From: Nitrososphaeria archaeon
Lineage (GTDB): Archaea > Thermoproteota > Nitrososphaeria > Nitrososphaerales > JANXEG01
DNA length: 64,000 bases
Direction of reading: 5' to 3'
Assembly: GCA_029775915.1 (NCBI GenBank)
Contig: JARVKA010000001.1
Span: forward strand, 224,594 to 288,593
This document shows, one piece after another, positions 1 to 64,000 of this stretch. Below the pieces are notes generated by a model that saw only the letters and a list, made by a program, of their open reading frames with translations, was not told the DNA's origin and ran no database searches. The position numbers and the translations under genes were made by a program. Each line of letters starts with the position of its first letter. Within the stretch, counting starts at the first letter, position 1.

Positions 1-261
1 CACACCTGTGAGCTTCGCTAAATTATAAATTTGAACCGATCTTAATCTTTCATCGAATAAAATAACATCTACCTTTAAATCCTTTACCATTTTTCTTACT
101 TCTTCAGCTTTACCAGAACCAATTCCAAACTTCGCCCTTTTAAGATATCTTTGTTTAACGATTTCAACTACTTCATATTCGGCCGCTTCCGCCAATCCTA
201 AAGCTTCTTCAATCACATATTTATCGGGATAAGTGATTAATATGCATCTCTTTTTTTGCAA
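1..261 (-). CDS. hflX: GTPase HflX, N-terminal part (truncated by window edge)
   Basis: Reverse-strand translation MQKKRCILITYPDKYVIEEALGLAEAAEYEVVEIVKQRYLKRAKFGIGSGKAEEVRKMVKDLKVDVILFDERLRSVQIYNLAKLTGV resembles the HflX N-terminal domain; TTG start; no ORF given in track. Confidence 0.75.
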   Translation of the reverse strand, partial: MQKKRCILITYPDKYVIEEALGLAEAAEYEVVEIVKQRYLKRAKFGIGSGKAEEVRKMVKDLKVDVILFDERLRSVQIYNLAKLTGV

Positions 262-282
262 GTCTTACCCCTTAAAGATAAA

Positions 283-684
283 TTATTCGCTTTCAACAGG
301 CACTAATAACTCCACTTTAAGAGAGTGCTCTATCTTTCTCGCTAATACATTATCTGGCTTAAGTTTGCCACTCTCTAAAAGCTTAATTACAGAAGGCTTT
401 TCATTAATCTTGCGACCCAATTGTTCTTGTGATAAACCAATTTTTTCACGTGCTTGCTTTATCACTTTAAAGTAATCCCTTCTTAACTCAAATTTGATTT
501 CTTTAATCTCATACTTAATTGTGGAAGAAGGTTGTGAAGATTGTGATACTTTCTTCATAACCTTCTTTGGAGAACCCAATTTTGAACATGAATTACAAAC
601 TATAAGTATTGCACCATCTACTTCAATATTTATACTTTGTCCATGTATCGCCCTTCCACAAATTTCACATCTTGCAGACATCAT
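283..684 (-). CDS. Multiprotein bridging factor 1-like protein (zinc ribbon + HTH)
   Basis: CEICGRAIHG...CNSC ribbon followed by Xre-type HTH (KIGLSQEQLGRKINEKPSVIKLLESGKLKPD), archaeal MBF1 pattern. Confidence 0.9.
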   Translation of the reverse strand: MMSARCEICGRAIHGQSINIEVDGAILIVCNSCSKLGSPKKVMKKVSQSSQPSSTIKYEIKEIKFELRRDYFKVIKQAREKIGLSQEQLGRKINEKPSVIKLLESGKLKPDNVLARKIEHSLKVELLVPVESE

Positions 685-838
685 TGATCTTTCAACTTAA
701 ACTAATTCACATTAAGCAAATCCATTTATTAAATTTACCTATTGCCTTAAAATACTTTTCTAAATTGGATTTACCTTTAAATTTAATACATCATTAATAA
801 CACCTAAATAAGAATAAAGAGTTATATAATGTAGCACT

Positions 839-1303
839 TTGGACTATAAAGTTAAGATAGCGATGATTGTGGATTACCTCTTTGGTAAAGGAGTTAGTAA
901 AAGCTTACCATTGGATGAATTGGAATTTATATTTTCACCAAAAACGAAAAGGTTAAGGAAAATTCTTTTGAATGGTAAGCTCGTAGCAACAGTAAGGCCT
1001 GATGGTGGTTTAGCCTTAACGGTTTTTGGTGCTGAGTTATTGAGTAAGAATGATAAATTTATGGAGAATTGTCTCATAATTCAAGATGATGCTATTAATT
1101 ATGTTTCACAAGGTCGTTCTGTATTTTGCAAGCATGTGGTGAAATGTGGAAAAAGGATTAAACCTAGTAGTGAAGTAGTTGTTTTAAATAGTTACGGTAG
1201 GGTATTAGCTGTGGGTAAAGCGATTCTTTCAGCTAAAATGATTAAAAAATTTAAGGAAGGAGTTGCTGTGAAAATTAGGCAAGGTGTTATGGATAATGTT
1301 TAG
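839..1303 (+). CDS. PUA-domain protein (archaeosine transglycosylase C-terminal-like)
   Basis: C-terminal PUA signature (GRSVFCKHVVKCGKRIKPSSEVVVLNSYGRVLAVGKAILSAKMI); TTG start; directly upstream of NAC. Confidence 0.75.
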   Translation: MDYKVKIAMIVDYLFGKGVSKSLPLDELEFIFSPKTKRLRKILLNGKLVATVRPDGGLALTVFGAELLSKNDKFMENCLIIQDDAINYVSQGRSVFCKHVVKCGKRIKPSSEVVVLNSYGRVLAVGKAILSAKMIKKFKEGVAVKIRQGVMDNV

Positions 1304-1628
1304 AGGTAGAGATATGAGGCGAATGCTTGAAAGAATGGGTGTAAATTTAGAACCCATACCAAATGTTGAAGAAGTAATTATTAAAACCTCTGATAAGGAG
1401 ATAATAATAAAAAATGCGAATGTTTCAGAAGTAAAAACAAAGGATTTCAGATTCTTTCAAGTAGTTGGTGGGGATGTTGAAGAAAAGATAAGGGAAAAGC
1501 CAAAGTTTTCAGAGGAGGATATATTATTGGTAGCTCAACAAGCTGGTGTTTCAAGAGAGAAAGCTTTAGCCGCATTAGAGGAGGCTAATGGAGAACCAGC
1601 AAAAGCAATTTTGAAGTTAATATCGTAA
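1296..1628 (+). CDS. nac: Nascent polypeptide-associated complex protein
   Basis: NAC domain plus C-terminal UBA (DILLVAQQAGVSREKALAALEEANGEPAKAILKLIS); internal ATG at 1296 preferred. Confidence 0.9.
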   Translation: MFRGRDMRRMLERMGVNLEPIPNVEEVIIKTSDKEIIIKNANVSEVKTKDFRFFQVVGGDVEEKIREKPKFSEEDILLVAQQAGVSREKALAALEEANGEPAKAILKLIS

Positions 1629-1681
1629 TTTTCATAACAACCAAATTGAGAGGCAATATATTCTTATTAGTTTAAGTTAAG

Positions 1682-1691
1682 GATATATATA
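1682..1691 (+). promoter_or_regulatory. Candidate TATA box of the A-ATPase operon
   Basis: gatatatata about 25-35 bp upstream of the TTG/GTG start of subunit F. Confidence 0.4.
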
Positions 1692-1715
1692 AGTATGTAG
1701 AATTCCCAACTCGAA

Positions 1716-2033
1716 TTGTCAGTCGTGGCAATTGGTGATCCAACCTTTATAGCTGGCTTTAAAATGATAGGGGTTGAGGGATTAAAAGCCATGAATGCGA
1801 GTGAAGTTTTAACCATCCTTAATGAAGTTTTAAAAACCAATAAATATTCTCTGATTATACTACCCGATAGATATGTTGATGCAACTGCTGAAATTAGATC
1901 GAGAGTAATAAAAGAGGGTAGGGTAACTCCAATCTTCTCATTCATCCCAGATTATACTGGCATTAAGGGAAAAAGGATTGAGGAACTTAAAAAGAGTGTG
2001 AGTTTAGCGGTAGGGGCGAGGTTAAAGCTTTGA
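1716..2033 (+). CDS. atpF: A-type ATP synthase subunit F
   Basis: VVAIGDPTFIAGFKMIGVEG; first gene of the ATPase operon. Confidence 0.85.
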   Translation: MSVVAIGDPTFIAGFKMIGVEGLKAMNASEVLTILNEVLKTNKYSLIILPDRYVDATAEIRSRVIKEGRVTPIFSFIPDYTGIKGKRIEELKKSVSLAVGARLKL

Positions 2034-2326
2034 GCTTGGAGGAACTCATTATAGAGGAGGAAAAAGCACTAAAATCAATTGAAGATGCTAAAAGGCAAGC
2101 TGAGGATATCATAAATAAAGCGAAAGAAGAAGCAAGAAGAATTTTATTAACGCAACGTGAGCGAGTTGATGCAATTATACAAAGAGAGAGGGAAGAGGCT
2201 GAGAAAGAGGCTGAGAGAATTTTAAGAGAATTTAAAGAGAAGGCTGAAAGTTTTAAGAAAATCCCAAATGAAAAGTTTGAAGAAGCGGTTAATTTCGTTA
2301 TAAAAAAGGTGTTGGGAATTGAGTAG
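2030..2326 (+). CDS. A-type ATP synthase subunit H (coiled coil)
   Basis: Short Glu/Lys/Ala-rich coiled coil between F and E; 4-nt overlap with F. Confidence 0.75.
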   Translation: MSLEELIIEEEKALKSIEDAKRQAEDIINKAKEEARRILLTQRERVDAIIQREREEAEKEAERILREFKEKAESFKKIPNEKFEEAVNFVIKKVLGIE

Positions 2327-2945
2327 CGGGTTTGAGTTTATAAAGCAAGGTATTAAACAAAGAGCTTCAGCACAAATCCAACAAATTTTATTAAGTGCTG
2401 AAGAAGAGGCTAAAAAAATCATTATAAATGCTGAGAATGAAGTTAAAGAGGCGGTTATGCGCATATCCAAGCCTGAAGTTATGATAATTAGAAAAAAGAT
2501 TCTTGGATCGGCTTTAGTAGAGGGTAGAAAAGCTATACTTAATGCAAGAGAAGAAATGATATCAAAAGTCTTTGAGGAAGCTAAAAAAAGGTTGTTTGAA
2601 TTAGCTAATAAAAGATCTTCTGAATACAACACGATTCTCATAGAGTTATTAAAAGAGGCTATAAAAAAGATTGGTGAGAAAGAGGTAATCGTGAGTGGTA
2701 ATCAAAAAGATATCGATTATCTTAAGAAGAATTTAAACACCATTATTAAGAAAATTAGTAAAGAATTAGGATACGATGTTGGAATAAAGGTAAATGATGT
2801 GCCTTACAATTGTATGGGAGGAGTTATTGTTTATAATCCTAATAAGACTAAAGTTTTCTATAACACCATTGAAGGTAGATTGATTGGAATGTATGATGAA
2901 TTAAGATATGGGATTAGTAAGAAATTGTTTGAGGAGGTTAGGTAG
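2319..2945 (+). CDS. atpE: A-type ATP synthase subunit E
   Basis: N-terminal coiled coil plus C-terminal IVYNPNKTKVFYNTIEGRL. Confidence 0.85.
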   Translation: MSSGFEFIKQGIKQRASAQIQQILLSAEEEAKKIIINAENEVKEAVMRISKPEVMIIRKKILGSALVEGRKAILNAREEMISKVFEEAKKRLFELANKRSSEYNTILIELLKEAIKKIGEKEVIVSGNQKDIDYLKKNLNTIIKKISKELGYDVGIKVNDVPYNCMGGVIVYNPNKTKVFYNTIEGRLIGMYDELRYGISKKLFEEVR

Positions 2946-2947
2946 AT

Positions 2948-4708
2948 ATGTTAAAAGGTGAGATAATTAGAGTTTATGGATCACTTATTATAGGTAAGAA
3001 TGTACCGAATGCAAAAATTGGTGACGTGGTTCAAGTAGGCCCGCTAAAACTCATAGGTGAGATTATTAGAATACGTGGGAATGAAGTTTCCATTCAATGC
3101 TATGAAGATACGAGTGGCTTAAAGCCTGGCGATGAAATTTTAAATACTGAGCGGCCTTTAACTGCTGAATTGGGCCCAGGGTTAATTGGTAATATATATG
3201 ATGGTTTAGAGTTTTCAGAAAGTGTTATTCGAACAATCGCGGGAGACTTTATGAAAAAAGGTGTTAGAACAGCACCTTTAAGTAGGGATAAGAAATGGCA
3301 CTTTACACCAAAGGTTAAGAATGGCGATAAAGTTGTTGAAGGAGATATCATAGGAACTACGCGTGAGACTCTCATGATAGAGCATAGAATTTTGGTACCT
3401 GTTGGTTTAAGTGGTGTAATTCGTGAAATAAAAGAAGGTGATTATACAATTACAGACCCTATAGCTACACTTGAGTCGAATGGTAAAAAAATAGATTTAA
3501 CTATGATGCAAACATGGCCTGTGAGAATACCTAGACCTTACAAAAGCCGCTTACCATTAACAGAACCTTTATTAACTGGGCAAAGGGTTATCGATTCCTT
3601 CTTCCCAATCGCAAAGGGTGGAACAGCCGCAATACCTGGAGGCTTTGGTACTGGAAAAACGGTTACTTTACATCAAATAGCAAAGTGGGCAGCTGCTGAT
3701 ATAATTCTTTACATAGGTTGTGGAGAAAGAGGTAATGAGATGGCTGATGTCGTTACTCACTTCCCTGAGTTGGAAGATCCAAGAAGTGGTAAGAAATTGA
3801 TAGAGAGAACTATAATGATAGCGAATGTTAGTAATATGCCAGTTTCAGCTCGTGAGGCGAGTATATACATGGGCGTTACCATAGCGGAGTATTTTAGAGA
3901 TCAAGGTTATGATGTGGCTATAATGGCAGATTCAACTTCAAGATGGGCTGAGGCTTTAAGAGATATAAGTGGTAGGCTTGAGGAGATACCTGCGGAAGCT
4001 GGGTATCCAGCTTATTTGCCAGAGAGAATAGCGGAGTTTTATGAGAGAGCTGGTAGAGTTGTTACATTAGGTAGTGAGTATCGAGTAGGTTCAGTTACAA
4101 TTATGGGTGCTGTATCACCTCCAGGTGGCGATTTTAGTGAGCCTGTTACATCATTAACGTTAAGATTCGTAGGCACTTTATGGGCTTTAGATACCGCTTT
4201 AGCATTCCGTAGGCATTTCCCTGCGATTAATTGGTTAATGAGTTTTAGTAGATATGTAGAGCTTGTGAGTAAGTGGTGGCAAACTTACGATAAAGAATGG
4301 TTAAAGTATAAAACTAAAGCAACAGCTATTTTAGAGGAGGCATCGAAGATTGAGGAGATAGCTAGAATTATTGGTGAAAAAGCTTTACCTGATGATCAGC
4401 GCTTGATTTTATTGGTTGCAGAGATGATAAGAGAGGGCTTTTTAGTTCAACACGCATTTCATGAAGTTGATACTTATTGTGAGCCTGAGAAGCAAAGTAA
4501 ATTGCTTAGATTACTTATTGAGTTTTATGAGTTTACCGAACCTTTAATTAAAGCTGGAATTCCTATAGAGAAAATTAGAGAATTCAAAAGTATCGTTGAA
4601 TTAATGAGGTTAAAAGAAAGAAGAGAGGTTGAATATATCGATAAAGTTAAGAATAAAGTTCTAGAAGAAGTTAAAACTTTAGCTAAGCAATATGGGGTGG
4701 AGGTATAA
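2948..4708 (+). CDS. atpA: A-type ATP synthase subunit A (catalytic)
   Basis: P-loop [47 protein letters not shown]. Confidence 0.98.
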
Positions 4709-4709
4709 A

Positions 4710-6098
4710 ATGGTTGAGAAGTATGGATTGATTTACAAAACGGTACGTGAGATACGTGGTCCACTTATATTCGTTGAAGGGATTAAAGATGCTCTTTATA
4801 ATGAGCTCGTTGAAGTAAAGTTACCTGATGGGAGTGAAATACTTGGTAGTGTGCTTGATACAAGTGCTGGGATGGCTATAGTACAAGTCTTTGGAGCTAC
4901 TCAAGGATTGGAGCTTGGTGTTACAGCTAGATTTACAGGTGATGTTATAAGAATTCCAGTATCGAGTGAAGTAATAGGGCGAGTATTTAGTGGGAGTTAT
5001 AAGCCACTCGATGGCATGCCCCCACCACTCGGTGAAAAGCGTGAGATACATGGCGCAGCTATAAATCCAACAGCTAGAGAGCCACCTAGTGAGTTTATAC
5101 AAACTGGAATATCAGCTATTGATGGTATGAATTCACTAGTGAGAGGGCAAAAGCTTCCATTTTTCTCTGAAGCTGGCTTACCTCACAATATTGCTGCAGC
5201 TCAAGTAGCACGCCAAGCAACCGTTCCGGGAAAAGAGGAGGATTTTGCTGTCGTTTTTTGTGCTATGGGAATTAAGCATGAGGAGTATGAATTCTTTAGA
5301 AGGGAATTTGCTGAGACAGGCGCTCTTGAGAGATGTGTTATGATTTTAAATTTAGCTGATGATCCAATTATTGAAAGAATAATCGCTCCTCGAATCGCAT
5401 TAACTATAGCTGAATACTTAGCATACGATTTAGATATGCATGTGCTAGCTATGTTAACCGATATGACCAATTATGGTGAAGCTTTAAGATCTATCTCCAT
5501 AGCAAGGGAAGAAGTACCTACTCGAAAAGGCTATCCTGGCTATTTATATACTGATTTAGCATCCATTTATGAAAGATGTGGTAGGATTAAAGGAAAGAAA
5601 GGATCCGTTACTGTATTCCCCATTTTAACGATGCCCGGTGGTGATATAACACATCCAATCCCAGATTTGAGTGGATACATTACTGAAGGTCAATTAATCT
5701 TTGATAGAGATTTACATTTAAGAGGTATTTACCCTCCTATTAACGTTCTCCCATCACTTTCTAGATTAATGAAGGATGGAATTGGTCCTGGTAGAACTCG
5801 TAAGGATCATGCTGATGTCTCAAATCAACTTTATATGGCTTATGCTGAAGGTGTAAAAGCTAGAGGCTTGGCTAGAATTATTGGTGAGGTTGGGCTTAGT
5901 GAGAGAGAAAGAAAGTATTTAAGATTTGCAGATGAATTCGAAATGAAATTCGTAAATCAAGGGGTTTATGAGAATAGACCGATAGAGAGAACTTTAGAAA
6001 TAGCATGGGATCTTCTCGCTTTATTACCTGAGCATGAGTTAATTAGGATTAGAGAGGAATATATAAGAGAGTATCATCCGAGGTATAGAAAAGCGTAA
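4710..6098 (+). CDS. atpB: A-type ATP synthase subunit B
   Basis: [42 protein letters not shown] at 4710 preferred over the GGGTGG start of the listed ORF. Confidence 0.97.
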
Positions 6099-6712
6099 TG
6101 GCATTAGCAATGGGAAGGGTTAAACCAACAAAGGGCTTTTTAATCGAGTTAAAGAAGCGTATAGCATTCATTGAAGAAGGGTATAGGTTACTTAAATTAA
6201 AGAGAGAAGAGTTGGCTAAAACTATTAGATCTTATTTAGAATTTTTAGAAGCGAAAAGAGCAGATTTTGAAACTAAGATTGAAAAAGCTCTTAGTGAGAT
6301 GAGAAATGCATATGCATTTTTAGGATCGAGTGAAGTGGAGACTCAAATCAACCCTCTTGAGATGCTTACAATTCAAGTTTATCCAAAGAGTGTTATGGGA
6401 TGCTTAATACCTTATGTAAAAGAAATTAATAAGGTTAAAGTGAGGTTAAATCCAGTTTTAAGATCTGTTGCAAAAAAGTTTGAAGCTTTAATTGATGATT
6501 TAGTGAAGATGGCAGAGATAGAATCCTCTATAGAAAGAATAGCTGAAGAGTTGGGTGCAACCAATAGAAAGGTAAATGCATTGGAGAAATATGTTATACC
6601 TGAGCTTAAGCGTAGTGCAAAATATATTGAAGATATGCTCGATGAGGAGATGCTTGAAGAAGTTATAAGAACTAAGATTGTGAGAAATAAGTTAACGGGG
6701 CGCCGTGCTTAA
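6098..6712 (+). CDS. atpD: A-type ATP synthase subunit D
   Basis: VKPTKGFLIELKKRIAFIEEGYRLLKLKREEL; NALEKYVIPELKRSAKYIEDMLDEE. Confidence 0.95.
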   Translation: MALAMGRVKPTKGFLIELKKRIAFIEEGYRLLKLKREELAKTIRSYLEFLEAKRADFETKIEKALSEMRNAYAFLGSSEVETQINPLEMLTIQVYPKSVMGCLIPYVKEINKVKVRLNPVLRSVAKKFEALIDDLVKMAEIESSIERIAEELGATNRKVNALEKYVIPELKRSAKYIEDMLDEEMLEEVIRTKIVRNKLTGRRA

Positions 6713-7911
6713 TGGTTGAATATATTCTCGTTAGTTGCCATGCTTTTAAAACTCATCTTTTACCAAAGTCTATGATTTACTCTCTTTGTACGGCTGAAGA
6801 TGTGAGGAGCATTGTAGATGCTTTATTGCAAACAGATTATGGTGCAGATTTATCAAGACAAACAAAAGTCGATGCTCACACTTTAGAGAGAATTTTTAGT
6901 ACAAAGTTAGTTGAGCGATACTCACACCTTATAAAGTTGATTGAGCGATATACAGGCCTTGTAAAGTTGGTTGAGAGGCATGCGAGTCTTTTAAAGTTGG
7001 TTGAGAGGCATGCGAGTCTTTTAAGGTTGGTTGAACAATATAAGGACTTTGCTCCTTACTCTATAGGGTTTATGGAGAGTTCTTTATGGAGGATTTATGA
7101 GGAAAGTTTGGGTCAAATAGAGCCTCCTCCAAAGGGCATATGTAGTATTATTAAAGCGTATACTCGAAAACTTGAACTTCAGAATGTAATAAGAATTTTG
7201 AGGGGTAAGTTTACTAAAACGCCTAATGAACTTATTGAAGAATATCTTATCCCATTAAAAGAACTCTCTAATATTAGATTTAATGACCTTTTGAAAGCGG
7301 ATAGTATCGATGTAGCAGTTAGGATGCTTGGAAATACAATTTATAGTCAAATCACTGAAGCTTTGAAATTATCACATGAGTTTAAAAGTTTTCTACCAAT
7401 TGAAATGAAACTTTGGACTTTATATTATAATTATCTTTTAGGCGCTTTATCTAATGTTCCTAAAAGTGAAAGAGAGGATTTAAAGCGCATAATAGGGACT
7501 GAAATAGATGCTATTAATACCTTAATTTGTACTGCTTCCATCGTTTATGGTTATGGTAAAGAGTTTGTAAGAAGTCTTATTATACCATTCTCTTTCAAAG
7601 TTACGATTGATACATTCAAGATCGCTATGCAAGCTGAGAGTATAGAAACTTTAAAGAGGTTATTAAGCCCTTATGCTAAAATTATCGATCATATTGTGAA
7701 TGGAGATGATATCTCAGCTCAAGTTGAGTCATATAGATACATTCGAAAAGAGGCTGAAAAGCAACTTTTAAAAGACTCTACTTATGCCTATGTTCTCTCC
7801 TACATGTTATTATGTGAGATAGAGTATAAGGATCTTACTTTAATAGCATTAGGGAAGCAATATGGCTTAAAGCCAGAAGAGTTAAGACCTCGTCTCATAA
7901 GTTCAGATTAA
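6712..7911 (+). CDS. atpC: A-type ATP synthase subunit C
   Basis: Position in operon; YENV-type alpha-helical C subunit with RIIGTEIDAINTLICTASIVYG motif. Confidence 0.85.
   Translation: MVEYILVSCHAFKTHLLPKSMIYSLCTAEDVRSIVDALLQTDYGADLSRQTKVDAHTLERIFSTKLVERYSHLIKLIERYTGLVKLVERHASLLKLVERHASLLRLVEQYKDFAPYSIGFMESSLWRIYEESLGQIEPPPKGICSIIKAYTRKLELQNVIRILRGKFTKTPNELIEEYLIPLKELSNIRFNDLLKADSIDVAVRMLGNTIYSQITEALKLSHEFKSFLPIEMKLWTLYYNYLLGALSNVPKSEREDLKRIIGTEIDAINTLICTASIVYGYGKEFVRSLIIPFSFKVTIDTFKIAMQAESIETLKRLLSPYAKIIDHIVNGDDISAQVESYRYIRKEAEKQLLKDSTYAYVLSYMLLCEIEYKDLTLIALGKQYGLKPEELRPRLISSD
6904..7053 (+). repeat. Five in-frame 30-bp (10-aa) tandem repeats within atpC
   Basis: KLVERYSHLI/KLIERYTGLV/KLVERHASLL/KLVERHASLL/RLVEQYKDFA; units 6964-6993 and 6994-7023 are nucleotide-identical. 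Confidence 0.95.
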
Positions 7912-8174
7912 CTTTTTAACTTCTTCCTCTTAATATGGGAGATGATAAAAGCTAACGCGATAGGCCAGAAGATTGCAAGAGTTAAAGCTGAAATGAATAA
8001 AACTGCGAAAATCTCTGCTTTTGATGGGTTAGTTTTTAGCCAAATTAAGATTAAAAGTATACCAACGGCTTGAGTGGAGATAAGCACAAGTAAATAATCC
8101 CTGAGTAAATTCAGAGCAAATTTTTGTCGCTCAATAGATTGCGAGTTTTCTCCACTCATGTGTTTATACTTCAA
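7908..8174 (-). CDS. Small two-TM protein, 88 aa, downstream of ATPase I/K
   Basis: Two hydrophobic segments; follows subunit K on the same strand after 26 bp. Confidence 0.6.
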   Translation of the reverse strand: MKYKHMSGENSQSIERQKFALNLLRDYLLVLISTQAVGILLILIWLKTNPSKAEIFAVLFISALTLAIFWPIALAFIISHIKRKKLKS

Positions 8175-8200
8175 TTTAATGGCTCTTAAATATTAAAGTA

Positions 8201-8515
8201 TTAACTAATCCAAATGAGGAATGATACGAGCAAGCCATATATAGCGATTCCTTCAGCCATGCCTACGTATATTATTGTACGTCCAAAAAGCTCTGCTTTT
8301 TCAGTTATACTTGCTATTGAAGCAGCACCAGTCTTACCAAGCGCATAACCAGCACCTACAGATGCAACGCCTACGGATGTTGCCATACTTATAAACTTTG
8401 AAGCTTCAGCTAAAGGTTCAGCCGAACCTGCGTAAGCCAAGCCTACTATTAATGGAAGGATTGCTATTAGAGTTATATATGGGATTAATAATTTAATTGG
8501 ATTTACCATTAACAT
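8201..8515 (-). CDS. atpK: A-type ATP synthase proteolipid subunit K
   Basis: GAGYALGKTGAASIASITEKAELFGRTIIYVGMAEGIAIYGLLVSFLIW; Glu in TM hairpin; signal-like N-terminus. Confidence 0.93.
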   Translation of the reverse strand: MLMVNPIKLLIPYITLIAILPLIVGLAYAGSAEPLAEASKFISMATSVGVASVGAGYALGKTGAASIASITEKAELFGRTIIYVGMAEGIAIYGLLVSFLIWIS

Positions 8516-8545
8516 CCCCCCTATTAGGTATTAAGGTATGTATTA

Positions 8546-10426
8546 TTAAAGTTTAAATGGGGAAAAGGCATAGCCCGTACCTCTAAAGAACTTCGTACCA
8601 AACTCATAGTAAAGGAGACGGAGAGCTTGTATCATCACAACGAGTAACTCTAAAGTTAAGCAGAATAGATTGAGAAATACATAACCAATACCAATACCTA
8701 ATGTTGGGCTTACTAACATTAACTCATGAGTTACTATAGCAAAGGCTATATGTGCTATAGCAAAGCCTGCAAGCCTTGCAAATGACATCATATTTGCTAA
8801 AAATCCAATCGCATCCTCTATTATAGGACCTATACTCATCGATATGCCCTCTTTCATTAAGATCGATTTTACAGGCATTAAGAGAAGACCGATGATAAAG
8901 ATGAAGAAAGACCAATGGGTAAATACGCCCATTGCCAATGCAGGAAATTCAAGCACTTTTGGTATAACTGTAATACCAATAAAGTGAAAAGCTGTTAAAA
9001 CCAAGCCTAAGAATGTAATTAAGCCAGCTAAACCTCTTTCACCAAATAAAGCTTCGATCTTTTCACCAGCGTTAAAATCATTTATTATATTGAAGATTAA
9101 AGCAATGATCATAGCAGCTATACCAAAGAATATTGCAATTTTAATCAACCAAACTACATTCACAGAGTATTTGAGCCAACCCGGTTGTAAGTTTGGAATT
9201 AATGGTTGAATCTCTGTTAAAAAGAATTCTCCAGTTAATAAGCCAAAAAATATGGCAGATAATCCTAAACCGATCATCATCTTCCCAACCCTTTTCATAC
9301 TCATGCCCATCATCGGCTTTTTACGAATGTAAGCGAATAATATCCCTAAAAGAAGTATTGCAATTCCTTGACCCGCGTCTGGAAACATAATTCCAAACAT
9401 AATCGTCCATAAAATACCGAATATTGGTGTCGGATCAAGCTCTTTTGGATGAGGAATCCCATATTGTTTAGTTAAAGTCTCAAATATGGAGAAAATCTTT
9501 GGATTCTTTATTATAGTAGGTATCAACTCCTCATGCTTAGGATCCTCATAATAAATAGCTAATTGACCATTCACCTCATCCTTAACTCTTTCTGGAAATT
9601 TTTGAAGAATATTCAAAGCATCTATAGGCACCCAACCACTCATCACACTTACCATCTTACTCCTTAATAATTTTGATATGCCTCTCGCAATCTCTAATGA
9701 ATATTTAATACGTTTACCAAAGCTTAACTTAATCAACAATTCTGAAATCTCATTCTTTTTTTGAGCGATCTCTCGCTCAACCCAATTAACGGCATCCTCT
9801 ATCTTCCCAGGGACTTCACTAGGCAATTTAAACTCTTTAAAATCTGGATAAAGAACCTCGGTAATGATTTGTTTTGCATCAATCAACCCACCAACATAAA
9901 GAAAAACTTCAGTTTCAGATATAGGAGCAAGTCTATATTCAATATCACTTCTCGCTTTTAATACTTCTTCAACCTTTGTAATTGAAGTTAATGGTAAAAT
10001 CCCCGCCTTTGTAAATATGTGTTCAAATTCACCAAGACTTTTCGGATCCACTTTTTGATTCTTTAATATATCAATCATTTTTTTCAATTCTTTAAGTTGG
10101 TTAAGAGTTGCAACATCACTCTCCAATTTGGAGATAATCTCTTCTAACTCTTTTATTGGGATTTTCGTTAAAGTAATTTCAACCTTTAATTCTTTAGGCT
10201 CTTGAATTTCACCAATTAATTGATTGTAAAGTGAGTTAAATCTCCCATAAAGTTCAGTATACTTTGCAACTTCTTCCTCGTTACCCACCTCTCTTAATCC
10301 TTTAAACTCATCTTCACGAAGTTTTTTCAACTCCATAATGCCTAATTTTCCAAGCTCACTAAGTATAAAGTCTTCATACTCTGTAAGTGTTACAATAGTG
10401 ATCTTCTTAACAGTTATTATCATCAC
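8546..10426 (-). CDS. atpI: A-type ATP synthase subunit I
   Basis: FGIMFPDAGQGI, FLANMMSFARLAGFAIAHIAFA, ALRLLYYEFGTKFFRGTGYAFSPFKL. Confidence 0.95.
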   Translation of the reverse strand: MMIITVKKITIVTLTEYEDFILSELGKLGIMELKKLREDEFKGLREVGNEEEVAKYTELYGRFNSLYNQLIGEIQEPKELKVEITLTKIPIKELEEIISKLESDVATLNQLKELKKMIDILKNQKVDPKSLGEFEHIFTKAGILPLTSITKVEEVLKARSDIEYRLAPISETEVFLYVGGLIDAKQIITEVLYPDFKEFKLPSEVPGKIEDAVNWVEREIAQKKNEISELLIKLSFGKRIKYSLEIARGISKLLRSKMVSVMSGWVPIDALNILQKFPERVKDEVNGQLAIYYEDPKHEELIPTIIKNPKIFSIFETLTKQYGIPHPKELDPTPIFGILWTIMFGIMFPDAGQGIAILLLGILFAYIRKKPMMGMSMKRVGKMMIGLGLSAIFFGLLTGEFFLTEIQPLIPNLQPGWLKYSVNVVWLIKIAIFFGIAAMIIALIFNIINDFNAGEKIEALFGERGLAGLITFLGLVLTAFHFIGITVIPKVLEFPALAMGVFTHWSFFIFIIGLLLMPVKSILMKEGISMSIGPIIEDAIGFLANMMSFARLAGFAIAHIAFAIVTHELMLVSPTLGIGIGYVFLNLFCLTLELLVVMIQALRLLYYEFGTKFFRGTGYAFSPFKL

Positions 10427-10793
10427 TATGGGAGCATGGAGATTGAATTAAAAAACTTTACCTTTAATTTTTTAATATCTATGCGTGAGTATGCTGAAGT
10501 TAGAATTAAATTAATAATCGATACACTCACAAATTCTCTTTTCATGATAAACCTCGTCTCCAGCATTTTATATAGCTTTTAACTTTAATTCTAAAATATT
10601 GTCAAATAAAAATGAGCATGAGGCTTGTTAAGATAAAGCAAATAAATAATTATTCACTGGTATGTTAGTTTAGTGTTAGTAAGCAAAAATTATTTTTTCT
10701 TAAAAAATCTAACACTAATATAACTTTATCACACAAATTAATGAGTTGAACGAATAGACTTTTAAGATATAATAATTTTCATTATTTTAACAA

Positions 10794-11324
10794 TCATGAT
10801 GATGGGGGAGTTAATTTAAATCTACAAACTTTATCACCTTTAGCAATACATTCTTCCTCAATTAAGTTAACATCTCTTTCCAAAACTTCACTTAAAACTC
10901 CTGATAAATAACCTTTGAAAAAATAACAGACTGGATTTGATGAAGCTCCATATTGTTTTGCTTCAAAACTATTTGAAACGATAACCTCTCCTATTTGCTT
11001 TTTTAAATCTATTTTAAATTCAACACCCCCCCATCCTTCATACTTCTTATGTTTAGCAATGGCATTAAGCAGTTTCACTTTATCTTTGTATTTACTCATA
11101 AATCGTTTAACAGAACGTTTACCGCAACCCTTACCCATATCATAAAAGATTACAGCAGCACCAGAGGGGTTATACCTCTCTTCTATTGCCTTTTTAATAT
11201 CGGTAAAGGTGATTACACGCATAATAAAAGCTTCACCAGTTTTTAATAACTTAGAGCATGGAGTTATCTCTTGATAAATTTGCTCTTTTTCCATCAAATG
11301 GTACCTCCCTATTTGTAACTTCAA
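10794..11324 (-). CDS. V4R-domain protein
   Basis: Terminal NPVCYFFKGYLSGVLSEVLERDVNLIEEECIAKGDKVCRFKL is a V4R signature. Confidence 0.8.
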   Translation of the reverse strand: MKLQIGRYHLMEKEQIYQEITPCSKLLKTGEAFIMRVITFTDIKKAIEERYNPSGAAVIFYDMGKGCGKRSVKRFMSKYKDKVKLLNAIAKHKKYEGWGGVEFKIDLKKQIGEVIVSNSFEAKQYGASSNPVCYFFKGYLSGVLSEVLERDVNLIEEECIAKGDKVCRFKLTPPSS

Positions 11325-11385
11325 TCTTATTTTTATTTTTTTCTGAACGGCATTATTATCGCATAATTAATGCCTTTTAGCTAAA

Positions 11386-11394
11386 TTTATATAG
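11386..11394 (+). promoter_or_regulatory. Candidate TATA box for the 40-aa ORF
   Basis: tttatatag centred about 28-29 bp upstream of the ATG at 11419, compatible with leaderless transcription. Confidence 0.5.
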
Positions 11395-11418
11395 CGCTTA
11401 TGCATAATTAAATGTGCA

Positions 11419-11541
11419 ATGTCCACATTAACAAAGATTCGATTGGCGATACTAGCGACCATAATTATTCTCAATATTCTAAGCTCAGCTGGATTAATTC
11501 CTCAACCATTAGGAGACGACACGGGCTGCGATGCTATGTAA
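11419..11541 (+). CDS. Candidate 40-aa single-TM or secreted small protein (not in ORF track)
   Basis: MSTLTKIRLAILATIIILNILSSAGLIPQPLGDDTGCDAM; positively charged start, hydrophobic stretch, polar Cys-containing tail; flanked by TATA and terminator hairpin. Confidence 0.5.
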   Translation: MSTLTKIRLAILATIIILNILSSAGLIPQPLGDDTGCDAM

Positions 11542-11577
11542 AAAATGGGCTATATAAAGCCCAACCCCCCATTTTTT
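11540..11577. terminator. Bidirectional intrinsic-terminator-like hairpin
   Basis: aaaaaatGGGCTatataaAGCCCaaccccccattttttta; inner stem GGGCT/AGCCC flanked by A-run and T-run; between the 40-aa ORF stop and the Lrp stop. Confidence 0.55.
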
Positions 11578-12694
11578 ATTCTTTAAGCTTTAACTCAATA
11601 GCAAGTCTCTTGAAAAGCTCTATAGTTTCATCTACATTATAGAACCATTTACCATCTTTAAACATTTCATATGGAATGGTATATCCACGAGCATCACTAC
11701 GATCCACAAAACCTATGCTTAATCTATCGGCTTGAGTACGAAGGTTTTTGCTTAAGTATGAGATTAAATCTGTGTAGTGGATTGCGGGTAAAAAGATTTG
11801 AGTACCATAAAACCCATCATAAGAATATGCTTCTGAATAAAGAAAAGGGATCTTATTAAATACTACTCGCACATCATTTACCTCATTAGCTTCTAAATGA
11901 TCCATTTCAATGATCAAGTTCAAAATCCACTTACGAGTTGGGCCTGTTGGTGGACCAAACCAGATGATATTATAACCTGTGATAACCCCTTTACGAAGCA
12001 AATGCTCTCTCATATGGTAACCTAATGTCTTTGGGTTTAAATTAAGGGCTTTTGCTATCTCACGTAAGCTAAGTGTTGCATTAATTTGAAGCTTTGAGAG
12101 TAAAGCAAGGTCGATTTTATCTATGTTTACAATTGGTGTGTCACCCACAGGATTGTAAAGCCGGATTGAAGATCTTTCTATCTCACCCCAATCGATAAGC
12201 CATTCGTTCATATCAAAGTTGTAATACTCAGTCCTCATAGATGGTCGAATCAACCAAGAGAGTTCATGAAGTTTAAACCTTTTAATAATCTTCAATTCTA
12301 AGAGAGATTCGAAAAGTTCGCTATACCTATCCTTTAATTCTCTCGGTACAGCAAAGAGTGCTACATAGTAATTATTGGGTAGAATCTTTGCATGATAAGT
12401 AAGATAACCTACTTTACTTAATGCACGAAGAACTCTTGTAGCTACTTCTTCCACTTCTTCATTAAATTTCAATGTAACCCAAAGTTGTGTTAAGCCGAGT
12501 TTAGCAAGATCCACATTCACTCTTACTAATATTCCTTTCTTCTCAAGTTGTCTCTTAACCTTCTCTCGCACAGTTCTTTCAGGTATGTTGGTGAGGCGAG
12601 CGATTTCAGCACAATTTCTTGGCCCTACTTTTTTTATAGCTTCAACAATCCTTTGTGTGGTTTCAATTCTACTGATATTTACCATAGTCCTCAC
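11576..12694 (-). CDS. Lrp/AsnC-like regulator with two HTH domains
   Basis: HTH 1 NCAEIARLTNIPERTVREKVKRQLEKKGIL and HTH 2 SLREIAKALNLNPKTLGYHMREHLLRKGVI. Confidence 0.85.
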   Translation of the reverse strand: MRTMVNISRIETTQRIVEAIKKVGPRNCAEIARLTNIPERTVREKVKRQLEKKGILVRVNVDLAKLGLTQLWVTLKFNEEVEEVATRVLRALSKVGYLTYHAKILPNNYYVALFAVPRELKDRYSELFESLLELKIIKRFKLHELSWLIRPSMRTEYYNFDMNEWLIDWGEIERSSIRLYNPVGDTPIVNIDKIDLALLSKLQINATLSLREIAKALNLNPKTLGYHMREHLLRKGVITGYNIIWFGPPTGPTRKWILNLIIEMDHLEANEVNDVRVVFNKIPFLYSEAYSYDGFYGTQIFLPAIHYTDLISYLSKNLRTQADRLSIGFVDRSDARGYTIPYEMFKDGKWFYNVDETIELFKRLAIELKLKE

Positions 12695-13009
12695 ACAAAT
12701 GCTCCAATTTATCTTCTCTTAATTACTATTTGAAATTTTCCACACGGGAATAAGAAGATCGTTATAATTGAGTTTCTCAACGTAAAAAGATCCAAAATAT
12801 AAGAGTTAAAATAAGTTTTAGTATGGTTACGTATTTAATGAAGTATAAAAATTGGATGATTTAATAGCAAAGCCTTTGATATGTAATACAAGAAGCATAA
12901 AGTGGTAATTTAATTAACTATTCATAAATTTACATTTTATTACATCTGCATAAAATTCTATACCTTTATTTGAATAGAATCATAAAAATACTATTATGGT
13001 AATATAGGC

Positions 13010-15589
13010 TCAAACTATGGGTTTATACCCAATCTTAAGAAGTTTATCAACATTATCTAAATTTGTTTGCTCTCCATCCAAAATTCTTCGAAAGACTTCA
13101 ATCCCTGCACCTTTATTGAGATATTCATTATTATTACCACATCGATAAGAGTAAGTGCATCTAGGGCATCCACTTTCTGATGCACAATTACACTCTACTA
13201 AGATTTTATAACCTCTATTCAAAGTGGGAATTAATCTATCATAAAGAGCTTTTGTTGCACCATTCCCACCTATTGAGCTATCATAAATAAATATTAAACC
13301 TGATGTACCAAGTGAGATACCGCCCATATCCCTCCCAGCACCCCCTATAATCATATTACTACCTTCAATAATCACATGCTCAGTTGCATGAAAGCCACTT
13401 GCAATTACTTCATCCCACTTTTCTTTAGGTGTATTACTCAATTTATCCCTTGGCTCAGGAGCTTTAAACACAATGCCTTTAGTGTTGAATAAATATTCAA
13501 CAGGTTCTTTAAGAAAGATCTTCACACCTTTTAAAGCTTCAGATCCTATCTCACAATTCACATATCCTATAACTCTTTTAAGAATTGAGAGTTCACAATA
13601 CGCTACTTCCATATTCAAAACTTTTTTTCTCTCTATAAATCTTTGTATTGTAGGCCACTCTTCCAACAAAGCTTTTGTGTAATAAGGATAATTTGGCGGA
13701 ACCTTTTCTACAATCGCTTCGCCAAATTTACCATTAAATGTGAAGCTATTTGATTTATATCTCACACCATTAAGAAAGTATATCGCTTCTGGATGAAGTT
13801 CTTCAATAGCCATTGGCATACTTCGCTCACCAATCTTCTTTTTTCTATATATGATTGAGATAGTTTCCCCACAACCACGTATATCATACTTTTGAAGAAT
13901 CTTTCTTGCTTGAGGGTAATTTGGTTTTAATTTGTCATTACTCTCAATAAGTAAGCCTTTCGCCATTAAGCTATTCAAAATTTTTTGATGAGATGGAAAT
14001 TCTCCTTTTAAAATCGGTTTATCAAAAGAAGCTGCAAGAAGTTGATATTCAGCAACAATTGGATTTTCGGGATCCACATAACCAGGTTCAACATCATTGA
14101 AGTAATCTTCAGGATTTGCTTTATAATACTGGCTAATAGGATCATTTTCCCTTAATGCTAAGAAAGCGATACTCTCTTGACCTCTCCTTCCCACTCTACC
14201 AGTTCTTTGAATCAATCGTGTTACATTAACCAAATCCGATACTACAGAATCCACAATTCCAATATCGATTCCTAACTCCAATGTGGGTGTGGATGAGAGA
14301 GCTTTTAACACACCTTGTTTAAATAAATCCTCAACCCTTTTTCTATGGTTTGGTAAGAGTCCAGCTCTATGTACCTCAATATTTATACCATTTCTTCTTG
14401 CATAAAAAGCGGTTAACTCAGCCCCAAGGTGCGAGTTAGAGAAGATTAACGATTTATAACCGGAAGAGTTAAGATATTTTAATAAATCAATTACGAGTGA
14501 ACGATGTGTATGAAGTGTAGGGAAGATCATAACAAAATGTATTCTACCATGCTTGCCTTTCTCACCACTCACTACCCTAAATTTTGCATCAAAAAGAGTT
14601 TCACAAAACTCTTTTGGATTGCTTATTGTAGCAGAAGCAGCTATAATTTGAAAGTTACCTACAATTCTTTTAAGCCTTTTCACAATATAATGAACATTCG
14701 CACCAAAAATCCCTGTATAAACATGAACTTCGTCTACCACAATATAATTAACATTATGAAGTAAGCTTGAGAATTTTGTACGATATATTAAATGTGAGTG
14801 TAGTGTATCAAAATTCGTTAAGATAATATCTGGAGGATTATCAATAATACGTTGCCTCTCATCTTTTGGTGTATCACCATCAAAAATCTCTATTTTTACA
14901 TTAACTGCATCACCAAGCATCTTAAGTTTTGGCAATTGATCACGAGCTAAAGCTTTAGTCGGGTAAATGAATAATGCATGAATTGTGCGATAATTATGCT
15001 TCAATGAATTGTATTTAGCGATTAATTTTGAAATTTTATGAATAATGGGAATAGCGAAAGCCTCAGTCTTTCCACTACCTGTAGGTGCGACTATTACCAC
15101 ATTCTCATTATTCAATATACAATTAATAGCTTCTTCTTGGAAATGGTAAAGCCTTTTTATTCCATAATCTTTAAGCGCTTTAATGATATTCTCATTAATA
15201 TCTAATTCATTTATATCACAACCAAATTTTGGCTCTTCTTCCTCAAAGAGTTTATATGTGACTATGTAATCACTCTTACTCAATAAAGCTTTTCTTACAG
15301 GCTCAGGCACCTCATTTATATTCAGATTAAAAATATTGAGCATACGATTAATTTCACTTTCAGAGCGAATTAAACCACTAATTTCCAATATTTTTTCAAA
15401 ATTTACTTTCTTTTTCACAATCCCTTCATCATAATCTTCAAGAAAATTAAGATATACTCGATCTAAGGTATCATTCATTTTAACTACATGGCATATTTCA
15501 CAATTTTTACAATTAATAATATGCCTACCATCGTATAATCTTTGAATGTTTATTTGACCTTTACAAGATGGGCAACGATATCTATACAC
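13010..15589 (-). CDS. DEAD/H-box helicase with C-terminal DUF1998 Zn cluster (MrfA/Hrq1-like)
   Basis: APTGSGKTEAFAIPI, DEVHVYTG, QRTGRVGRRGQ; C-terminal CNCASESGCPRCTYSYRCGNNN; N-terminal CPSCKG...CKNCEIC zinc ribbon. Confidence 0.92.
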   Translation of the reverse strand: MYRYRCPSCKGQINIQRLYDGRHIINCKNCEICHVVKMNDTLDRVYLNFLEDYDEGIVKKKVNFEKILEISGLIRSESEINRMLNIFNLNINEVPEPVRKALLSKSDYIVTYKLFEEEEPKFGCDINELDINENIIKALKDYGIKRLYHFQEEAINCILNNENVVIVAPTGSGKTEAFAIPIIHKISKLIAKYNSLKHNYRTIHALFIYPTKALARDQLPKLKMLGDAVNVKIEIFDGDTPKDERQRIIDNPPDIILTNFDTLHSHLIYRTKFSSLLHNVNYIVVDEVHVYTGIFGANVHYIVKRLKRIVGNFQIIAASATISNPKEFCETLFDAKFRVVSGEKGKHGRIHFVMIFPTLHTHRSLVIDLLKYLNSSGYKSLIFSNSHLGAELTAFYARRNGINIEVHRAGLLPNHRKRVEDLFKQGVLKALSSTPTLELGIDIGIVDSVVSDLVNVTRLIQRTGRVGRRGQESIAFLALRENDPISQYYKANPEDYFNDVEPGYVDPENPIVAEYQLLAASFDKPILKGEFPSHQKILNSLMAKGLLIESNDKLKPNYPQARKILQKYDIRGCGETISIIYRKKKIGERSMPMAIEELHPEAIYFLNGVRYKSNSFTFNGKFGEAIVEKVPPNYPYYTKALLEEWPTIQRFIERKKVLNMEVAYCELSILKRVIGYVNCEIGSEALKGVKIFLKEPVEYLFNTKGIVFKAPEPRDKLSNTPKEKWDEVIASGFHATEHVIIEGSNMIIGGAGRDMGGISLGTSGLIFIYDSSIGGNGATKALYDRLIPTLNRGYKILVECNCASESGCPRCTYSYRCGNNNEYLNKGAGIEVFRRILDGEQTNLDNVDKLLKIGYKPIV

Positions 15590-15644
15590 AAAGTATAATA
15601 CGGTAATGCGTGTATAAGAGTTTAAAGATTGTTTAGTCGCTCAA

Positions 15645-15926
15645 TTATCTATAAACTTCACTTAATCCTTCCTTTTGTAGTTGAGTTGCTACTTGGTCTT
15701 TTGGTAAAACATACGTTTTCTCAGGCGGTATAACCACTATACTTTGTTGAAGAGCGATATTGTAATGAGGGGTGCCATCTGGGTTCTTAAAGTCCAATGC
15801 TACTCCAGCTCTACCTATATCAATCTTCACTTCTACAATAGCACCATCTTCCAATTGAAAGGTAACTGTAGTGGGTGTGATTGGTTTAGCAGTAAGCCAT
15901 TTAAATCTCACATATTCTTTACTCAA
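15645..15926 (-). CDS. Conserved-looking hypothetical protein, 93 aa
   Basis: Intact ORF with compact beta-rich composition between helicase and FmdE genes; no family recognised. Confidence 0.6.
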   Translation of the reverse strand: MSKEYVRFKWLTAKPITPTTVTFQLEDGAIVEVKIDIGRAGVALDFKNPDGTPHYNIALQQSIVVIPPEKTYVLPKDQVATQLQKEGLSEVYR

Positions 15927-16042
15927 GCTTAATTCACCTAACTTTATATTTTAATGTGAAAATTTACTCTTAATTGTTAAGTGTTACTCAAACTTTTTAA
16001 CTTATCGTTTTTATACTTTAATTGAAAGTACTCTTTAGAAAC

Positions 16043-16480
16043 TCATTCTAATTTAGTGATTATAAAAAGGTCTTTTTCAGCAGTTTCTGCTATATCATAC
16101 GCTAAACTTTCCAATTCCTCTGTTGTCTTCATAGGCTTTTTTAAAAGCTTTTTAATTATGAGTGGGTTTACTTTAATCTCTAAAGCATCCTTACCTTTAA
16201 TTATAAATCTTACTGAAATCTCTTCAGATTCTTTAATTGTTAATCGAGTATTTCCTAAAGTGCAACCTGAAGTTAATTGTAATCCATCAAGAATGCATGA
16301 AATTGGTGTTTTATAATTTAGGTTCGCTACTATATGGAGTTTATTATCTCCTTTACTTAAGTTGAGAAGACGAAGACCACTCAATCCTATTCTCATTCCT
16401 AAGACTATAAAAGGGCCTAAATGGCCATGAAAATTCTTTGCACCAATTAATAAATTTTTGTCTATAAACATGAAACTCAC
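16043..16480 (-). CDS. FmdE-domain protein
   Basis: NFHGHLGPFIVLGMRIG and SCILDGLQLTSGCTLGNTRL are FmdE motifs; C-terminal Zn ribbon absent; 4-nt overlap with upstream SBP. Confidence 0.85.
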   Translation of the reverse strand: MSFMFIDKNLLIGAKNFHGHLGPFIVLGMRIGLSGLRLLNLSKGDNKLHIVANLNYKTPISCILDGLQLTSGCTLGNTRLTIKESEEISVRFIIKGKDALEIKVNPLIIKKLLKKPMKTTEELESLAYDIAETAEKDLFIITKLE

Positions 16481-17457
16481 CTTTTCCTTTTCGTATAAAG
16501 TATTATCCCCTCTACAATTACTATAATCGTTAAAATTATTGAAATGGCTTGAAAGATTAAAACTTGATTCTTTAAAGCACCAACTTCAGATCTTAAGGAT
16601 TGTAACTTTCCATGCTCACTAATACCTTTAGCTAATTGTGCAAAATTATACCTTAGCATCTTTACTAAATTCTCAGTTCCAGAGATAGCACCTGGAAAGT
16701 TAGTAAGAACAACATGTGTAGCACCAACATCATAAGCGATTCTAGCACCAAGGTCTATTCCACTTTGAAGATTATCTATTACAAGTGCTACACCTTCTTC
16801 TTTAGCTTTTGCTACAATTTTAACTACTTCACTCGCTGGAACTCTATCTGGAATACCATAACTTGCAACTACATTGAAGCCTAAGTATTTTATAAATGGT
16901 AATTGCCATTCCATACAAACAACTTTTATTGCTCCTACATTCAAAGCTTTAGCTTCTTCCTTAATTTCAGATGCTAAATTATCAAGATCTTTAATTATTT
17001 TACTCGCTTTATCACTAACATCTATACCCAAAACATCTTTTATGCTTTTAGAGATATTTATTACGTAACGTTTCACACCATCTGGTGTATTCCAATCTCC
17101 AGAAACTTTAATTTGTATAGCCTTTGTCTCGGAAGTTTTTATTAAGCTTGGTAACCACATCTCACCAGCTATTCCATGGTAGAATAGAAGTTTAGCATTG
17201 TTTACTGAATAAACATCTCCTGGCTTTATATCATAAAAAGCTGGGCAAAGGCTTGGATTTACTAAAACAACTACAATCGCTTTATCTTCCACAAGTTCTC
17301 TCACTATAGAACCTATAACTTCTGTTGTGCATACTATTATAGGCTTCTCGTAAGGAGAAGCTGTTACATAAGGCCCCATAATTGATATCGTTATTAAGAA
17401 TAGTACGGTGAAAAGAATGTATATAGTTTTAAATTTATCTAACATTTCAATCAACAT
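16477..17457 (-). CDS. Metal ABC transporter substrate-binding protein (ZnuA/TroA-like), C-terminally membrane-anchored
   Basis: Cluster 9 SBP fold pattern; operon with permease and ATPase; N-terminal signal and C-terminal TM. Confidence 0.8.
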   Translation of the reverse strand: MLIEMLDKFKTIYILFTVLFLITISIMGPYVTASPYEKPIIVCTTEVIGSIVRELVEDKAIVVVLVNPSLCPAFYDIKPGDVYSVNNAKLLFYHGIAGEMWLPSLIKTSETKAIQIKVSGDWNTPDGVKRYVINISKSIKDVLGIDVSDKASKIIKDLDNLASEIKEEAKALNVGAIKVVCMEWQLPFIKYLGFNVVASYGIPDRVPASEVVKIVAKAKEEGVALVIDNLQSGIDLGARIAYDVGATHVVLTNFPGAISGTENLVKMLRYNFAQLAKGISEHGKLQSLRSEVGALKNQVLIFQAISIILTIIVIVEGIILYTKRKR

Positions 17458-17521
17458 TTATATAAAAATCTCCCAAATATAAATATTACTAAAATTAAAA
17501 AAAGTAATACTAAAAAAAATC

Positions 17522-18337
17522 TTACCCTCTTTTTCTCTTTGGTGAGAGAAATACTGAAATAGCGAAACAAAGAGTTGAAATCATAACTATACATGCTCCA
17601 ACAGGCCAATTAAGAAAGAGTGATAAAATAAGTCCAGCTGCACATGTAGCAGCACCTATAAGGGGCGAAAGTATAACTATCTTCTTTAACTCATGAAGAA
17701 ATTGAAAAGCTGTTGAAGCTGGATTAACCAATAATGCAAAAACAAGTAAACCACCTACTAGTTTTAAAGATAGGGTTACTACAATACCTATTATGAAAAT
17801 AGCTAAATACACAAAGAATTTTGTGTTTATTCCATCAGCCTCAGCCATCATTTTATTAAACATAATAGAGAAAAATTCCTTCCATAATAAATAAAACACG
17901 ATTGTAGTTACTAATAGAATTATGGCTAAAATAGCAATATCGTTAATATCCATTGAAAGAACACTCCCCCAAAGTATAGTTGTAAACTCTCCGGTTAATT
18001 GAGATACACTTGGAGCTAAGGTTATAAATATAAAGGCAAGAGCCATATTCAAAGGAAAAGTGATACTCATTATAATATCTGCATGAAGTTTTGCTTTGTC
18101 TGCTACTGGACCTATAATAGAGGCTATAATAGCTGAGAAGATTAAAGCCATGCTTAATGGATTTAGAGATAAAGTTATACCCAAAGCAGCTCCTGCAAAA
18201 GCGGCATGGGACAAGCAAAAACTACTGGAAGTGAGCTTCATTCGAATAATGAAAACTCCTACTAAACCTGTTAAAAGCCCAGCAAGTATAGATCCAATTA
18301 AAGCTCTTTGTATAATCGGGAAGTCGAGGGGGATCAA
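17522..18337 (-). CDS. Metal ABC transporter permease (ZnuB/MntB-like)
   Basis: FPIIQRALIGSILAGLLTGLVGVFIIRMKLTSSSFCLSHAAFAGAALG; VGGLLVFALLVNPASTAF. Confidence 0.9.
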   Translation of the reverse strand: MIPLDFPIIQRALIGSILAGLLTGLVGVFIIRMKLTSSSFCLSHAAFAGAALGITLSLNPLSMALIFSAIIASIIGPVADKAKLHADIIMSITFPLNMALAFIFITLAPSVSQLTGEFTTILWGSVLSMDINDIAILAIILLVTTIVFYLLWKEFFSIMFNKMMAEADGINTKFFVYLAIFIIGIVVTLSLKLVGGLLVFALLVNPASTAFQFLHELKKIVILSPLIGAATCAAGLILSLFLNWPVGACIVMISTLCFAISVFLSPKRKRG

Positions 18338-18348
18338 TTTATAACACC

Positions 18349-19098
18349 TTATAAATACACATGTGTATGAAAAGTTGAGTATTCAAATATTCTTTTTGCT
18401 TCATTCATAGAAGCATCTGCTATAATTCTCCCATCCATCATAATTACTATCCTTCGACAATTTTCGATAATAGATTTAATATCATGAGTGACGATAAGAG
18501 TGGTTAAACCATGATCATTAAGATTCTTTATTATAGAAATCACCATTTCTCTTGATTTAGGATCGAGATTACTAAAAGGTTCGTCAAGGAGGAGTATCTC
18601 AGGCTCCTTTGCTAATGCGCGAGCTATCATAACTTTTTGCTGCTGTCCTCCAGAGAGCTTTCCAATGGGCCTCTTAGCAAGATCTTCAATTCCTAAAAGT
18701 TTCATTACTCTATACGCTTTATCCACATCATTATTAGTAGGTTTAGCTATAAGGCCAAGTTTACCATAAAGACCCATCAGTACTACATCTAAAGCAGTAA
18801 AAGGTTCATCAGGTTCTACCATAAAGTCTTGAGGGACATAACCTATGCGACTTCTAATTTTTCTACCATTCTTTTGTAAATCCATTCCAAAAACAAAAAC
18901 TCTTCCTTTTATGTAGGGGAGCAAACCATTTATAGTTTCTAGTAAAGTTGTTTTACCAGCACCATTTGGACCTACTATATAAATCAATTCTCCTACATTA
19001 ACAGTTAGATTAATATCTTTAATAGCAGGTTTCCTTTCTCCTTCATATACAGTGGATACATTTTCAATCTTTAAAATAACTTCCTTATGTATGCTCAT
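18349..19098 (-). CDS. Metal ABC transporter ATP-binding protein (ZnuC-like)
   Basis: Walker A GPNGAGKTTLL; signature LSGGQQQKVMIARAL; Walker B LLLDEPFSNLD. Confidence 0.92.
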   Translation of the reverse strand: MSIHKEVILKIENVSTVYEGERKPAIKDINLTVNVGELIYIVGPNGAGKTTLLETINGLLPYIKGRVFVFGMDLQKNGRKIRSRIGYVPQDFMVEPDEPFTALDVVLMGLYGKLGLIAKPTNNDVDKAYRVMKLLGIEDLAKRPIGKLSGGQQQKVMIARALAKEPEILLLDEPFSNLDPKSREMVISIIKNLNDHGLTTLIVTHDIKSIIENCRRIVIMMDGRIIADASMNEAKRIFEYSTFHTHVYL

Positions 19099-19247
19099 TA
19101 TTCATCATAATTTAAAATTAATCAGTAATATAAATACTGTCATTAGTATTACTTATCTGTGATAAATTATCTTAGATTGAAGGGTAGAATGCTACTCTAA
19201 GGAAAACAAAAGTAGGTAAGAATATAGTGTTTAACCTAAGCCAATTT

Positions 19248-19895
19248 TTATGAAATCTTTCCTTTAACCCTTTTAAGGAATAAATAAGTGGATGTTTTTG
19301 ATGGATTCGATAAATAAATATTAATATCCTCTAATGAGTCTATATCAAGCATCACACGTTTTGAAATATAGATTTTTGTTTTTATACCTAAATTAAGGCT
19401 AAATCTTAAGTGATTGTGAAAGCTATCTTCATCATAAAATGTTTGAATCAAATTGGGAGGTTTGAGAAATAAAGCATTTGTTCCATTTAATCTTAAAGCT
19501 GGTGTGATTACCATTATTGGAGATTCTTCTGCTATTTTTACAATATTATCAATATCAATGGGTGATAAAAGTGGTATATCAGATGGCAAGATTAAAATCG
19601 ATTCAATACCATTTTTAAGACAAAGTTGAATCGCCTTGGAAACAGCAGCATTTACCCCTTCATCATACTCCTCTTTCAATATTCTTGCTCCAAATTTCTT
19701 TGAGAAATCTAATACTTTTTGATCAGAACTCACTATAATTATCTCTGCTAAAGATTTTGAGGCTTTAACCGCTTTTAACACATCATTTAACATACAAAAA
19801 GTAAGTTCACATCTCTCATCAAAATTAAGAATTGATGAAAGTCTACTCTTTGTGTTGGTTAAACTTTTAACTGGGATAATTACTGTAGTTTTCAT
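19248..19895 (-). CDS. cofC: 2-phospho-L-lactate guanylyltransferase CofC
   Basis: VIIPVKSLTNTKSRLS...; ILILPSDIPLLSP; adjacent to cofD and cofE. Confidence 0.92.
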   Translation of the reverse strand: MKTTVIIPVKSLTNTKSRLSSILNFDERCELTFCMLNDVLKAVKASKSLAEIIIVSSDQKVLDFSKKFGARILKEEYDEGVNAAVSKAIQLCLKNGIESILILPSDIPLLSPIDIDNIVKIAEESPIMVITPALRLNGTNALFLKPPNLIQTFYDEDSFHNHLRFSLNLGIKTKIYISKRVMLDIDSLEDINIYLSNPSKTSTYLFLKRVKGKIS

Positions 19896-20824
19896 TCATC
19901 CTCCCCTAAGCATTTAAGAATTTCTAATGCTAATTTTTCCTCATCTTCCTCATTCCTCATTACTATATCCGTAATAAAGGGTTTAATACCTAATCTTTCA
20001 ATTTCATCTTTTAAATTTGCATCAACTTTATCAATGAAAAATACATCAAGAAACTCTGAGTATAACTTTGCAACAGTAATTGATGAAACCTTTAAGCCTA
20101 ATCCACTCATTAACTTACCAGCAGGTCCACTAAAAGGTGCAGAGCCTGAAATCGGGCTTACACATACCACTTTAGCTGAAGTCATCTTTAAAGCTTCCTT
20201 AATTGTTGGGATCGCTAAAATTGGGCTAATACTAGTTACAGGATTAGCTGGGCAGATAATAAGACCTTTAGAATTCATAATGGATTCAACAACACCTTGG
20301 GCTGGTTTCGCATTATTAGCACCACGATAAATCACATCTTTTACCTCATCTATAGCTTTTCTCTTCACCCAAAACTCTTGCAAATGTAAATCCTCTCCAC
20401 TTTGAGTTAAAATCCTAGTCTCTATATGATAATCAGAAGCGGGTAAGATTCTCCATCTTATCCCGAGCTTTAAGCGAAGTTTTTCTGTAATAATCGATAA
20501 AGGTAAACCAGATTTTAACATAGCTGTTCTAACTACATGTGTGGCTAAATCTTTATCACCTATATTAAACCAAGTTTCACACCCATATTTTGCGATTTGC
20601 TCTAAAAAGTGAAAAGTATCATTACGTATTCCCCAACCCTTTTTTTCATCTAATAATCCAGCTAATGCATACATTACCGTATCTATATCTGGGCATATGT
20701 AAAGCCCTTCAAACCAAATATTATCACCAACATTTGCAATTACAGTAACATCATTAATCCCAAGCTTGTATAAACCTCTAAGTAACTTTACTGAACCAGT
20801 TCCTCCAGATAAAGCGGTAATCAT
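19892..20824 (-). CDS. cofD: 2-phospho-L-lactate transferase CofD
   Basis: ITALSGGTGSVKLLRGL; NVGDNIWFEGLYICPDIDTVMYALAG; CPANPVTSISPILAI. Confidence 0.96.
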   Translation of the reverse strand: MITALSGGTGSVKLLRGLYKLGINDVTVIANVGDNIWFEGLYICPDIDTVMYALAGLLDEKKGWGIRNDTFHFLEQIAKYGCETWFNIGDKDLATHVVRTAMLKSGLPLSIITEKLRLKLGIRWRILPASDYHIETRILTQSGEDLHLQEFWVKRKAIDEVKDVIYRGANNAKPAQGVVESIMNSKGLIICPANPVTSISPILAIPTIKEALKMTSAKVVCVSPISGSAPFSGPAGKLMSGLGLKVSSITVAKLYSEFLDVFFIDKVDANLKDEIERLGIKPFITDIVMRNEEDEEKLALEILKCLGEDE

Positions 20825-20838
20825 AATTAACCTCCAAC

Positions 20839-21585
20839 TTAGCGGAAGAGATCTTTAGATGCACGTCTAACAAGTTCACGCGCAGAGCCTTCACCTTTAG
20901 GGTATGGATAGCCTCGAATAATCGCTACTGGTATATTATTCAATTTACCCATTACCAATTCTGCTGCAGAAGCTAATTCATCTGCGATAGCCATCATAGT
21001 AACTTTTAACTCGTAACCATGAGTATCCTTTTGACCACGATAATCTATAAGTGGTTTTAATCCAGCTACACCAATCGCAACATCAACATGCCCCTCCCTC
21101 CATGGCCTTCCAAAAGTATCTGAGATAATCACCGCTACATCAATACCTAATAATCGTTTAATATCATCACGAATACGCTTTGCTGAGCGATCTGGATTCA
21201 CTGGTAATAATGAGACAAATCCTTTAGGAATATTCGATTGATCAACCCCTCCATTCGCACATATAAAACCATGCTTTGTTTCAACAATAATAATAGCACG
21301 AGCCATCTTCACTATCCTCTTAGCTTCATTGAGAATCACTTCCATTAAACGTGGATCTTTTTTAAATAGCCTTCCCATACGGATAGCCAATTTTGAAGGG
21401 ATAATTTCATCAATCTTTATTAATCTACCCTCAGCTTTAGAAACGATTTTTTGTGTAACTACAATTATATCACCATTTTGAAGCTCAATTCCCATTTTTT
21501 TAATTGAATCAATAATCAATTCAGCCAATTTACTACCTCGATGAACTTCCGGTATCCCTTTCACACCAATAATTTCAACCTTCAA
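20839..21585 (-). CDS. cofE: Coenzyme F420-0:L-glutamate ligase CofE
   Basis: DIIVVTQKIVSKAEGR; ANGGVDQSN; IISDTFGRPWREGHVDVAIGVAGLKPL. Confidence 0.96.
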   Translation of the reverse strand: MKVEIIGVKGIPEVHRGSKLAELIIDSIKKMGIELQNGDIIVVTQKIVSKAEGRLIKIDEIIPSKLAIRMGRLFKKDPRLMEVILNEAKRIVKMARAIIIVETKHGFICANGGVDQSNIPKGFVSLLPVNPDRSAKRIRDDIKRLLGIDVAVIISDTFGRPWREGHVDVAIGVAGLKPLIDYRGQKDTHGYELKVTMMAIADELASAAELVMGKLNNIPVAIIRGYPYPKGEGSARELVRRASKDLFR

Positions 21586-21696
21586 TAAAATACACCAATA
21601 TCTTTGATGGTGAATTATTTAAAATACTATATGGTAGAAATGTAATAAATAATATTTAAAAATCATATATGGATTAAAGTTTTTTATATGGATAAA

Positions 21697-21981
21697 TTAT
21701 GTATCAAGTAAAGGTAATCCAGCGCATTGAATCTCCCCTCTAATCCTTCGGATGAAATTGTTGCAAACAAAGCACTCAAGAAAAGGTCTCTCTTTATTTA
21801 ATACTGGACAATTAACCGCTTCACGCTTCATTTTCGCTATCATTTTTTTACTCAATATGCCTTTAAGATTTTCTTGAATTTCCTTCGATACCTTAATAAC
21901 ACCATTTTTTTCAAATATCTTTACAAAGTATTTCGGTTCTTCCGACACTAAATTCACCACAATTATAAGATTAAAATTCAT
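21697..21981 (-). CDS. Hypothetical Cys-containing protein, 94 aa
   Basis: Intact ORF; Cys cluster CPVLNKERPFLECFVCNNFIRRIRGEIQC. Confidence 0.5.
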   Translation of the reverse strand: MNFNLIIVVNLVSEEPKYFVKIFEKNGVIKVSKEIQENLKGILSKKMIAKMKREAVNCPVLNKERPFLECFVCNNFIRRIRGEIQCAGLPLLDT

Positions 21982-22335
21982 TTAAAAGACTTATGAATAA
22001 ATTTGTAAACCATTTCTAACATCTTAACAAATTCCCGATTAACTTCAAATCACTTTTATAAAATAATAACCCTCTCGCTTAAAATAGGTATGAATCTTAA
22101 AGAATTTAATATATTCGAGTAATTTTTGAGTAATGATATAACTTGAGTTAATTCATAAACTCTTTTGAGATTCTCGAATAACTCACTTAATAAGTTATAG
22201 AATATTTAAGCTTCAGCTTTTTAATTGCTAAAAATTATCTCATTAAAATCCAGTTAATGAAGCATTAAATAAAAATAATAGTGTTTAAATAGTGATAATT
22301 TATATTACAAGTTTATATGTTGGATGGGTTGAGGA

Positions 22336-22974
22336 ATGGTTAAGCGCAAAAAGGTTGGGAAGTTAAAGGATAAGTGGAAGGAAAAAAGTTGGGTAATGGT
22401 AGAAACCCCACCTTTATTTGGGAGTACCATTATTGCATCAATACCCATTACCGACCCCGATAAGGCAGTTGGTAGAGTTGTAGAAACTACACTTTATGAT
22501 ATCGTTAAACAAGATCCTCAACAATATACAATAAAGTTGTATTTCCAAATTGAGCGTATAATTGATAATAAAGCTATCACTATCTTTAAGGGTTATGAGT
22601 ATTCTAGAGATTATTTGAGAAGTTTGATTCGAAGGGGCTCTTCATTGGTGAATTATATTAACGATTACATAACTAAGGATGGTGTGAAAGTCAGAGTTTA
22701 TACAGTATTCTTTACACAAAGCCGCATAAATTCATCAAGAAAGCATGCATTACGTATGATTGCTCACAAAGTATTGAAGGAGAAGGTTGAGAAGCTTAAT
22801 TATGATCAATTCGCTCAAGAAGCAGTTTTAGGTAAGATTGCATCAGATATATATAATGAGGCTAAAAAGATTTGTAACTTTAGGCACGTAGGGATAAGAA
22901 AAATGAAGATTATTCAAAAACCAACCCAAATGGTTGAAGCGACATCTATATCAGCAGAGGTAAGATCGAGTTAA
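22336..22974 (+). CDS. rps3ae: 30S ribosomal protein eS1 (S3Ae)
   Basis: LKDKWKEKSWVMVETPPLFGSTIIASIPITDP; NFRHVGIRKMKII. Confidence 0.93.
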   Translation: MVKRKKVGKLKDKWKEKSWVMVETPPLFGSTIIASIPITDPDKAVGRVVETTLYDIVKQDPQQYTIKLYFQIERIIDNKAITIFKGYEYSRDYLRSLIRRGSSLVNYINDYITKDGVKVRVYTVFFTQSRINSSRKHALRMIAHKVLKEKVEKLNYDQFAQEAVLGKIASDIYNEAKKICNFRHVGIRKMKIIQKPTQMVEATSISAEVRSS

Positions 22975-24221
22975 CCTTTGCGTGCAGTTGCAACGATCTT
23001 TATTACATCATTATTCTTCAACTCATAATCAGCGCCTAACTTAATCCCCCTTTTTGCATCAATAGCGTAAAGAAAAGTATCTCCCAACTCTGTATGAATC
23101 ATATAAGCAAGATCTTTTGTAGTAGATCCTTTACGCATTACATATGCATCTGGTAATACATTACCTTTTTTATCTGAAAGTTTATTCTCATCCTCCACTG
23201 GATATACTACTATACTTTGTAATAAATCAAAGTAAGCAGCATTTATACATTGTTGCACTCCCGTATTTCCCCAAACCTTTAATACTTTATCCCTAACCAA
23301 ATTTAAAGCTCTTTTTTGCTCAGAGGTTAGCTTAGCTAAATCAAGAATTTCAAAATCAGAATCTCCTGGGAGGTATTTGATTAACTTTTTCTCAGCCGCT
23401 CTCCTCAATAAAAGCTCAGCTTCTGAGGCGCAAGGTATTACCAATCTACCTGAATCTTTTATACGTTGGATATTCTTAGTTGAAATAGATAAATCAGCTT
23501 TATTAGCTGCGATTAAAGTCGGTTTTGAACGCTCTCTTAAAATTTTGCAAAAATTGTAAAGATCGTTATCACTCCATAAACTCGGCTTATCTTGCTTTAA
23601 TCCAGCTATGTTAAGAGCATCGATAATTTGATCTTCTTTAATAGAGAAGCCACTTAACTTCTCAGCTAAAATATCACTCAACTTTCCAGCTTTCGCCTCC
23701 ACCGTGCGTGAAATTCTCGGCCAATCTATTCTTAACTTATCAGTAACCCACATATCAAACTCCCTCTCTACAAACTCTATATCAAAAAGAGGATCATGAG
23801 ATCCAGGTTCACAAAGCTTACCTTCCTCATCCGTAGAGCCAGAAGCATCTACTATGTGAATTAAAGCATCAGCTTGCCTCAATTCATCCAAAAATTTATT
23901 CCCTAAACCTCTACCTTGAGATGCACCTGGTACAAGGCCAGCTACATCGATTAACTTAACAGGTATAAATCTTACACCATTAACACATATGGAGTTTATT
24001 GGATTGTCAATCACACCAAGTTTTTTACACACACATTCAACTCGAAGATATGCTATACCCACATTGGGCTTAATAGTTGTGAATGGATAATTAGCTACGG
24101 GTACATTAAGCAATGTGGCTGCATTAAAAAAAGTGGATTTGCCAGTATTAGGCTTACCAATAAGTCCTACAATCATCACTTTTAATAAAAAACACTCTTC
24201 TATAAAAATAAAGAGATACAT
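22971..24221 (-). CDS. ychF: Redox-regulated GTPase YchF-like, archaeal
   Basis: GLIGKPNTGKSTFFNAATL; DVAGLVPGASQGRGLGNKFLDELRQADALIHIVD; TGS domain at C-terminus. Start may be at an internal Met/Val. Confidence 0.93.
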   Translation of the reverse strand: MYLFIFIEECFLLKVMIVGLIGKPNTGKSTFFNAATLLNVPVANYPFTTIKPNVGIAYLRVECVCKKLGVIDNPINSICVNGVRFIPVKLIDVAGLVPGASQGRGLGNKFLDELRQADALIHIVDASGSTDEEGKLCEPGSHDPLFDIEFVEREFDMWVTDKLRIDWPRISRTVEAKAGKLSDILAEKLSGFSIKEDQIIDALNIAGLKQDKPSLWSDNDLYNFCKILRERSKPTLIAANKADLSISTKNIQRIKDSGRLVIPCASEAELLLRRAAEKKLIKYLPGDSDFEILDLAKLTSEQKRALNLVRDKVLKVWGNTGVQQCINAAYFDLLQSIVVYPVEDENKLSDKKGNVLPDAYVMRKGSTTKDLAYMIHTELGDTFLYAIDAKRGIKLGADYELKNNDVIKIVATARKG

Positions 24222-24509
24222 TAAGTATCATAAAAAAAGTCTCGCAGTAGCACGCTTTAATCCTAATATTTAAAACTTTTTCTAATATTAGATTATAAGC
24301 AATACATTGGAATTAAATAATACAATTTTTTAAATTCTGTAAGCAATCCTCCGCTTTGCAACTATTTATTTTATCTCCTTCCATGTTAAAAATTTGAATT
24401 TATTAATGAGTAAATAATTTTATAGTTTTTATTTACTTCATCTCGATAATCTTTATTTTTATCCAATAAATTTAAAAGATTGTTATTAAGAAGATGGAGG
24501 TTGATAGCT

Positions 24510-24962
24510 TTGTATAAATATGTGGCTGAGAGTTGGAAACGTATATGGAAAGAGAAGGGAGGGGATATTTTAACTAGAGTAACTAATTGGAGGCGTGGAC
24601 CTACAATAGTGAGATTGGAAAGACCCTCTCGTATAGATCGAGCTAGAAGGCTTGGTTATAAAGCTAAGCAAGGGTTTGTAATTGTTAGGGTGCGTGTCTC
24701 TAAAGGTGGTATGAGGAAAAAAAGGCCAAAATCGGGTAGAAGGCCAAAACATCTTGGTGTAGTTAAGATTAAAGCTGCTACAAGTGCGAAAGAAGTAGCT
24801 GAAAGGAGGGTTGCAAAAAAATATCCGAATCTTAAAGTGGTTAACTCATACTTTGTTTATAGTGATGGAATGTATAAATGGTATGAAGTTATATTAATAG
24901 ATCCAAATCATCCCGCTGTGAAAAAAGATGCAGAAAGAATGGGATTATTAAATAAAAATTAA
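24510..24962 (+). CDS. rpl15e: 50S ribosomal protein eL15
   Basis: YKYVAESWKRIWKEKGGDILTRVTNWRRGPTIVRLERPSRIDRARRLGYKAKQGFVIVRVRVSKGGMRKKRP; TTG at 24510 likely start. Confidence 0.93.
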   Translation: MYKYVAESWKRIWKEKGGDILTRVTNWRRGPTIVRLERPSRIDRARRLGYKAKQGFVIVRVRVSKGGMRKKRPKSGRRPKHLGVVKIKAATSAKEVAERRVAKKYPNLKVVNSYFVYSDGMYKWYEVILIDPNHPAVKKDAERMGLLNKN

Positions 24963-24998
24963 ACTTCCATAAATTTAAATCGAATTAAGATATAGCAA

Positions 24999-26291
24999 TT
25001 AAAATCCTGCTTCAATTGGATTTTTCGGTTTCATAATCTCTCTAAGGATTATCGTTACATACGATCCCTTAAAAAGATCTATTGTTAAAAAAACTTCATT
25101 ATTAAGTCTCCAATTAAAATTCTTACAAATTAATGGTGCTACTCTAAATCCACCTTCCATACTTACTTCAGGCAACTCTTTTATATAAAAATCATGAGCT
25201 TTAACACCCTCTTCTTCTAACATTTGATTAATAATTGTATCGAATCGATTACTTGTATTGCGATAAGCATAACCTACAATTGGTATTAAAGGCACAATTA
25301 ATTTACCTTGCTTATTGGATAGAGAAGATTTACTAACTTTGATTAATCTACCTTGGGTTAAATCAAATTCCCCATAGTAATCACCTTTTTCAATATTTAT
25401 TAAATCCATTCCAGCATTTATCGCTAAACTTAAAACTCGATTACAAATATAAGATTGATAAGCATTCACAAATAAGCGCCTTAAACTTAAAGGTATCTCT
25501 CTTAAAGCCTCAATACTTGCTTTTGGTTTTTTTACCAATCGCTTTAATACCAAACCTTCTATATCCAATTCTGGCTTTAACATACTTAATGCACGTTGAT
25601 AATTTTCTTCTTTACAAAATTCTCTAAAGGCTTTTAACTCTTCATTATCGTAAATAGATGGATAAGAGAGAAGAATTTTTAATGCTTCATCAAAATTTCT
25701 CTTAACTAATGCTCTCCCTATTAAATGGTTAATAGGTCTTTTACTACCAAATCTTTGATACCCAAAAAAATTTGGCACTTTTCCTTCATTCATACTTGCC
25801 ATTACTTCATTTAAACATCTCTCTATAAAATCATAATTCATATTTACATCTACTATTTTTATCTTAAATTTATTACCCACAAGATCCCTTCTAATAAGTG
25901 GGCGTGAAGAATACCCAATCAATTTTAATGAAATTTTGTTATCAATTTGAAAATCCTTTAATAAATGGGCTTTTAATGATGTAGGGCTCACATATTGCTT
26001 TGTAAATGCTTTTGCATCTTTAAGGCCAAGATACCGAATTTTACTACCTAATCTCATCTCTATCATTTTGCATGCATGAATAGTATCTATACCAATCTTC
26101 TCTAACACATATATAGGGTATCGATATGTTGAATCAAAATTCTCTTTTATTTCCAAGTTAGGATTTATAATCTCTTCAACTTGAAAGTCCTCATATTTAC
26201 TTCTTATGCGACCACCTATACCATCACACGAAGTGGAGTAACAAAGCATCCCTATAGATTTATCTAACTCACTAATATCCATAATGAACAC
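24999..26291 (-). CDS. truD: tRNA pseudouridine synthase D
   Basis: RYLGLKDAKAFTKQYVS; NFFGYQRFGSKRPINHLIGRAL. Confidence 0.95.
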   Translation of the reverse strand: MFIMDISELDKSIGMLCYSTSCDGIGGRIRSKYEDFQVEEIINPNLEIKENFDSTYRYPIYVLEKIGIDTIHACKMIEMRLGSKIRYLGLKDAKAFTKQYVSPTSLKAHLLKDFQIDNKISLKLIGYSSRPLIRRDLVGNKFKIKIVDVNMNYDFIERCLNEVMASMNEGKVPNFFGYQRFGSKRPINHLIGRALVKRNFDEALKILLSYPSIYDNEELKAFREFCKEENYQRALSMLKPELDIEGLVLKRLVKKPKASIEALREIPLSLRRLFVNAYQSYICNRVLSLAINAGMDLINIEKGDYYGEFDLTQGRLIKVSKSSLSNKQGKLIVPLIPIVGYAYRNTSNRFDTIINQMLEEEGVKAHDFYIKELPEVSMEGGFRVAPLICKNFNWRLNNEVFLTIDLFKGSYVTIILREIMKPKNPIEAGF

Positions 26292-26650
26292 TATAAAAGA
26301 GGGAGCTCTCCAGTAATCTTATCAATAATTTCAGCAACGTCTGGACCTATGCCTAAGCAAGTTTTAGTACCTGGTGGTATTTGTGTTAAACCTTTATCTT
26401 CAATTAAGACTGTAATTAAACCAGCTTCTTCAGCTCTCTTCTTTATATCCTGCAATTTCTCAAGAGAGTTCACTTTTACTACAACCTTTGGCTGCCCACA
26501 CTTAATCCAATTCTCATATATATTTGGATAACGCTTTCTAACTTCATCAGCACATGCAACAGCAGCATGAGCTGCTTGAGCTGCGATCTTTCCTTTACCC
26601 ATTTTAAGATCAGTCCTCACTACAATGATTTGCTTATACTCTTGACTCAT
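26291..26650 (-). CDS. pth2: Peptidyl-tRNA hydrolase 2
   Basis: VRTDLKMGKGKIAAQAAHAAV; TCLGIGPDVAEIIDKITGELPLL. Confidence 0.96.
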   Translation of the reverse strand: MSQEYKQIIVVRTDLKMGKGKIAAQAAHAAVACADEVRKRYPNIYENWIKCGQPKVVVKVNSLEKLQDIKKRAEEAGLITVLIEDKGLTQIPPGTKTCLGIGPDVAEIIDKITGELPLL

Positions 26651-26855
26651 TTTATATCAAAGCATATAGTATAACACAAAATAAATTTAATATTTAATGG
26701 TTTTTAAAAAAGCTGAGAGTTTAATAAAAATCGTAACTTTTAAATTTGTATCGTTCTATCACTCTCAATGAAAGTTCAATAATTTTGAAATCAAATTTTA
26801 CCTTATTTTGAAAAAGCTAAATAAATAATTTTCATTAAAATATAGCGATTAGGAT

Positions 26856-27263
26856 ATGGCAAGTGGTGTGACGAGATTTAGCGTTTCAGTACCACCTACA
26901 CTTCTAAAAGAATTTGATGATGTAATAAAAATTATAGGGTATGATAGATCGAAAGCGATTCAACAAGCTATGCGCAACTTCTTAAATGAATATAAATGGA
27001 AGTATGATGAGAAGGGTTTAGCTGTTGGTGCGATAGTTCTCATTTATGATCATGAGGTGAGGGGGTTAGAGGAAGGTTTAACAGATATTCAACATCATTA
27101 TAAAGATCTTATACAATCTTCTATACATATCCATCTCGATGAAAAAAATTGCCTCCTCCAAGTGGTAGTTAAAGGCGAAGTATTGAATATTCAAAGATTG
27201 GCAAAAGAATTGATGAATAAAAGGGGTGTTAAGCAAATCAAATTGGTAACACTATCATATTAA
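26856..27263 (+). CDS. nikR: Nickel-responsive regulator NikR
   Basis: Ribbon-helix-helix N-terminus; H-x10-H-x-H-x5-C spacing (HHYKDLIQSSIHIHLDEKNC) matches the NikR Ni site. Confidence 0.93.
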   Translation: MASGVTRFSVSVPPTLLKEFDDVIKIIGYDRSKAIQQAMRNFLNEYKWKYDEKGLAVGAIVLIYDHEVRGLEEGLTDIQHHYKDLIQSSIHIHLDEKNCLLQVVVKGEVLNIQRLAKELMNKRGVKQIKLVTLSY

Positions 27264-27417
27264 ACTCCAATATACAATTTTATGATGTTATTAGAGCGCT
27301 CTGGAGAGATTAACGTATTAAAAATAAGTGGTTAACATTAAGGCTGATAATTAAGATATTAAAAAATTTAAGTGCACTCATTCATTAATTTATACGTGAA
27401 AGGTTAAAATTACTGAA

Positions 27418-28815
27418 TTATAAAATTTTAAAACTTCGTATTAATTTACCCTTATTATCATAAAGATGAATTACATGTTCTTCATTACTCCATATTGGTT
27501 GATCCATACCCCAATAAAAGTGAAATTTTTTCTCATTCTTATCGAATTTATCCTCACCCTTACCTGTATGAAGAAGTATAATTTCGCCACGATCTAAAAC
27601 CCACTCGTAATTATTTGCTAATCTTGCAGGAAAGGTATAGGTATGCCTTTGCTTACCTGATGGTGAAAAATCTGAGATTACCCATCCTACCATTTTATAC
27701 CCTTTCCTTCCATTATTCTTTAATACAATGTATTCATCATTTAATCTTTCCATAGATATTGGTATTTTAAGGGTATTAACAGCTTGAATCTCTATAGGAG
27801 GCTTAAGTTTTAAGCTTATATAAGCGGTAAGTTTATTCACATTACCCATAATTCCCATCGGAGCTTGAATAATGATAAGTACTAAAATAATCCCTACCAC
27901 TAACCTCCAATATATACTCAAGTAAGTCCATGCCACATCTTTAATTAGTTTAAATACAAAAGCTCCTAAAATCGGACCGAGAAAGGTTCTCGAACCTCCC
28001 AATACAGGGTAAAAAGCAAACTCTAAAGCGATATCCCAATGTGGTATGTAAGATGAAGTAGAACCATTTATCGGAACCCATAAAGCTCCAGCAAATCCAG
28101 TAAAAGTCCCTGAGATAATAAACGCTAATAGTCTCACTCTTCCCACTTTAATACCAAGAAAGTTTGCTTTTAATTCGTTATCTCTTGTAGCTTGTAAAGC
28201 TTTACCAAATGAAGAATTTACAATAATCCACATTAAAGCGATAGAACTGATAAAGCTCAACATTATGTAATAATAGTATATCTCGAAAAGAAAGTAATTG
28301 GGCCCTGGACTTTTTATCTCAAACCATAATATTGATGTGATGTAATCCTTAAGACCGAGGAGAGTTGGTAACTCTATGCCCGGAGTTCCAAATATTGGGT
28401 ATTTGTGAAAAATTGCGTGAATGATTTGTTGAAATGCTAACGTGAGTATGGTGAATTGTATCTTAGTAGCTCTAAGACAAATTACACCCATGAATATCGA
28501 AACAATGCATGACATCAATGTGCCAGCTATTAAAAGCGTCTCTACATGATTTATTCTAAACCAAAAGTTGAGAATAGCTGAAGTGTACATACCGATAGCA
28601 AAGAGTGTTGCATGACCAAAGGATAATAATCCACCATAACCAAAGATTAAATTTATGGCAAGAGCGGTTATAGCAAAAGGTATGCACCAAATTATAAAAA
28701 AAAGCCAAAAAAGTGGCATAATGCGGGGCAAAATAATTAATATAATTCCAGATAAAATGAATGTTTGAATTTTATACTCTTTAATACTTTTTATTAACGT
28801 ATTATACTTATGCAT
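27418..28815 (-). CDS. LivM-type ABC permease with C-terminal lamin-tail-like domain
   Basis: NLIFGYGGLLSFGHATLFAIGMY and GSRTFLGPILGAFVF permease motifs; last ~120 aa LNDEYIVLKNNGRKGYKMVGWVISDFS...YTFPARL...GEIILLHTGKG...FYWGMDQPIWSNEEHVIHLYDNKGKLI. Confidence 0.85.
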   Translation of the reverse strand: MHKYNTLIKSIKEYKIQTFILSGIILIILPRIMPLFWLFFIIWCIPFAITALAINLIFGYGGLLSFGHATLFAIGMYTSAILNFWFRINHVETLLIAGTLMSCIVSIFMGVICLRATKIQFTILTLAFQQIIHAIFHKYPIFGTPGIELPTLLGLKDYITSILWFEIKSPGPNYFLFEIYYYYIMLSFISSIALMWIIVNSSFGKALQATRDNELKANFLGIKVGRVRLLAFIISGTFTGFAGALWVPINGSTSSYIPHWDIALEFAFYPVLGGSRTFLGPILGAFVFKLIKDVAWTYLSIYWRLVVGIILVLIIIQAPMGIMGNVNKLTAYISLKLKPPIEIQAVNTLKIPISMERLNDEYIVLKNNGRKGYKMVGWVISDFSPSGKQRHTYTFPARLANNYEWVLDRGEIILLHTGKGEDKFDKNEKKFHFYWGMDQPIWSNEEHVIHLYDNKGKLIRSFKIL

Positions 28816-28853
28816 CCTATCAACTTTTTATCAACTTTACAACGTTAATAAAC

Positions 28854-29417
28854 TTAAGCCTTTCTTAACTTCTTTCTCCAAATGTAAATAAAAATGTAAA
28901 CCACTATAGCACCAAAAACCCCTACTCTTAACACATTACCGATTAATATGCCAATCTCACTCATCATTGATTTCTCAACAACACTTATTTCAAATTCAGC
29001 CTCACCTATGTCAATAATCTTTACTCGAACTTTATAAATTCCAGTCTCATTAAATAATGGACCGGATTGAGTTTTATAATATCCAGGTCCATTACCATAA
29101 ATCTCTGGATTCTCAGCCCAAGATAAAGCTCTATAACTCCCAATCACTTTATTGGAATTTGAGTCGATAAACTCTACAATAATATTTAGATCTGAGGGTG
29201 CAAAACCTGCATACTTCATATTGCCTAAGTGTATAATAATCTTAGCTTCTTCTCTTACACCAATGATCTTTGTAGTAGTATCTACTAAATAATCATCTAT
29301 CCATTTACCGGTTAATGGCATATGCGCATTAACGAAAGAGGAAAGAATAATTGATAAGAATAATATTATTAAGAGTAATAAGCTACTAATGAGCTTACCA
29401 ATCGTGTTAAAAGTCAT
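28854..29417 (-). CDS. Secreted, C-terminally membrane-anchored Ig-like protein, predicted mature N-terminal His
   Basis: Signal LLLLIILFLSIILSSFVNA|HMPLTGKW; beta-rich ectodomain; C-terminal TM and RKKLRKA. Confidence 0.65.
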   Translation of the reverse strand: MTFNTIGKLISSLLLLIILFLSIILSSFVNAHMPLTGKWIDDYLVDTTTKIIGVREEAKIIIHLGNMKYAGFAPSDLNIIVEFIDSNSNKVIGSYRALSWAENPEIYGNGPGYYKTQSGPLFNETGIYKVRVKIIDIGEAEFEISVVEKSMMSEIGILIGNVLRVGVFGAIVVYIFIYIWRKKLRKA

Positions 29418-29623
29418 TCAAAGATCAACCACAATTATTAAGGGCAATTAATATCAATCTATATTATTCTCCATGACTACTTAATAAATAGTTAGTAAAG
29501 ATGAGCTCGTTGCACTTTAAACTACACTGAGCGAAACCTTAAGAGGTTAAAGTTTTAAAAAAAGACTTAAGTTGAAAACAAAGGGTTATGTATTATATAT
29601 AACTTTTAATTTTGCTCATTACA

Positions 29624-30250
29624 TTAAATCCATAAGCCTAAAAGGATTGAGATTGCTAAAATTATTAAAACCACGCCAGTTAAATTTGGTAATAACCATT
29701 CGTAACGCTTTATCTTCCCTTCAGCTGCTTTAAACGCAGTAAGTATAGCTATGGTTATACCAATAAGACCTATTGTTACAGCAAGTGCATAACTTAACAT
29801 TAAGAGCCATGGATTTATCCCACCTATTGCCAATGCTAAAAGAACGAATTCCTCCTCATGAGCGAATCCAAGTATAAATGCGTAAATACTTAACTCCTTT
29901 AATGTTAATGGAATTTTCCTTAACCTTTCATTAGTATGCTTTTCATCCTTAGACTTCTCTTTAAAGAAGCGATAAGCAAGGTATAATAGTAATCCAGCAG
30001 CTATATACTTGAATTCAGGTGTATGTATCGTAATGTAAAGATTAAGCAATGCATATACAGCTACAACCGCTATAGATGATATGAGATGAAAGATTGATAA
30101 GATTGCAGAGCTAATAAACCCCCTTAATAATCGTTGCTTACCAACCCATGCGTAACTTAAAGCTATTGGCCAACCATGACCCGGTTCGATTCCATGGAGT
30201 AATCCGATAATTACTACGCCCAAGTAAGTGAATTGTAATTCATAAAACAA
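29624..30250 (-). CDS. NicO/RcnA-family nickel/cobalt permease-like protein
   Basis: GLLHGIEPGHGWPIALSYAW and FILGFAHEEEFVLLALA motifs in a six-TM-like protein. Confidence 0.8.
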   Translation of the reverse strand: MFYELQFTYLGVVIIGLLHGIEPGHGWPIALSYAWVGKQRLLRGFISSAILSIFHLISSIAVVAVYALLNLYITIHTPEFKYIAAGLLLYLAYRFFKEKSKDEKHTNERLRKIPLTLKELSIYAFILGFAHEEEFVLLALAIGGINPWLLMLSYALAVTIGLIGITIAILTAFKAAEGKIKRYEWLLPNLTGVVLIILAISILLGLWI

Positions 30251-31928
30251 CTTCGTGAAACTCCTTTATTTTTTCTTCTTCCTCTTCTTCTTTTTTTGGC
30301 GGTTTAAGAGGTTTTGGAGGTTTCTTTAATTCCTTAGCCTCTAAAATGAGATCGGTTCTTAGAATTATACTCGCAACATCTGTAGCCGATTTTATAACTT
30401 GCTCCTTTACCACTAAAGGCTCATAAATATTGCATATTCTTACATCTACTACTTCACGCTTTATAGCATCAATCCCAAACCAATTATAACCTTCATTATG
30501 TCTCATTCTCAATTCTGATATAATATCTATGGGATTCATACCTGAATTTTGAGCGAGTGTTATAGGTATGGATTCTAAAGCATCACAAAACTTTTGAATA
30601 GCTAATTGTTCCTTTCCAGCAATCGTATAAGACCATGATCTTAACTTTTGAGCAAGGTATGTTTCAATAGCCCCGCCGCCAAGTACCACGTAAGGATTCT
30701 CCAAAAGATTTTTCGCTACAATTAAGGCAGCACGTACAACCCTTTCAGCCTCATTTACAATTCTATAACTACTCGCTCTTAATAAGATTGTAACAGCTTT
30801 TGGATTTTTACAACCCTCCACAAATACCCATCTTTCTTCATAAAAAAGCCCTCTAAACTTTTTCTCCTCCACCAAATCTGCAAAGCCTAAATCATCCTTA
30901 GTTATGTTATTAAAATCGGCTATAATCTTACCTCCAACCGCTCTTGCTAATCTATTCATATCTTCAGGAAGAATATCTTTTACCGCTAAAATTTTAGCTC
31001 TAGCTAAATATTCTTGAGCGATACTATCGATACCTTTTCGGCAAAGTATAACATTTACTCCCAAATCTACAAACTTATTCACTATATCTCTCATCATCTT
31101 TTTCTTTTCATCTATGAGAATTTGCCTTTGATTTAAACTACTTAAGATCGCTTTTGGATCCCATTCAGTCTTTCTTACTTCAATTGGTGAATTTAATAAA
31201 GCAATACAAGCATTTGAAACTTTTTTAGGCATTTCAGGATGAACTACACTTTTATCAATCAATACCCCTTTAATGAGTGTGGAATCGCTAAGTGTTCCAC
31301 CAGCCATTCTCTTTATCGCTACATTATCAATATCAACCTTAAACTTTCCATTAAGATTATCAGCTATTAATTGAGTTGCTTCAGATATTAATTCTGATAA
31401 AATTGAATATTTTGAGAATAGGGTTGTGGATATGCAAGTATGTATTACTCTTTTTAACCACTCATAATCTCTTGGTACGAATTGGGAAGCTTCATTTAAC
31501 AATTTTAAAGCTTTTTGAGCTGCTTTTTTATAACCACTTACAATAATGGTAGGGTGCACACCTTTATCGAGAAGCTCTTCAGCACCTTTAAGAAGTGAAC
31601 CTAATATCACAATTGTTGAGATAGTTCCATCTCCAACTTCATTATAAATGGCTTTTGTTGAATCACCCATAATCTTAGCTATAGGGTGTAAAAGCTCTTT
31701 AGAATCACTCAACTCTTTTAAGATTGTAAATCCACTACTAGTTACAACTACATCCCCGCCTTGATCCATCAATATCTTACCCAAACCTTTAGGCCCTAAA
31801 GAGGTTTTGAGCATCTCTACTATGAGTTGTGCCGCCATAATATTATGCTTTAAAATCATTTTAGTTTGCATATTCCTCATGGGTTTAATTCGTGCTGAAG
31901 CTACTGTAGTCTTTGTTGACATCACCAT
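30240..31928 (-). CDS. Divergent thermosome (group II chaperonin) paralog
   Basis: MLKTSLGPKGLGKILMD, NEVGDGTISTIVILGSLL, YVVLGGGAIETYLAQKLR. Confidence 0.93.
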   Translation of the reverse strand: MVMSTKTTVASARIKPMRNMQTKMILKHNIMAAQLIVEMLKTSLGPKGLGKILMDQGGDVVVTSSGFTILKELSDSKELLHPIAKIMGDSTKAIYNEVGDGTISTIVILGSLLKGAEELLDKGVHPTIIVSGYKKAAQKALKLLNEASQFVPRDYEWLKRVIHTCISTTLFSKYSILSELISEATQLIADNLNGKFKVDIDNVAIKRMAGGTLSDSTLIKGVLIDKSVVHPEMPKKVSNACIALLNSPIEVRKTEWDPKAILSSLNQRQILIDEKKKMMRDIVNKFVDLGVNVILCRKGIDSIAQEYLARAKILAVKDILPEDMNRLARAVGGKIIADFNNITKDDLGFADLVEEKKFRGLFYEERWVFVEGCKNPKAVTILLRASSYRIVNEAERVVRAALIVAKNLLENPYVVLGGGAIETYLAQKLRSWSYTIAGKEQLAIQKFCDALESIPITLAQNSGMNPIDIISELRMRHNEGYNWFGIDAIKREVVDVRICNIYEPLVVKEQVIKSATDVASIILRTDLILEAKELKKPPKPLKPPKKEEEEEEKIKEFHEVVL

Positions 31929-32060
31929 AGATAATAATCAAGAGATTTATCAACTTTCCTAAACTTATTTATACGACTTTAACACAAAATTTGTATTAAG
32001 ATTAAAATATTTACGAGCTTCTAAAAAAATTTATATATTATTAATTTTATAGTATATGAT

Positions 32061-33605
32061 ATGCCAGAAACATTCTCCAATCCTAAAGAAGTACCTCCTG
32101 AAGCGAGAAGTAAATTATCACGCCGTGAATTATTAGGAATCATTGGTGGACTCGTTGTTGGTGGGGCTATAGGTGCAGCAGCAACTTATGTAGCTGCTCC
32201 TAAAGAAGTTGTAAAAGAAGTTGCGAAAACTGTAACTGTACCAGGACCTACTGTAACAGTTCCGGGACCTACGGTAACTGTACCAGGACCTACTGTGACT
32301 GTAACACCAGGTGCTCGTCCAGTACCTACTACACCATTAAAAATAGGCTGCCAAACTTTCATGAAGGGTGGTAACGCACCACTCGGTGTTCCATTATATG
32401 AAGGGTTGGTAGCAGCGGCTGAAGAGATAAATAAGGCTGGCGGGATTTTAGGAAGAAAGGTTGAAGTTATTGTAAGAGACGAGGCTGGAACTGATGAAAC
32501 AGTAAAGGAGTATAAGAGGCTAGTTTTAGAGGATAAGATAGATCTATATATCGGCTTAATTTCAAGTGCCAATACACCAGCTGTAGCCCCCCATGCAGAG
32601 GAATTGAAGTGCCTTAGTCTGTTTATTGATGGATGTACAGATGTAGTATTTGATGTAGTAGATAGAAACCCCGTATACGTCTTTAGAAATCACTTCCAAT
32701 CTCCTGACGGATTGATTAATAACTTCCAGCTTATGAGATTATATAAAAGGAAAACAGGAAAGCTTCCAACGAGGTTTGCATATATACACCCAGATTATGG
32801 TTACGGCCGCTTAGTGCATGCGCATGCCAGATATGCAACAGACAAAGTAATGCCGGAGAATGTAAATGCGTATGAAGCATTCGTTAAGTTCCCAGGAACA
32901 ACAGACTTCAGTGCGTACATAACTAAAATGTTAGAAGTAAAGCCTGATGTGGTACTATCATCTGAATGGGGTGGAGACTTCAAAGCATTCTACAAGCAAG
33001 CTTTGGGTTATGGTTATTTTAAAGCAATACCAGTGTTTATATCAACTCTCTCACATGGAACTTATCCAGAATTCTTAGAAACTGATTATCCAGAGGGTAT
33101 TGGTGCTGGTGTTCATGCGAACTACTGGTTTGAATATCCATTACTTGATCAAAATCCAGTCAATAAGTACTTCGTTGATTCATATTTCGCCAAATGGAAG
33201 AGATATCCCAATTTTGAGGCTGAAGGAGCTTGGACGATGCTATGGGCCTTTAAGGGTGCGGTAGAAGAGATATATGCTAAAATAAAGGGTGGATGGCCAG
33301 AGACTGAAGAAATAGTTCCTATTTTAGAAAGATGGGCTATGGTTTGCCCTGCGGGCGTATGGCAAATAAGGAAAGATAATCATAATGGATACAAAGATGC
33401 TATATCAGGTGTAAGTATAAACGATCCAAAGCTTGGATTTAATAAACTTACCGATCCTTACTATATAAGAGTGGATAAGATTAGTGCACCACCAAGATGG
33501 CAACTTGAAGTATTTGATCCCAAAGGTCCTCACCCAACAGCTACCGCAGATTGGATATTCAGAACATGGAAGAAAGGTGAATTACCAGACGGAGTAACGC
33601 TATAG
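32061..33605 (+). CDS. Branched-chain amino acid/amide ABC transporter substrate-binding protein, Tat-like signal
   Basis: SRRELLGIIGGLVVGGAIGAA leader; LKIGCQTFMKGGNAPLGVPLYEGLVAAAEEINKAGGILGRKVEVIVRDEAG. Confidence 0.92.
   Translation: MPETFSNPKEVPPEARSKLSRRELLGIIGGLVVGGAIGAAATYVAAPKEVVKEVAKTVTVPGPTVTVPGPTVTVPGPTVTVTPGARPVPTTPLKIGCQTFMKGGNAPLGVPLYEGLVAAAEEINKAGGILGRKVEVIVRDEAGTDETVKEYKRLVLEDKIDLYIGLISSANTPAVAPHAEELKCLSLFIDGCTDVVFDVVDRNPVYVFRNHFQSPDGLINNFQLMRLYKRKTGKLPTRFAYIHPDYGYGRLVHAHARYATDKVMPENVNAYEAFVKFPGTTDFSAYITKMLEVKPDVVLSSEWGGDFKAFYKQALGYGYFKAIPVFISTLSHGTYPEFLETDYPEGIGAGVHANYWFEYPLLDQNPVNKYFVDSYFAKWKRYPNFEAEGAWTMLWAFKGAVEEIYAKIKGGWPETEEIVPILERWAMVCPAGVWQIRKDNHNGYKDAISGVSINDPKLGFNKLTDPYYIRVDKISAPPRWQLEVFDPKGPHPTATADWIFRTWKKGELPDGVTL
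32229..32312 (+). repeat. 21-bp in-frame repeats encoding (TVTVPGP)3 linker plus one degenerate unit
   Basis: act gta act gta cca gga cct repeated with synonymous changes. Confidence 0.95.
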
Positions 33606-33664
33606 AATTCATTAAATAGCAACGTTAATTAATAAAATACAAGTAACCTTCGAGGGGAAGGTTA

Positions 33665-34549
33665 GTGAGTAATATAATCTTTCTTTATTTGATAAGTGGG
33701 CTTTACTACGCAGCTTATCTCTTCCTTGTAGCTGCTGGTTTAACTATAATCTTTGGACTTGCTAGAGTGGTTAATTTAGCTCATGGCGCATTATACGCTA
33801 TAGGAGCTTATGTAGCTGCATGGTTAATGGGTTTAATCTCTAAGCAGATCCCACCACCTTTATGGTACATCATAATAATAATAGCTGGAGCTGCGGGAGC
33901 AGCTTTCGTAGGCATAATTATAGAACCTCTTTTATTGAGGCGTGTGTATGGTCGGCTTGAGGAATTCCAATTACTTCTCACATTCGCGATACTATTAATT
34001 ATAGAGGATTTGGAGTTAATGATTTGGGGACCTTATCCTCTAGCCTTTAAGGAGCCTTATCATTATCTTGGTGCGGTAAGTATCGGTGGAGGGCTAATGT
34101 ATCCACTTTATGGATTTGTAGTTATAGCGATGGGTTGGTTAATAGCTTTATTTTTATGGTTTTTCATGACCAAAACAAAGCTTGGTATTATAATTAGATC
34201 AGCAGCAGCGAATAAAGAAGTAACTGCTGCTATTGGGCATAATGTTAAATCTATATATACAAAAACCTTCATACTGGGCGCTACATTGGCTGGCATAGGA
34301 GGTGCTATAGTAATGCCATCTGCTACCGCTCAATTAGGGCTCGGTATAGATATTCTCGTCTTTGCTTTCGCTGTAGTAGTAATAGGAGGTCTTGGAAGCT
34401 TAAAGGGCGCGCTCGTTGGCTCTTTAATCGTAGGTATGACGAGAGTGGTCGGTATTGCATACTTCCCAGAGATAGAGCTTGCATTAATTTGGTTAATTGC
34501 AGTTATAGTGCTAGTCTTCAGGCCGTTAGGCCTTTGGGGGCGTGAGTGA
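33665..34549 (+). CDS. livH: ABC transporter permease, LivH type
   Basis: GLTIIFGLARVVNLAHGALYAIGAYVA; VIGGLGSLKGALVGSLIVG. Confidence 0.93.
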   Translation: MSNIIFLYLISGLYYAAYLFLVAAGLTIIFGLARVVNLAHGALYAIGAYVAAWLMGLISKQIPPPLWYIIIIIAGAAGAAFVGIIIEPLLLRRVYGRLEEFQLLLTFAILLIIEDLELMIWGPYPLAFKEPYHYLGAVSIGGGLMYPLYGFVVIAMGWLIALFLWFFMTKTKLGIIIRSAAANKEVTAAIGHNVKSIYTKTFILGATLAGIGGAIVMPSATAQLGLGIDILVFAFAVVVIGGLGSLKGALVGSLIVGMTRVVGIAYFPEIELALIWLIAVIVLVFRPLGLWGRE

Positions 34550-34552
34550 AAA

Positions 34553-35554
34553 ATGATAAGTAGAAAAGGTTTAATTTCAATCATTCGCAAGTATCCCATC
34601 TATACATTAATAATTATCATACTTTTGACTTTACCTATTTATGCACCATCTTTTTTTGTAATACAAATAGCGTATGGATTAATATTCGGTATTACAGGCC
34701 TTGCTTTTAATCTTCTTTTAGGTTATACAGGTCTTCTATCCTTTGGCCATGCAGGCTTCTTTGCCTTCGGAGCTTACATGATGTCCCTTCCTATTAGGCA
34801 TACCGGAATTGTTCATACTTTAGAAGTTTATCTTGCATTTGCATTTATTACTTCAGCAGCTTTAGGTGCATTACTTGGTCTCATATGCGCGAGACGAACA
34901 AGAATCTTCTTTTCTATACTAAATCTATCATTTGGCCTCATTATATACAGCTTCTTCCTCAAATTCTGGGGATTTACAGGCGGGGCTGATGGTACTCACG
35001 TTCCAACACCACCTTTACTAGGAATGAAATTTGCTGTAGATAAAGAATATTGGATGACACACATATACTACTATTACATTTTAGCTGCATTCTTCATATG
35101 TTTAGCGATATTTTGGGTTATAGTAAACTCTAACTTCGGTAAAACTTTGCAAGCGATAAGAGACAATGAGATAAGAGCTCAATTTACTGGAATAAGAATA
35201 TACAGATATAGGCATATCGCTTATATAATCTCAGTAGCATTTACAGGCTTAGCAGGATGTTTATGGGCTCCATTGAATGGGCATACCGCTCCTGAAATTG
35301 CTTGGTGGACTTATTCAGGTGATATAGTAATGTTAACTATATTGGGTGGTTATCAATACTTTATAGGACCTGTAATAGGTGGATTAGTATTTAATGTTTT
35401 CAAGATTTACACTATAGGGTATACAGTGTATTGGATGTTACTTCTCGGTATCATTCTTCTCATTCTTATCTTCTTTATACCGAGAGGCTTAGTAGGTTTA
35501 GGCATATCTATATATAATAGATTGACTCATAAAAAGGGCAGTAGTAAAGGTTAA
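34553..35554 (+). CDS. livM: ABC transporter permease, LivM type
   Basis: NLLLGYTGLLSFGHAGFFAFGAY; AIRDNEIRAQFTGI. Confidence 0.93.
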   Translation: MISRKGLISIIRKYPIYTLIIIILLTLPIYAPSFFVIQIAYGLIFGITGLAFNLLLGYTGLLSFGHAGFFAFGAYMMSLPIRHTGIVHTLEVYLAFAFITSAALGALLGLICARRTRIFFSILNLSFGLIIYSFFLKFWGFTGGADGTHVPTPPLLGMKFAVDKEYWMTHIYYYYILAAFFICLAIFWVIVNSNFGKTLQAIRDNEIRAQFTGIRIYRYRHIAYIISVAFTGLAGCLWAPLNGHTAPEIAWWTYSGDIVMLTILGGYQYFIGPVIGGLVFNVFKIYTIGYTVYWMLLLGIILLILIFFIPRGLVGLGISIYNRLTHKKGSSKG

Positions 35555-35568
35555 TTGAAGGTGTTTAT

Positions 35569-36303
35569 ATGATTTTAGAAACACAAAATTTAAGAAAATA
35601 CTTCGGTGAAGTTCATGCGGTTGATAATGTTAACTTTAAAGTGAAAGAAGAAGAAATAGTCGCTATTATAGGTCCAAATGGTGCAGGTAAAACAACTTTA
35701 GTAAATGTGATTACCGGTTATTTAAAGCCCGATGGAGGTAAGATTATCTTTATGGGTAAAGATATCACCAATGCATCGATATATGAGAGAATTCGAGCTG
35801 GGATTGTAAGAAGCTTTCAATTGGTGAATATATTTGAAGGGTTAAGCGCTTTTGATAATATAAGAGTAGCGATAAATTCAAGAGAAAGAAAAGAGGGAAA
35901 GATCTTCTCCTTAATAGATAGAGATACCACAGTAACAAAGGAAGCTTTACAAATCTTAGATTTATTCGGCTTACCTAAAGATACTTTAGCGAGAGATTTG
36001 CCTCATGGAGATCGAAAGTTACTCGATGTAGCTACAGCATTCGCTCTTAAGCCTAAATTACTCCTACTTGATGAACCTACAAGTGGTGTAAGTACACGTG
36101 AGAAAAATAAGATTATGGATGTAATAATACCTGCTGCAAGGAAAGAGAAAGTATCCCTTGTAGTGATTGAACATGATATGGATATTGTATTCAATTACTC
36201 TGATAGAATAGTTGTAATGCATCAAGGTAAAATATTATTTGAAGGTAAACCTGATGAGGTTAGGGAGCATACTGAGGTAAAGAGGGTGTTACTCGTTGGC
36301 TAA
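35569..36303 (+). CDS. livG: ABC transporter ATP-binding protein, LivG type
   Basis: GPNGAGKTTLVNVITGYLKP; LLLDEPTSGV. Confidence 0.94.
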   Translation: MILETQNLRKYFGEVHAVDNVNFKVKEEEIVAIIGPNGAGKTTLVNVITGYLKPDGGKIIFMGKDITNASIYERIRAGIVRSFQLVNIFEGLSAFDNIRVAINSRERKEGKIFSLIDRDTTVTKEALQILDLFGLPKDTLARDLPHGDRKLLDVATAFALKPKLLLLDEPTSGVSTREKNKIMDVIIPAARKEKVSLVVIEHDMDIVFNYSDRIVVMHQGKILFEGKPDEVREHTEVKRVLLVG

Positions 36304-37000
36304 AATCTTGGAAGTTAAAAATTTGAATGTATTCAGAGGGCCTTTACAAGTATTGAGAGATGTATCTATATCTGTTGAAGAAGGCGAGATTGTAGCTATA
36401 GTTGGTAGGAATGGTGCTGGTAAAACATCACTCATTAAGAGTATTATGGGGCTTTTGCCTGTAAAGTCTGGCAAAATCTTTTTCAAAGGTAAAGATATAA
36501 CAAACTTACCAACCCATGAGAGGGCAAAGATGGGCATTGGATATTTGCCAGATGATATGGGGATAATTCCAGATCTTACTGTAAGTGAGATGATTAAAAC
36601 AGGTTTATGGGTTTCGGGAATATCTATGGATGAAATTAAGAAAAGAGTTACTGAACTATTCCCAGAGATTAAGGATCTTTTCAATAGAAGAGGTCTTTAT
36701 TTAAGTGGAGGAGAGAAGAGAATGGCCGCTATCTCTAGAGCACTCGCACTTAACCCAACATTCCTCCTTTTGGATGAGGCTTTGGAAGGTTTAGCACCTA
36801 TAGCGGTGAGTAGATTCATCGGGACGATGAAAGAGTTAAAAAAGATTGGATTATCTCTCTTTGCAGCAGAGTCCAATGTAGTACTTGCCTCACGAATGGC
36901 TGATAAGCTGTATGCTATAGAGAGAGGAGAGATTATTTATGAGGGGGATCCTAAGAAAATCTTCGAACATGAGGAACTTATGAGGATTATACGTGGTTAA
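36296..37000 (+). CDS. livF: ABC transporter ATP-binding protein, LivF type
   Basis: GRNGAGKTSLIKSIMGLLP; LYLSGGEKRMAAISRAL. Confidence 0.94.
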   Translation: MAKILEVKNLNVFRGPLQVLRDVSISVEEGEIVAIVGRNGAGKTSLIKSIMGLLPVKSGKIFFKGKDITNLPTHERAKMGIGYLPDDMGIIPDLTVSEMIKTGLWVSGISMDEIKKRVTELFPEIKDLFNRRGLYLSGGEKRMAAISRALALNPTFLLLDEALEGLAPIAVSRFIGTMKELKKIGLSLFAAESNVVLASRMADKLYAIERGEIIYEGDPKKIFEHEELMRIIRG

Positions 37001-37085
37001 TAGTAAAGATCGTTACATTTATCAATCTAACATAAAATTGATAAAAATTAAATATTAATTCCATACATTGTTTTTTATTAAAAGC

Positions 37086-37802
37086 TTATTTACCAACTAA
37101 TGATGATTTAATAATTTCTTCCAATTTTTTTTCAAAAAATTCTTTAGGCCCCTCTACCTTCACCCTTCCAATCTCAATCATATATAAATACTCTGAAATT
37201 TCCACAGCTTTAACGATATTCTGATCCACAAGTAGAATCGATATACCCTCAAAACTATGTTGCTTAATTCTTTCATAAACTTCTTCTACAAATTTTGGTG
37301 CGAGTCCAGCGCTTGGCTCATCTATTAACATTAACTTTGGATCGGTCATCGCTGCCTTCGCTATCTCTAACATTCTTAACTCCCCACCACTTAACCAAAC
37401 CGCTTTTTTATTTCTCTTTTTTGCAAGATTCGGGAATTGTTGATAAATTGCATCTAACTTTTCATAAATCTTATCTTTCTCATCTTTAAAGATCCAAGCA
37501 CCAAGTTTCAAATTCTCCTCTACAGTTAGTTGGGGAAATACGCTGAAGTCTTGAGGTACATAGGATATACCCATTCTTTTTAATTCATATGGTTTGAAAC
37601 CAGTAATATCTTTATCCATAAAGATAATCTTACCCTTTCTCGGCTTTAAATAACCAAAAATCGTCTTCAATAGGGTTGATTTACCCGCACCGTTCGGCCC
37701 TATAATCCCGACTACTTTGCCTTTATCCACCTTTAATGATACATCATTAAGGATATCGATATCCTCATAATAACCCGCAGTAATAGATGATACTGTAAGC
37801 AA
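37086..37802 (-). CDS. livF: ABC transporter ATP-binding protein, LivF type (second system)
   Basis: GPNGAGKSTLLKTIFGYLKP; WLSGGELRMLEIAKAA; LLVDQNI. Confidence 0.94.
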   Translation of the reverse strand: MLTVSSITAGYYEDIDILNDVSLKVDKGKVVGIIGPNGAGKSTLLKTIFGYLKPRKGKIIFMDKDITGFKPYELKRMGISYVPQDFSVFPQLTVEENLKLGAWIFKDEKDKIYEKLDAIYQQFPNLAKKRNKKAVWLSGGELRMLEIAKAAMTDPKLMLIDEPSAGLAPKFVEEVYERIKQHSFEGISILLVDQNIVKAVEISEYLYMIEIGRVKVEGPKEFFEKKLEEIIKSSLVGK

Positions 37803-38528
37803 TTAAATCCGCCTCTTCGCCCCCATATACGCTTCTATAACTCTTACATCTTTAGCCACTTCTTCCAAAGTACCTTCTGCAATCTTTATCCCACTATCCA
37901 ACACAATTACTCTATTACAAAGGTATGCAATACTGGGCATCTCGTGACTAACTATAATAAATGTTACACCATTCTTATTCATTGCCTTTATTGTAGAGAA
38001 GATCGTATCCTTAATTATAGGGCTAACGCCAGCAAAAGGCTCATCTAAAAGTGCGAGAATTGGATTGATTATAAAAGCCCTTGCTATTTCAAGGAGCTTT
38101 TGTTGCCCACCTGAGAGATTTTTTGCAAATTCATTCTTTAAAGATTCTAATCCTACAAATCTAAGCAATTCTGAAATTCTTTTCTCAACCTCATAATAAT
38201 TATGGGATTTGAATAATGCTTTTGCTGGTACAAGTAAATTTTCTTTAACGGTCATATTGCGAAAGAGTTTTGGTATTTGAAAGGTTCTTGCCACACCTTT
38301 TAAAGCGATTTCATTTGGCATTAAATGATCGATACGCTCACCTTTTAAATAAATCTCGCCATTACTCTTTTCATAAATGCCGGATATAAGATTAAGAAGA
38401 GTAGTTTTACCAGAACCATTCGGACCGATAATACCCAATACCTCTCCTTTATTTACCGTTAATGATACATTATTAACTGCGATTAACTCTCCAAATCTCT
38501 TCGTTAAATTTCTAACATCCAGTATCAA
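37803..38528 (-). CDS. livG: ABC transporter ATP-binding protein, LivG type (second system)
   Basis: GPNGSGKTTLLNLISGIY; LSGGQQKLLEIARAF. Confidence 0.94.
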   Translation of the reverse strand: MILDVRNLTKRFGELIAVNNVSLTVNKGEVLGIIGPNGSGKTTLLNLISGIYEKSNGEIYLKGERIDHLMPNEIALKGVARTFQIPKLFRNMTVKENLLVPAKALFKSHNYYEVEKRISELLRFVGLESLKNEFAKNLSGGQQKLLEIARAFIINPILALLDEPFAGVSPIIKDTIFSTIKAMNKNGVTFIIVSHEMPSIAYLCNRVIVLDSGIKIAEGTLEEVAKDVRVIEAYMGAKRRI

Positions 38529-38596
38529 TGAATTCTATCAAAAATTGTAGAAGTAAAAGTATATAAAGTTTTAAGTTTATGATTTTATGATACTTT

Positions 38597-39544
38597 ATGG
38601 GTATAAAGACATACATATCCTCAATCCCAATATTACTTTTATTAATCGCACTTCCTCACTTTTTAAGCTCTTACATGATTCACTTAGCTATCATTAGTTA
38701 TTATTATGTTATACTTGCGGTTTGTTGGAATCTTTTAGCGGGCTACACAGGCCAATTTTCCTTAGCTCAACACGCATTTGCAGCTATTGGTGCTTACACA
38801 GCTGCACTTCTTGCAGTTCATTTAAATATTCATCCAATATTTGGTATTGCTTCAGGTGGATTGGTAGCTACAGGTTGGAGCTTACTCATTGGAAGGCTCG
38901 TTTTAAAGATGAGAGCGATTTATTTAGCTTTAGCTACTTGGGCCTTTGCTGAAAGTAGCCGCTTATTTATAGCTATGGAGTATGAGTGGACAAGAGGAGA
39001 TCTTGGCTTACCAATACCCTTTAACATGATGCTTTATGGCCCTAAGGCATTAACCCCATACCATTACTACTATACCATGCTTATTATGATGGTTTCAATT
39101 CTTCTTATCATATACAAGATTATTAATTCCAAGATTGGGCTCTTTGCTAGATCCATAAGAGAGGATGAAGTTGCAGCTAGAATGATGGGTGTAGATGTGG
39201 TTAAAGTAAAACTCTTTATATTCTCTATAACGGGTTTATTTTCAGGTTTGGCTGGTGGACTTTACGCTCATTACATGGGTTTACTTTCACCATCTTTAAT
39301 AAGCTTTTATGAAATGGCAATTATTATAATCATGGTGATTATAGGTGGATTTGGCACATTCTGGGGCCCTATTATAGGAGCACCTTTTATTTACATTTTA
39401 TCAGAAATGACAAGAGCTTATGGTGAGATTAGAATGGTAGTCTTTGCTGCTGTTGTAATAATCATTATTCGATTTTTCAATCGTGGTTTAACAGGTTTAC
39501 CCTTACTCTTTAAAAGATTACTACCCATTCTTCGCCCTCGATAA
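38597..39544 (+). CDS. livM: ABC transporter permease, LivM type (second system)
   Basis: NLLAGYTGQFSLAQHAFAAIGAYTAALL; SIREDEVAARMMGVDVVKVKL. Confidence 0.93.
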   Translation: MGIKTYISSIPILLLLIALPHFLSSYMIHLAIISYYYVILAVCWNLLAGYTGQFSLAQHAFAAIGAYTAALLAVHLNIHPIFGIASGGLVATGWSLLIGRLVLKMRAIYLALATWAFAESSRLFIAMEYEWTRGDLGLPIPFNMMLYGPKALTPYHYYYTMLIMMVSILLIIYKIINSKIGLFARSIREDEVAARMMGVDVVKVKLFIFSITGLFSGLAGGLYAHYMGLLSPSLISFYEMAIIIIMVIIGGFGTFWGPIIGAPFIYILSEMTRAYGEIRMVVFAAVVIIIIRFFNRGLTGLPLLFKRLLPILRPR

Positions 39545-39690
39545 ATTTTATTGTTTAACTTAGATTAATAAAAGTATTTTAAATAGCAATTTTTACAATT
39601 TATTGAGTTAAATAATCAAAATTTTTCAATTTTTGCCTTAATTAAAGTATATAGAAACACTTATATATTGATTTTCTAAAAATTTAAAAC

Positions 39691-41070
39691 ATGTCGGAAA
39701 AGAAGGTTGATAGAAGGCAATATATTAAGTACATTGGATCCTTCATTATAGGTGCTATTATCTTTGGTGGTGGTGTAGCTGCTTATTACGCTACACAACC
39801 CGTTAAAGAAAAGGTTATCGAAAAGACCGTTACTGTACCTGGTGCGAAAGAAACGATAACTATAACAAAAACTCCTGAACCTACAACTATAACACGCACA
39901 ATTGAAGTAACGAGGACTATAACCGCATCACCTTCACCATTACCTCCAATTAAAATTGGAGTACTTACACCATTATCACCACCTGGTGATCCAGCTGCTG
40001 GAAAGTTAATCATTCGAGGGGCTGAATTGGCTGTAGAGCATTTGAATGCGAAGGGAGGCGTATTGGGTAGAAAATTAGAGTTGGTAATTGAGGATGATGC
40101 AGGTACGCCAGAGAAAGGTGCTGCGGGTGCTTTAAAGTTAGCAACGGTAGATAAAGTGTGTGCGATTATAGGTCAATTCCACAGCTCTGTAATGCTAGCT
40201 GCTATGGATGTGGCTGAAACAAATAAAGTACCGATCTTTAGCACACAAGCTTCAGCCAAGAGTATCACAGCGAAGCATTATGAGTATACTTTTAGAACCC
40301 ATGTTTATGATACACCAAGAACCATACTTTGGAATAAATTCATTAAAGATATGGGTTATAAAAGGGTTGCAATACTGGCTGAAAATACCGATTATGGTAT
40401 AGGGCTTGTTACAGATACAAAAGAAACGATGAAGAAATTAGGTATAACTTTTGAACTTAAAGATATTATCTTCGATCGTAAAGTTGTAGATTTAACTCCT
40501 CAACTTCTAGAAATTAAAGCTTGGAACCCTGATCTTTTAATTAACATCGGCGTAGGAGCACCTTGTTACCTTATGATTAAGCAATCCATCGATATCGGTT
40601 TATTCCCAAAAGTTCCTCAACTCGTAAGTTATGATGCTCCAATCAGACCTGAATATTGGGATAATGTAGGTGCAAAAGGCAATTATATACTAGCTATTAT
40701 TTATTACCATCCCAATCAGCCTCTTACAGCAATGGGTATTGAAATGAGAAAGGCTTACGAGGAGAAGTACAAAGAGCCGCCAATTTACGGTGCTATTAGC
40801 GCTTATGGACAAGTTATGATTATAGCTCAAGCTATTGAATACGCAAAATCAGCAGATCCTACAAAGCTTAAAGAAGTACTTGAGACAAGAGCTTTCATTC
40901 ATCCGTTAAGTGCGAATGTTACCATGCCAAGAGCTGAAGGTGCTGAATGGCACCATTGGACACCACCTATGATGATCGTTCAACATCAAAAACCCATGGG
41001 TAAAATGGAAGAGATGGTAATAATCTATCCTTATGAAATGGCTACAGGTAAACTTGTAACACCCACATAA
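39691..41070 (+). CDS. Branched-chain amino acid-type substrate-binding protein, Tat-like signal (second system)
   Basis: DRRQYIKYIGSFIIGAII leader; IKIGVLTPLSPPGDPAAGKLIIRGAELAVEHLNAKGGVLGRKLELVIEDDAG. Confidence 0.93.
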   Translation: MSEKKVDRRQYIKYIGSFIIGAIIFGGGVAAYYATQPVKEKVIEKTVTVPGAKETITITKTPEPTTITRTIEVTRTITASPSPLPPIKIGVLTPLSPPGDPAAGKLIIRGAELAVEHLNAKGGVLGRKLELVIEDDAGTPEKGAAGALKLATVDKVCAIIGQFHSSVMLAAMDVAETNKVPIFSTQASAKSITAKHYEYTFRTHVYDTPRTILWNKFIKDMGYKRVAILAENTDYGIGLVTDTKETMKKLGITFELKDIIFDRKVVDLTPQLLEIKAWNPDLLINIGVGAPCYLMIKQSIDIGLFPKVPQLVSYDAPIRPEYWDNVGAKGNYILAIIYYHPNQPLTAMGIEMRKAYEEKYKEPPIYGAISAYGQVMIIAQAIEYAKSADPTKLKEVLETRAFIHPLSANVTMPRAEGAEWHHWTPPMMIVQHQKPMGKMEEMVIIYPYEMATGKLVTPT

Positions 41071-41079
41071 GGGGATAGG

Positions 41080-41970
41080 TTGGACCCTATCCTCCTAACT
41101 CAATTTTTTATTTCAGGTATTATGATTAGTGTTCTCTATATATTAATGGCGATTGGTATTACATTCATTTATAGTATTATGAAGATGATTAATTGGGCAA
41201 TGGGCGAATTTTATATGATTGGTGGTTATTTGCAATACTTATTAGTAACTGCAATCTTTGGTGTTCAATATTGGTTTATAGCTTTACCAATCGCTATGTT
41301 CTCTACTTTTATTATAGGTGTAGGATTTCAACGCATCCTTTTAAAACCTATGTTTTTAGGAGGTATAGAGAGAAGAGATGATTACGCTACTATTGTAACT
41401 ATTGCTCTTATGGTTCTATTACGTAATCTCGCTGTGGTTATAGGCGGTCCTTACATTTATTCAACGCCAGATTATTTTCCCCCTGTTCATTTAGGTCCAT
41501 TACCAGTTAATGGGAGTCGATTTGTTGCTTTTATAAGTGCCTTTATAATTTTAATAATTTTCTACATAATTGTGAAGAAGACTTGGATCGGTCTTGCTTT
41601 TCAAGCTACTGCTCAAAATCGTATAGGCGTAGAGGCTATAGGGATTAACCCTTTAAAGATTGATCAATTAACCTTTGGAATTGGTGTTGCTCTAGCTGCC
41701 GCTGCTGGAGCGCTTTTAGCACCAGTCTTTCTCGTTTACCCTGAAAGTGGATCCATATCGACTATGAAAGGTTTTGAGATTATTGTTATAGGTGGTTTAG
41801 GCTCGATTCCAGGAGCTGTGGTAGGAGGCTTTCTTTTAGGCATGGTTGAAACCTTAGGCTCAGTCTTTATAAACCCATCTTTTAGAGATATTTATGGATT
41901 CTTACTTCTTATGCTCATATTAGCTATTAAACCTGTAGGCCTTTTTGGCGAAAAAGTAAGAGTTGCTTAA
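41080..41970 (+). CDS. livH: ABC transporter permease, LivH type (second system)
   Basis: GITFIYSIMKMINWAMGEFYMIGGYL; VIGGLGSIPGAVVGGFLLGMVETLG; TTG start. Confidence 0.92.
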   Translation: MDPILLTQFFISGIMISVLYILMAIGITFIYSIMKMINWAMGEFYMIGGYLQYLLVTAIFGVQYWFIALPIAMFSTFIIGVGFQRILLKPMFLGGIERRDDYATIVTIALMVLLRNLAVVIGGPYIYSTPDYFPPVHLGPLPVNGSRFVAFISAFIILIIFYIIVKKTWIGLAFQATAQNRIGVEAIGINPLKIDQLTFGIGVALAAAAGALLAPVFLVYPESGSISTMKGFEIIVIGGLGSIPGAVVGGFLLGMVETLGSVFINPSFRDIYGFLLLMLILAIKPVGLFGEKVRVA

Positions 41971-42119
41971 TTTAAGATTTAATAATTCAACATATAATGT
42001 GTAATTCTCACCATTTAGTTTAATAACAATCATGAGTAACAAATAAAACTATTTTTGATTACAATTTTCAAATTTTTAATCTCTAATCTCATCAATTTAT
42101 TTGCTTTATTTTACTAGAA

Positions 42120-42872
42120 TCATAAATACCCCTTATACTCTTTTTGAACCACAGCATGATAAACCCATGTAGTTAAAGTAACAATATCGAATACGGGTAA
42201 ATTCGTAGCATCTTGAACTGCTTTTGAATAGGGTGGTAAATTCGCACATTCAAAAACCCATGCTTGGATATCTGGATATTCTTTAAGAAGATTTAAAGCT
42301 TTCTCTACTACCTTTTGCTTAACTTTTTCAGGATCTGGTAATGATTTAGGTTGCTCTAGAGGGGGGTTGAGAATCCACTCTGAAAACTCTTTAACATCTT
42401 CCAACCCTGATATAGCTATAGGTATGCTCTCATTAACACCAGCTTTTCTTAAGTGCTCTAATGTTAAGCTTGATGCATCTGCAGTAATAATACCAATTCT
42501 ACCCTTACTACCTAACATCTTATGAACTAAAGGTATTTGAAGAAGGCTTGATGTAAAAACAGGTATGCTTACAGCTTCAGCCATTTCCTCTTGAAAGAGA
42601 ATTAGAAAGCCACAACTGGTTGTAATAGCTCTTACACCATCACTTTCTAACTCTTGAGCTGCTAAAATGAATGGCTTTAACAAAGCTTTATCGCCTTTTT
42701 TCACAACCCTATCCACACTTGCCCCTTTTACTACACGGAAACGAACTGGGAATGGGAAAGTTGTAGCATTTCCAATATCTCCCGGTATTCTCATAAATGG
42801 TGTATCAAGGGTAATGATTCCTATAGCCTCACCATAATGGTGGCGTCCCCACATAATTTTATGCTTTAACAT
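42120..42872 (-). CDS. Aspartate/glutamate racemase-family protein
   Basis: ITTSCGFLILFQEEMA and AWVFECANLPPYS place two candidate catalytic Cys; racemase-like layout. Confidence 0.8.
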   Translation of the reverse strand: MLKHKIMWGRHHYGEAIGIITLDTPFMRIPGDIGNATTFPFPVRFRVVKGASVDRVVKKGDKALLKPFILAAQELESDGVRAITTSCGFLILFQEEMAEAVSIPVFTSSLLQIPLVHKMLGSKGRIGIITADASSLTLEHLRKAGVNESIPIAISGLEDVKEFSEWILNPPLEQPKSLPDPEKVKQKVVEKALNLLKEYPDIQAWVFECANLPPYSKAVQDATNLPVFDIVTLTTWVYHAVVQKEYKGYL

Positions 42873-42955
42873 TGAGACATCAACAAAAGTATTAATCTTG
42901 GATGTTTAAAAATATAACTATATAATAATTTATTTAAATGGATTATTGTATCGTT

Positions 42956-44119
42956 TTACCCAATTTTCTTTCCTGTAACCGCTTTCTCAACTATAAGTTT
43001 ACCTTCTTTAAATCTTTTGATATTAAATGGTTTAATAAGAGACGATTCTACACCATCAATAATGAGTTGAGCAATAAGCTTCCCCAATAAAGGTGCCATC
43101 ATAAACCCGTGACCACTACCACCATTTATTTGAATAAATCCCTCTACTTCTTCAACACTTCCAATTATAGGAGAACCATCTGGGGTAACATCATATAATC
43201 CAGCCCATTGCCTCAAAACCCTTACATTCTTCATTGGCGGTAAAATATAAACAAGATTTTTCGCACAACTTTCAAGAAAGTTAAGACTAGCTTTTATATT
43301 TGGTGTGGGTGGTTCATCAATCCTCGTAGTGCCTAGAACCTCTCCTCTTAAACTTTGATGATAAGCTGCTCCATAACTCAACATTATTAGTATAGGGTCT
43401 AAGAAATGTTTCAAAGGCTCAGTAACTAATGCATGCCTACGAATAACTGTTATAGGAAGATTCACACCTACCGTTTTAGCAATCTCTGCAGCGTGAGCTG
43501 AAGCAGCATTAACAACGATTGAAGTGTAAATCTCACCACGATCCGTAATAACAGACTTTACTCTACCATCGCCTTGAGTTAATTTGATAGCTTTGGTATA
43601 GGTATAAATCTTCACACCCATTTTTAAAGCTGCTCGGGCATAAGCTCTAACTACTGCATCATGATGAGCTGAGCCATCCTCAGGATTAAATAAACCGCCA
43701 AAAATTTTATTCGCATCAATTTGTGGTATCTTCATTTTTACTTCACTTGGTGAAAGAAATTGAGATTTTAATCCAAAAGATTTATGAAGATTTATCCATT
43801 TTTGATAAGCTTCAATCTCATCTTCAGATAATGCTAAAAATAAATAACCATTTTGATGAAAAAGGGTATTGTAACCTAATTCTTGATTAAGATTTTTCCA
43901 TAATTTAATACATTCCTTCATTAATACAATAGTTTCAGGTGTTGTAAAAGAGGCTCTTATCCCACATAAGCATCTCGTAGTAGCACCACTCCCCAAATAA
44001 CCTTTCTCCAATACGATTACTTTCTTTAACCCTCCCTTTGCTAAATTGTAAGCTACAGCTAAGCCACTAATCCCTCCACCTATGATAACAACATCTGCTT
44101 CCTTCTCCAAATTTATCAC
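42956..44119 (-). CDS. FAD-dependent oxidoreductase, DAO family (sarcosine oxidase beta/amino acid dehydrogenase-like)
   Basis: VVIIGGGISGLAVAYNLAKGG; GATTRCLCGIRASF; YDVTPDGSPIIG; INGGSGHGFMMAPLLGKL. Confidence 0.92.
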   Translation of the reverse strand: MINLEKEADVVIIGGGISGLAVAYNLAKGGLKKVIVLEKGYLGSGATTRCLCGIRASFTTPETIVLMKECIKLWKNLNQELGYNTLFHQNGYLFLALSEDEIEAYQKWINLHKSFGLKSQFLSPSEVKMKIPQIDANKIFGGLFNPEDGSAHHDAVVRAYARAALKMGVKIYTYTKAIKLTQGDGRVKSVITDRGEIYTSIVVNAASAHAAEIAKTVGVNLPITVIRRHALVTEPLKHFLDPILIMLSYGAAYHQSLRGEVLGTTRIDEPPTPNIKASLNFLESCAKNLVYILPPMKNVRVLRQWAGLYDVTPDGSPIIGSVEEVEGFIQINGGSGHGFMMAPLLGKLIAQLIIDGVESSLIKPFNIKRFKEGKLIVEKAVTGKKIG

Positions 44120-44190
44120 TAAAAATAATAGGTGGAATTATATACTCATACTACGATTTTTATATTTCAACGATCCGTGATTCACAACTT

Positions 44191-44685
44191 TTACCTTAAT
44201 GCAGTAATTCTCCATTTCTCTATTACTCGACCGTCAGGTAAGAACACTGGTCCCTCAACCATCTCTCCCTTTAAGCCGAATTTTTTAAGAGCTGCTAATA
44301 AAAGGCCTGTAGAGATGTGAGCTGGTGCTCCACCCTCTTTCGTTAAACGCTCAGCATACTTCGTTAATGCAGGATTTATCATCTCATAAACGATTAACTC
44401 TTCTTCTGACTTTCTTTGCTTCATTTCATCTAATAACCTACCTACATTGATTCGTTCTATATAGCCAGCATCTTGTAAGTATTGAGCTAACTTTTGCAAT
44501 ACTTTAACGTAATCCTTTTCATCCTTTAGATTTAACTTCTCTTCAAGCTCTTTGAATAGTATTTCACCAGACCTCCATATTACTTTCCATGCATCCTTAC
44601 CAAGGAACTCATATATCGCTTTACAAAGGCAATATAGTTCTAAATCGAAGAATTCTTGATTTATTTTAAGAACCATACCGATCAA
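44191..44685 (-). CDS. Hypothetical protein, 164 aa
   Basis: Intact ORF inside the oxidoreductase island; no recognisable family. Confidence 0.6.
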   Translation of the reverse strand: MIGMVLKINQEFFDLELYCLCKAIYEFLGKDAWKVIWRSGEILFKELEEKLNLKDEKDYVKVLQKLAQYLQDAGYIERINVGRLLDEMKQRKSEEELIVYEMINPALTKYAERLTKEGGAPAHISTGLLLAALKKFGLKGEMVEGPVFLPDGRVIEKWRITALR

Positions 44686-44847
44686 ATGTGGATAGAAATC
44701 ATTATTATTTAAGATTTTGGGATGAATTTAAATTGAGCTTGTAAAGAGAGAAATTAAATTTTGACTTTGATATTATTTATTTCATTATCCTTATTAAAAA
44801 GAATCTTAAATTATGGTTTTAAGATTTAAAAAATTAAACTCTTTGTA

Positions 44848-45828
44848 TTATCTCTCTAATTGCGTACCCACACCCATTTTTAAGGCTTCATTATATACAT
44901 GCCAAGCTACAGCAGCATCTTCAACACCCATACCTATAGATATGAAAAGTATAATCTCATGATCGTTTTGTCTACCAAGCTTTTTTGCTGCCACAATTTC
45001 TGGTAACTCAGCATAAATACTCTCTCTATTAATTTTACCTTCATTTAAAAGTTTGATTAACTCTCTTACACGATGGCTTACGTAATCCCACCAATCCACT
45101 ACAACTTTATCACTTTTAATAATAATCTCTGGGTCTAACTCTTGAAATGATCCAACTTTAGCTAAAAACATACCTGGAGTTAACCAATCCTTCTTTACCA
45201 AAGGTTCATTAGCAGTAGTAGCGGTTACTACCATATCAGCACCATTTACACATTGATATGGACTATCAACAGGTATAATCGGTATCTTTACCTTATCACC
45301 CATCTCCTTTATATAATTCTCCACACTCCCTTTATAAATATCATAAATTCTTACCTCTTGAAGCTTAAATATTTGGTTAAAAGCTAAAAGATGGCTCTTT
45401 CCTTGAACACCAGCACCAAAAATTCCCAATTTTTTCGAATCTTTTCTTGCTAAATACTTTGCTGCTAAAGCTGTTGTAGCTGCTGTTCTCAAAGCTGTAA
45501 TTAATGTACCATCCATTAATGCTAATGGAGTGCCAGTCTCAGGATCGTTAAGCATAATTATTGCTTGTACCGTTGGTAAATTATACCTCTTTGGATTTTC
45601 AGGATAATGTGTGAATACTTTAGTAGCTATAGCGCCTAAAGGCTCTATGTAAGCTATCATTGGCTTCACAAATCCATTATACTTATCAATATTGAGATAA
45701 ATCTTCTCAGGTTGAACCGCTTTCCCCATACCTAAAGCCTTTATCCCTTCCTCCACCGCCTCTATAACCTTTTCCATATTGATACATTCTTGAACATCTT
45801 TTTGAGAGAGGTACAATAAAGGCTTCAT
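44848..45828 (-). CDS. Ornithine cyclodeaminase/mu-crystallin family protein
   Basis: RTAATTALAAKYLARKDSKKLGIFGAGVQGKSHL; LAKVGSFQELDPEI. Confidence 0.93.
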   Translation of the reverse strand: MKPLLYLSQKDVQECINMEKVIEAVEEGIKALGMGKAVQPEKIYLNIDKYNGFVKPMIAYIEPLGAIATKVFTHYPENPKRYNLPTVQAIIMLNDPETGTPLALMDGTLITALRTAATTALAAKYLARKDSKKLGIFGAGVQGKSHLLAFNQIFKLQEVRIYDIYKGSVENYIKEMGDKVKIPIIPVDSPYQCVNGADMVVTATTANEPLVKKDWLTPGMFLAKVGSFQELDPEIIIKSDKVVVDWWDYVSHRVRELIKLLNEGKINRESIYAELPEIVAAKKLGRQNDHEIILFISIGMGVEDAAVAWHVYNEALKMGVGTQLER

Positions 45829-45971
45829 TTTGAAATTTAATGAATTTAATTATGCTTATAAATATTACTACTTAATTATTTAAAAATGAACAACTTTCGT
45901 GAATTAAACATTATCACTTACGAGTTAATGGAGATAGCTAATACAACTTCTTCTTTTTTATTTTTACTACT

Positions 45972-47876
45972 ATGTGGATAATTCTAACGTTAAGAAGGTT
46001 ATTTAAATGCCTTTATCTAATTAAAATTAATAAAAATAAATTTAATAACCTCCAATGGTTAAGTGATAGCAAATTGGAAGATTATAATAAAGAAAATCGT
46101 AAAGTTAAGATCGAATTAGATAATAAAACCCTTTACGTTGATAGCGAATTAAATTTAGCTTTAGCATTATATAACTCAGGCATAAAAGTGCTGAGTCGAA
46201 GCATTAAATACCATAGGCCTCGGGGTATCTTTTGCCTCTCAGGAAAATGTTCAAATTGCCTCATGACTGTAAATGGTTTACCGAATGTTAGAGCTTGCCA
46301 AACTAATGTGAGTGAGGGGTTAAAAGTAAAGGTTCAAAATGCTTTTCCAAATGGTGAAAGGGATTTTCTTTCAATTCTTGATAAACTTAGCTTTTTAATG
46401 CCCGTAGGCTTTTATTACAAGTACTTAGCTAAACCAAGAATCCTTTGGGAACTTTCCAAAAGATTAATACAATCACTCACAGGTTTGGGCAAACTCCCTA
46501 AAGAGGAAGAACTTTGTATTATTGGTAAAGAGCCAATTCAAAGTATTGAATGTGATGTAGTAGTAATAGGCGGAGGAATTGCGGGTATATCAGCATCTTT
46601 AGAGGCTGTAAAAACGGGTGTTAAAGTAATATTGATAGATGAAAACTCCCAATTGGGTGGTAAAGCGAGCCTTTGGAGGTATATGGATGCTAATGAGAGA
46701 AGTTTTCTTTCAACAATAATTCATGAATTGGAGGCTTATGAAGGGCGTGGCTTATCCATTTTAAGAAACTCTGTAGCTTTTGGTTTTTATGAAGGTAATG
46801 AATTAGGTGTATTATGTGGAAATAAGATTTTAAGGATTCGTGGCAAAGCCACAATCTTTGCCACAGGTTCTTACGATAAGATGTATATCTTTGAGAATAA
46901 CGATTTGCCAAATATTTTCACCACCTCCGGTATTTTAAAGCTCGTTAATCTTTATCACGTTAAACCATTCGGCGATGGTGTGATAATAGGTTCTAATGGA
47001 TTAGCGATAAAATTGGCTTATGAGTTAATACAATCTGGGGTTAAAATTAAAGCTGTAGCAGAGATTAATGAGATTATGAATAAAGATAATGCTTCAAAAC
47101 TTCAAGAACTCGGTGTAGAAGTTTATGCTAATCACACTATAGATAAAGCTGAGGGGACAAAAGGGGTAAAGCGCGCAACATTAATCCAAATCGATAAGGA
47201 TGGAAAAAAGATTGAGGGGACTAGTATAAAGATAAATTGCAACTTTATTTGTATCGCATCATACCCTCAACCCACTTTTGAGTTAATCTCACAAGCTGAA
47301 TGCAAAATGAATTATTCAGCTGAAAGAGGAGGTTTCATACCCAATCGTGATGAATATCTCTCCATATCGCCAAATATTTACGTTGTCGGAGATGCTGGTG
47401 GTATTTGCCACTTTAATCTTAAGATTTTAGAAGGCCGTCTTGCAGGTATATCGGCAGCTATAAATGCGGGATCACAACAAAAAGGGCTTATCGATTTAAG
47501 AGAGGATTTAGTTAAGTATATAGAAAAAGAAATGATGAACTTACCAATAGAGTATACTTTGGGTGCGAAGAAAGAAGATTTGATAATAAAGCATAATAAA
47601 AATTTAGGTAAAAGCTTCATTTGCTTTTGTCTAGATATTTTAGAAAAAGATATTGTAGACAGTGTTAAGGAAGGTTATAGAGATATTGAAGAAATAAAAA
47701 GATATACGGGTATAGGGACTGGGATATGCCAAGGAAAGCGTTGCCTTATTAATGCTATAAGGGTTTTTGCTAGAGAGCTTAACCTTTCTTTAAATGATCC
47801 AATTATTCACATCCCTACACAAAGACCGCCAATTACACCAATACTCTTAGGTGTACTAGCTAAGGTAAGTACATAG
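45972..47876 (+). CDS. FAD/NAD-dependent oxidoreductase with N-terminal 2Fe-2S and C-terminal BFD-like domains (sarcosine oxidase alpha/HcnA-HcnB-like)
   Basis: CLSGKCSNCLMTVNGLPNVRAC; VVVIGGGIAGISASLEAVKTGVKVILIDENSQLGGK; FICFCLDILEKDIVDSVKEGYRDIEEIKRYTGIGTGICQGKRC. Start uncertain. Confidence 0.9.
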   Translation: MWIILTLRRLFKCLYLIKINKNKFNNLQWLSDSKLEDYNKENRKVKIELDNKTLYVDSELNLALALYNSGIKVLSRSIKYHRPRGIFCLSGKCSNCLMTVNGLPNVRACQTNVSEGLKVKVQNAFPNGERDFLSILDKLSFLMPVGFYYKYLAKPRILWELSKRLIQSLTGLGKLPKEEELCIIGKEPIQSIECDVVVIGGGIAGISASLEAVKTGVKVILIDENSQLGGKASLWRYMDANERSFLSTIIHELEAYEGRGLSILRNSVAFGFYEGNELGVLCGNKILRIRGKATIFATGSYDKMYIFENNDLPNIFTTSGILKLVNLYHVKPFGDGVIIGSNGLAIKLAYELIQSGVKIKAVAEINEIMNKDNASKLQELGVEVYANHTIDKAEGTKGVKRATLIQIDKDGKKIEGTSIKINCNFICIASYPQPTFELISQAECKMNYSAERGGFIPNRDEYLSISPNIYVVGDAGGICHFNLKILEGRLAGISAAINAGSQQKGLIDLREDLVKYIEKEMMNLPIEYTLGAKKEDLIIKHNKNLGKSFICFCLDILEKDIVDSVKEGYRDIEEIKRYTGIGTGICQGKRCLINAIRVFARELNLSLNDPIIHIPTQRPPITPILLGVLAKVST

Positions 47877-47898
47877 CATTAATTCATTTTTTTAATTT

Positions 47899-48564
47899 TT
47901 ACTCCTCTTTTTCAAGAATGTGAACTTCACACGATGCTTTTTGACTGAATCTTTCCGCATCTTTTTTACTACCTACAATAGCACCATAATGCATAGGTAT
48001 TGCTATTTTTGGCATAATCTTTGATACAGCTTGAATAGCCTCATCAGCGGTCATAACGTACGTTCCACTAACGGGTATGAGCGCAATATCTGGCTTCAAA
48101 CCTTCCATCTCTGGTATAAAATCTGAATCTCCAGTATGGTAAATTGTAACACCACCTATATCTAGTAAGTATCCTAAGCCTTGATTCTCTTTTGGATGGA
48201 AAGGCACTCCAGGCTGCCTAAATTTATTAATATTGTAAGCTGGTATCGCTTTTACCTTAACACCTTTTACTTCAAACTCATCCCCTGGCTTCACATACTT
48301 TATCTCTTTAACCTTTAAACCTGATAATTCACTTTTGCATAAATTTGATGCTACTATAATAGTCTCAGGGTTAATAATCTTTTTCAAATCTTTTGGACTA
48401 CAATGATCAAAATGCTCATGAGTTATGAATATAAGATCTGCTTTAACTCCAGTTTTAATTTCGAAAGGATCTATGTAAATTATTTGGCTATTTTGAATTC
48501 TGAAAGAATCGTGTCCCAACCAACTAATCTTTAACCCCTTATATTCAAACATAAACCCCACCAT
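47899..48564 (-). CDS. Metal-dependent hydrolase, UPF0173-like metallo-beta-lactamase fold
   Basis: SWLGHDSFRI...IYIDPF; FITHEHFDHCSPKDL; IYHTGDSDFIPEM; PMHYGAIVG. Confidence 0.93.
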   Translation of the reverse strand: MVGFMFEYKGLKISWLGHDSFRIQNSQIIYIDPFEIKTGVKADLIFITHEHFDHCSPKDLKKIINPETIIVASNLCKSELSGLKVKEIKYVKPGDEFEVKGVKVKAIPAYNINKFRQPGVPFHPKENQGLGYLLDIGGVTIYHTGDSDFIPEMEGLKPDIALIPVSGTYVMTADEAIQAVSKIMPKIAIPMHYGAIVGSKKDAERFSQKASCEVHILEKEE

Positions 48565-48608
48565 AAACTCACTTTAAAGATAAATAAATAACTATTTAAC
48601 TTATACGA

Positions 48609-49373
48609 TTACCATACGATAGTGATTTTCACAATGGTATCATCAAATTGTTGATGTTCGAATCCATTATCAATCCAATATCTAACACCTAAAGCAACTT
48701 TAACCTCTTTATCATTTTGAGGCTCTATATAAATTAAATCTCTATCTATCGTTTCAAATACAATTAATGCATGCCCATATTCTGTACCTTTAAAATGAAG
48801 TATTACGAAGCCACATCTAAACCCAATCTTCTCAGCATTATTATTAACATCAGCTGAAAAATCTTCACAAGTATAAACATTTGGTATATATCTCTTTTCA
48901 TTCGTTTTATCCTCTTTTAAAAATTTCTTAACTTCTTGATATGTTGGGTTTCTATACAACGTACCTTTTTCGAGAGTTGAGAGTTTGAGTTGTAATTGCT
49001 CAATTGTATTTTGAGCATCAGAATATCTCTCTTTAAGTGAATTGTAATCACTTGTAAGTTGCGAGAGAGTTTTTTGAACTTTATCAAATTGCTTTTGAAG
49101 ATTTTCATAATCAAATTCGAGTTTTGAAATTTTATTTTGAAGCTCATAATATTTTTCTTGAATCGCCTTATTAACTTCTTGAAGATTTTCATAATCAGCT
49201 TTGATTTTGATATACTCAGGCTTAAACTCCAAAAATGGTACTTTAATAAATTGATTAATCGATGATGTAAGTTTAAGTTGAAGATTTGAAAAAGGTTCAG
49301 GATAATAAAGCGCTAAGCATAATCCTAAGTAAAAACTCAATAAAATGAGTGATACAAAAATTTTCTTACTCAA
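48609..49373 (-). CDS. Secreted coiled-coil protein with C-terminal transglutaminase/Cys-protease-like domain
   Basis: N-terminal hydrophobic signal, ~110-aa heptad coiled coil, then YTCEDFSADV ... GHALIVFET ... IYIEPQND (possible Cys-His-Glu/Asp triad). Confidence 0.65.
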   Translation of the reverse strand: MSKKIFVSLILLSFYLGLCLALYYPEPFSNLQLKLTSSINQFIKVPFLEFKPEYIKIKADYENLQEVNKAIQEKYYELQNKISKLEFDYENLQKQFDKVQKTLSQLTSDYNSLKERYSDAQNTIEQLQLKLSTLEKGTLYRNPTYQEVKKFLKEDKTNEKRYIPNVYTCEDFSADVNNNAEKIGFRCGFVILHFKGTEYGHALIVFETIDRDLIYIEPQNDKEVKVALGVRYWIDNGFEHQQFDDTIVKITIVW

Positions 49374-49566
49374 TTAACTCACCATATTTCCATATTTAAC
49401 AAGATATATTTAATTATGATAATGCTTTTTAAATTCGCCTTTCGTTAAAATATGCTATTAATAATGCTTCAATTATGCTAATAAAATCTTTTATTTATAA
49501 GATTAATAGGTTGTTATTCACTTAAGATAAACCATATATCTTTGAATGTTAATTTAAATAATTAAC

Positions 49567-50418
49567 TTGGTATCAAAGCTTAAAGTTGGCGTACATGTTT
49601 CCATTTCAGGTACGTTAGATAAAGCGGTAGATAGAGCGAAGGAGAAAAGTTGTACAACATTCCAAATCTTTACAAGAAATCCTCGTGGATGGACTTTTAA
49701 AGATTTACTCGATGAGGAAGTTAATGAGTTTAAAAGAAAGGTTAAGGAGTATGGTTATGATGAACCTATTGCTCATATGCCCTATCTTCCAAATCTCGCT
49801 TCACCAAAGGATGATATATACAAAAAGACTGTGGATACTTTAATTGCTGAACTTGAACGATGTGGCCGCTTAAATATACCTTATCTCGTAACTCATTTGG
49901 GAAGCCATTTAGGTGCAGGGTTAGAGGTAGGATTTAAAAGAATTATTAATGCATGTAATAAAGCGTTGAATAATGTTGATAATAATGTGATGATTCTTTT
50001 AGAGAATACTGCTGGTACTAAAAATAGCATGGGTACTTACTTTGAGGATATTAAGTATATTTTAGATCACATTGAGCAACGTGAGCGAGTAGGTGTATGC
50101 TTTGATACATGCCATGGCTTTGCTGCAGGTTATGATTTAAGGGATGGAAAAGCAGTAAAACAAACTTTAGAAGAATTCGATAAAGTAATAGGATTTGAAG
50201 ATTTAAAGGTTGTTCATATTAATGATTCGAAAGGTGATTTGGGATCTAATATCGATAGGCATGAGCATATCGGTTTAGGATGCATAGGTGAAAAAGGTTT
50301 TAAAGCATTACTTCATGATGAACGAATATGTAAATTACCATTAATATTGGAAACACCAATAGATAATAGAAGAGACGATTACGGTAATTTAAAAAAGGTA
50401 CGTGAGTTAGCAGAGTAA
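49567..50418 (+). CDS. nfo: Endonuclease IV
   Basis: VGVHVSISGTLDKAVDRAKEKSCTTFQIFTRNPRGW; THLGSHLGAG; VHINDSKGDLGSNIDRHEHIGLG. Confidence 0.94.
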   Translation: MVSKLKVGVHVSISGTLDKAVDRAKEKSCTTFQIFTRNPRGWTFKDLLDEEVNEFKRKVKEYGYDEPIAHMPYLPNLASPKDDIYKKTVDTLIAELERCGRLNIPYLVTHLGSHLGAGLEVGFKRIINACNKALNNVDNNVMILLENTAGTKNSMGTYFEDIKYILDHIEQRERVGVCFDTCHGFAAGYDLRDGKAVKQTLEEFDKVIGFEDLKVVHINDSKGDLGSNIDRHEHIGLGCIGEKGFKALLHDERICKLPLILETPIDNRRDDYGNLKKVRELAE

Positions 50419-50419
50419 A

Positions 50420-51034
50420 TTAAAAGAGTATAGATTCTTCTTCAATACCACTCCTCGTTATTATCATAATATCTACGCCATCACCACTTGCAGCATCTCT
50501 TCGAATCGCAGATTTAATCGATTTTATAGCGAGCATCTTTGCTTCTTCTTTCTTCATCCCTTGCTTATATTCAGATTCAAGCACTCCTATGGCTATTTCA
50601 GCACCAGAACCTACAGCTGCATAAATATCAGCTATAACTGAGCCTAATGGATCTAATACGTAAATACTTGGTTTTGTATCAATACCTCCAATTACTACTT
50701 GAGTTAATAAAGGATAGTAACGCCTCTCAAACATTAATACAGACATTAATTTAGCAACAGAATTTGGAGGAACAGGTCTGCCCAATTCTAACTCCCTAAT
50801 TTTAATATGAGCTTCAATCTCTCTTACAAGAACTTGCATATCAGCAACCATGCCTGCACAAGCAGCACCCACTCTATCGGTAATTTTAAAGACCTTCTTC
50901 CCAGCTTTACTTATAACGAATGTGCCATAAGCAAACCTCTTCTCCGCACTTAAAACAACCCCTTCATCAAAGGTTAATCCTACAGCTGTAGCGCCTGGTA
51001 TAAAATACTCTCTAAACAAAACTCCCCACCACAC
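50420..51034 (-). CDS. psmB: Proteasome beta subunit, predicted non-catalytic
   Basis: GATAVGLTFDEGVVLSAEKRFAYGTFVISKAGKKVFKI; beta fold with Ala at the Thr1 position. Confidence 0.93.
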   Translation of the reverse strand: MWWGVLFREYFIPGATAVGLTFDEGVVLSAEKRFAYGTFVISKAGKKVFKITDRVGAACAGMVADMQVLVREIEAHIKIRELELGRPVPPNSVAKLMSVLMFERRYYPLLTQVVIGGIDTKPSIYVLDPLGSVIADIYAAVGSGAEIAIGVLESEYKQGMKKEEAKMLAIKSIKSAIRRDAASGDGVDIMIITRSGIEEESILF

Positions 51035-51223
51035 TTTTCAAATAAAGTTTGATAAATCAATTCTTAAATAGGTTTCTAATCTTAAAATCCATCAGTTTAT
51101 TATACTAAAATTATTGTGTATTTCAATTAAGATGATAATTGCAATTATATGTGTGGGTAGCTTACTTTTAATAACTTCTAATGAATTATTCGAAATATTA
51201 AATAAATACATCCGATGGGAAAT

Positions 51224-51748
51224 TTATACCACATCCTTTTTTGATAACTCTATAATTCTTTCCACTCCTCTTATCTCATTAATGAAATTAGCAACAGATT
51301 TAGGAACTAACTCTTCCCAATTCTCTCCACTTAACATTCTTTTACGTATCTCTGTGGCTGAGAAAATCTTTCTTTTAATAAAGGTAATTGGTTCTACTCG
51401 AAAACCAGCTTCTTTAAATAATCTTTTAGTTAAGGGTTCATTAGAAAAAACGACTTCAAATTTTGGGGCATAGGATAATACTTGAGATACCCAAATTGCA
51501 TGCATATCCACATCCGGGACTGGGATAAGCCAATATTTTGAAGTATCAACACCAACCTCTTTCAAAGCTTCTCGAATCATTACAAGCCTCTCTCCAGTAG
51601 TGAATGGATTATCTAACTCATGGCTTTTTTGTGAACTCCCTATAATTATCACCAATTCATCCAGATTTTTTAAAAGCTCAAGTACCGCTTGTAAATGCCC
51701 ATTATGAAAGGGTTGAAATCTTCCTACAAAAAGCCCTCTACGAACCAT
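51224..51748 (-). CDS. nadM: Nicotinamide-nucleotide adenylyltransferase
   Basis: RGLFVGRFQPFHNGHLQAVLELL; FSATEIRKRMLSGENWEELVP. Confidence 0.95.
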   Translation of the reverse strand: MVRRGLFVGRFQPFHNGHLQAVLELLKNLDELVIIIGSSQKSHELDNPFTTGERLVMIREALKEVGVDTSKYWLIPVPDVDMHAIWVSQVLSYAPKFEVVFSNEPLTKRLFKEAGFRVEPITFIKRKIFSATEIRKRMLSGENWEELVPKSVANFINEIRGVERIIELSKKDVV

Positions 51749-51876
51749 TTAATTTTTATTTTTTCAAGTAATATATAAAATTTAAAAAATCTTATTGAGA
51801 TTTGAAAAGTTTAAAATCAACTCATTTTTAAGAGAAAAGTATTTACTTATGTTATTATGCTTATTTTGCCAAGGGT

Positions 51877-52698
51877 ATGCCTTTAGAAACTGGTACATTA
51901 ATTTTAACTCATTATACTGTAAAGGTTAAGGATACAGGCGAGATTATAGAAACGACAAGAGACGAGGATGCGAAAAAGTATGGTATTTATGATCCAACAA
52001 AAAAGTATGAGCCTAAGCTCATTTCAGTTGGTGAAGGATGGGTTTTAAAAGGTGTTGATGAAGCTTTACTCTCAGCCAATGTGGGTGATAAATTAACCAT
52101 AGAGATTCCCCCTGAGAAAGGTTTTGGTTTAAGAGATCCGAATAAAGTGAAAATGATCCCCCTTCGTAAATTTGGAGATAAAGCTAGTGAGTTAAGAGTT
52201 AATGAAGAAGTTGAAATAGATAATAAAATAGGTATAGTTCGATACATAGGATCGGGTAGGGTTCAAGTCGATTTCAATCACAAATATGCTGGCAAGGTTC
52301 TTGTTTACGATTTAGAAATAGTAAAGAAGCTTGAGAGTGATAAGGATAAAGTGATCGCTTTAATTAGGCGTAGATTGCCTATGGAAGAGGATAAGGTTAA
52401 CTTTACTATAGATAATTTTACATTAAGATTGAATTTACCAAGTGAATATTATCTTATTGAAGGTCTTCAAATTATTAAAAGAGCGATATCAAATGATATA
52501 TTCAAATTCTTACCCCAAATTAAAAAAGTTGAATTCATTGAGACTTATGAACAACCAAAGCCAAAAGAAGAGGTAAAAGCTCCACAAGCCCCAATTGAGT
52601 CTAAAGCTGAAGTAACTACTAAAGTTGAAGAGAAGGTTGAGGTAGGTACTAAAGAAAAAGTAGCAAAGCCAAAAAGGCGTAAAAAGGAGTCTACTTAA
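51877..52698 (+). CDS. FKBP-type peptidyl-prolyl isomerase (SlyD-like, long archaeal type)
   Basis: LETGTLILTHYTVKVKDTGEIIETT; ISVGEGWVLKGVDEALLSANVGDKLTIEIPPEKGFGLRD; K/E/A-rich tail. Confidence 0.93.
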   Translation: MPLETGTLILTHYTVKVKDTGEIIETTRDEDAKKYGIYDPTKKYEPKLISVGEGWVLKGVDEALLSANVGDKLTIEIPPEKGFGLRDPNKVKMIPLRKFGDKASELRVNEEVEIDNKIGIVRYIGSGRVQVDFNHKYAGKVLVYDLEIVKKLESDKDKVIALIRRRLPMEEDKVNFTIDNFTLRLNLPSEYYLIEGLQIIKRAISNDIFKFLPQIKKVEFIETYEQPKPKEEVKAPQAPIESKAEVTTKVEEKVEVGTKEKVAKPKRRKKEST

Positions 52699-52699
52699 T

Positions 52700-53749
52700 T
52701 CATGTAACATAAGTGGATCTAGCCAATTTTAATGCGGACTCATAATCCAATTTTTTTACATTGAGTATTGTGAAGCGATCTGGGCGTATAGTGGATGCTA
52801 ATAATAATGCTTCTACTACTTGCTCTTCACTCACACCAATCTCCATTGCGCTAGTAGGCGCATGAATATTTAAAAGTGATTTTCTCAAACTCTCCCAATC
52901 CATTCCATAAAGCTTGGCTATCATAATCGTGCCAATACCGCACCTCTCTCCATGAAGACCTGCATTTGGTGCTATAATTGATAAAGCATGGCTGAATAAA
53001 TGCTCAGATCCGCTGCAAGGTCTGCTACTACCGGCTATACCTGCTGCAACACCCGCACTAATTAAAGCTTCTACAACATCCCTTACACATTCTTTTAATC
53101 CTTTACCTATACCTTCAGATTCTTTTATTACAATTTCTGCACTCATTCTTGCCAAATTTGCAGCATAATTACCAAAATACTCTTTCTTTATATCTCTAGC
53201 TAATTCCCAATCTTTTACAGCCGTAATTTTCGCTATTAAATCACCACAACCACTCGCTAAAAGCCTTTTTGGTGCTTCATAAATAACATCTATATCGCCT
53301 AAGATACCTATTGGTGGCCGTGAGATAATTGAGTAAGGGCGATTCAACCCTTTAATAGAAGCGAACGGGCTTGAAATTCCATCATGTGAAGCACTTGTAG
53401 GCACACTAACAAATGGCAAATTCATATTTGATGCAGTAAGTTTCGCTATATCGATCGATTTTCCTCCACCTACCCCCAATATTACACTCACTCCTTTACT
53501 TTTAGCAAACTCTTCAACTCGCTTTACTTCATTAATAGTAGCTTCTTTTGCACAATACCATAAGAAATTAAATTCATGAGTTATAAGTGAGTCCTCAACT
53601 CGATTACCCAATCTTTTTTTCACATTTTCACCAGAAATAATTAAAACTTTACCATTTAAGTCTAAATTCTTTAAAAATTCACCAAGCCTGCTTAACACTC
53701 CATAACCGATAAGAATCTTTCTCGGTAATTCCATTAAATGGCTTTCCAA
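52700..53749 (-). CDS. egsA: sn-glycerol-1-phosphate dehydrogenase
   Basis: LGVGGGKSIDIAKLTA; VPTSASHDGISSPFASIKG; GSEHLFSHALSIIAPNAGLHGERCGIGT. Confidence 0.95.
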   Translation of the reverse strand: MESHLMELPRKILIGYGVLSRLGEFLKNLDLNGKVLIISGENVKKRLGNRVEDSLITHEFNFLWYCAKEATINEVKRVEEFAKSKGVSVILGVGGGKSIDIAKLTASNMNLPFVSVPTSASHDGISSPFASIKGLNRPYSIISRPPIGILGDIDVIYEAPKRLLASGCGDLIAKITAVKDWELARDIKKEYFGNYAANLARMSAEIVIKESEGIGKGLKECVRDVVEALISAGVAAGIAGSSRPCSGSEHLFSHALSIIAPNAGLHGERCGIGTIMIAKLYGMDWESLRKSLLNIHAPTSAMEIGVSEEQVVEALLLASTIRPDRFTILNVKKLDYESALKLARSTYVT

Positions 53750-54225
53750 ACTGAATTAAAGTTTAAAAGAGCAGTATTTAACTCTACCCATTATTAAATA
53801 AGTAGCGTTAGCATAGCTAGACTCACAAGGTATGCTTTATAGTAACGAATTCATATAAAATTATTTTTATTTTTTATATTTGACAAGTAGAGTTATACAT
53901 TAATATTATAGGGTCTAAAAGTCTATAAAGTCTTGGTTTTTATGACCAAAATAAAAAACAATTTTAGAATAAAGCAATCAATAGTTTATATAATTGTATA
54001 TAAAAAAACTCTTAGCTTCTTTAAATATGGATAAATTAAGCTTAAACTTTACTTAAAGCTTTGAATAACATTCACTAAGCCGAGATGGTAACCACGTAAC
54101 CTTTGTTAACCTTAACTATTTATTAACCTTTCAAAAACTTTGTTAATGAAAGCCTAACTTAATAAAGGACAACTAAATGGAAAAAGTAGATAAGATGCTG
54201 AAGTTAAAAAAGAATTTAGAGTAAA

Positions 54226-55491
54226 ATGGATTATGATATTATAATAGTGGGCGCTGGTATCTTAGGCTTATCCTCTGCTTACTACCTTCAAAAGAACAAT
54301 CCAAATAAAAGAATTTTGATTATAGAAAAAGAGGGGGGTATTGCTCAAGGAGAGACAGCAAAAGCTGTTGGAATGTTTCGAAATATCTTTACTTCATATA
54401 CAAATCGTCTTTTAGCAGATACCTCGATAAACTTTTATATACACATTCAAAAAGAAGTTATGGATATAAACTTAAAGTTTGATAAATATCTTTGGTTAGT
54501 AAGTAAGGAGCAATTTGAAAGATTTTCAAGCATAATAGAATCAATGATAACTTCAAAAGAGATTAAAATTCTTGAAAGAGAAGAGTTGAGAAAAATAAAA
54601 GGAATGAATTTAGATGTTGAAAGTGATGAGGAAGCTAAAATTATGGGGCTTAAAAATATATACAAAGGATTACTCGGTCTTAAATGTGGCTCTTTAGATC
54701 AGCATTTACTTGCGAGATATTATAAAGAACAATTCGAAAATTTAGGTGGAGAAATTCAATTTCATACAAAAGTTAATAGGTTAATAATTGCACCAAAAAA
54801 GAAGTTAGGAATATCAAAGGAGCCATTTGTATGGCAGGATTCAAGAGTTGCTGGAGTATTAACCAATAAGGGTGAAATGTATGCTGATAAAATAATTCTT
54901 GCAACTGGAGCTTTAACAAATGAACTTTTAGATCCTATTGGTATAGATAGCCATATGAAGCCTAAAAAGAGGCAAGTATTCCAAATTCAAGACTCTCATT
55001 TAAATGAGCTTTTAAATATTGAAGGATTTAATGATGAAGGAACAATACCATTTACCATTTTACCAAAGAGTGGGATTTATATGAGGCCTGTAAAAGGAGA
55101 GAAATCTTTTTGGATCGGTTGTGCTGATGATTTAGGTAGATCGTTCAGCTTAGACACAACACCAGAGGAGGATTTTTATTATTATAATATTTATCCAGTT
55201 TTAATCAAATATTTTCCACAATTTACTAACTTAAGAGTTAAGAATTTATGGGCAGGTCTTTATGCATATAATACTATAGATGGGATGCCATATATTTTTG
55301 AGAAATATGGTGTGATAGTAGTTACAGGTTGTAGTGGGAGTGGCTTAATGAAAGCAGATGCAATTGGGAGGATTGTTGATGGACTTTATAGAGGAGAAGA
55401 GTTTGTAAGGTTGTATGGTAATTTAAATTTTAGAGTTAGTGATATAGGTGTGGAGAAAAGAAATGTAGATAGGGAAGAATTTTTACTTTAA
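54226..55491 (+). CDS. FAD-dependent oxidoreductase, DAO family
   Basis: DIIIVGAGILGLSSAYYLQKNNPNKRILIIEKEGGIAQGETAKAVGMFRN; VVTGCSGSGLMKADAIGRIVDG. Confidence 0.9.
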   Translation: MDYDIIIVGAGILGLSSAYYLQKNNPNKRILIIEKEGGIAQGETAKAVGMFRNIFTSYTNRLLADTSINFYIHIQKEVMDINLKFDKYLWLVSKEQFERFSSIIESMITSKEIKILEREELRKIKGMNLDVESDEEAKIMGLKNIYKGLLGLKCGSLDQHLLARYYKEQFENLGGEIQFHTKVNRLIIAPKKKLGISKEPFVWQDSRVAGVLTNKGEMYADKIILATGALTNELLDPIGIDSHMKPKKRQVFQIQDSHLNELLNIEGFNDEGTIPFTILPKSGIYMRPVKGEKSFWIGCADDLGRSFSLDTTPEEDFYYYNIYPVLIKYFPQFTNLRVKNLWAGLYAYNTIDGMPYIFEKYGVIVVTGCSGSGLMKADAIGRIVDGLYRGEEFVRLYGNLNFRVSDIGVEKRNVDREEFLL

Positions 55492-55552
55492 TATAATGGG
55501 ATTTTAACATTAACTAATTATTTAAAGTTAGAATCTTTTTAATTTTGAATTG

Positions 55553-56797
55553 ATGTTTTATATTGCTGAAAAGAATTTAAATAATTGTAAAAAATGTGGT
55601 GCGTGTGATGAAATCGTTGCATGTTCGAGTATGAGAGTTGGTTATGTGGAAGAGTGTATAGGATGTGGAGCTTGCTTTATTACATGCCCAAATGAAGCTA
55701 TTATAATAAAAGAAAAACCGAGAGAAAAAGAGATTAAGATTAAGGTAAATGGAGAGAGTTTTTCAATTCCAGAGAAGATAACAGTTAAAAAAGCTCTTGA
55801 GTTTATTGGCTATAAAATTGGTAAATTCCCTAATGAGGGTGATTTATTCGTTCCTTGTGAAGTTGGAGGTTGTTGGAGTTGTGCAATTATAATTAATGGA
55901 GAGATAAAACCGAGTTGTGTCACAGGAGTAAAAGAAGGGATGAAGATTAAAACTCAACTCCCAAAAGATTACAAACCAAAAAGGCTCATTCATGGTTGGA
56001 TGGGCCATTCTGTAGGAGGTGTTGGAACCCCTTGGTGGCTAAAAAAGGGCTATGGTAGTATAGAAGTAGCTACTTTCGCTTGCGGTTGTAATTTTCGTTG
56101 CCCTCAATGCCAAAATTGGACAACGACTTATTGTGGAAAAGAAGTTGCACTTACGCCAAGAGAAGCAGCTTTGCTCATGACCCATACAAGAAGAATGCAT
56201 GGAGTTAATAGAATGGCTATTTCAGGTGGAGAATGCACTTTAAATAAACCATGGTTAATTCAATACATTCAAGAGTTAAAGAAACTCAATCCAGATGAAA
56301 AAGCTAGATTCCATATTGATACAAATGCTTCGATTCTCACAAAAGATTATATCGATGAGTTAGTAGAGGCTGGAATGACAGATATAGGTCCAGATTTAAA
56401 AGGTTTGAAGCTTGAGACTTTTATGAAGATAACTGGGTTAAAAGATGAAAAAATTGCAGAAAAATATTATCGAACGAGTTGGGAAGCAGTAAAATATCTT
56501 ATTAATAATTATAAGGATAAAGTTTTCATTGGTATTGGGATTCCTTATAATAAAGATTTAATTTCATTAGAAGAAATAGCTAAAATGGGTGATGAGATTT
56601 ATAAACTTGACCCAGAAGTTCAAGTTTGTGTTTTAGATTATAGACCAGAGTTTAGAAGTAAGATTTTAAGGCCAAGTTATTATGAAATGGTTAAAGTTTG
56701 GGATATTTTAAAATCTACTGGGTTAAAAACTGTTATTTGTCAAACTGAATATGGGCATATTGGACCAAAAGAGCCGAGTTTATCAAGATTCTATTAA
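55553..56797 (+). CDS. Radical SAM protein with N-terminal dicluster 4Fe-4S and 2Fe-2S ferredoxin-like domains
   Basis: CKKCGACDEIVAC...CIGCGACFITCP; PCEVGGCWSCAIIINGEIKPSC; radical SAM CNFRCPQC; ISGGECTLN. Confidence 0.88.
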   Translation: MFYIAEKNLNNCKKCGACDEIVACSSMRVGYVEECIGCGACFITCPNEAIIIKEKPREKEIKIKVNGESFSIPEKITVKKALEFIGYKIGKFPNEGDLFVPCEVGGCWSCAIIINGEIKPSCVTGVKEGMKIKTQLPKDYKPKRLIHGWMGHSVGGVGTPWWLKKGYGSIEVATFACGCNFRCPQCQNWTTTYCGKEVALTPREAALLMTHTRRMHGVNRMAISGGECTLNKPWLIQYIQELKKLNPDEKARFHIDTNASILTKDYIDELVEAGMTDIGPDLKGLKLETFMKITGLKDEKIAEKYYRTSWEAVKYLINNYKDKVFIGIGIPYNKDLISLEEIAKMGDEIYKLDPEVQVCVLDYRPEFRSKILRPSYYEMVKVWDILKSTGLKTVICQTEYGHIGPKEPSLSRFY

Positions 56798-57834
56798 ATA
56801 CATCCAAGAGCCTTTAAAGTTTCATATTCGTTTTGAGTTTTTACAAATATTCCCGCATTACCCAATTTAACATTTTTCAATCCAGCATCTTTTGCAGAAT
56901 AATAAGCCTCAATCATTTGTTGAAAGTTTGGTGAAGGTATATGAGTAAGCTTATACTCGGGAAAGAATGCTAAAATGGTAAAGGGAATCGTTGAATCGAC
57001 TTGAGATAATAACTCTGCAATCTTTTTAATTTGATCAGTTTCAACCCAATTTGGAATATATAAAGATGAAACCTCTAAAACAAACCCTCGATTTAAAATC
57101 TCCTCAGGTAATTTTAATATCCATTTGTTAGAAGCGCCTGTTAATCTTTTATGAATATTCTCATCATAAGCTTTAATATCGAGCCAAAAGGAATCTATTC
57201 TAGCTTCTTTGAATAAATCCAAATTTTTTGGCGTTAACCCATAACCATTTGTTTCAAACAATACCCACAAATCTTTATTCAAACTTTTAATCTCTTGCGT
57301 AGCTTTTACATACCATTCTGGTTGGCAAGCTAAATCACCACCAGTAAATGATATTATATTTCTCGCTGGACCCCATGTCCCATCATCAAGTAGAGTTATT
57401 TGTTCCAATTTGAGCTTATTTGGGCAATATTTGGATCTTTTACCAGTTAAAATACATAAGCCACACGTATAACAAAGATTGGTAGCATGCCAACTCGTCA
57501 CATGCTCCCTAGGCTCCTTATACATATTTTCTTTATTTACTTCAGCATAATTTAATGCAATTTTTGCTATATCTCTTGGTGACATCCATTCCCCTTTAGC
57601 GTATTGTGTAAAGCGCCAAGAGTGGCATTTTAAACAACTCCAATTGCATCCTGATTGATAAATTGAAAGATAACACTCTGGTGCTTTATGTGCATAAGAA
57701 TTAATGAGCCTATAAGGAATACCATCTTTCCATTTTAATGTTACTTTACATGCTAAATCTCTCTTACCATTATAAAATGTTAAACAACTCCCCGGCTCAA
57801 AACCTTGTTCAACTAACTTACATACCATAAGCAT
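56794..57834 (-). CDS. Radical SAM protein with auxiliary Cys-rich insertion
   Basis: SGCNWSCLKCHSW (CxxxCxxC); CYTCGLCILTGKRSKYCPNKL insertion; ISFTGGDLACQPEW. Confidence 0.88.
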   Translation of the reverse strand: MLMVCKLVEQGFEPGSCLTFYNGKRDLACKVTLKWKDGIPYRLINSYAHKAPECYLSIYQSGCNWSCLKCHSWRFTQYAKGEWMSPRDIAKIALNYAEVNKENMYKEPREHVTSWHATNLCYTCGLCILTGKRSKYCPNKLKLEQITLLDDGTWGPARNIISFTGGDLACQPEWYVKATQEIKSLNKDLWVLFETNGYGLTPKNLDLFKEARIDSFWLDIKAYDENIHKRLTGASNKWILKLPEEILNRGFVLEVSSLYIPNWVETDQIKKIAELLSQVDSTIPFTILAFFPEYKLTHIPSPNFQQMIEAYYSAKDAGLKNVKLGNAGIFVKTQNEYETLKALGCI

Positions 57835-57949
57835 TATTAATTAAGAATTAAATGAAGATATAAGTTTGTGAATTTCTCAGAAATTAAGAATTTATTCAAA
57901 ATTAATAATAGCAAGCTAATGAAAATTAAGTGTTTTTGTTAATTTAATG

Positions 57950-58637
57950 GGCTCTGTTACTTTAAGCCATCACCTCCTTAATGAGCTCTATCAATTTAAG
58001 ATATTCTGGCTGTTTGTGAAGGATAAAGGCTTTAAGCCATTTTTATATATGCTTAAGGCTACATTCTCTCTTCCTACATGGATAATACTCATTAAAGCTC
58101 TCAATTCTATCTTTAAAATATTGAATAGCTCTCTCGATGATGCTCTTATAATCTTCATAAAGAAGCCTATGATCCAATCCTAAGCTCTTACAAGCTTTTT
58201 GATACCATAGTGCACCATCTGTATAAACAGTATGCTTTCCATAATGCCTTATTAGCTTCTTTAGAAAGAGCTCTGCTGTAAGAATACTTCTCATTAATGA
58301 GAATGATAAAGCAAGGAAGCGATGTTGATAAGGCTCATAAGCTACCCAAACCCATCCTTCTAAACCCTTAACTTTCACCATCGTTTCATCCACAAGAAAG
58401 TAATGGATACGTTTAGGCTTGAAAAACTTCTCTAAAGGAGCTAAATCTTGAATCCATCTCTATATGGATACATGGCTTCTTTTAATGAAGATCCTCAAAG
58501 CCCTTGATGAAGGCTAAGCCTTCAAAAACCAAATATACGCTATATAGGATTATAGCTATAGGAGTCCTATCCCTAATGAACATAAGTCATCACCTTAAGT
58601 TCCTTAGGGAGAAGGCTCCTCTTAAAGTAACAGAGCC
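57950..58637. mobile_element. IS6-family-like insertion sequence, degenerate (688 bp)
   Basis: Perfect 17-bp TIR GGCTCTGTTACTTTAAG (57950-57966) / CTTAAAGTAACAGAGCC (58621-58637); flanking 9-bp direct repeat AATTTAATG (57941-57949, 58638-58646). Confidence 0.92.
57965..58583 (-). pseudogene. Disrupted IS6-like DDE transposase
   Basis: Core ORF 58043-58393 carries DETMVKVKG...YTDGALWY...IIERAIQYFKDR. Upstream: in-frame TAG at 58460-58462 (VSI*RWIQDLAPLEKFFKPKRIHYFLVDETM) and a frameshift near FEGLAFIK/ALRIFIKRSHVSI. Downstream: TAA in HI*KWLKAFILHKQPEYLKLIELIKEVMA. Confidence 0.85.
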
Positions 58638-58716
58638 AATTTAATGAGTCTTCTTTGTTAGTTAAACACAATATTCTTAAATATTTCTTACTATTTAGGT
58701 CTTAAAATGTTAATAG

Positions 58717-59889
58717 ATGAATAGAAGAATTTTAGTTGTATTTGTACTACTCGGACTTATTTCTTTAGCTGCTGATATAGTTTATGAAGGAGCTAGATCT
58801 GCTAGCGGAGCTTATTTAAAGCATTTAGGAGCGCCACCTATTGCTTCATCCATTATTGGTGTGGGTGAATTTATAGGGTATATGCTCAGATTTGTAAGTG
58901 GAGTTTTAGCATCTTATTTTGGGTCTTCAATTGCTTTTTGGAGTTTTGTAGCATTAGGTTATGCTATGAGTGTTATGGTTTTACCTTTCCTTGCCTTCAC
59001 AAATTTTTGGTGGATTGCAACATCACTATACCTTTTGGAGAGGGTTGGGAAGGGCTTAAGAATGCCTGTAAGAGATGTGATTTTAGCTGAGGTTACGGAG
59101 AGTGTTGGTAAAGGGAAGGGTTTTGGTTTACACGAAGTTATGGATCAAGTTGGCGCTTTAGCAGGCCCACTCCTTTTTGCATATATGCTTATACATTACG
59201 ATTACTCTAAAGCATTTTTAACTTTTTTAATTCCAGGAACGTTGGTTATGATATTCGTATTTACAGCGTGGTCTCTTTATCCAAAGATTAAAAGCGTTGA
59301 AGTTTTGCCGAAAAAGATTTCGTTTAAAGGTATGAGTAAAAGGTTTTGGCTATACATATTTTCAATGACTTTACAATCCCTAGGCTTTGTGCATTGGGCG
59401 ATAGTATCTTACTTTTTGAAATATTGGGGGGTATTAGGGGATGCTGAAATAGCAATACTATATGCTATCGCAATGGGTGTAGATGCCATCATAGCTTTCC
59501 CAATAGGCTACCTATATGATGTGATAAAATTTAAGAGCCTCTATATAGCGCCTATAGCAACGCTTATGATAATACCATTGTTAACTATGAGGAGTGCAGC
59601 GTTAGCATATGTAATGGCTATTCTCTGGGGGGTTGTAATGGGCATATCAGAAACAATTATGAGAGTGTCTATAGCTGATATAACTGATAGAAGTGGATTA
59701 GCAATAGCTTATGGCATTTTTGGAATGCTTTATGGGGTCTCATGGAGCATTGGAGGCTTCATACTAACCTTTCTACTCCAATTATCAGCATTAATAACAA
59801 TAAGCTATACAATTTTAACACAAGTGTTATCACTTCTAATGCTAGTGGTATTGAATAAGCAACTTAGCTTCAAGAGTTTACATTATTAG
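58717..59889 (+). CDS. MFS transporter
   Basis: Approximately 12 hydrophobic segments; GKGLRMPVRDVILAEVTE-type MFS loop motif. Confidence 0.88.
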   Translation: MNRRILVVFVLLGLISLAADIVYEGARSASGAYLKHLGAPPIASSIIGVGEFIGYMLRFVSGVLASYFGSSIAFWSFVALGYAMSVMVLPFLAFTNFWWIATSLYLLERVGKGLRMPVRDVILAEVTESVGKGKGFGLHEVMDQVGALAGPLLFAYMLIHYDYSKAFLTFLIPGTLVMIFVFTAWSLYPKIKSVEVLPKKISFKGMSKRFWLYIFSMTLQSLGFVHWAIVSYFLKYWGVLGDAEIAILYAIAMGVDAIIAFPIGYLYDVIKFKSLYIAPIATLMIIPLLTMRSAALAYVMAILWGVVMGISETIMRVSIADITDRSGLAIAYGIFGMLYGVSWSIGGFILTFLLQLSALITISYTILTQVLSLLMLVVLNKQLSFKSLHY

Positions 59890-60317
59890 TTAATTATTTT
59901 GATTTTATCATTACCTTATGTAGCGTTACATACTTATTTTTGTCTTAACTCTAAGATCTTGGGTTCTATCAAAATTATTCAATAGTATATTATTGTTTCT
60001 TCAGGTTTAATCATATAATGTTTTATCATGTAGAGTTTCTACATCGCTGTAGACAGTATCTAAGATAGTACCCAAATCTTCACACTATATATTCTTAAGC
60101 AATTTTCTTTCATCTCACTATGGGATTTAGGTATTTTATTCAATTTACAATGAATATATAGATAGTTTACTACAAAATCATATGCTTAGGCTTAAAAGCA
60201 TTCCTATTAAACCAATATACGTTTCAATAGCTTTCTCAAACTCAAGTATACTCAAGATCTAAATAGTCATGAGCAAATAAATTAAAGACCTATTTTAGTA
60301 TTCACATTAATTAGATG

Positions 60318-60406
60318 CGGGCCTGGTGGGATTTGAACCCACGACCTACTGGTTTCTCTATTTTCATTTAAGAGCCAGCCGCTCTTCCTGGCTGAGCCAC
60401 AGGCCC
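60318..60406 (-). tRNA. trnK: tRNA-Lys (anticodon CTT) with 15-nt intron at 37/38
   Basis: Acceptor GGGCCTG/CAGGCCC; anticodon stem GCTGG/CCAGT with loop CTCTTA|intron|A; T arm GTGGGTTCAAATCCCAC; intron at about 60354-60368. Confidence 0.92.
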
Positions 60407-60475
60407 CATTGGATAATTCATATTGGAGATATTTAAAATTAAAACTAAAGGTTATGAAAGCGAAATTTTTAATTC

Positions 60476-61570
60476 ATGTATCTTTATAGGAAAGGTAAAT
60501 ATTCAATATATTTAATGTGCCCATTAACCTTTATAGGTTTAGGATTAAGAGGTGCTGAAAGCCTAACTTTACAAGGCTTGAATATTATTAAAGAAGCTGA
60601 TGTGATATATTTAGAGGTTTACACCAGCCCATTAAGCAAATCTTCAATTAACGCTATCCAAGAACTTATAGGAAAAGAGGTTAAAATTGTGGGAAGAGAG
60701 TTTGTAGAGGATGGTAGAGTAATTATCAATCAAGCTAAAACTCATAAAGTGGTTTTAATCTCAATTGGGGATCCAATGATCGCCACAACACATATGGATT
60801 TAAGAATAAGGGCTGAGATGAGTGGTGTAAAAACACAAGTTATACATAATGCATCAATATTAACCGCACTTCCTGGTGAGACTGGTTTACATGCTTATAA
60901 ATTTGGTAAGATCGTAACTATGACAAGAAGTGCATCTACACCAATAGCTACAGTTTATCAAACGACTTATAACAATCTTTTAATGGGTTTGCATACCATT
61001 GTATTACTTGAATATGATTATTACTCAAATTTCTTTCTTCAACCTCAAGACGCTTTAATAAATCTTTTAAAATCTGAAGATGATTTTAAACAAAATGTTT
61101 TTAATCAAGATACATTCATTATAGTGGCTTCTAGAATTGGTAATTCCAATCAAAAATTATTAGCTGGTAAGCTCAATAGTTTGTTGAGTCAAGATTTTGG
61201 AAATCCTCCTCATACATTAATAATTCCTGGAGAGTTGCATTTTACAGAGAGAGAAGCTTTAAAGGCTTTATTAAAAGTTAAAGATGAAGAGATTATCGAT
61301 AATTCCAATAAAGTTCGGCGAATGGTTATATCTATGGTGAATAAATATGTTGAGAAAGCTAAGATTGCTTTGAATAAAGCGAGAGATAAATGTAAGAAAG
61401 CTTTTGATAATCGCTTCAATTTACTCTTTGAAAATGTTGAGTGTTATCTTTCAGACTCGATTCGCTTTCTCAATGAAGGGAGATTTGAATTGGCTATATT
61501 GAGTGTTGGTTATGCTGAGGGTCTTCTCGACTCATTGAGATTTACTGGTCAATTGGAGATTGAATGGTAA
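60476..61570 (+). CDS. dphB: Diphthine synthase fused to a C-terminal DUF357-like domain
   Basis: LTFIGLGLRGAESLTLQGLNIIKEADVIYLEVYTS; ISIGDPMIATTHMDLRIRA; HNASILTALPGETGLHAYKFG; C-terminal ENVECYLSDSIRFLNEGRFELAILSVGYAEGLLDSLR. True start may be ATG at 60515. Confidence 0.92.
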   Translation: MYLYRKGKYSIYLMCPLTFIGLGLRGAESLTLQGLNIIKEADVIYLEVYTSPLSKSSINAIQELIGKEVKIVGREFVEDGRVIINQAKTHKVVLISIGDPMIATTHMDLRIRAEMSGVKTQVIHNASILTALPGETGLHAYKFGKIVTMTRSASTPIATVYQTTYNNLLMGLHTIVLLEYDYYSNFFLQPQDALINLLKSEDDFKQNVFNQDTFIIVASRIGNSNQKLLAGKLNSLLSQDFGNPPHTLIIPGELHFTEREALKALLKVKDEEIIDNSNKVRRMVISMVNKYVEKAKIALNKARDKCKKAFDNRFNLLFENVECYLSDSIRFLNEGRFELAILSVGYAEGLLDSLRFTGQLEIEW

Positions 61571-61622
61571 TAACAATAAATAGGGGAGAAGATAAAAATT
61601 CATAGAATTATTGTGATGGGAT

Positions 61623-62270
61623 ATGAAAGTGAATAGTAAAAATAGCATAACACTATCTCAAAAAATGGTTCTTAGTAGAATTTATTGTAATAGCATTACT
61701 GGATTTACGAATAGGGTTGAAGATTTGGCTGAACAACTTTTTTATGATGCGGATTATTTGAAGATGATTTGTAAAGATTTGAAGAATAAAGGTTTGATTA
61801 AAGAGATAAATGGAGAATATCAACTTACTGCGAAGGGAAGATCGGTGCTTACAGTTGTACTTACTGGTGGTGTTTTTGATATAATCCATCCTGGCCACAT
61901 ATATACTTTAGAATCGTCAAAAAAATTGGGCGATGTTTTAATCGTATCAGTAGCTAGAGATAAAACGGTAATAGAGAGTAAGGGTAGTAATCCAATGAAT
62001 CATGAGAAAGACAGGGTAAAATTGGTAAGCTCTTTAAAGTTTGTAGATGCAGCTATTTTGGGTAGTGAAAGTGATATTTTTGAAGTAGTCACTTTGGTTA
62101 AACCAGATATAATTACCATAGGTTATGATCAAAAGCACGATGAGCGGTTTTTAATTGAAGAGTCACGTAAAAGGGGCGTTATTGTAAAAGTAGTTAGATT
62201 AACCACACCAATCCCAAATATTAAAAGTTCTAAAATTAAAAAGGATATTGAGGTTATGAGGAGCTTTTAA
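61623..62270 (+). CDS. ribL: Archaeal FAD synthase-like nucleotidyltransferase with N-terminal wHTH
   Basis: TGGVFDIIHPGHIYTLESSKKLGDVLIVSVARDKTV; N-terminal winged-helix-like region. Confidence 0.85.
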   Translation: MKVNSKNSITLSQKMVLSRIYCNSITGFTNRVEDLAEQLFYDADYLKMICKDLKNKGLIKEINGEYQLTAKGRSVLTVVLTGGVFDIIHPGHIYTLESSKKLGDVLIVSVARDKTVIESKGSNPMNHEKDRVKLVSSLKFVDAAILGSESDIFEVVTLVKPDIITIGYDQKHDERFLIEESRKRGVIVKVVRLTTPIPNIKSSKIKKDIEVMRSF

Positions 62271-62961
62271 ACCAATTAACACTTGTGGAATATACTTTAA
62301 CCTTTATTAAATCACCATCTTTAAGATGGAGTTCCTTTCGAATTTGAATAGGTGCAATTATCTCAATTACTGAGTCATCGTAATGAGTCCTCTCTGAAAG
62401 TATTACTACACACTTTAGTGAATCATTAATAATAGCTGGAAAGCATTTTGCACCACCATAAGTTCTATATTGATCCTCAAAACCATCTATAGTAATTCCT
62501 GGATATCGATTTAACTCACGCTTCAATTCTCGATCAACACCAGGAATTAACCTTACGTTTAATGTGCCTGGATAAGGATCAAATCCTAATTTTTCAATAA
62601 ATTGGCGCCGATAACCATTGAGTGAGATGTAATACGCTCCTTCACGAAAACCTGAAAATACATAACCTTTAAATTCAAAAACTTTAGGGACTGCTTCCAA
62701 AATACTCTTCATTAATGAGTATATAGAGATAAGTGTTTCAACACCTTTATTAGTAAGCTTCACACTCCCCACTTTTCCATCTCTAATTCTTGTAATATAA
62801 CCTTCTTTCTCTAACTCACAAAGATGTTTTGAGGCTGCTTGTTGAGACTTTCTTAATCTCTTAGCCAATTCAATAGTACTTAATTGAATCGCCCGATCTT
62901 TCGCGCCCAATAAAAGCAATTCGAGAAGTGTTAAAAAGTGTGCTGGCTTAATCGATTTCAA
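62254..62961 (-). CDS. ribK: CTP-dependent riboflavin kinase with N-terminal wHTH
   Basis: wHTH (LAKRLRKSQQAASKHLCELEKEGYITR); GFREGAYYISLNGYRRQFIEKLGFDPYPGTLNVRL. Confidence 0.93.
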   Translation of the reverse strand: MKSIKPAHFLTLLELLLLGAKDRAIQLSTIELAKRLRKSQQAASKHLCELEKEGYITRIRDGKVGSVKLTNKGVETLISIYSLMKSILEAVPKVFEFKGYVFSGFREGAYYISLNGYRRQFIEKLGFDPYPGTLNVRLIPGVDRELKRELNRYPGITIDGFEDQYRTYGGAKCFPAIINDSLKCVVILSERTHYDDSVIEIIAPIQIRKELHLKDGDLIKVKVYSTSVNWFKSSS

Positions 62962-63607
62962 TTTTTCTCACACACTTCTTTGAAATTTTATGAGCTTCTT
63001 TAAGCACTATAGGGTATTCAATCCCTATATATTTTAAGATTTTTAAAATATCTCCAACCGCTACCTTATGACCCGGGCTTACATAATATGGTTTAGATCG
63101 ATTTGGTTTTACAACATAACCTACTTTTAAGCCATTTATCACTATAGGTGCAAAATTACCATTATACTCGCCTATTTTACCAATTAGAAGAGATTTTGCC
63201 ACACCGAGTGTAGGCTTATCCATTAATACACCAATAAAGACTGCAAGCCCAGCTTTTCTTGGATGGGCTAAACCATGACCATCTACCAATAAAAGATCTT
63301 GAGTATTCTTTAATTTATTCAAAGATTCGATCATTAAAGGTGCTTCACGCATAAATAAAAAACCGGGAATGTAAGGGAAGCTTGGTTGAGTAATATACGT
63401 TGATACTTCTAAAATTTCCTTCTTGCAATTATTCCAAATGACTGAAGCTGCGCAAGCCTTTCCATCGCTATACGCTACATCCAAACCACAAATATTCTCG
63501 ATGTTTTTAAGAGATAAAGGTGTAAGTTTAACACATTTTGCTATAATCTCTTGAATCTTAATGAGAAAGTTAAGTGTAGCTTTATCATAAAAAATTTTAT
63601 AACTCAT
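62948..63607 (-). CDS. nfi: Endonuclease V
   Basis: GLDVAYSDGKACAASVIW; YIPGFLFMREAPLMIESLNKL; LLVDGHGLAHPRKAGLAVFIGVLMDKPTLGVAKSLL. Confidence 0.94.
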   Translation of the reverse strand: MSYKIFYDKATLNFLIKIQEIIAKCVKLTPLSLKNIENICGLDVAYSDGKACAASVIWNNCKKEILEVSTYITQPSFPYIPGFLFMREAPLMIESLNKLKNTQDLLLVDGHGLAHPRKAGLAVFIGVLMDKPTLGVAKSLLIGKIGEYNGNFAPIVINGLKVGYVVKPNRSKPYYVSPGHKVAVGDILKILKYIGIEYPIVLKEAHKISKKCVRKIEID

Positions 63608-63609
63608 AG

Positions 63610-64000
63610 CTACTCACAATTACTTTCTTTAATCATTTGTGAAAATCGATCAATTGATTTGAGAATTTCGGAGCGCCTAATTTCTTCAGTTATCGCTGAT
63701 CGAGTCTCTTCAACAAGTATTCTCGCTACATCTAATTTTTTTCTTATTCCTCTTACCACATGCTCATATACTGCAAAAGGTGATAATAATGTATAAAGTT
63801 GCTCCATTATATTAAAAAACTCGAGTGCTTCATCACTTTTAGCCTCTCTAATTTTATCATAAATTAACCTCCTTAACTCACCTATCGTATCCAATAGGCC
63901 TAAAAGATATGATGCACCATTCACATTAAGAACTTTATGGGAAGGTATTGATTTTCTTAATACGATAGAGTATATAGTAAAAGCTTCAACATACTCACCT
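63610..64000 (-). CDS. Translin-family protein (truncated by window edge)
   Basis: Frame continues past the listed Met at 63924 to the window end: GEYVEAFTIYSIVLRKSIPSHKVLNVNGASYLLGLLDTIGELRRLIYDKI, a translin pattern. Confidence 0.8.
   Translation of the reverse strand, partial: GEYVEAFTIYSIVLRKSIPSHKVLNVNGASYLLGLLDTIGELRRLIYDKIREAKSDEALEFFNIMEQLYTLLSPFAVYEHVVRGIRKKLDVARILVEETRSAITEEIRRSEILKSIDRFSQMIKESNCE

Follow-up and report, generated by a model that had tools for sequence, protein, structure and literature searches.

The 64,000-nt stretch of Nitrososphaeria archaeon DNA analysed here (the window) encodes at 55553-56797 a radical SAM (rSAM) protein that belongs to the PflA-like branch and carries a ferredoxin chain at its N-terminus, a combination that we did not find described in the open-access literature. 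This protein, called the fusion below, belongs to a discrete and widespread family. It is probably a stand-alone, internally wired PflA-like rSAM enzyme, in which the [2Fe-2S] domain relays electrons to the SAM cluster and the target is something other than a glycyl radical enzyme (GRE). More tentatively, the family could represent a widespread group of [2Fe-2S]-wired rSAM enzymes of anaerobic archaea and bacteria with an undescribed, GRE-independent reaction or protein modification that may be connected with core anaerobic carbon metabolism. Anaerobic archaea that lack pyruvate formate-lyase commonly carry PflA-like genes, and the fusion family is one PflA-like group of distinct, invariant architecture that cannot serve known GREs in at least some of its hosts. 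Its target matters in ANME-1, Archaeoglobi, Bathyarchaeota and sulfate reducers, and an rSAM enzyme that brings its own electron chain would be well suited to studying how such enzymes are reduced in vivo.

Architecture and closest known proteins

The reading frame is intact and encodes 414 aa from the ATG at 55553, which is its natural start and agrees with the start given in the original prediction; the protein would have 415 aa if an in-frame TTG at 55550 were counted, and residues are numbered here with this TTG as residue 1 (Table 1). Pfam and the cysteine motifs both bear out the predicted order of three modules, a dicluster 4Fe-4S module, a 2Fe-2S domain and an rSAM core. The N-terminus holds C13-C16-C19-C25 and C36-C39-C42-C46-P, the motif of a two-[4Fe-4S] module, followed by a plant-type (Fer2_4) [2Fe-2S] motif, C103-x4-C108-x2-C111-x11-C123, and by the rSAM motif CX3CX2C in the form C180-x3-C184-x2-C187 (nt 56087-56110). 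All three Pfam matches (Fer4, 7.7e-5; Fer2_4, 8.1e-8; Radical_SAM, 3.3e-18) exceed the curated cut-offs. Recent transfer of the gene was rejected, because its GC content equals that of the window (33.7% vs 33.8%).

Table 1. Positions of the fusion, its modules and the adjoining genes in the window
Feature	Position	Strand	Basis or remark
DAO-family FAD oxidoreductase	54226..55491	+	DAO 2.2e-45; directly upstream of the fusion, 61-base gap
4Fe-4S/4Fe-4S - 2Fe-2S - radical SAM fusion	55553..56797	+	ORF, Pfam, 84 relatives, AlphaFold2 pLDDT 96.3
Two-[4Fe-4S] ferredoxin module, CX2CX2CX5C...CX2CX2CX3CP, residues 13-47	55586..55690	+	Fer4, Cys conservation
[2Fe-2S] ferredoxin domain (Fer2_4), residues 60-143	55727..55978	+	Fer2_4, ligands C103, C108, C111, C123
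Signature HxxGGVGTPWWLK, residues 153-165	56006..56044	+	Invariant residues across relatives
PflA-like radical SAM core, residues 167-406; SGGE, DTN, DLK motifs	56048..56767	+	Radical_SAM, 3cb8 fold, PflA profile alignment
Second PflA/YjjW-like radical SAM protein, 346 aa	56794..57834	-	ORF; convergent with the fusion, 3' ends overlap by 4 bases

An AlphaFold2 model of the fusion, built with 70 relatives, reached a pLDDT of 96.3 and a pTM of 0.94. The nearest solved structure to this model was PflA (3cb8; E = 1.8e-10, TMt 0.78), and the profile alignment of the fusion with PflA spans CX3CX2C, SGGE, DTN and DLK, confirming the PflA-related core that had been claimed. The next structural matches (lipoyl synthase, viperin, NifB and MoaA) were all to the core fold only, and a viral fold library returned generic rSAM matches only. 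Identity as a viperin was rejected, with NF038283 at 25.6 bits against a cut-off of 180 and PADLOC pVip at 26.5 bits over the rSAM core only. The original prediction had also related the core to AmmeMemoRadiSam proteins; the rSAM protein of that name (TIGR04337) is PflA-related like the fusion, but the 25 best NCBIfam matches, extending to E = 5.6e-4, do not include it.

For the [2Fe-2S] domain, the best PDB match obtained with the family profile was HydA1 of an electron-bifurcating [FeFe] hydrogenase (E = 2.8e-11), and the domain also aligned with NuoG/complex I 75 kDa subunits; [2Fe-2S] domains of the HydA1/NuoG type are electron relays in known proteins. Its cysteine spacing, C-x4-C-x2-C-x11-C, is identical to that of a SoxA-like protein encoded elsewhere in the window (45972-47876, + strand; 634 aa, with Fer2_4, an FAD domain and SO_alpha_A3). 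In HydA1, NuoG and the SoxA-like protein this domain is part of a hydrogenase, complex I and a flavin oxidase, respectively, whereas in the fusion it is joined to an rSAM core. A working analogy is offered by TYW1 of eukaryotes, also an rSAM enzyme with its own electron-donor domain, which differs in having a fused flavodoxin instead of iron-sulfur domains and tRNA as its target. The 4Fe-4S/2Fe-2S/rSAM architecture might, as the original prediction allowed, already have been assigned to a known activity; in the open-access literature (subscription journals lay outside the coverage) we found no assigned activity and no description of it.

Distribution and conservation of the family

Relatives were gathered from 84,980 species genomes with peptide patterns of the rSAM region, GGVGTP[WY]W among them, and 80 of the 126 relatives that passed were taken as loci. 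Among these, the archaeal hosts are Archaeoglobi, Methanothrix, Methanocellales, Methanomicrobiales, ANME-1, Alkanophaga, Bathyarchaeota, Methanomethylicota, Nezhaarchaeota and Asgard lineages, and the bacterial hosts include Desulfobacterales, Thermodesulfovibrio, Syntrophomonadaceae and Dehalococcoidia. Within the phylum of the window, the gene occurred in 62 of 398 sampled genomes, nearly always in one copy, and the matches listed all had E < 1e-155. No plasmid homologues were found. The gene is occasionally decayed, with an in-frame TAG at residue 69 in one case (L144, G370) and at the position of Trp163 in another (L146, G542). One contig labelled Candidatus Nitrosotalea (L092) falls inside ANME-1 (Methanophagales) in the tree and is probably mis-binned.

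Conservation of the [2Fe-2S] cysteines, on which the original prediction hung, was checked in 84 relatives with about 47-73% identity to the query: all four are invariant with their x4/x2/x11 spacing (84/84), and they account for four of the only five invariant columns inside the domain. The three rSAM cysteines are likewise invariant (84/84), as are H153, G156, G157, T160 and P161 of the HxxGGVGTPWWLK signature (84/84, partly circular because GGVGTP[WY]W was a search pattern). Since the relatives were collected by rSAM-region patterns, the invariance of the [2Fe-2S] ligands is non-circular, whereas that of the rSAM cysteines shares the partial circularity of GGVGTP. Fer2_4 was matched by 69/70 family members.

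The eight [4Fe-4S] cysteines are present in 73-76 of the 75-76 alignment rows that cover the region. The module is absent from eight proteins of Desulfobacterota and Myxococcota, which form one clade in the tree (support 100/100), pointing to a single loss, and no separate ferredoxin gene replacing it was recognised upstream in this clade. The full wire is thus not essential. The [2Fe-2S] ligands are strictly kept even where the [4Fe-4S] module was lost, which argues that the [2Fe-2S] centre is the essential auxiliary cluster.

Proposed electron route, target and competing readings

A built-in electron relay in the fusion is plausible. Starting from the observed modules, ligand invariance, PflA-like fold and SAM-site motifs, together with the absence of GREs and of a gene partner, we infer the cluster types, the direction of electron flow, SAM cleavage and the class of target as follows. 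Electrons from a cellular low-potential donor would enter the N-terminal two-[4Fe-4S] module or, in the clade that lacks it, go straight to the [2Fe-2S] domain, which would pass them to the SAM-bound [4Fe-4S] cluster. SAM would then be reductively cleaved to a 5'-deoxyadenosyl radical, and this radical would take an H atom from a non-GRE target, most probably some protein or metabolite that takes part in core anaerobic metabolism.

The [2Fe-2S] domain might instead take up an electron after a substrate radical has formed, making the enzyme a net dehydrogenase; electron removal at this stage has been proposed for the auxiliary clusters of SPASM enzymes. Such an electron exit would suit the [2Fe-2S] cysteines, which are stricter than the [4Fe-4S] module and outlast it, but it is unlikely, as no SPASM/Twitch domain was matched in the fusion or its family and relays of the ferredoxin type more commonly serve to supply electrons.

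The core of the fusion resembles a GRE activase, and a GRE partner was therefore sought in the genomes. With PflA (PDB 3cb8/3c8f) and the GRE activases the fusion shares CX3CX2C, the barrel fold and the SGGE, DTN and DLK motifs around SAM, and the best NCBIfam match to its rSAM core is NrdG2 (TIGR02495; E = 1.5e-14), likenesses that favor an activase of the PflA or NrdG2 type, with either a PFL-type GRE or an anaerobic ribonucleotide reductase as its partner. The NrdG2 match, however, scored 53.8 bits, far under the cut-off of 131.15, and there is no NrdD in the genome of the window. The N-terminal [4Fe-4S] and [2Fe-2S] domains also set the fusion apart; where GRE activases have ferredoxin modules, these are of the [4Fe-4S] type and follow the CX3CX2C motif. 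By inspection the fusion lacks DGxGxR, a motif that precedes the rSAM cluster in GRE activases, and GGVGTP apparently takes its place in a register set by eye, the HMM alignment beginning after this stretch. In PflA it is Asp16 that holds the glycyl peptide in place (PMC9326890).

In the genome of the window, which is 99.15% complete at 1.47 Mb, none of the models Gly_radical PF01228, NRDD PF13597 and PFL-like PF02901 was matched, and the cognate glycyl-radical target envisaged in the original prediction was not detected there. Some match to PF01228 or PF13597 occurs in 50/57 gene-bearing genomes, as an activase would lead one to expect, but PF01228 (PFL-type GREs) is absent from 45 of the 57 and PF13597 from 12, and neither is found in seven, namely the genome of the window and six others. 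Moreover, the NRDD matches examined in four Nitrososphaeria genomes (G001, G052, G059 and G293) are proteins of ~700-730 aa with an HTH-like start and no glycyl motif; together with the seven genomes that have neither match, at least 11/57 are thus without a canonical GRE. A GRE partner was accordingly rejected both for the genome of the window and as a rule of the family. The 80 loci also count against an activase, having no recurrent neighbour gene beside the fusion beyond close relatives; those that do recur are lineage-specific. On present evidence the fusion is not a GRE activase, a role to which we give very little probability.

NrdD-like proteins that start with an HTH-like segment and lack the glycyl motif sit in Nitrososphaeria and Methanomethylicota genomes, with HTH-fused examples of ~700-760 aa at L126:3160-5259, L127:55-2154, L128:3086-5185, L130:2683-4740 and L133:2549-4831. 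They appear to be non-catalytic or regulatory relatives of NrdD.

The convergent 346-aa protein, YjjW-like with an inserted CX2CX2CX9C, is a possible associate of the fusion. That the two form a functional pair acting on a shared target is suggested by the recurrence of the convergent, 4-base-overlapping arrangement in an Archaeoglobaceae contig (L035; second rSAM gene at 2258-3298), where the two proteins are 72.6% and 74% identical to those of the window. A pair of this kind is nevertheless improbable: the genes are adjacent in these two loci only, and a relative of the second rSAM protein occurs in only 27/57 fusion-bearing genomes and was not detected in a genome of the same genus (G001). 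Sacrifice of the [2Fe-2S] cluster as a sulfur donor, prompted by the biotin synthase arrangement of a [2Fe-2S] cluster beside the rSAM cluster, has next to no probability, as its ligands belong to a Fer2_4 ferredoxin domain of their own, an electron relay in known proteins, whereas those of BioB lie in the barrel, and as lipoyl synthase matched in the core fold only.

Metabolic association and surrounding genes

Among 61 related genomes, acetyl-CoA synthase was present in 4/4 gene-bearing and 12/57 gene-free genomes (hypergeometric p about 0.0035, uncorrected for kinship), a suggestive link. Across the wider set it was found in only 35/57 gene-bearing genomes, and the association therefore pins down no pathway; the gene belongs to anaerobes.

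The DAO-family gene upstream lies on the same strand as the fusion, in a neighbourhood that is not conserved in other relatives. No conserved small ORF or precursor peptide was seen beside the fusion beyond close relatives. Next to the two rSAM genes, at 58043-58393 (- strand), lies a fragment of an IS240/IS6-type DDE transposase.

Elsewhere in the window, the SoxA-like protein at 45972-47876 matches TIGR01372 only up to position 597 of 996, its C-terminal part being missing, and a SoxB-like oxidase (42956-44119) is encoded near genes for a branched-chain-amino-acid-type ABC transporter. In the region of the A-type ATPase operon, an ORF at 6712-7911 (+ strand) has an internally repeated segment close to the N-terminus (LIERYTG.., LVERHAS.., LVERHAS.., LVEQYKD).
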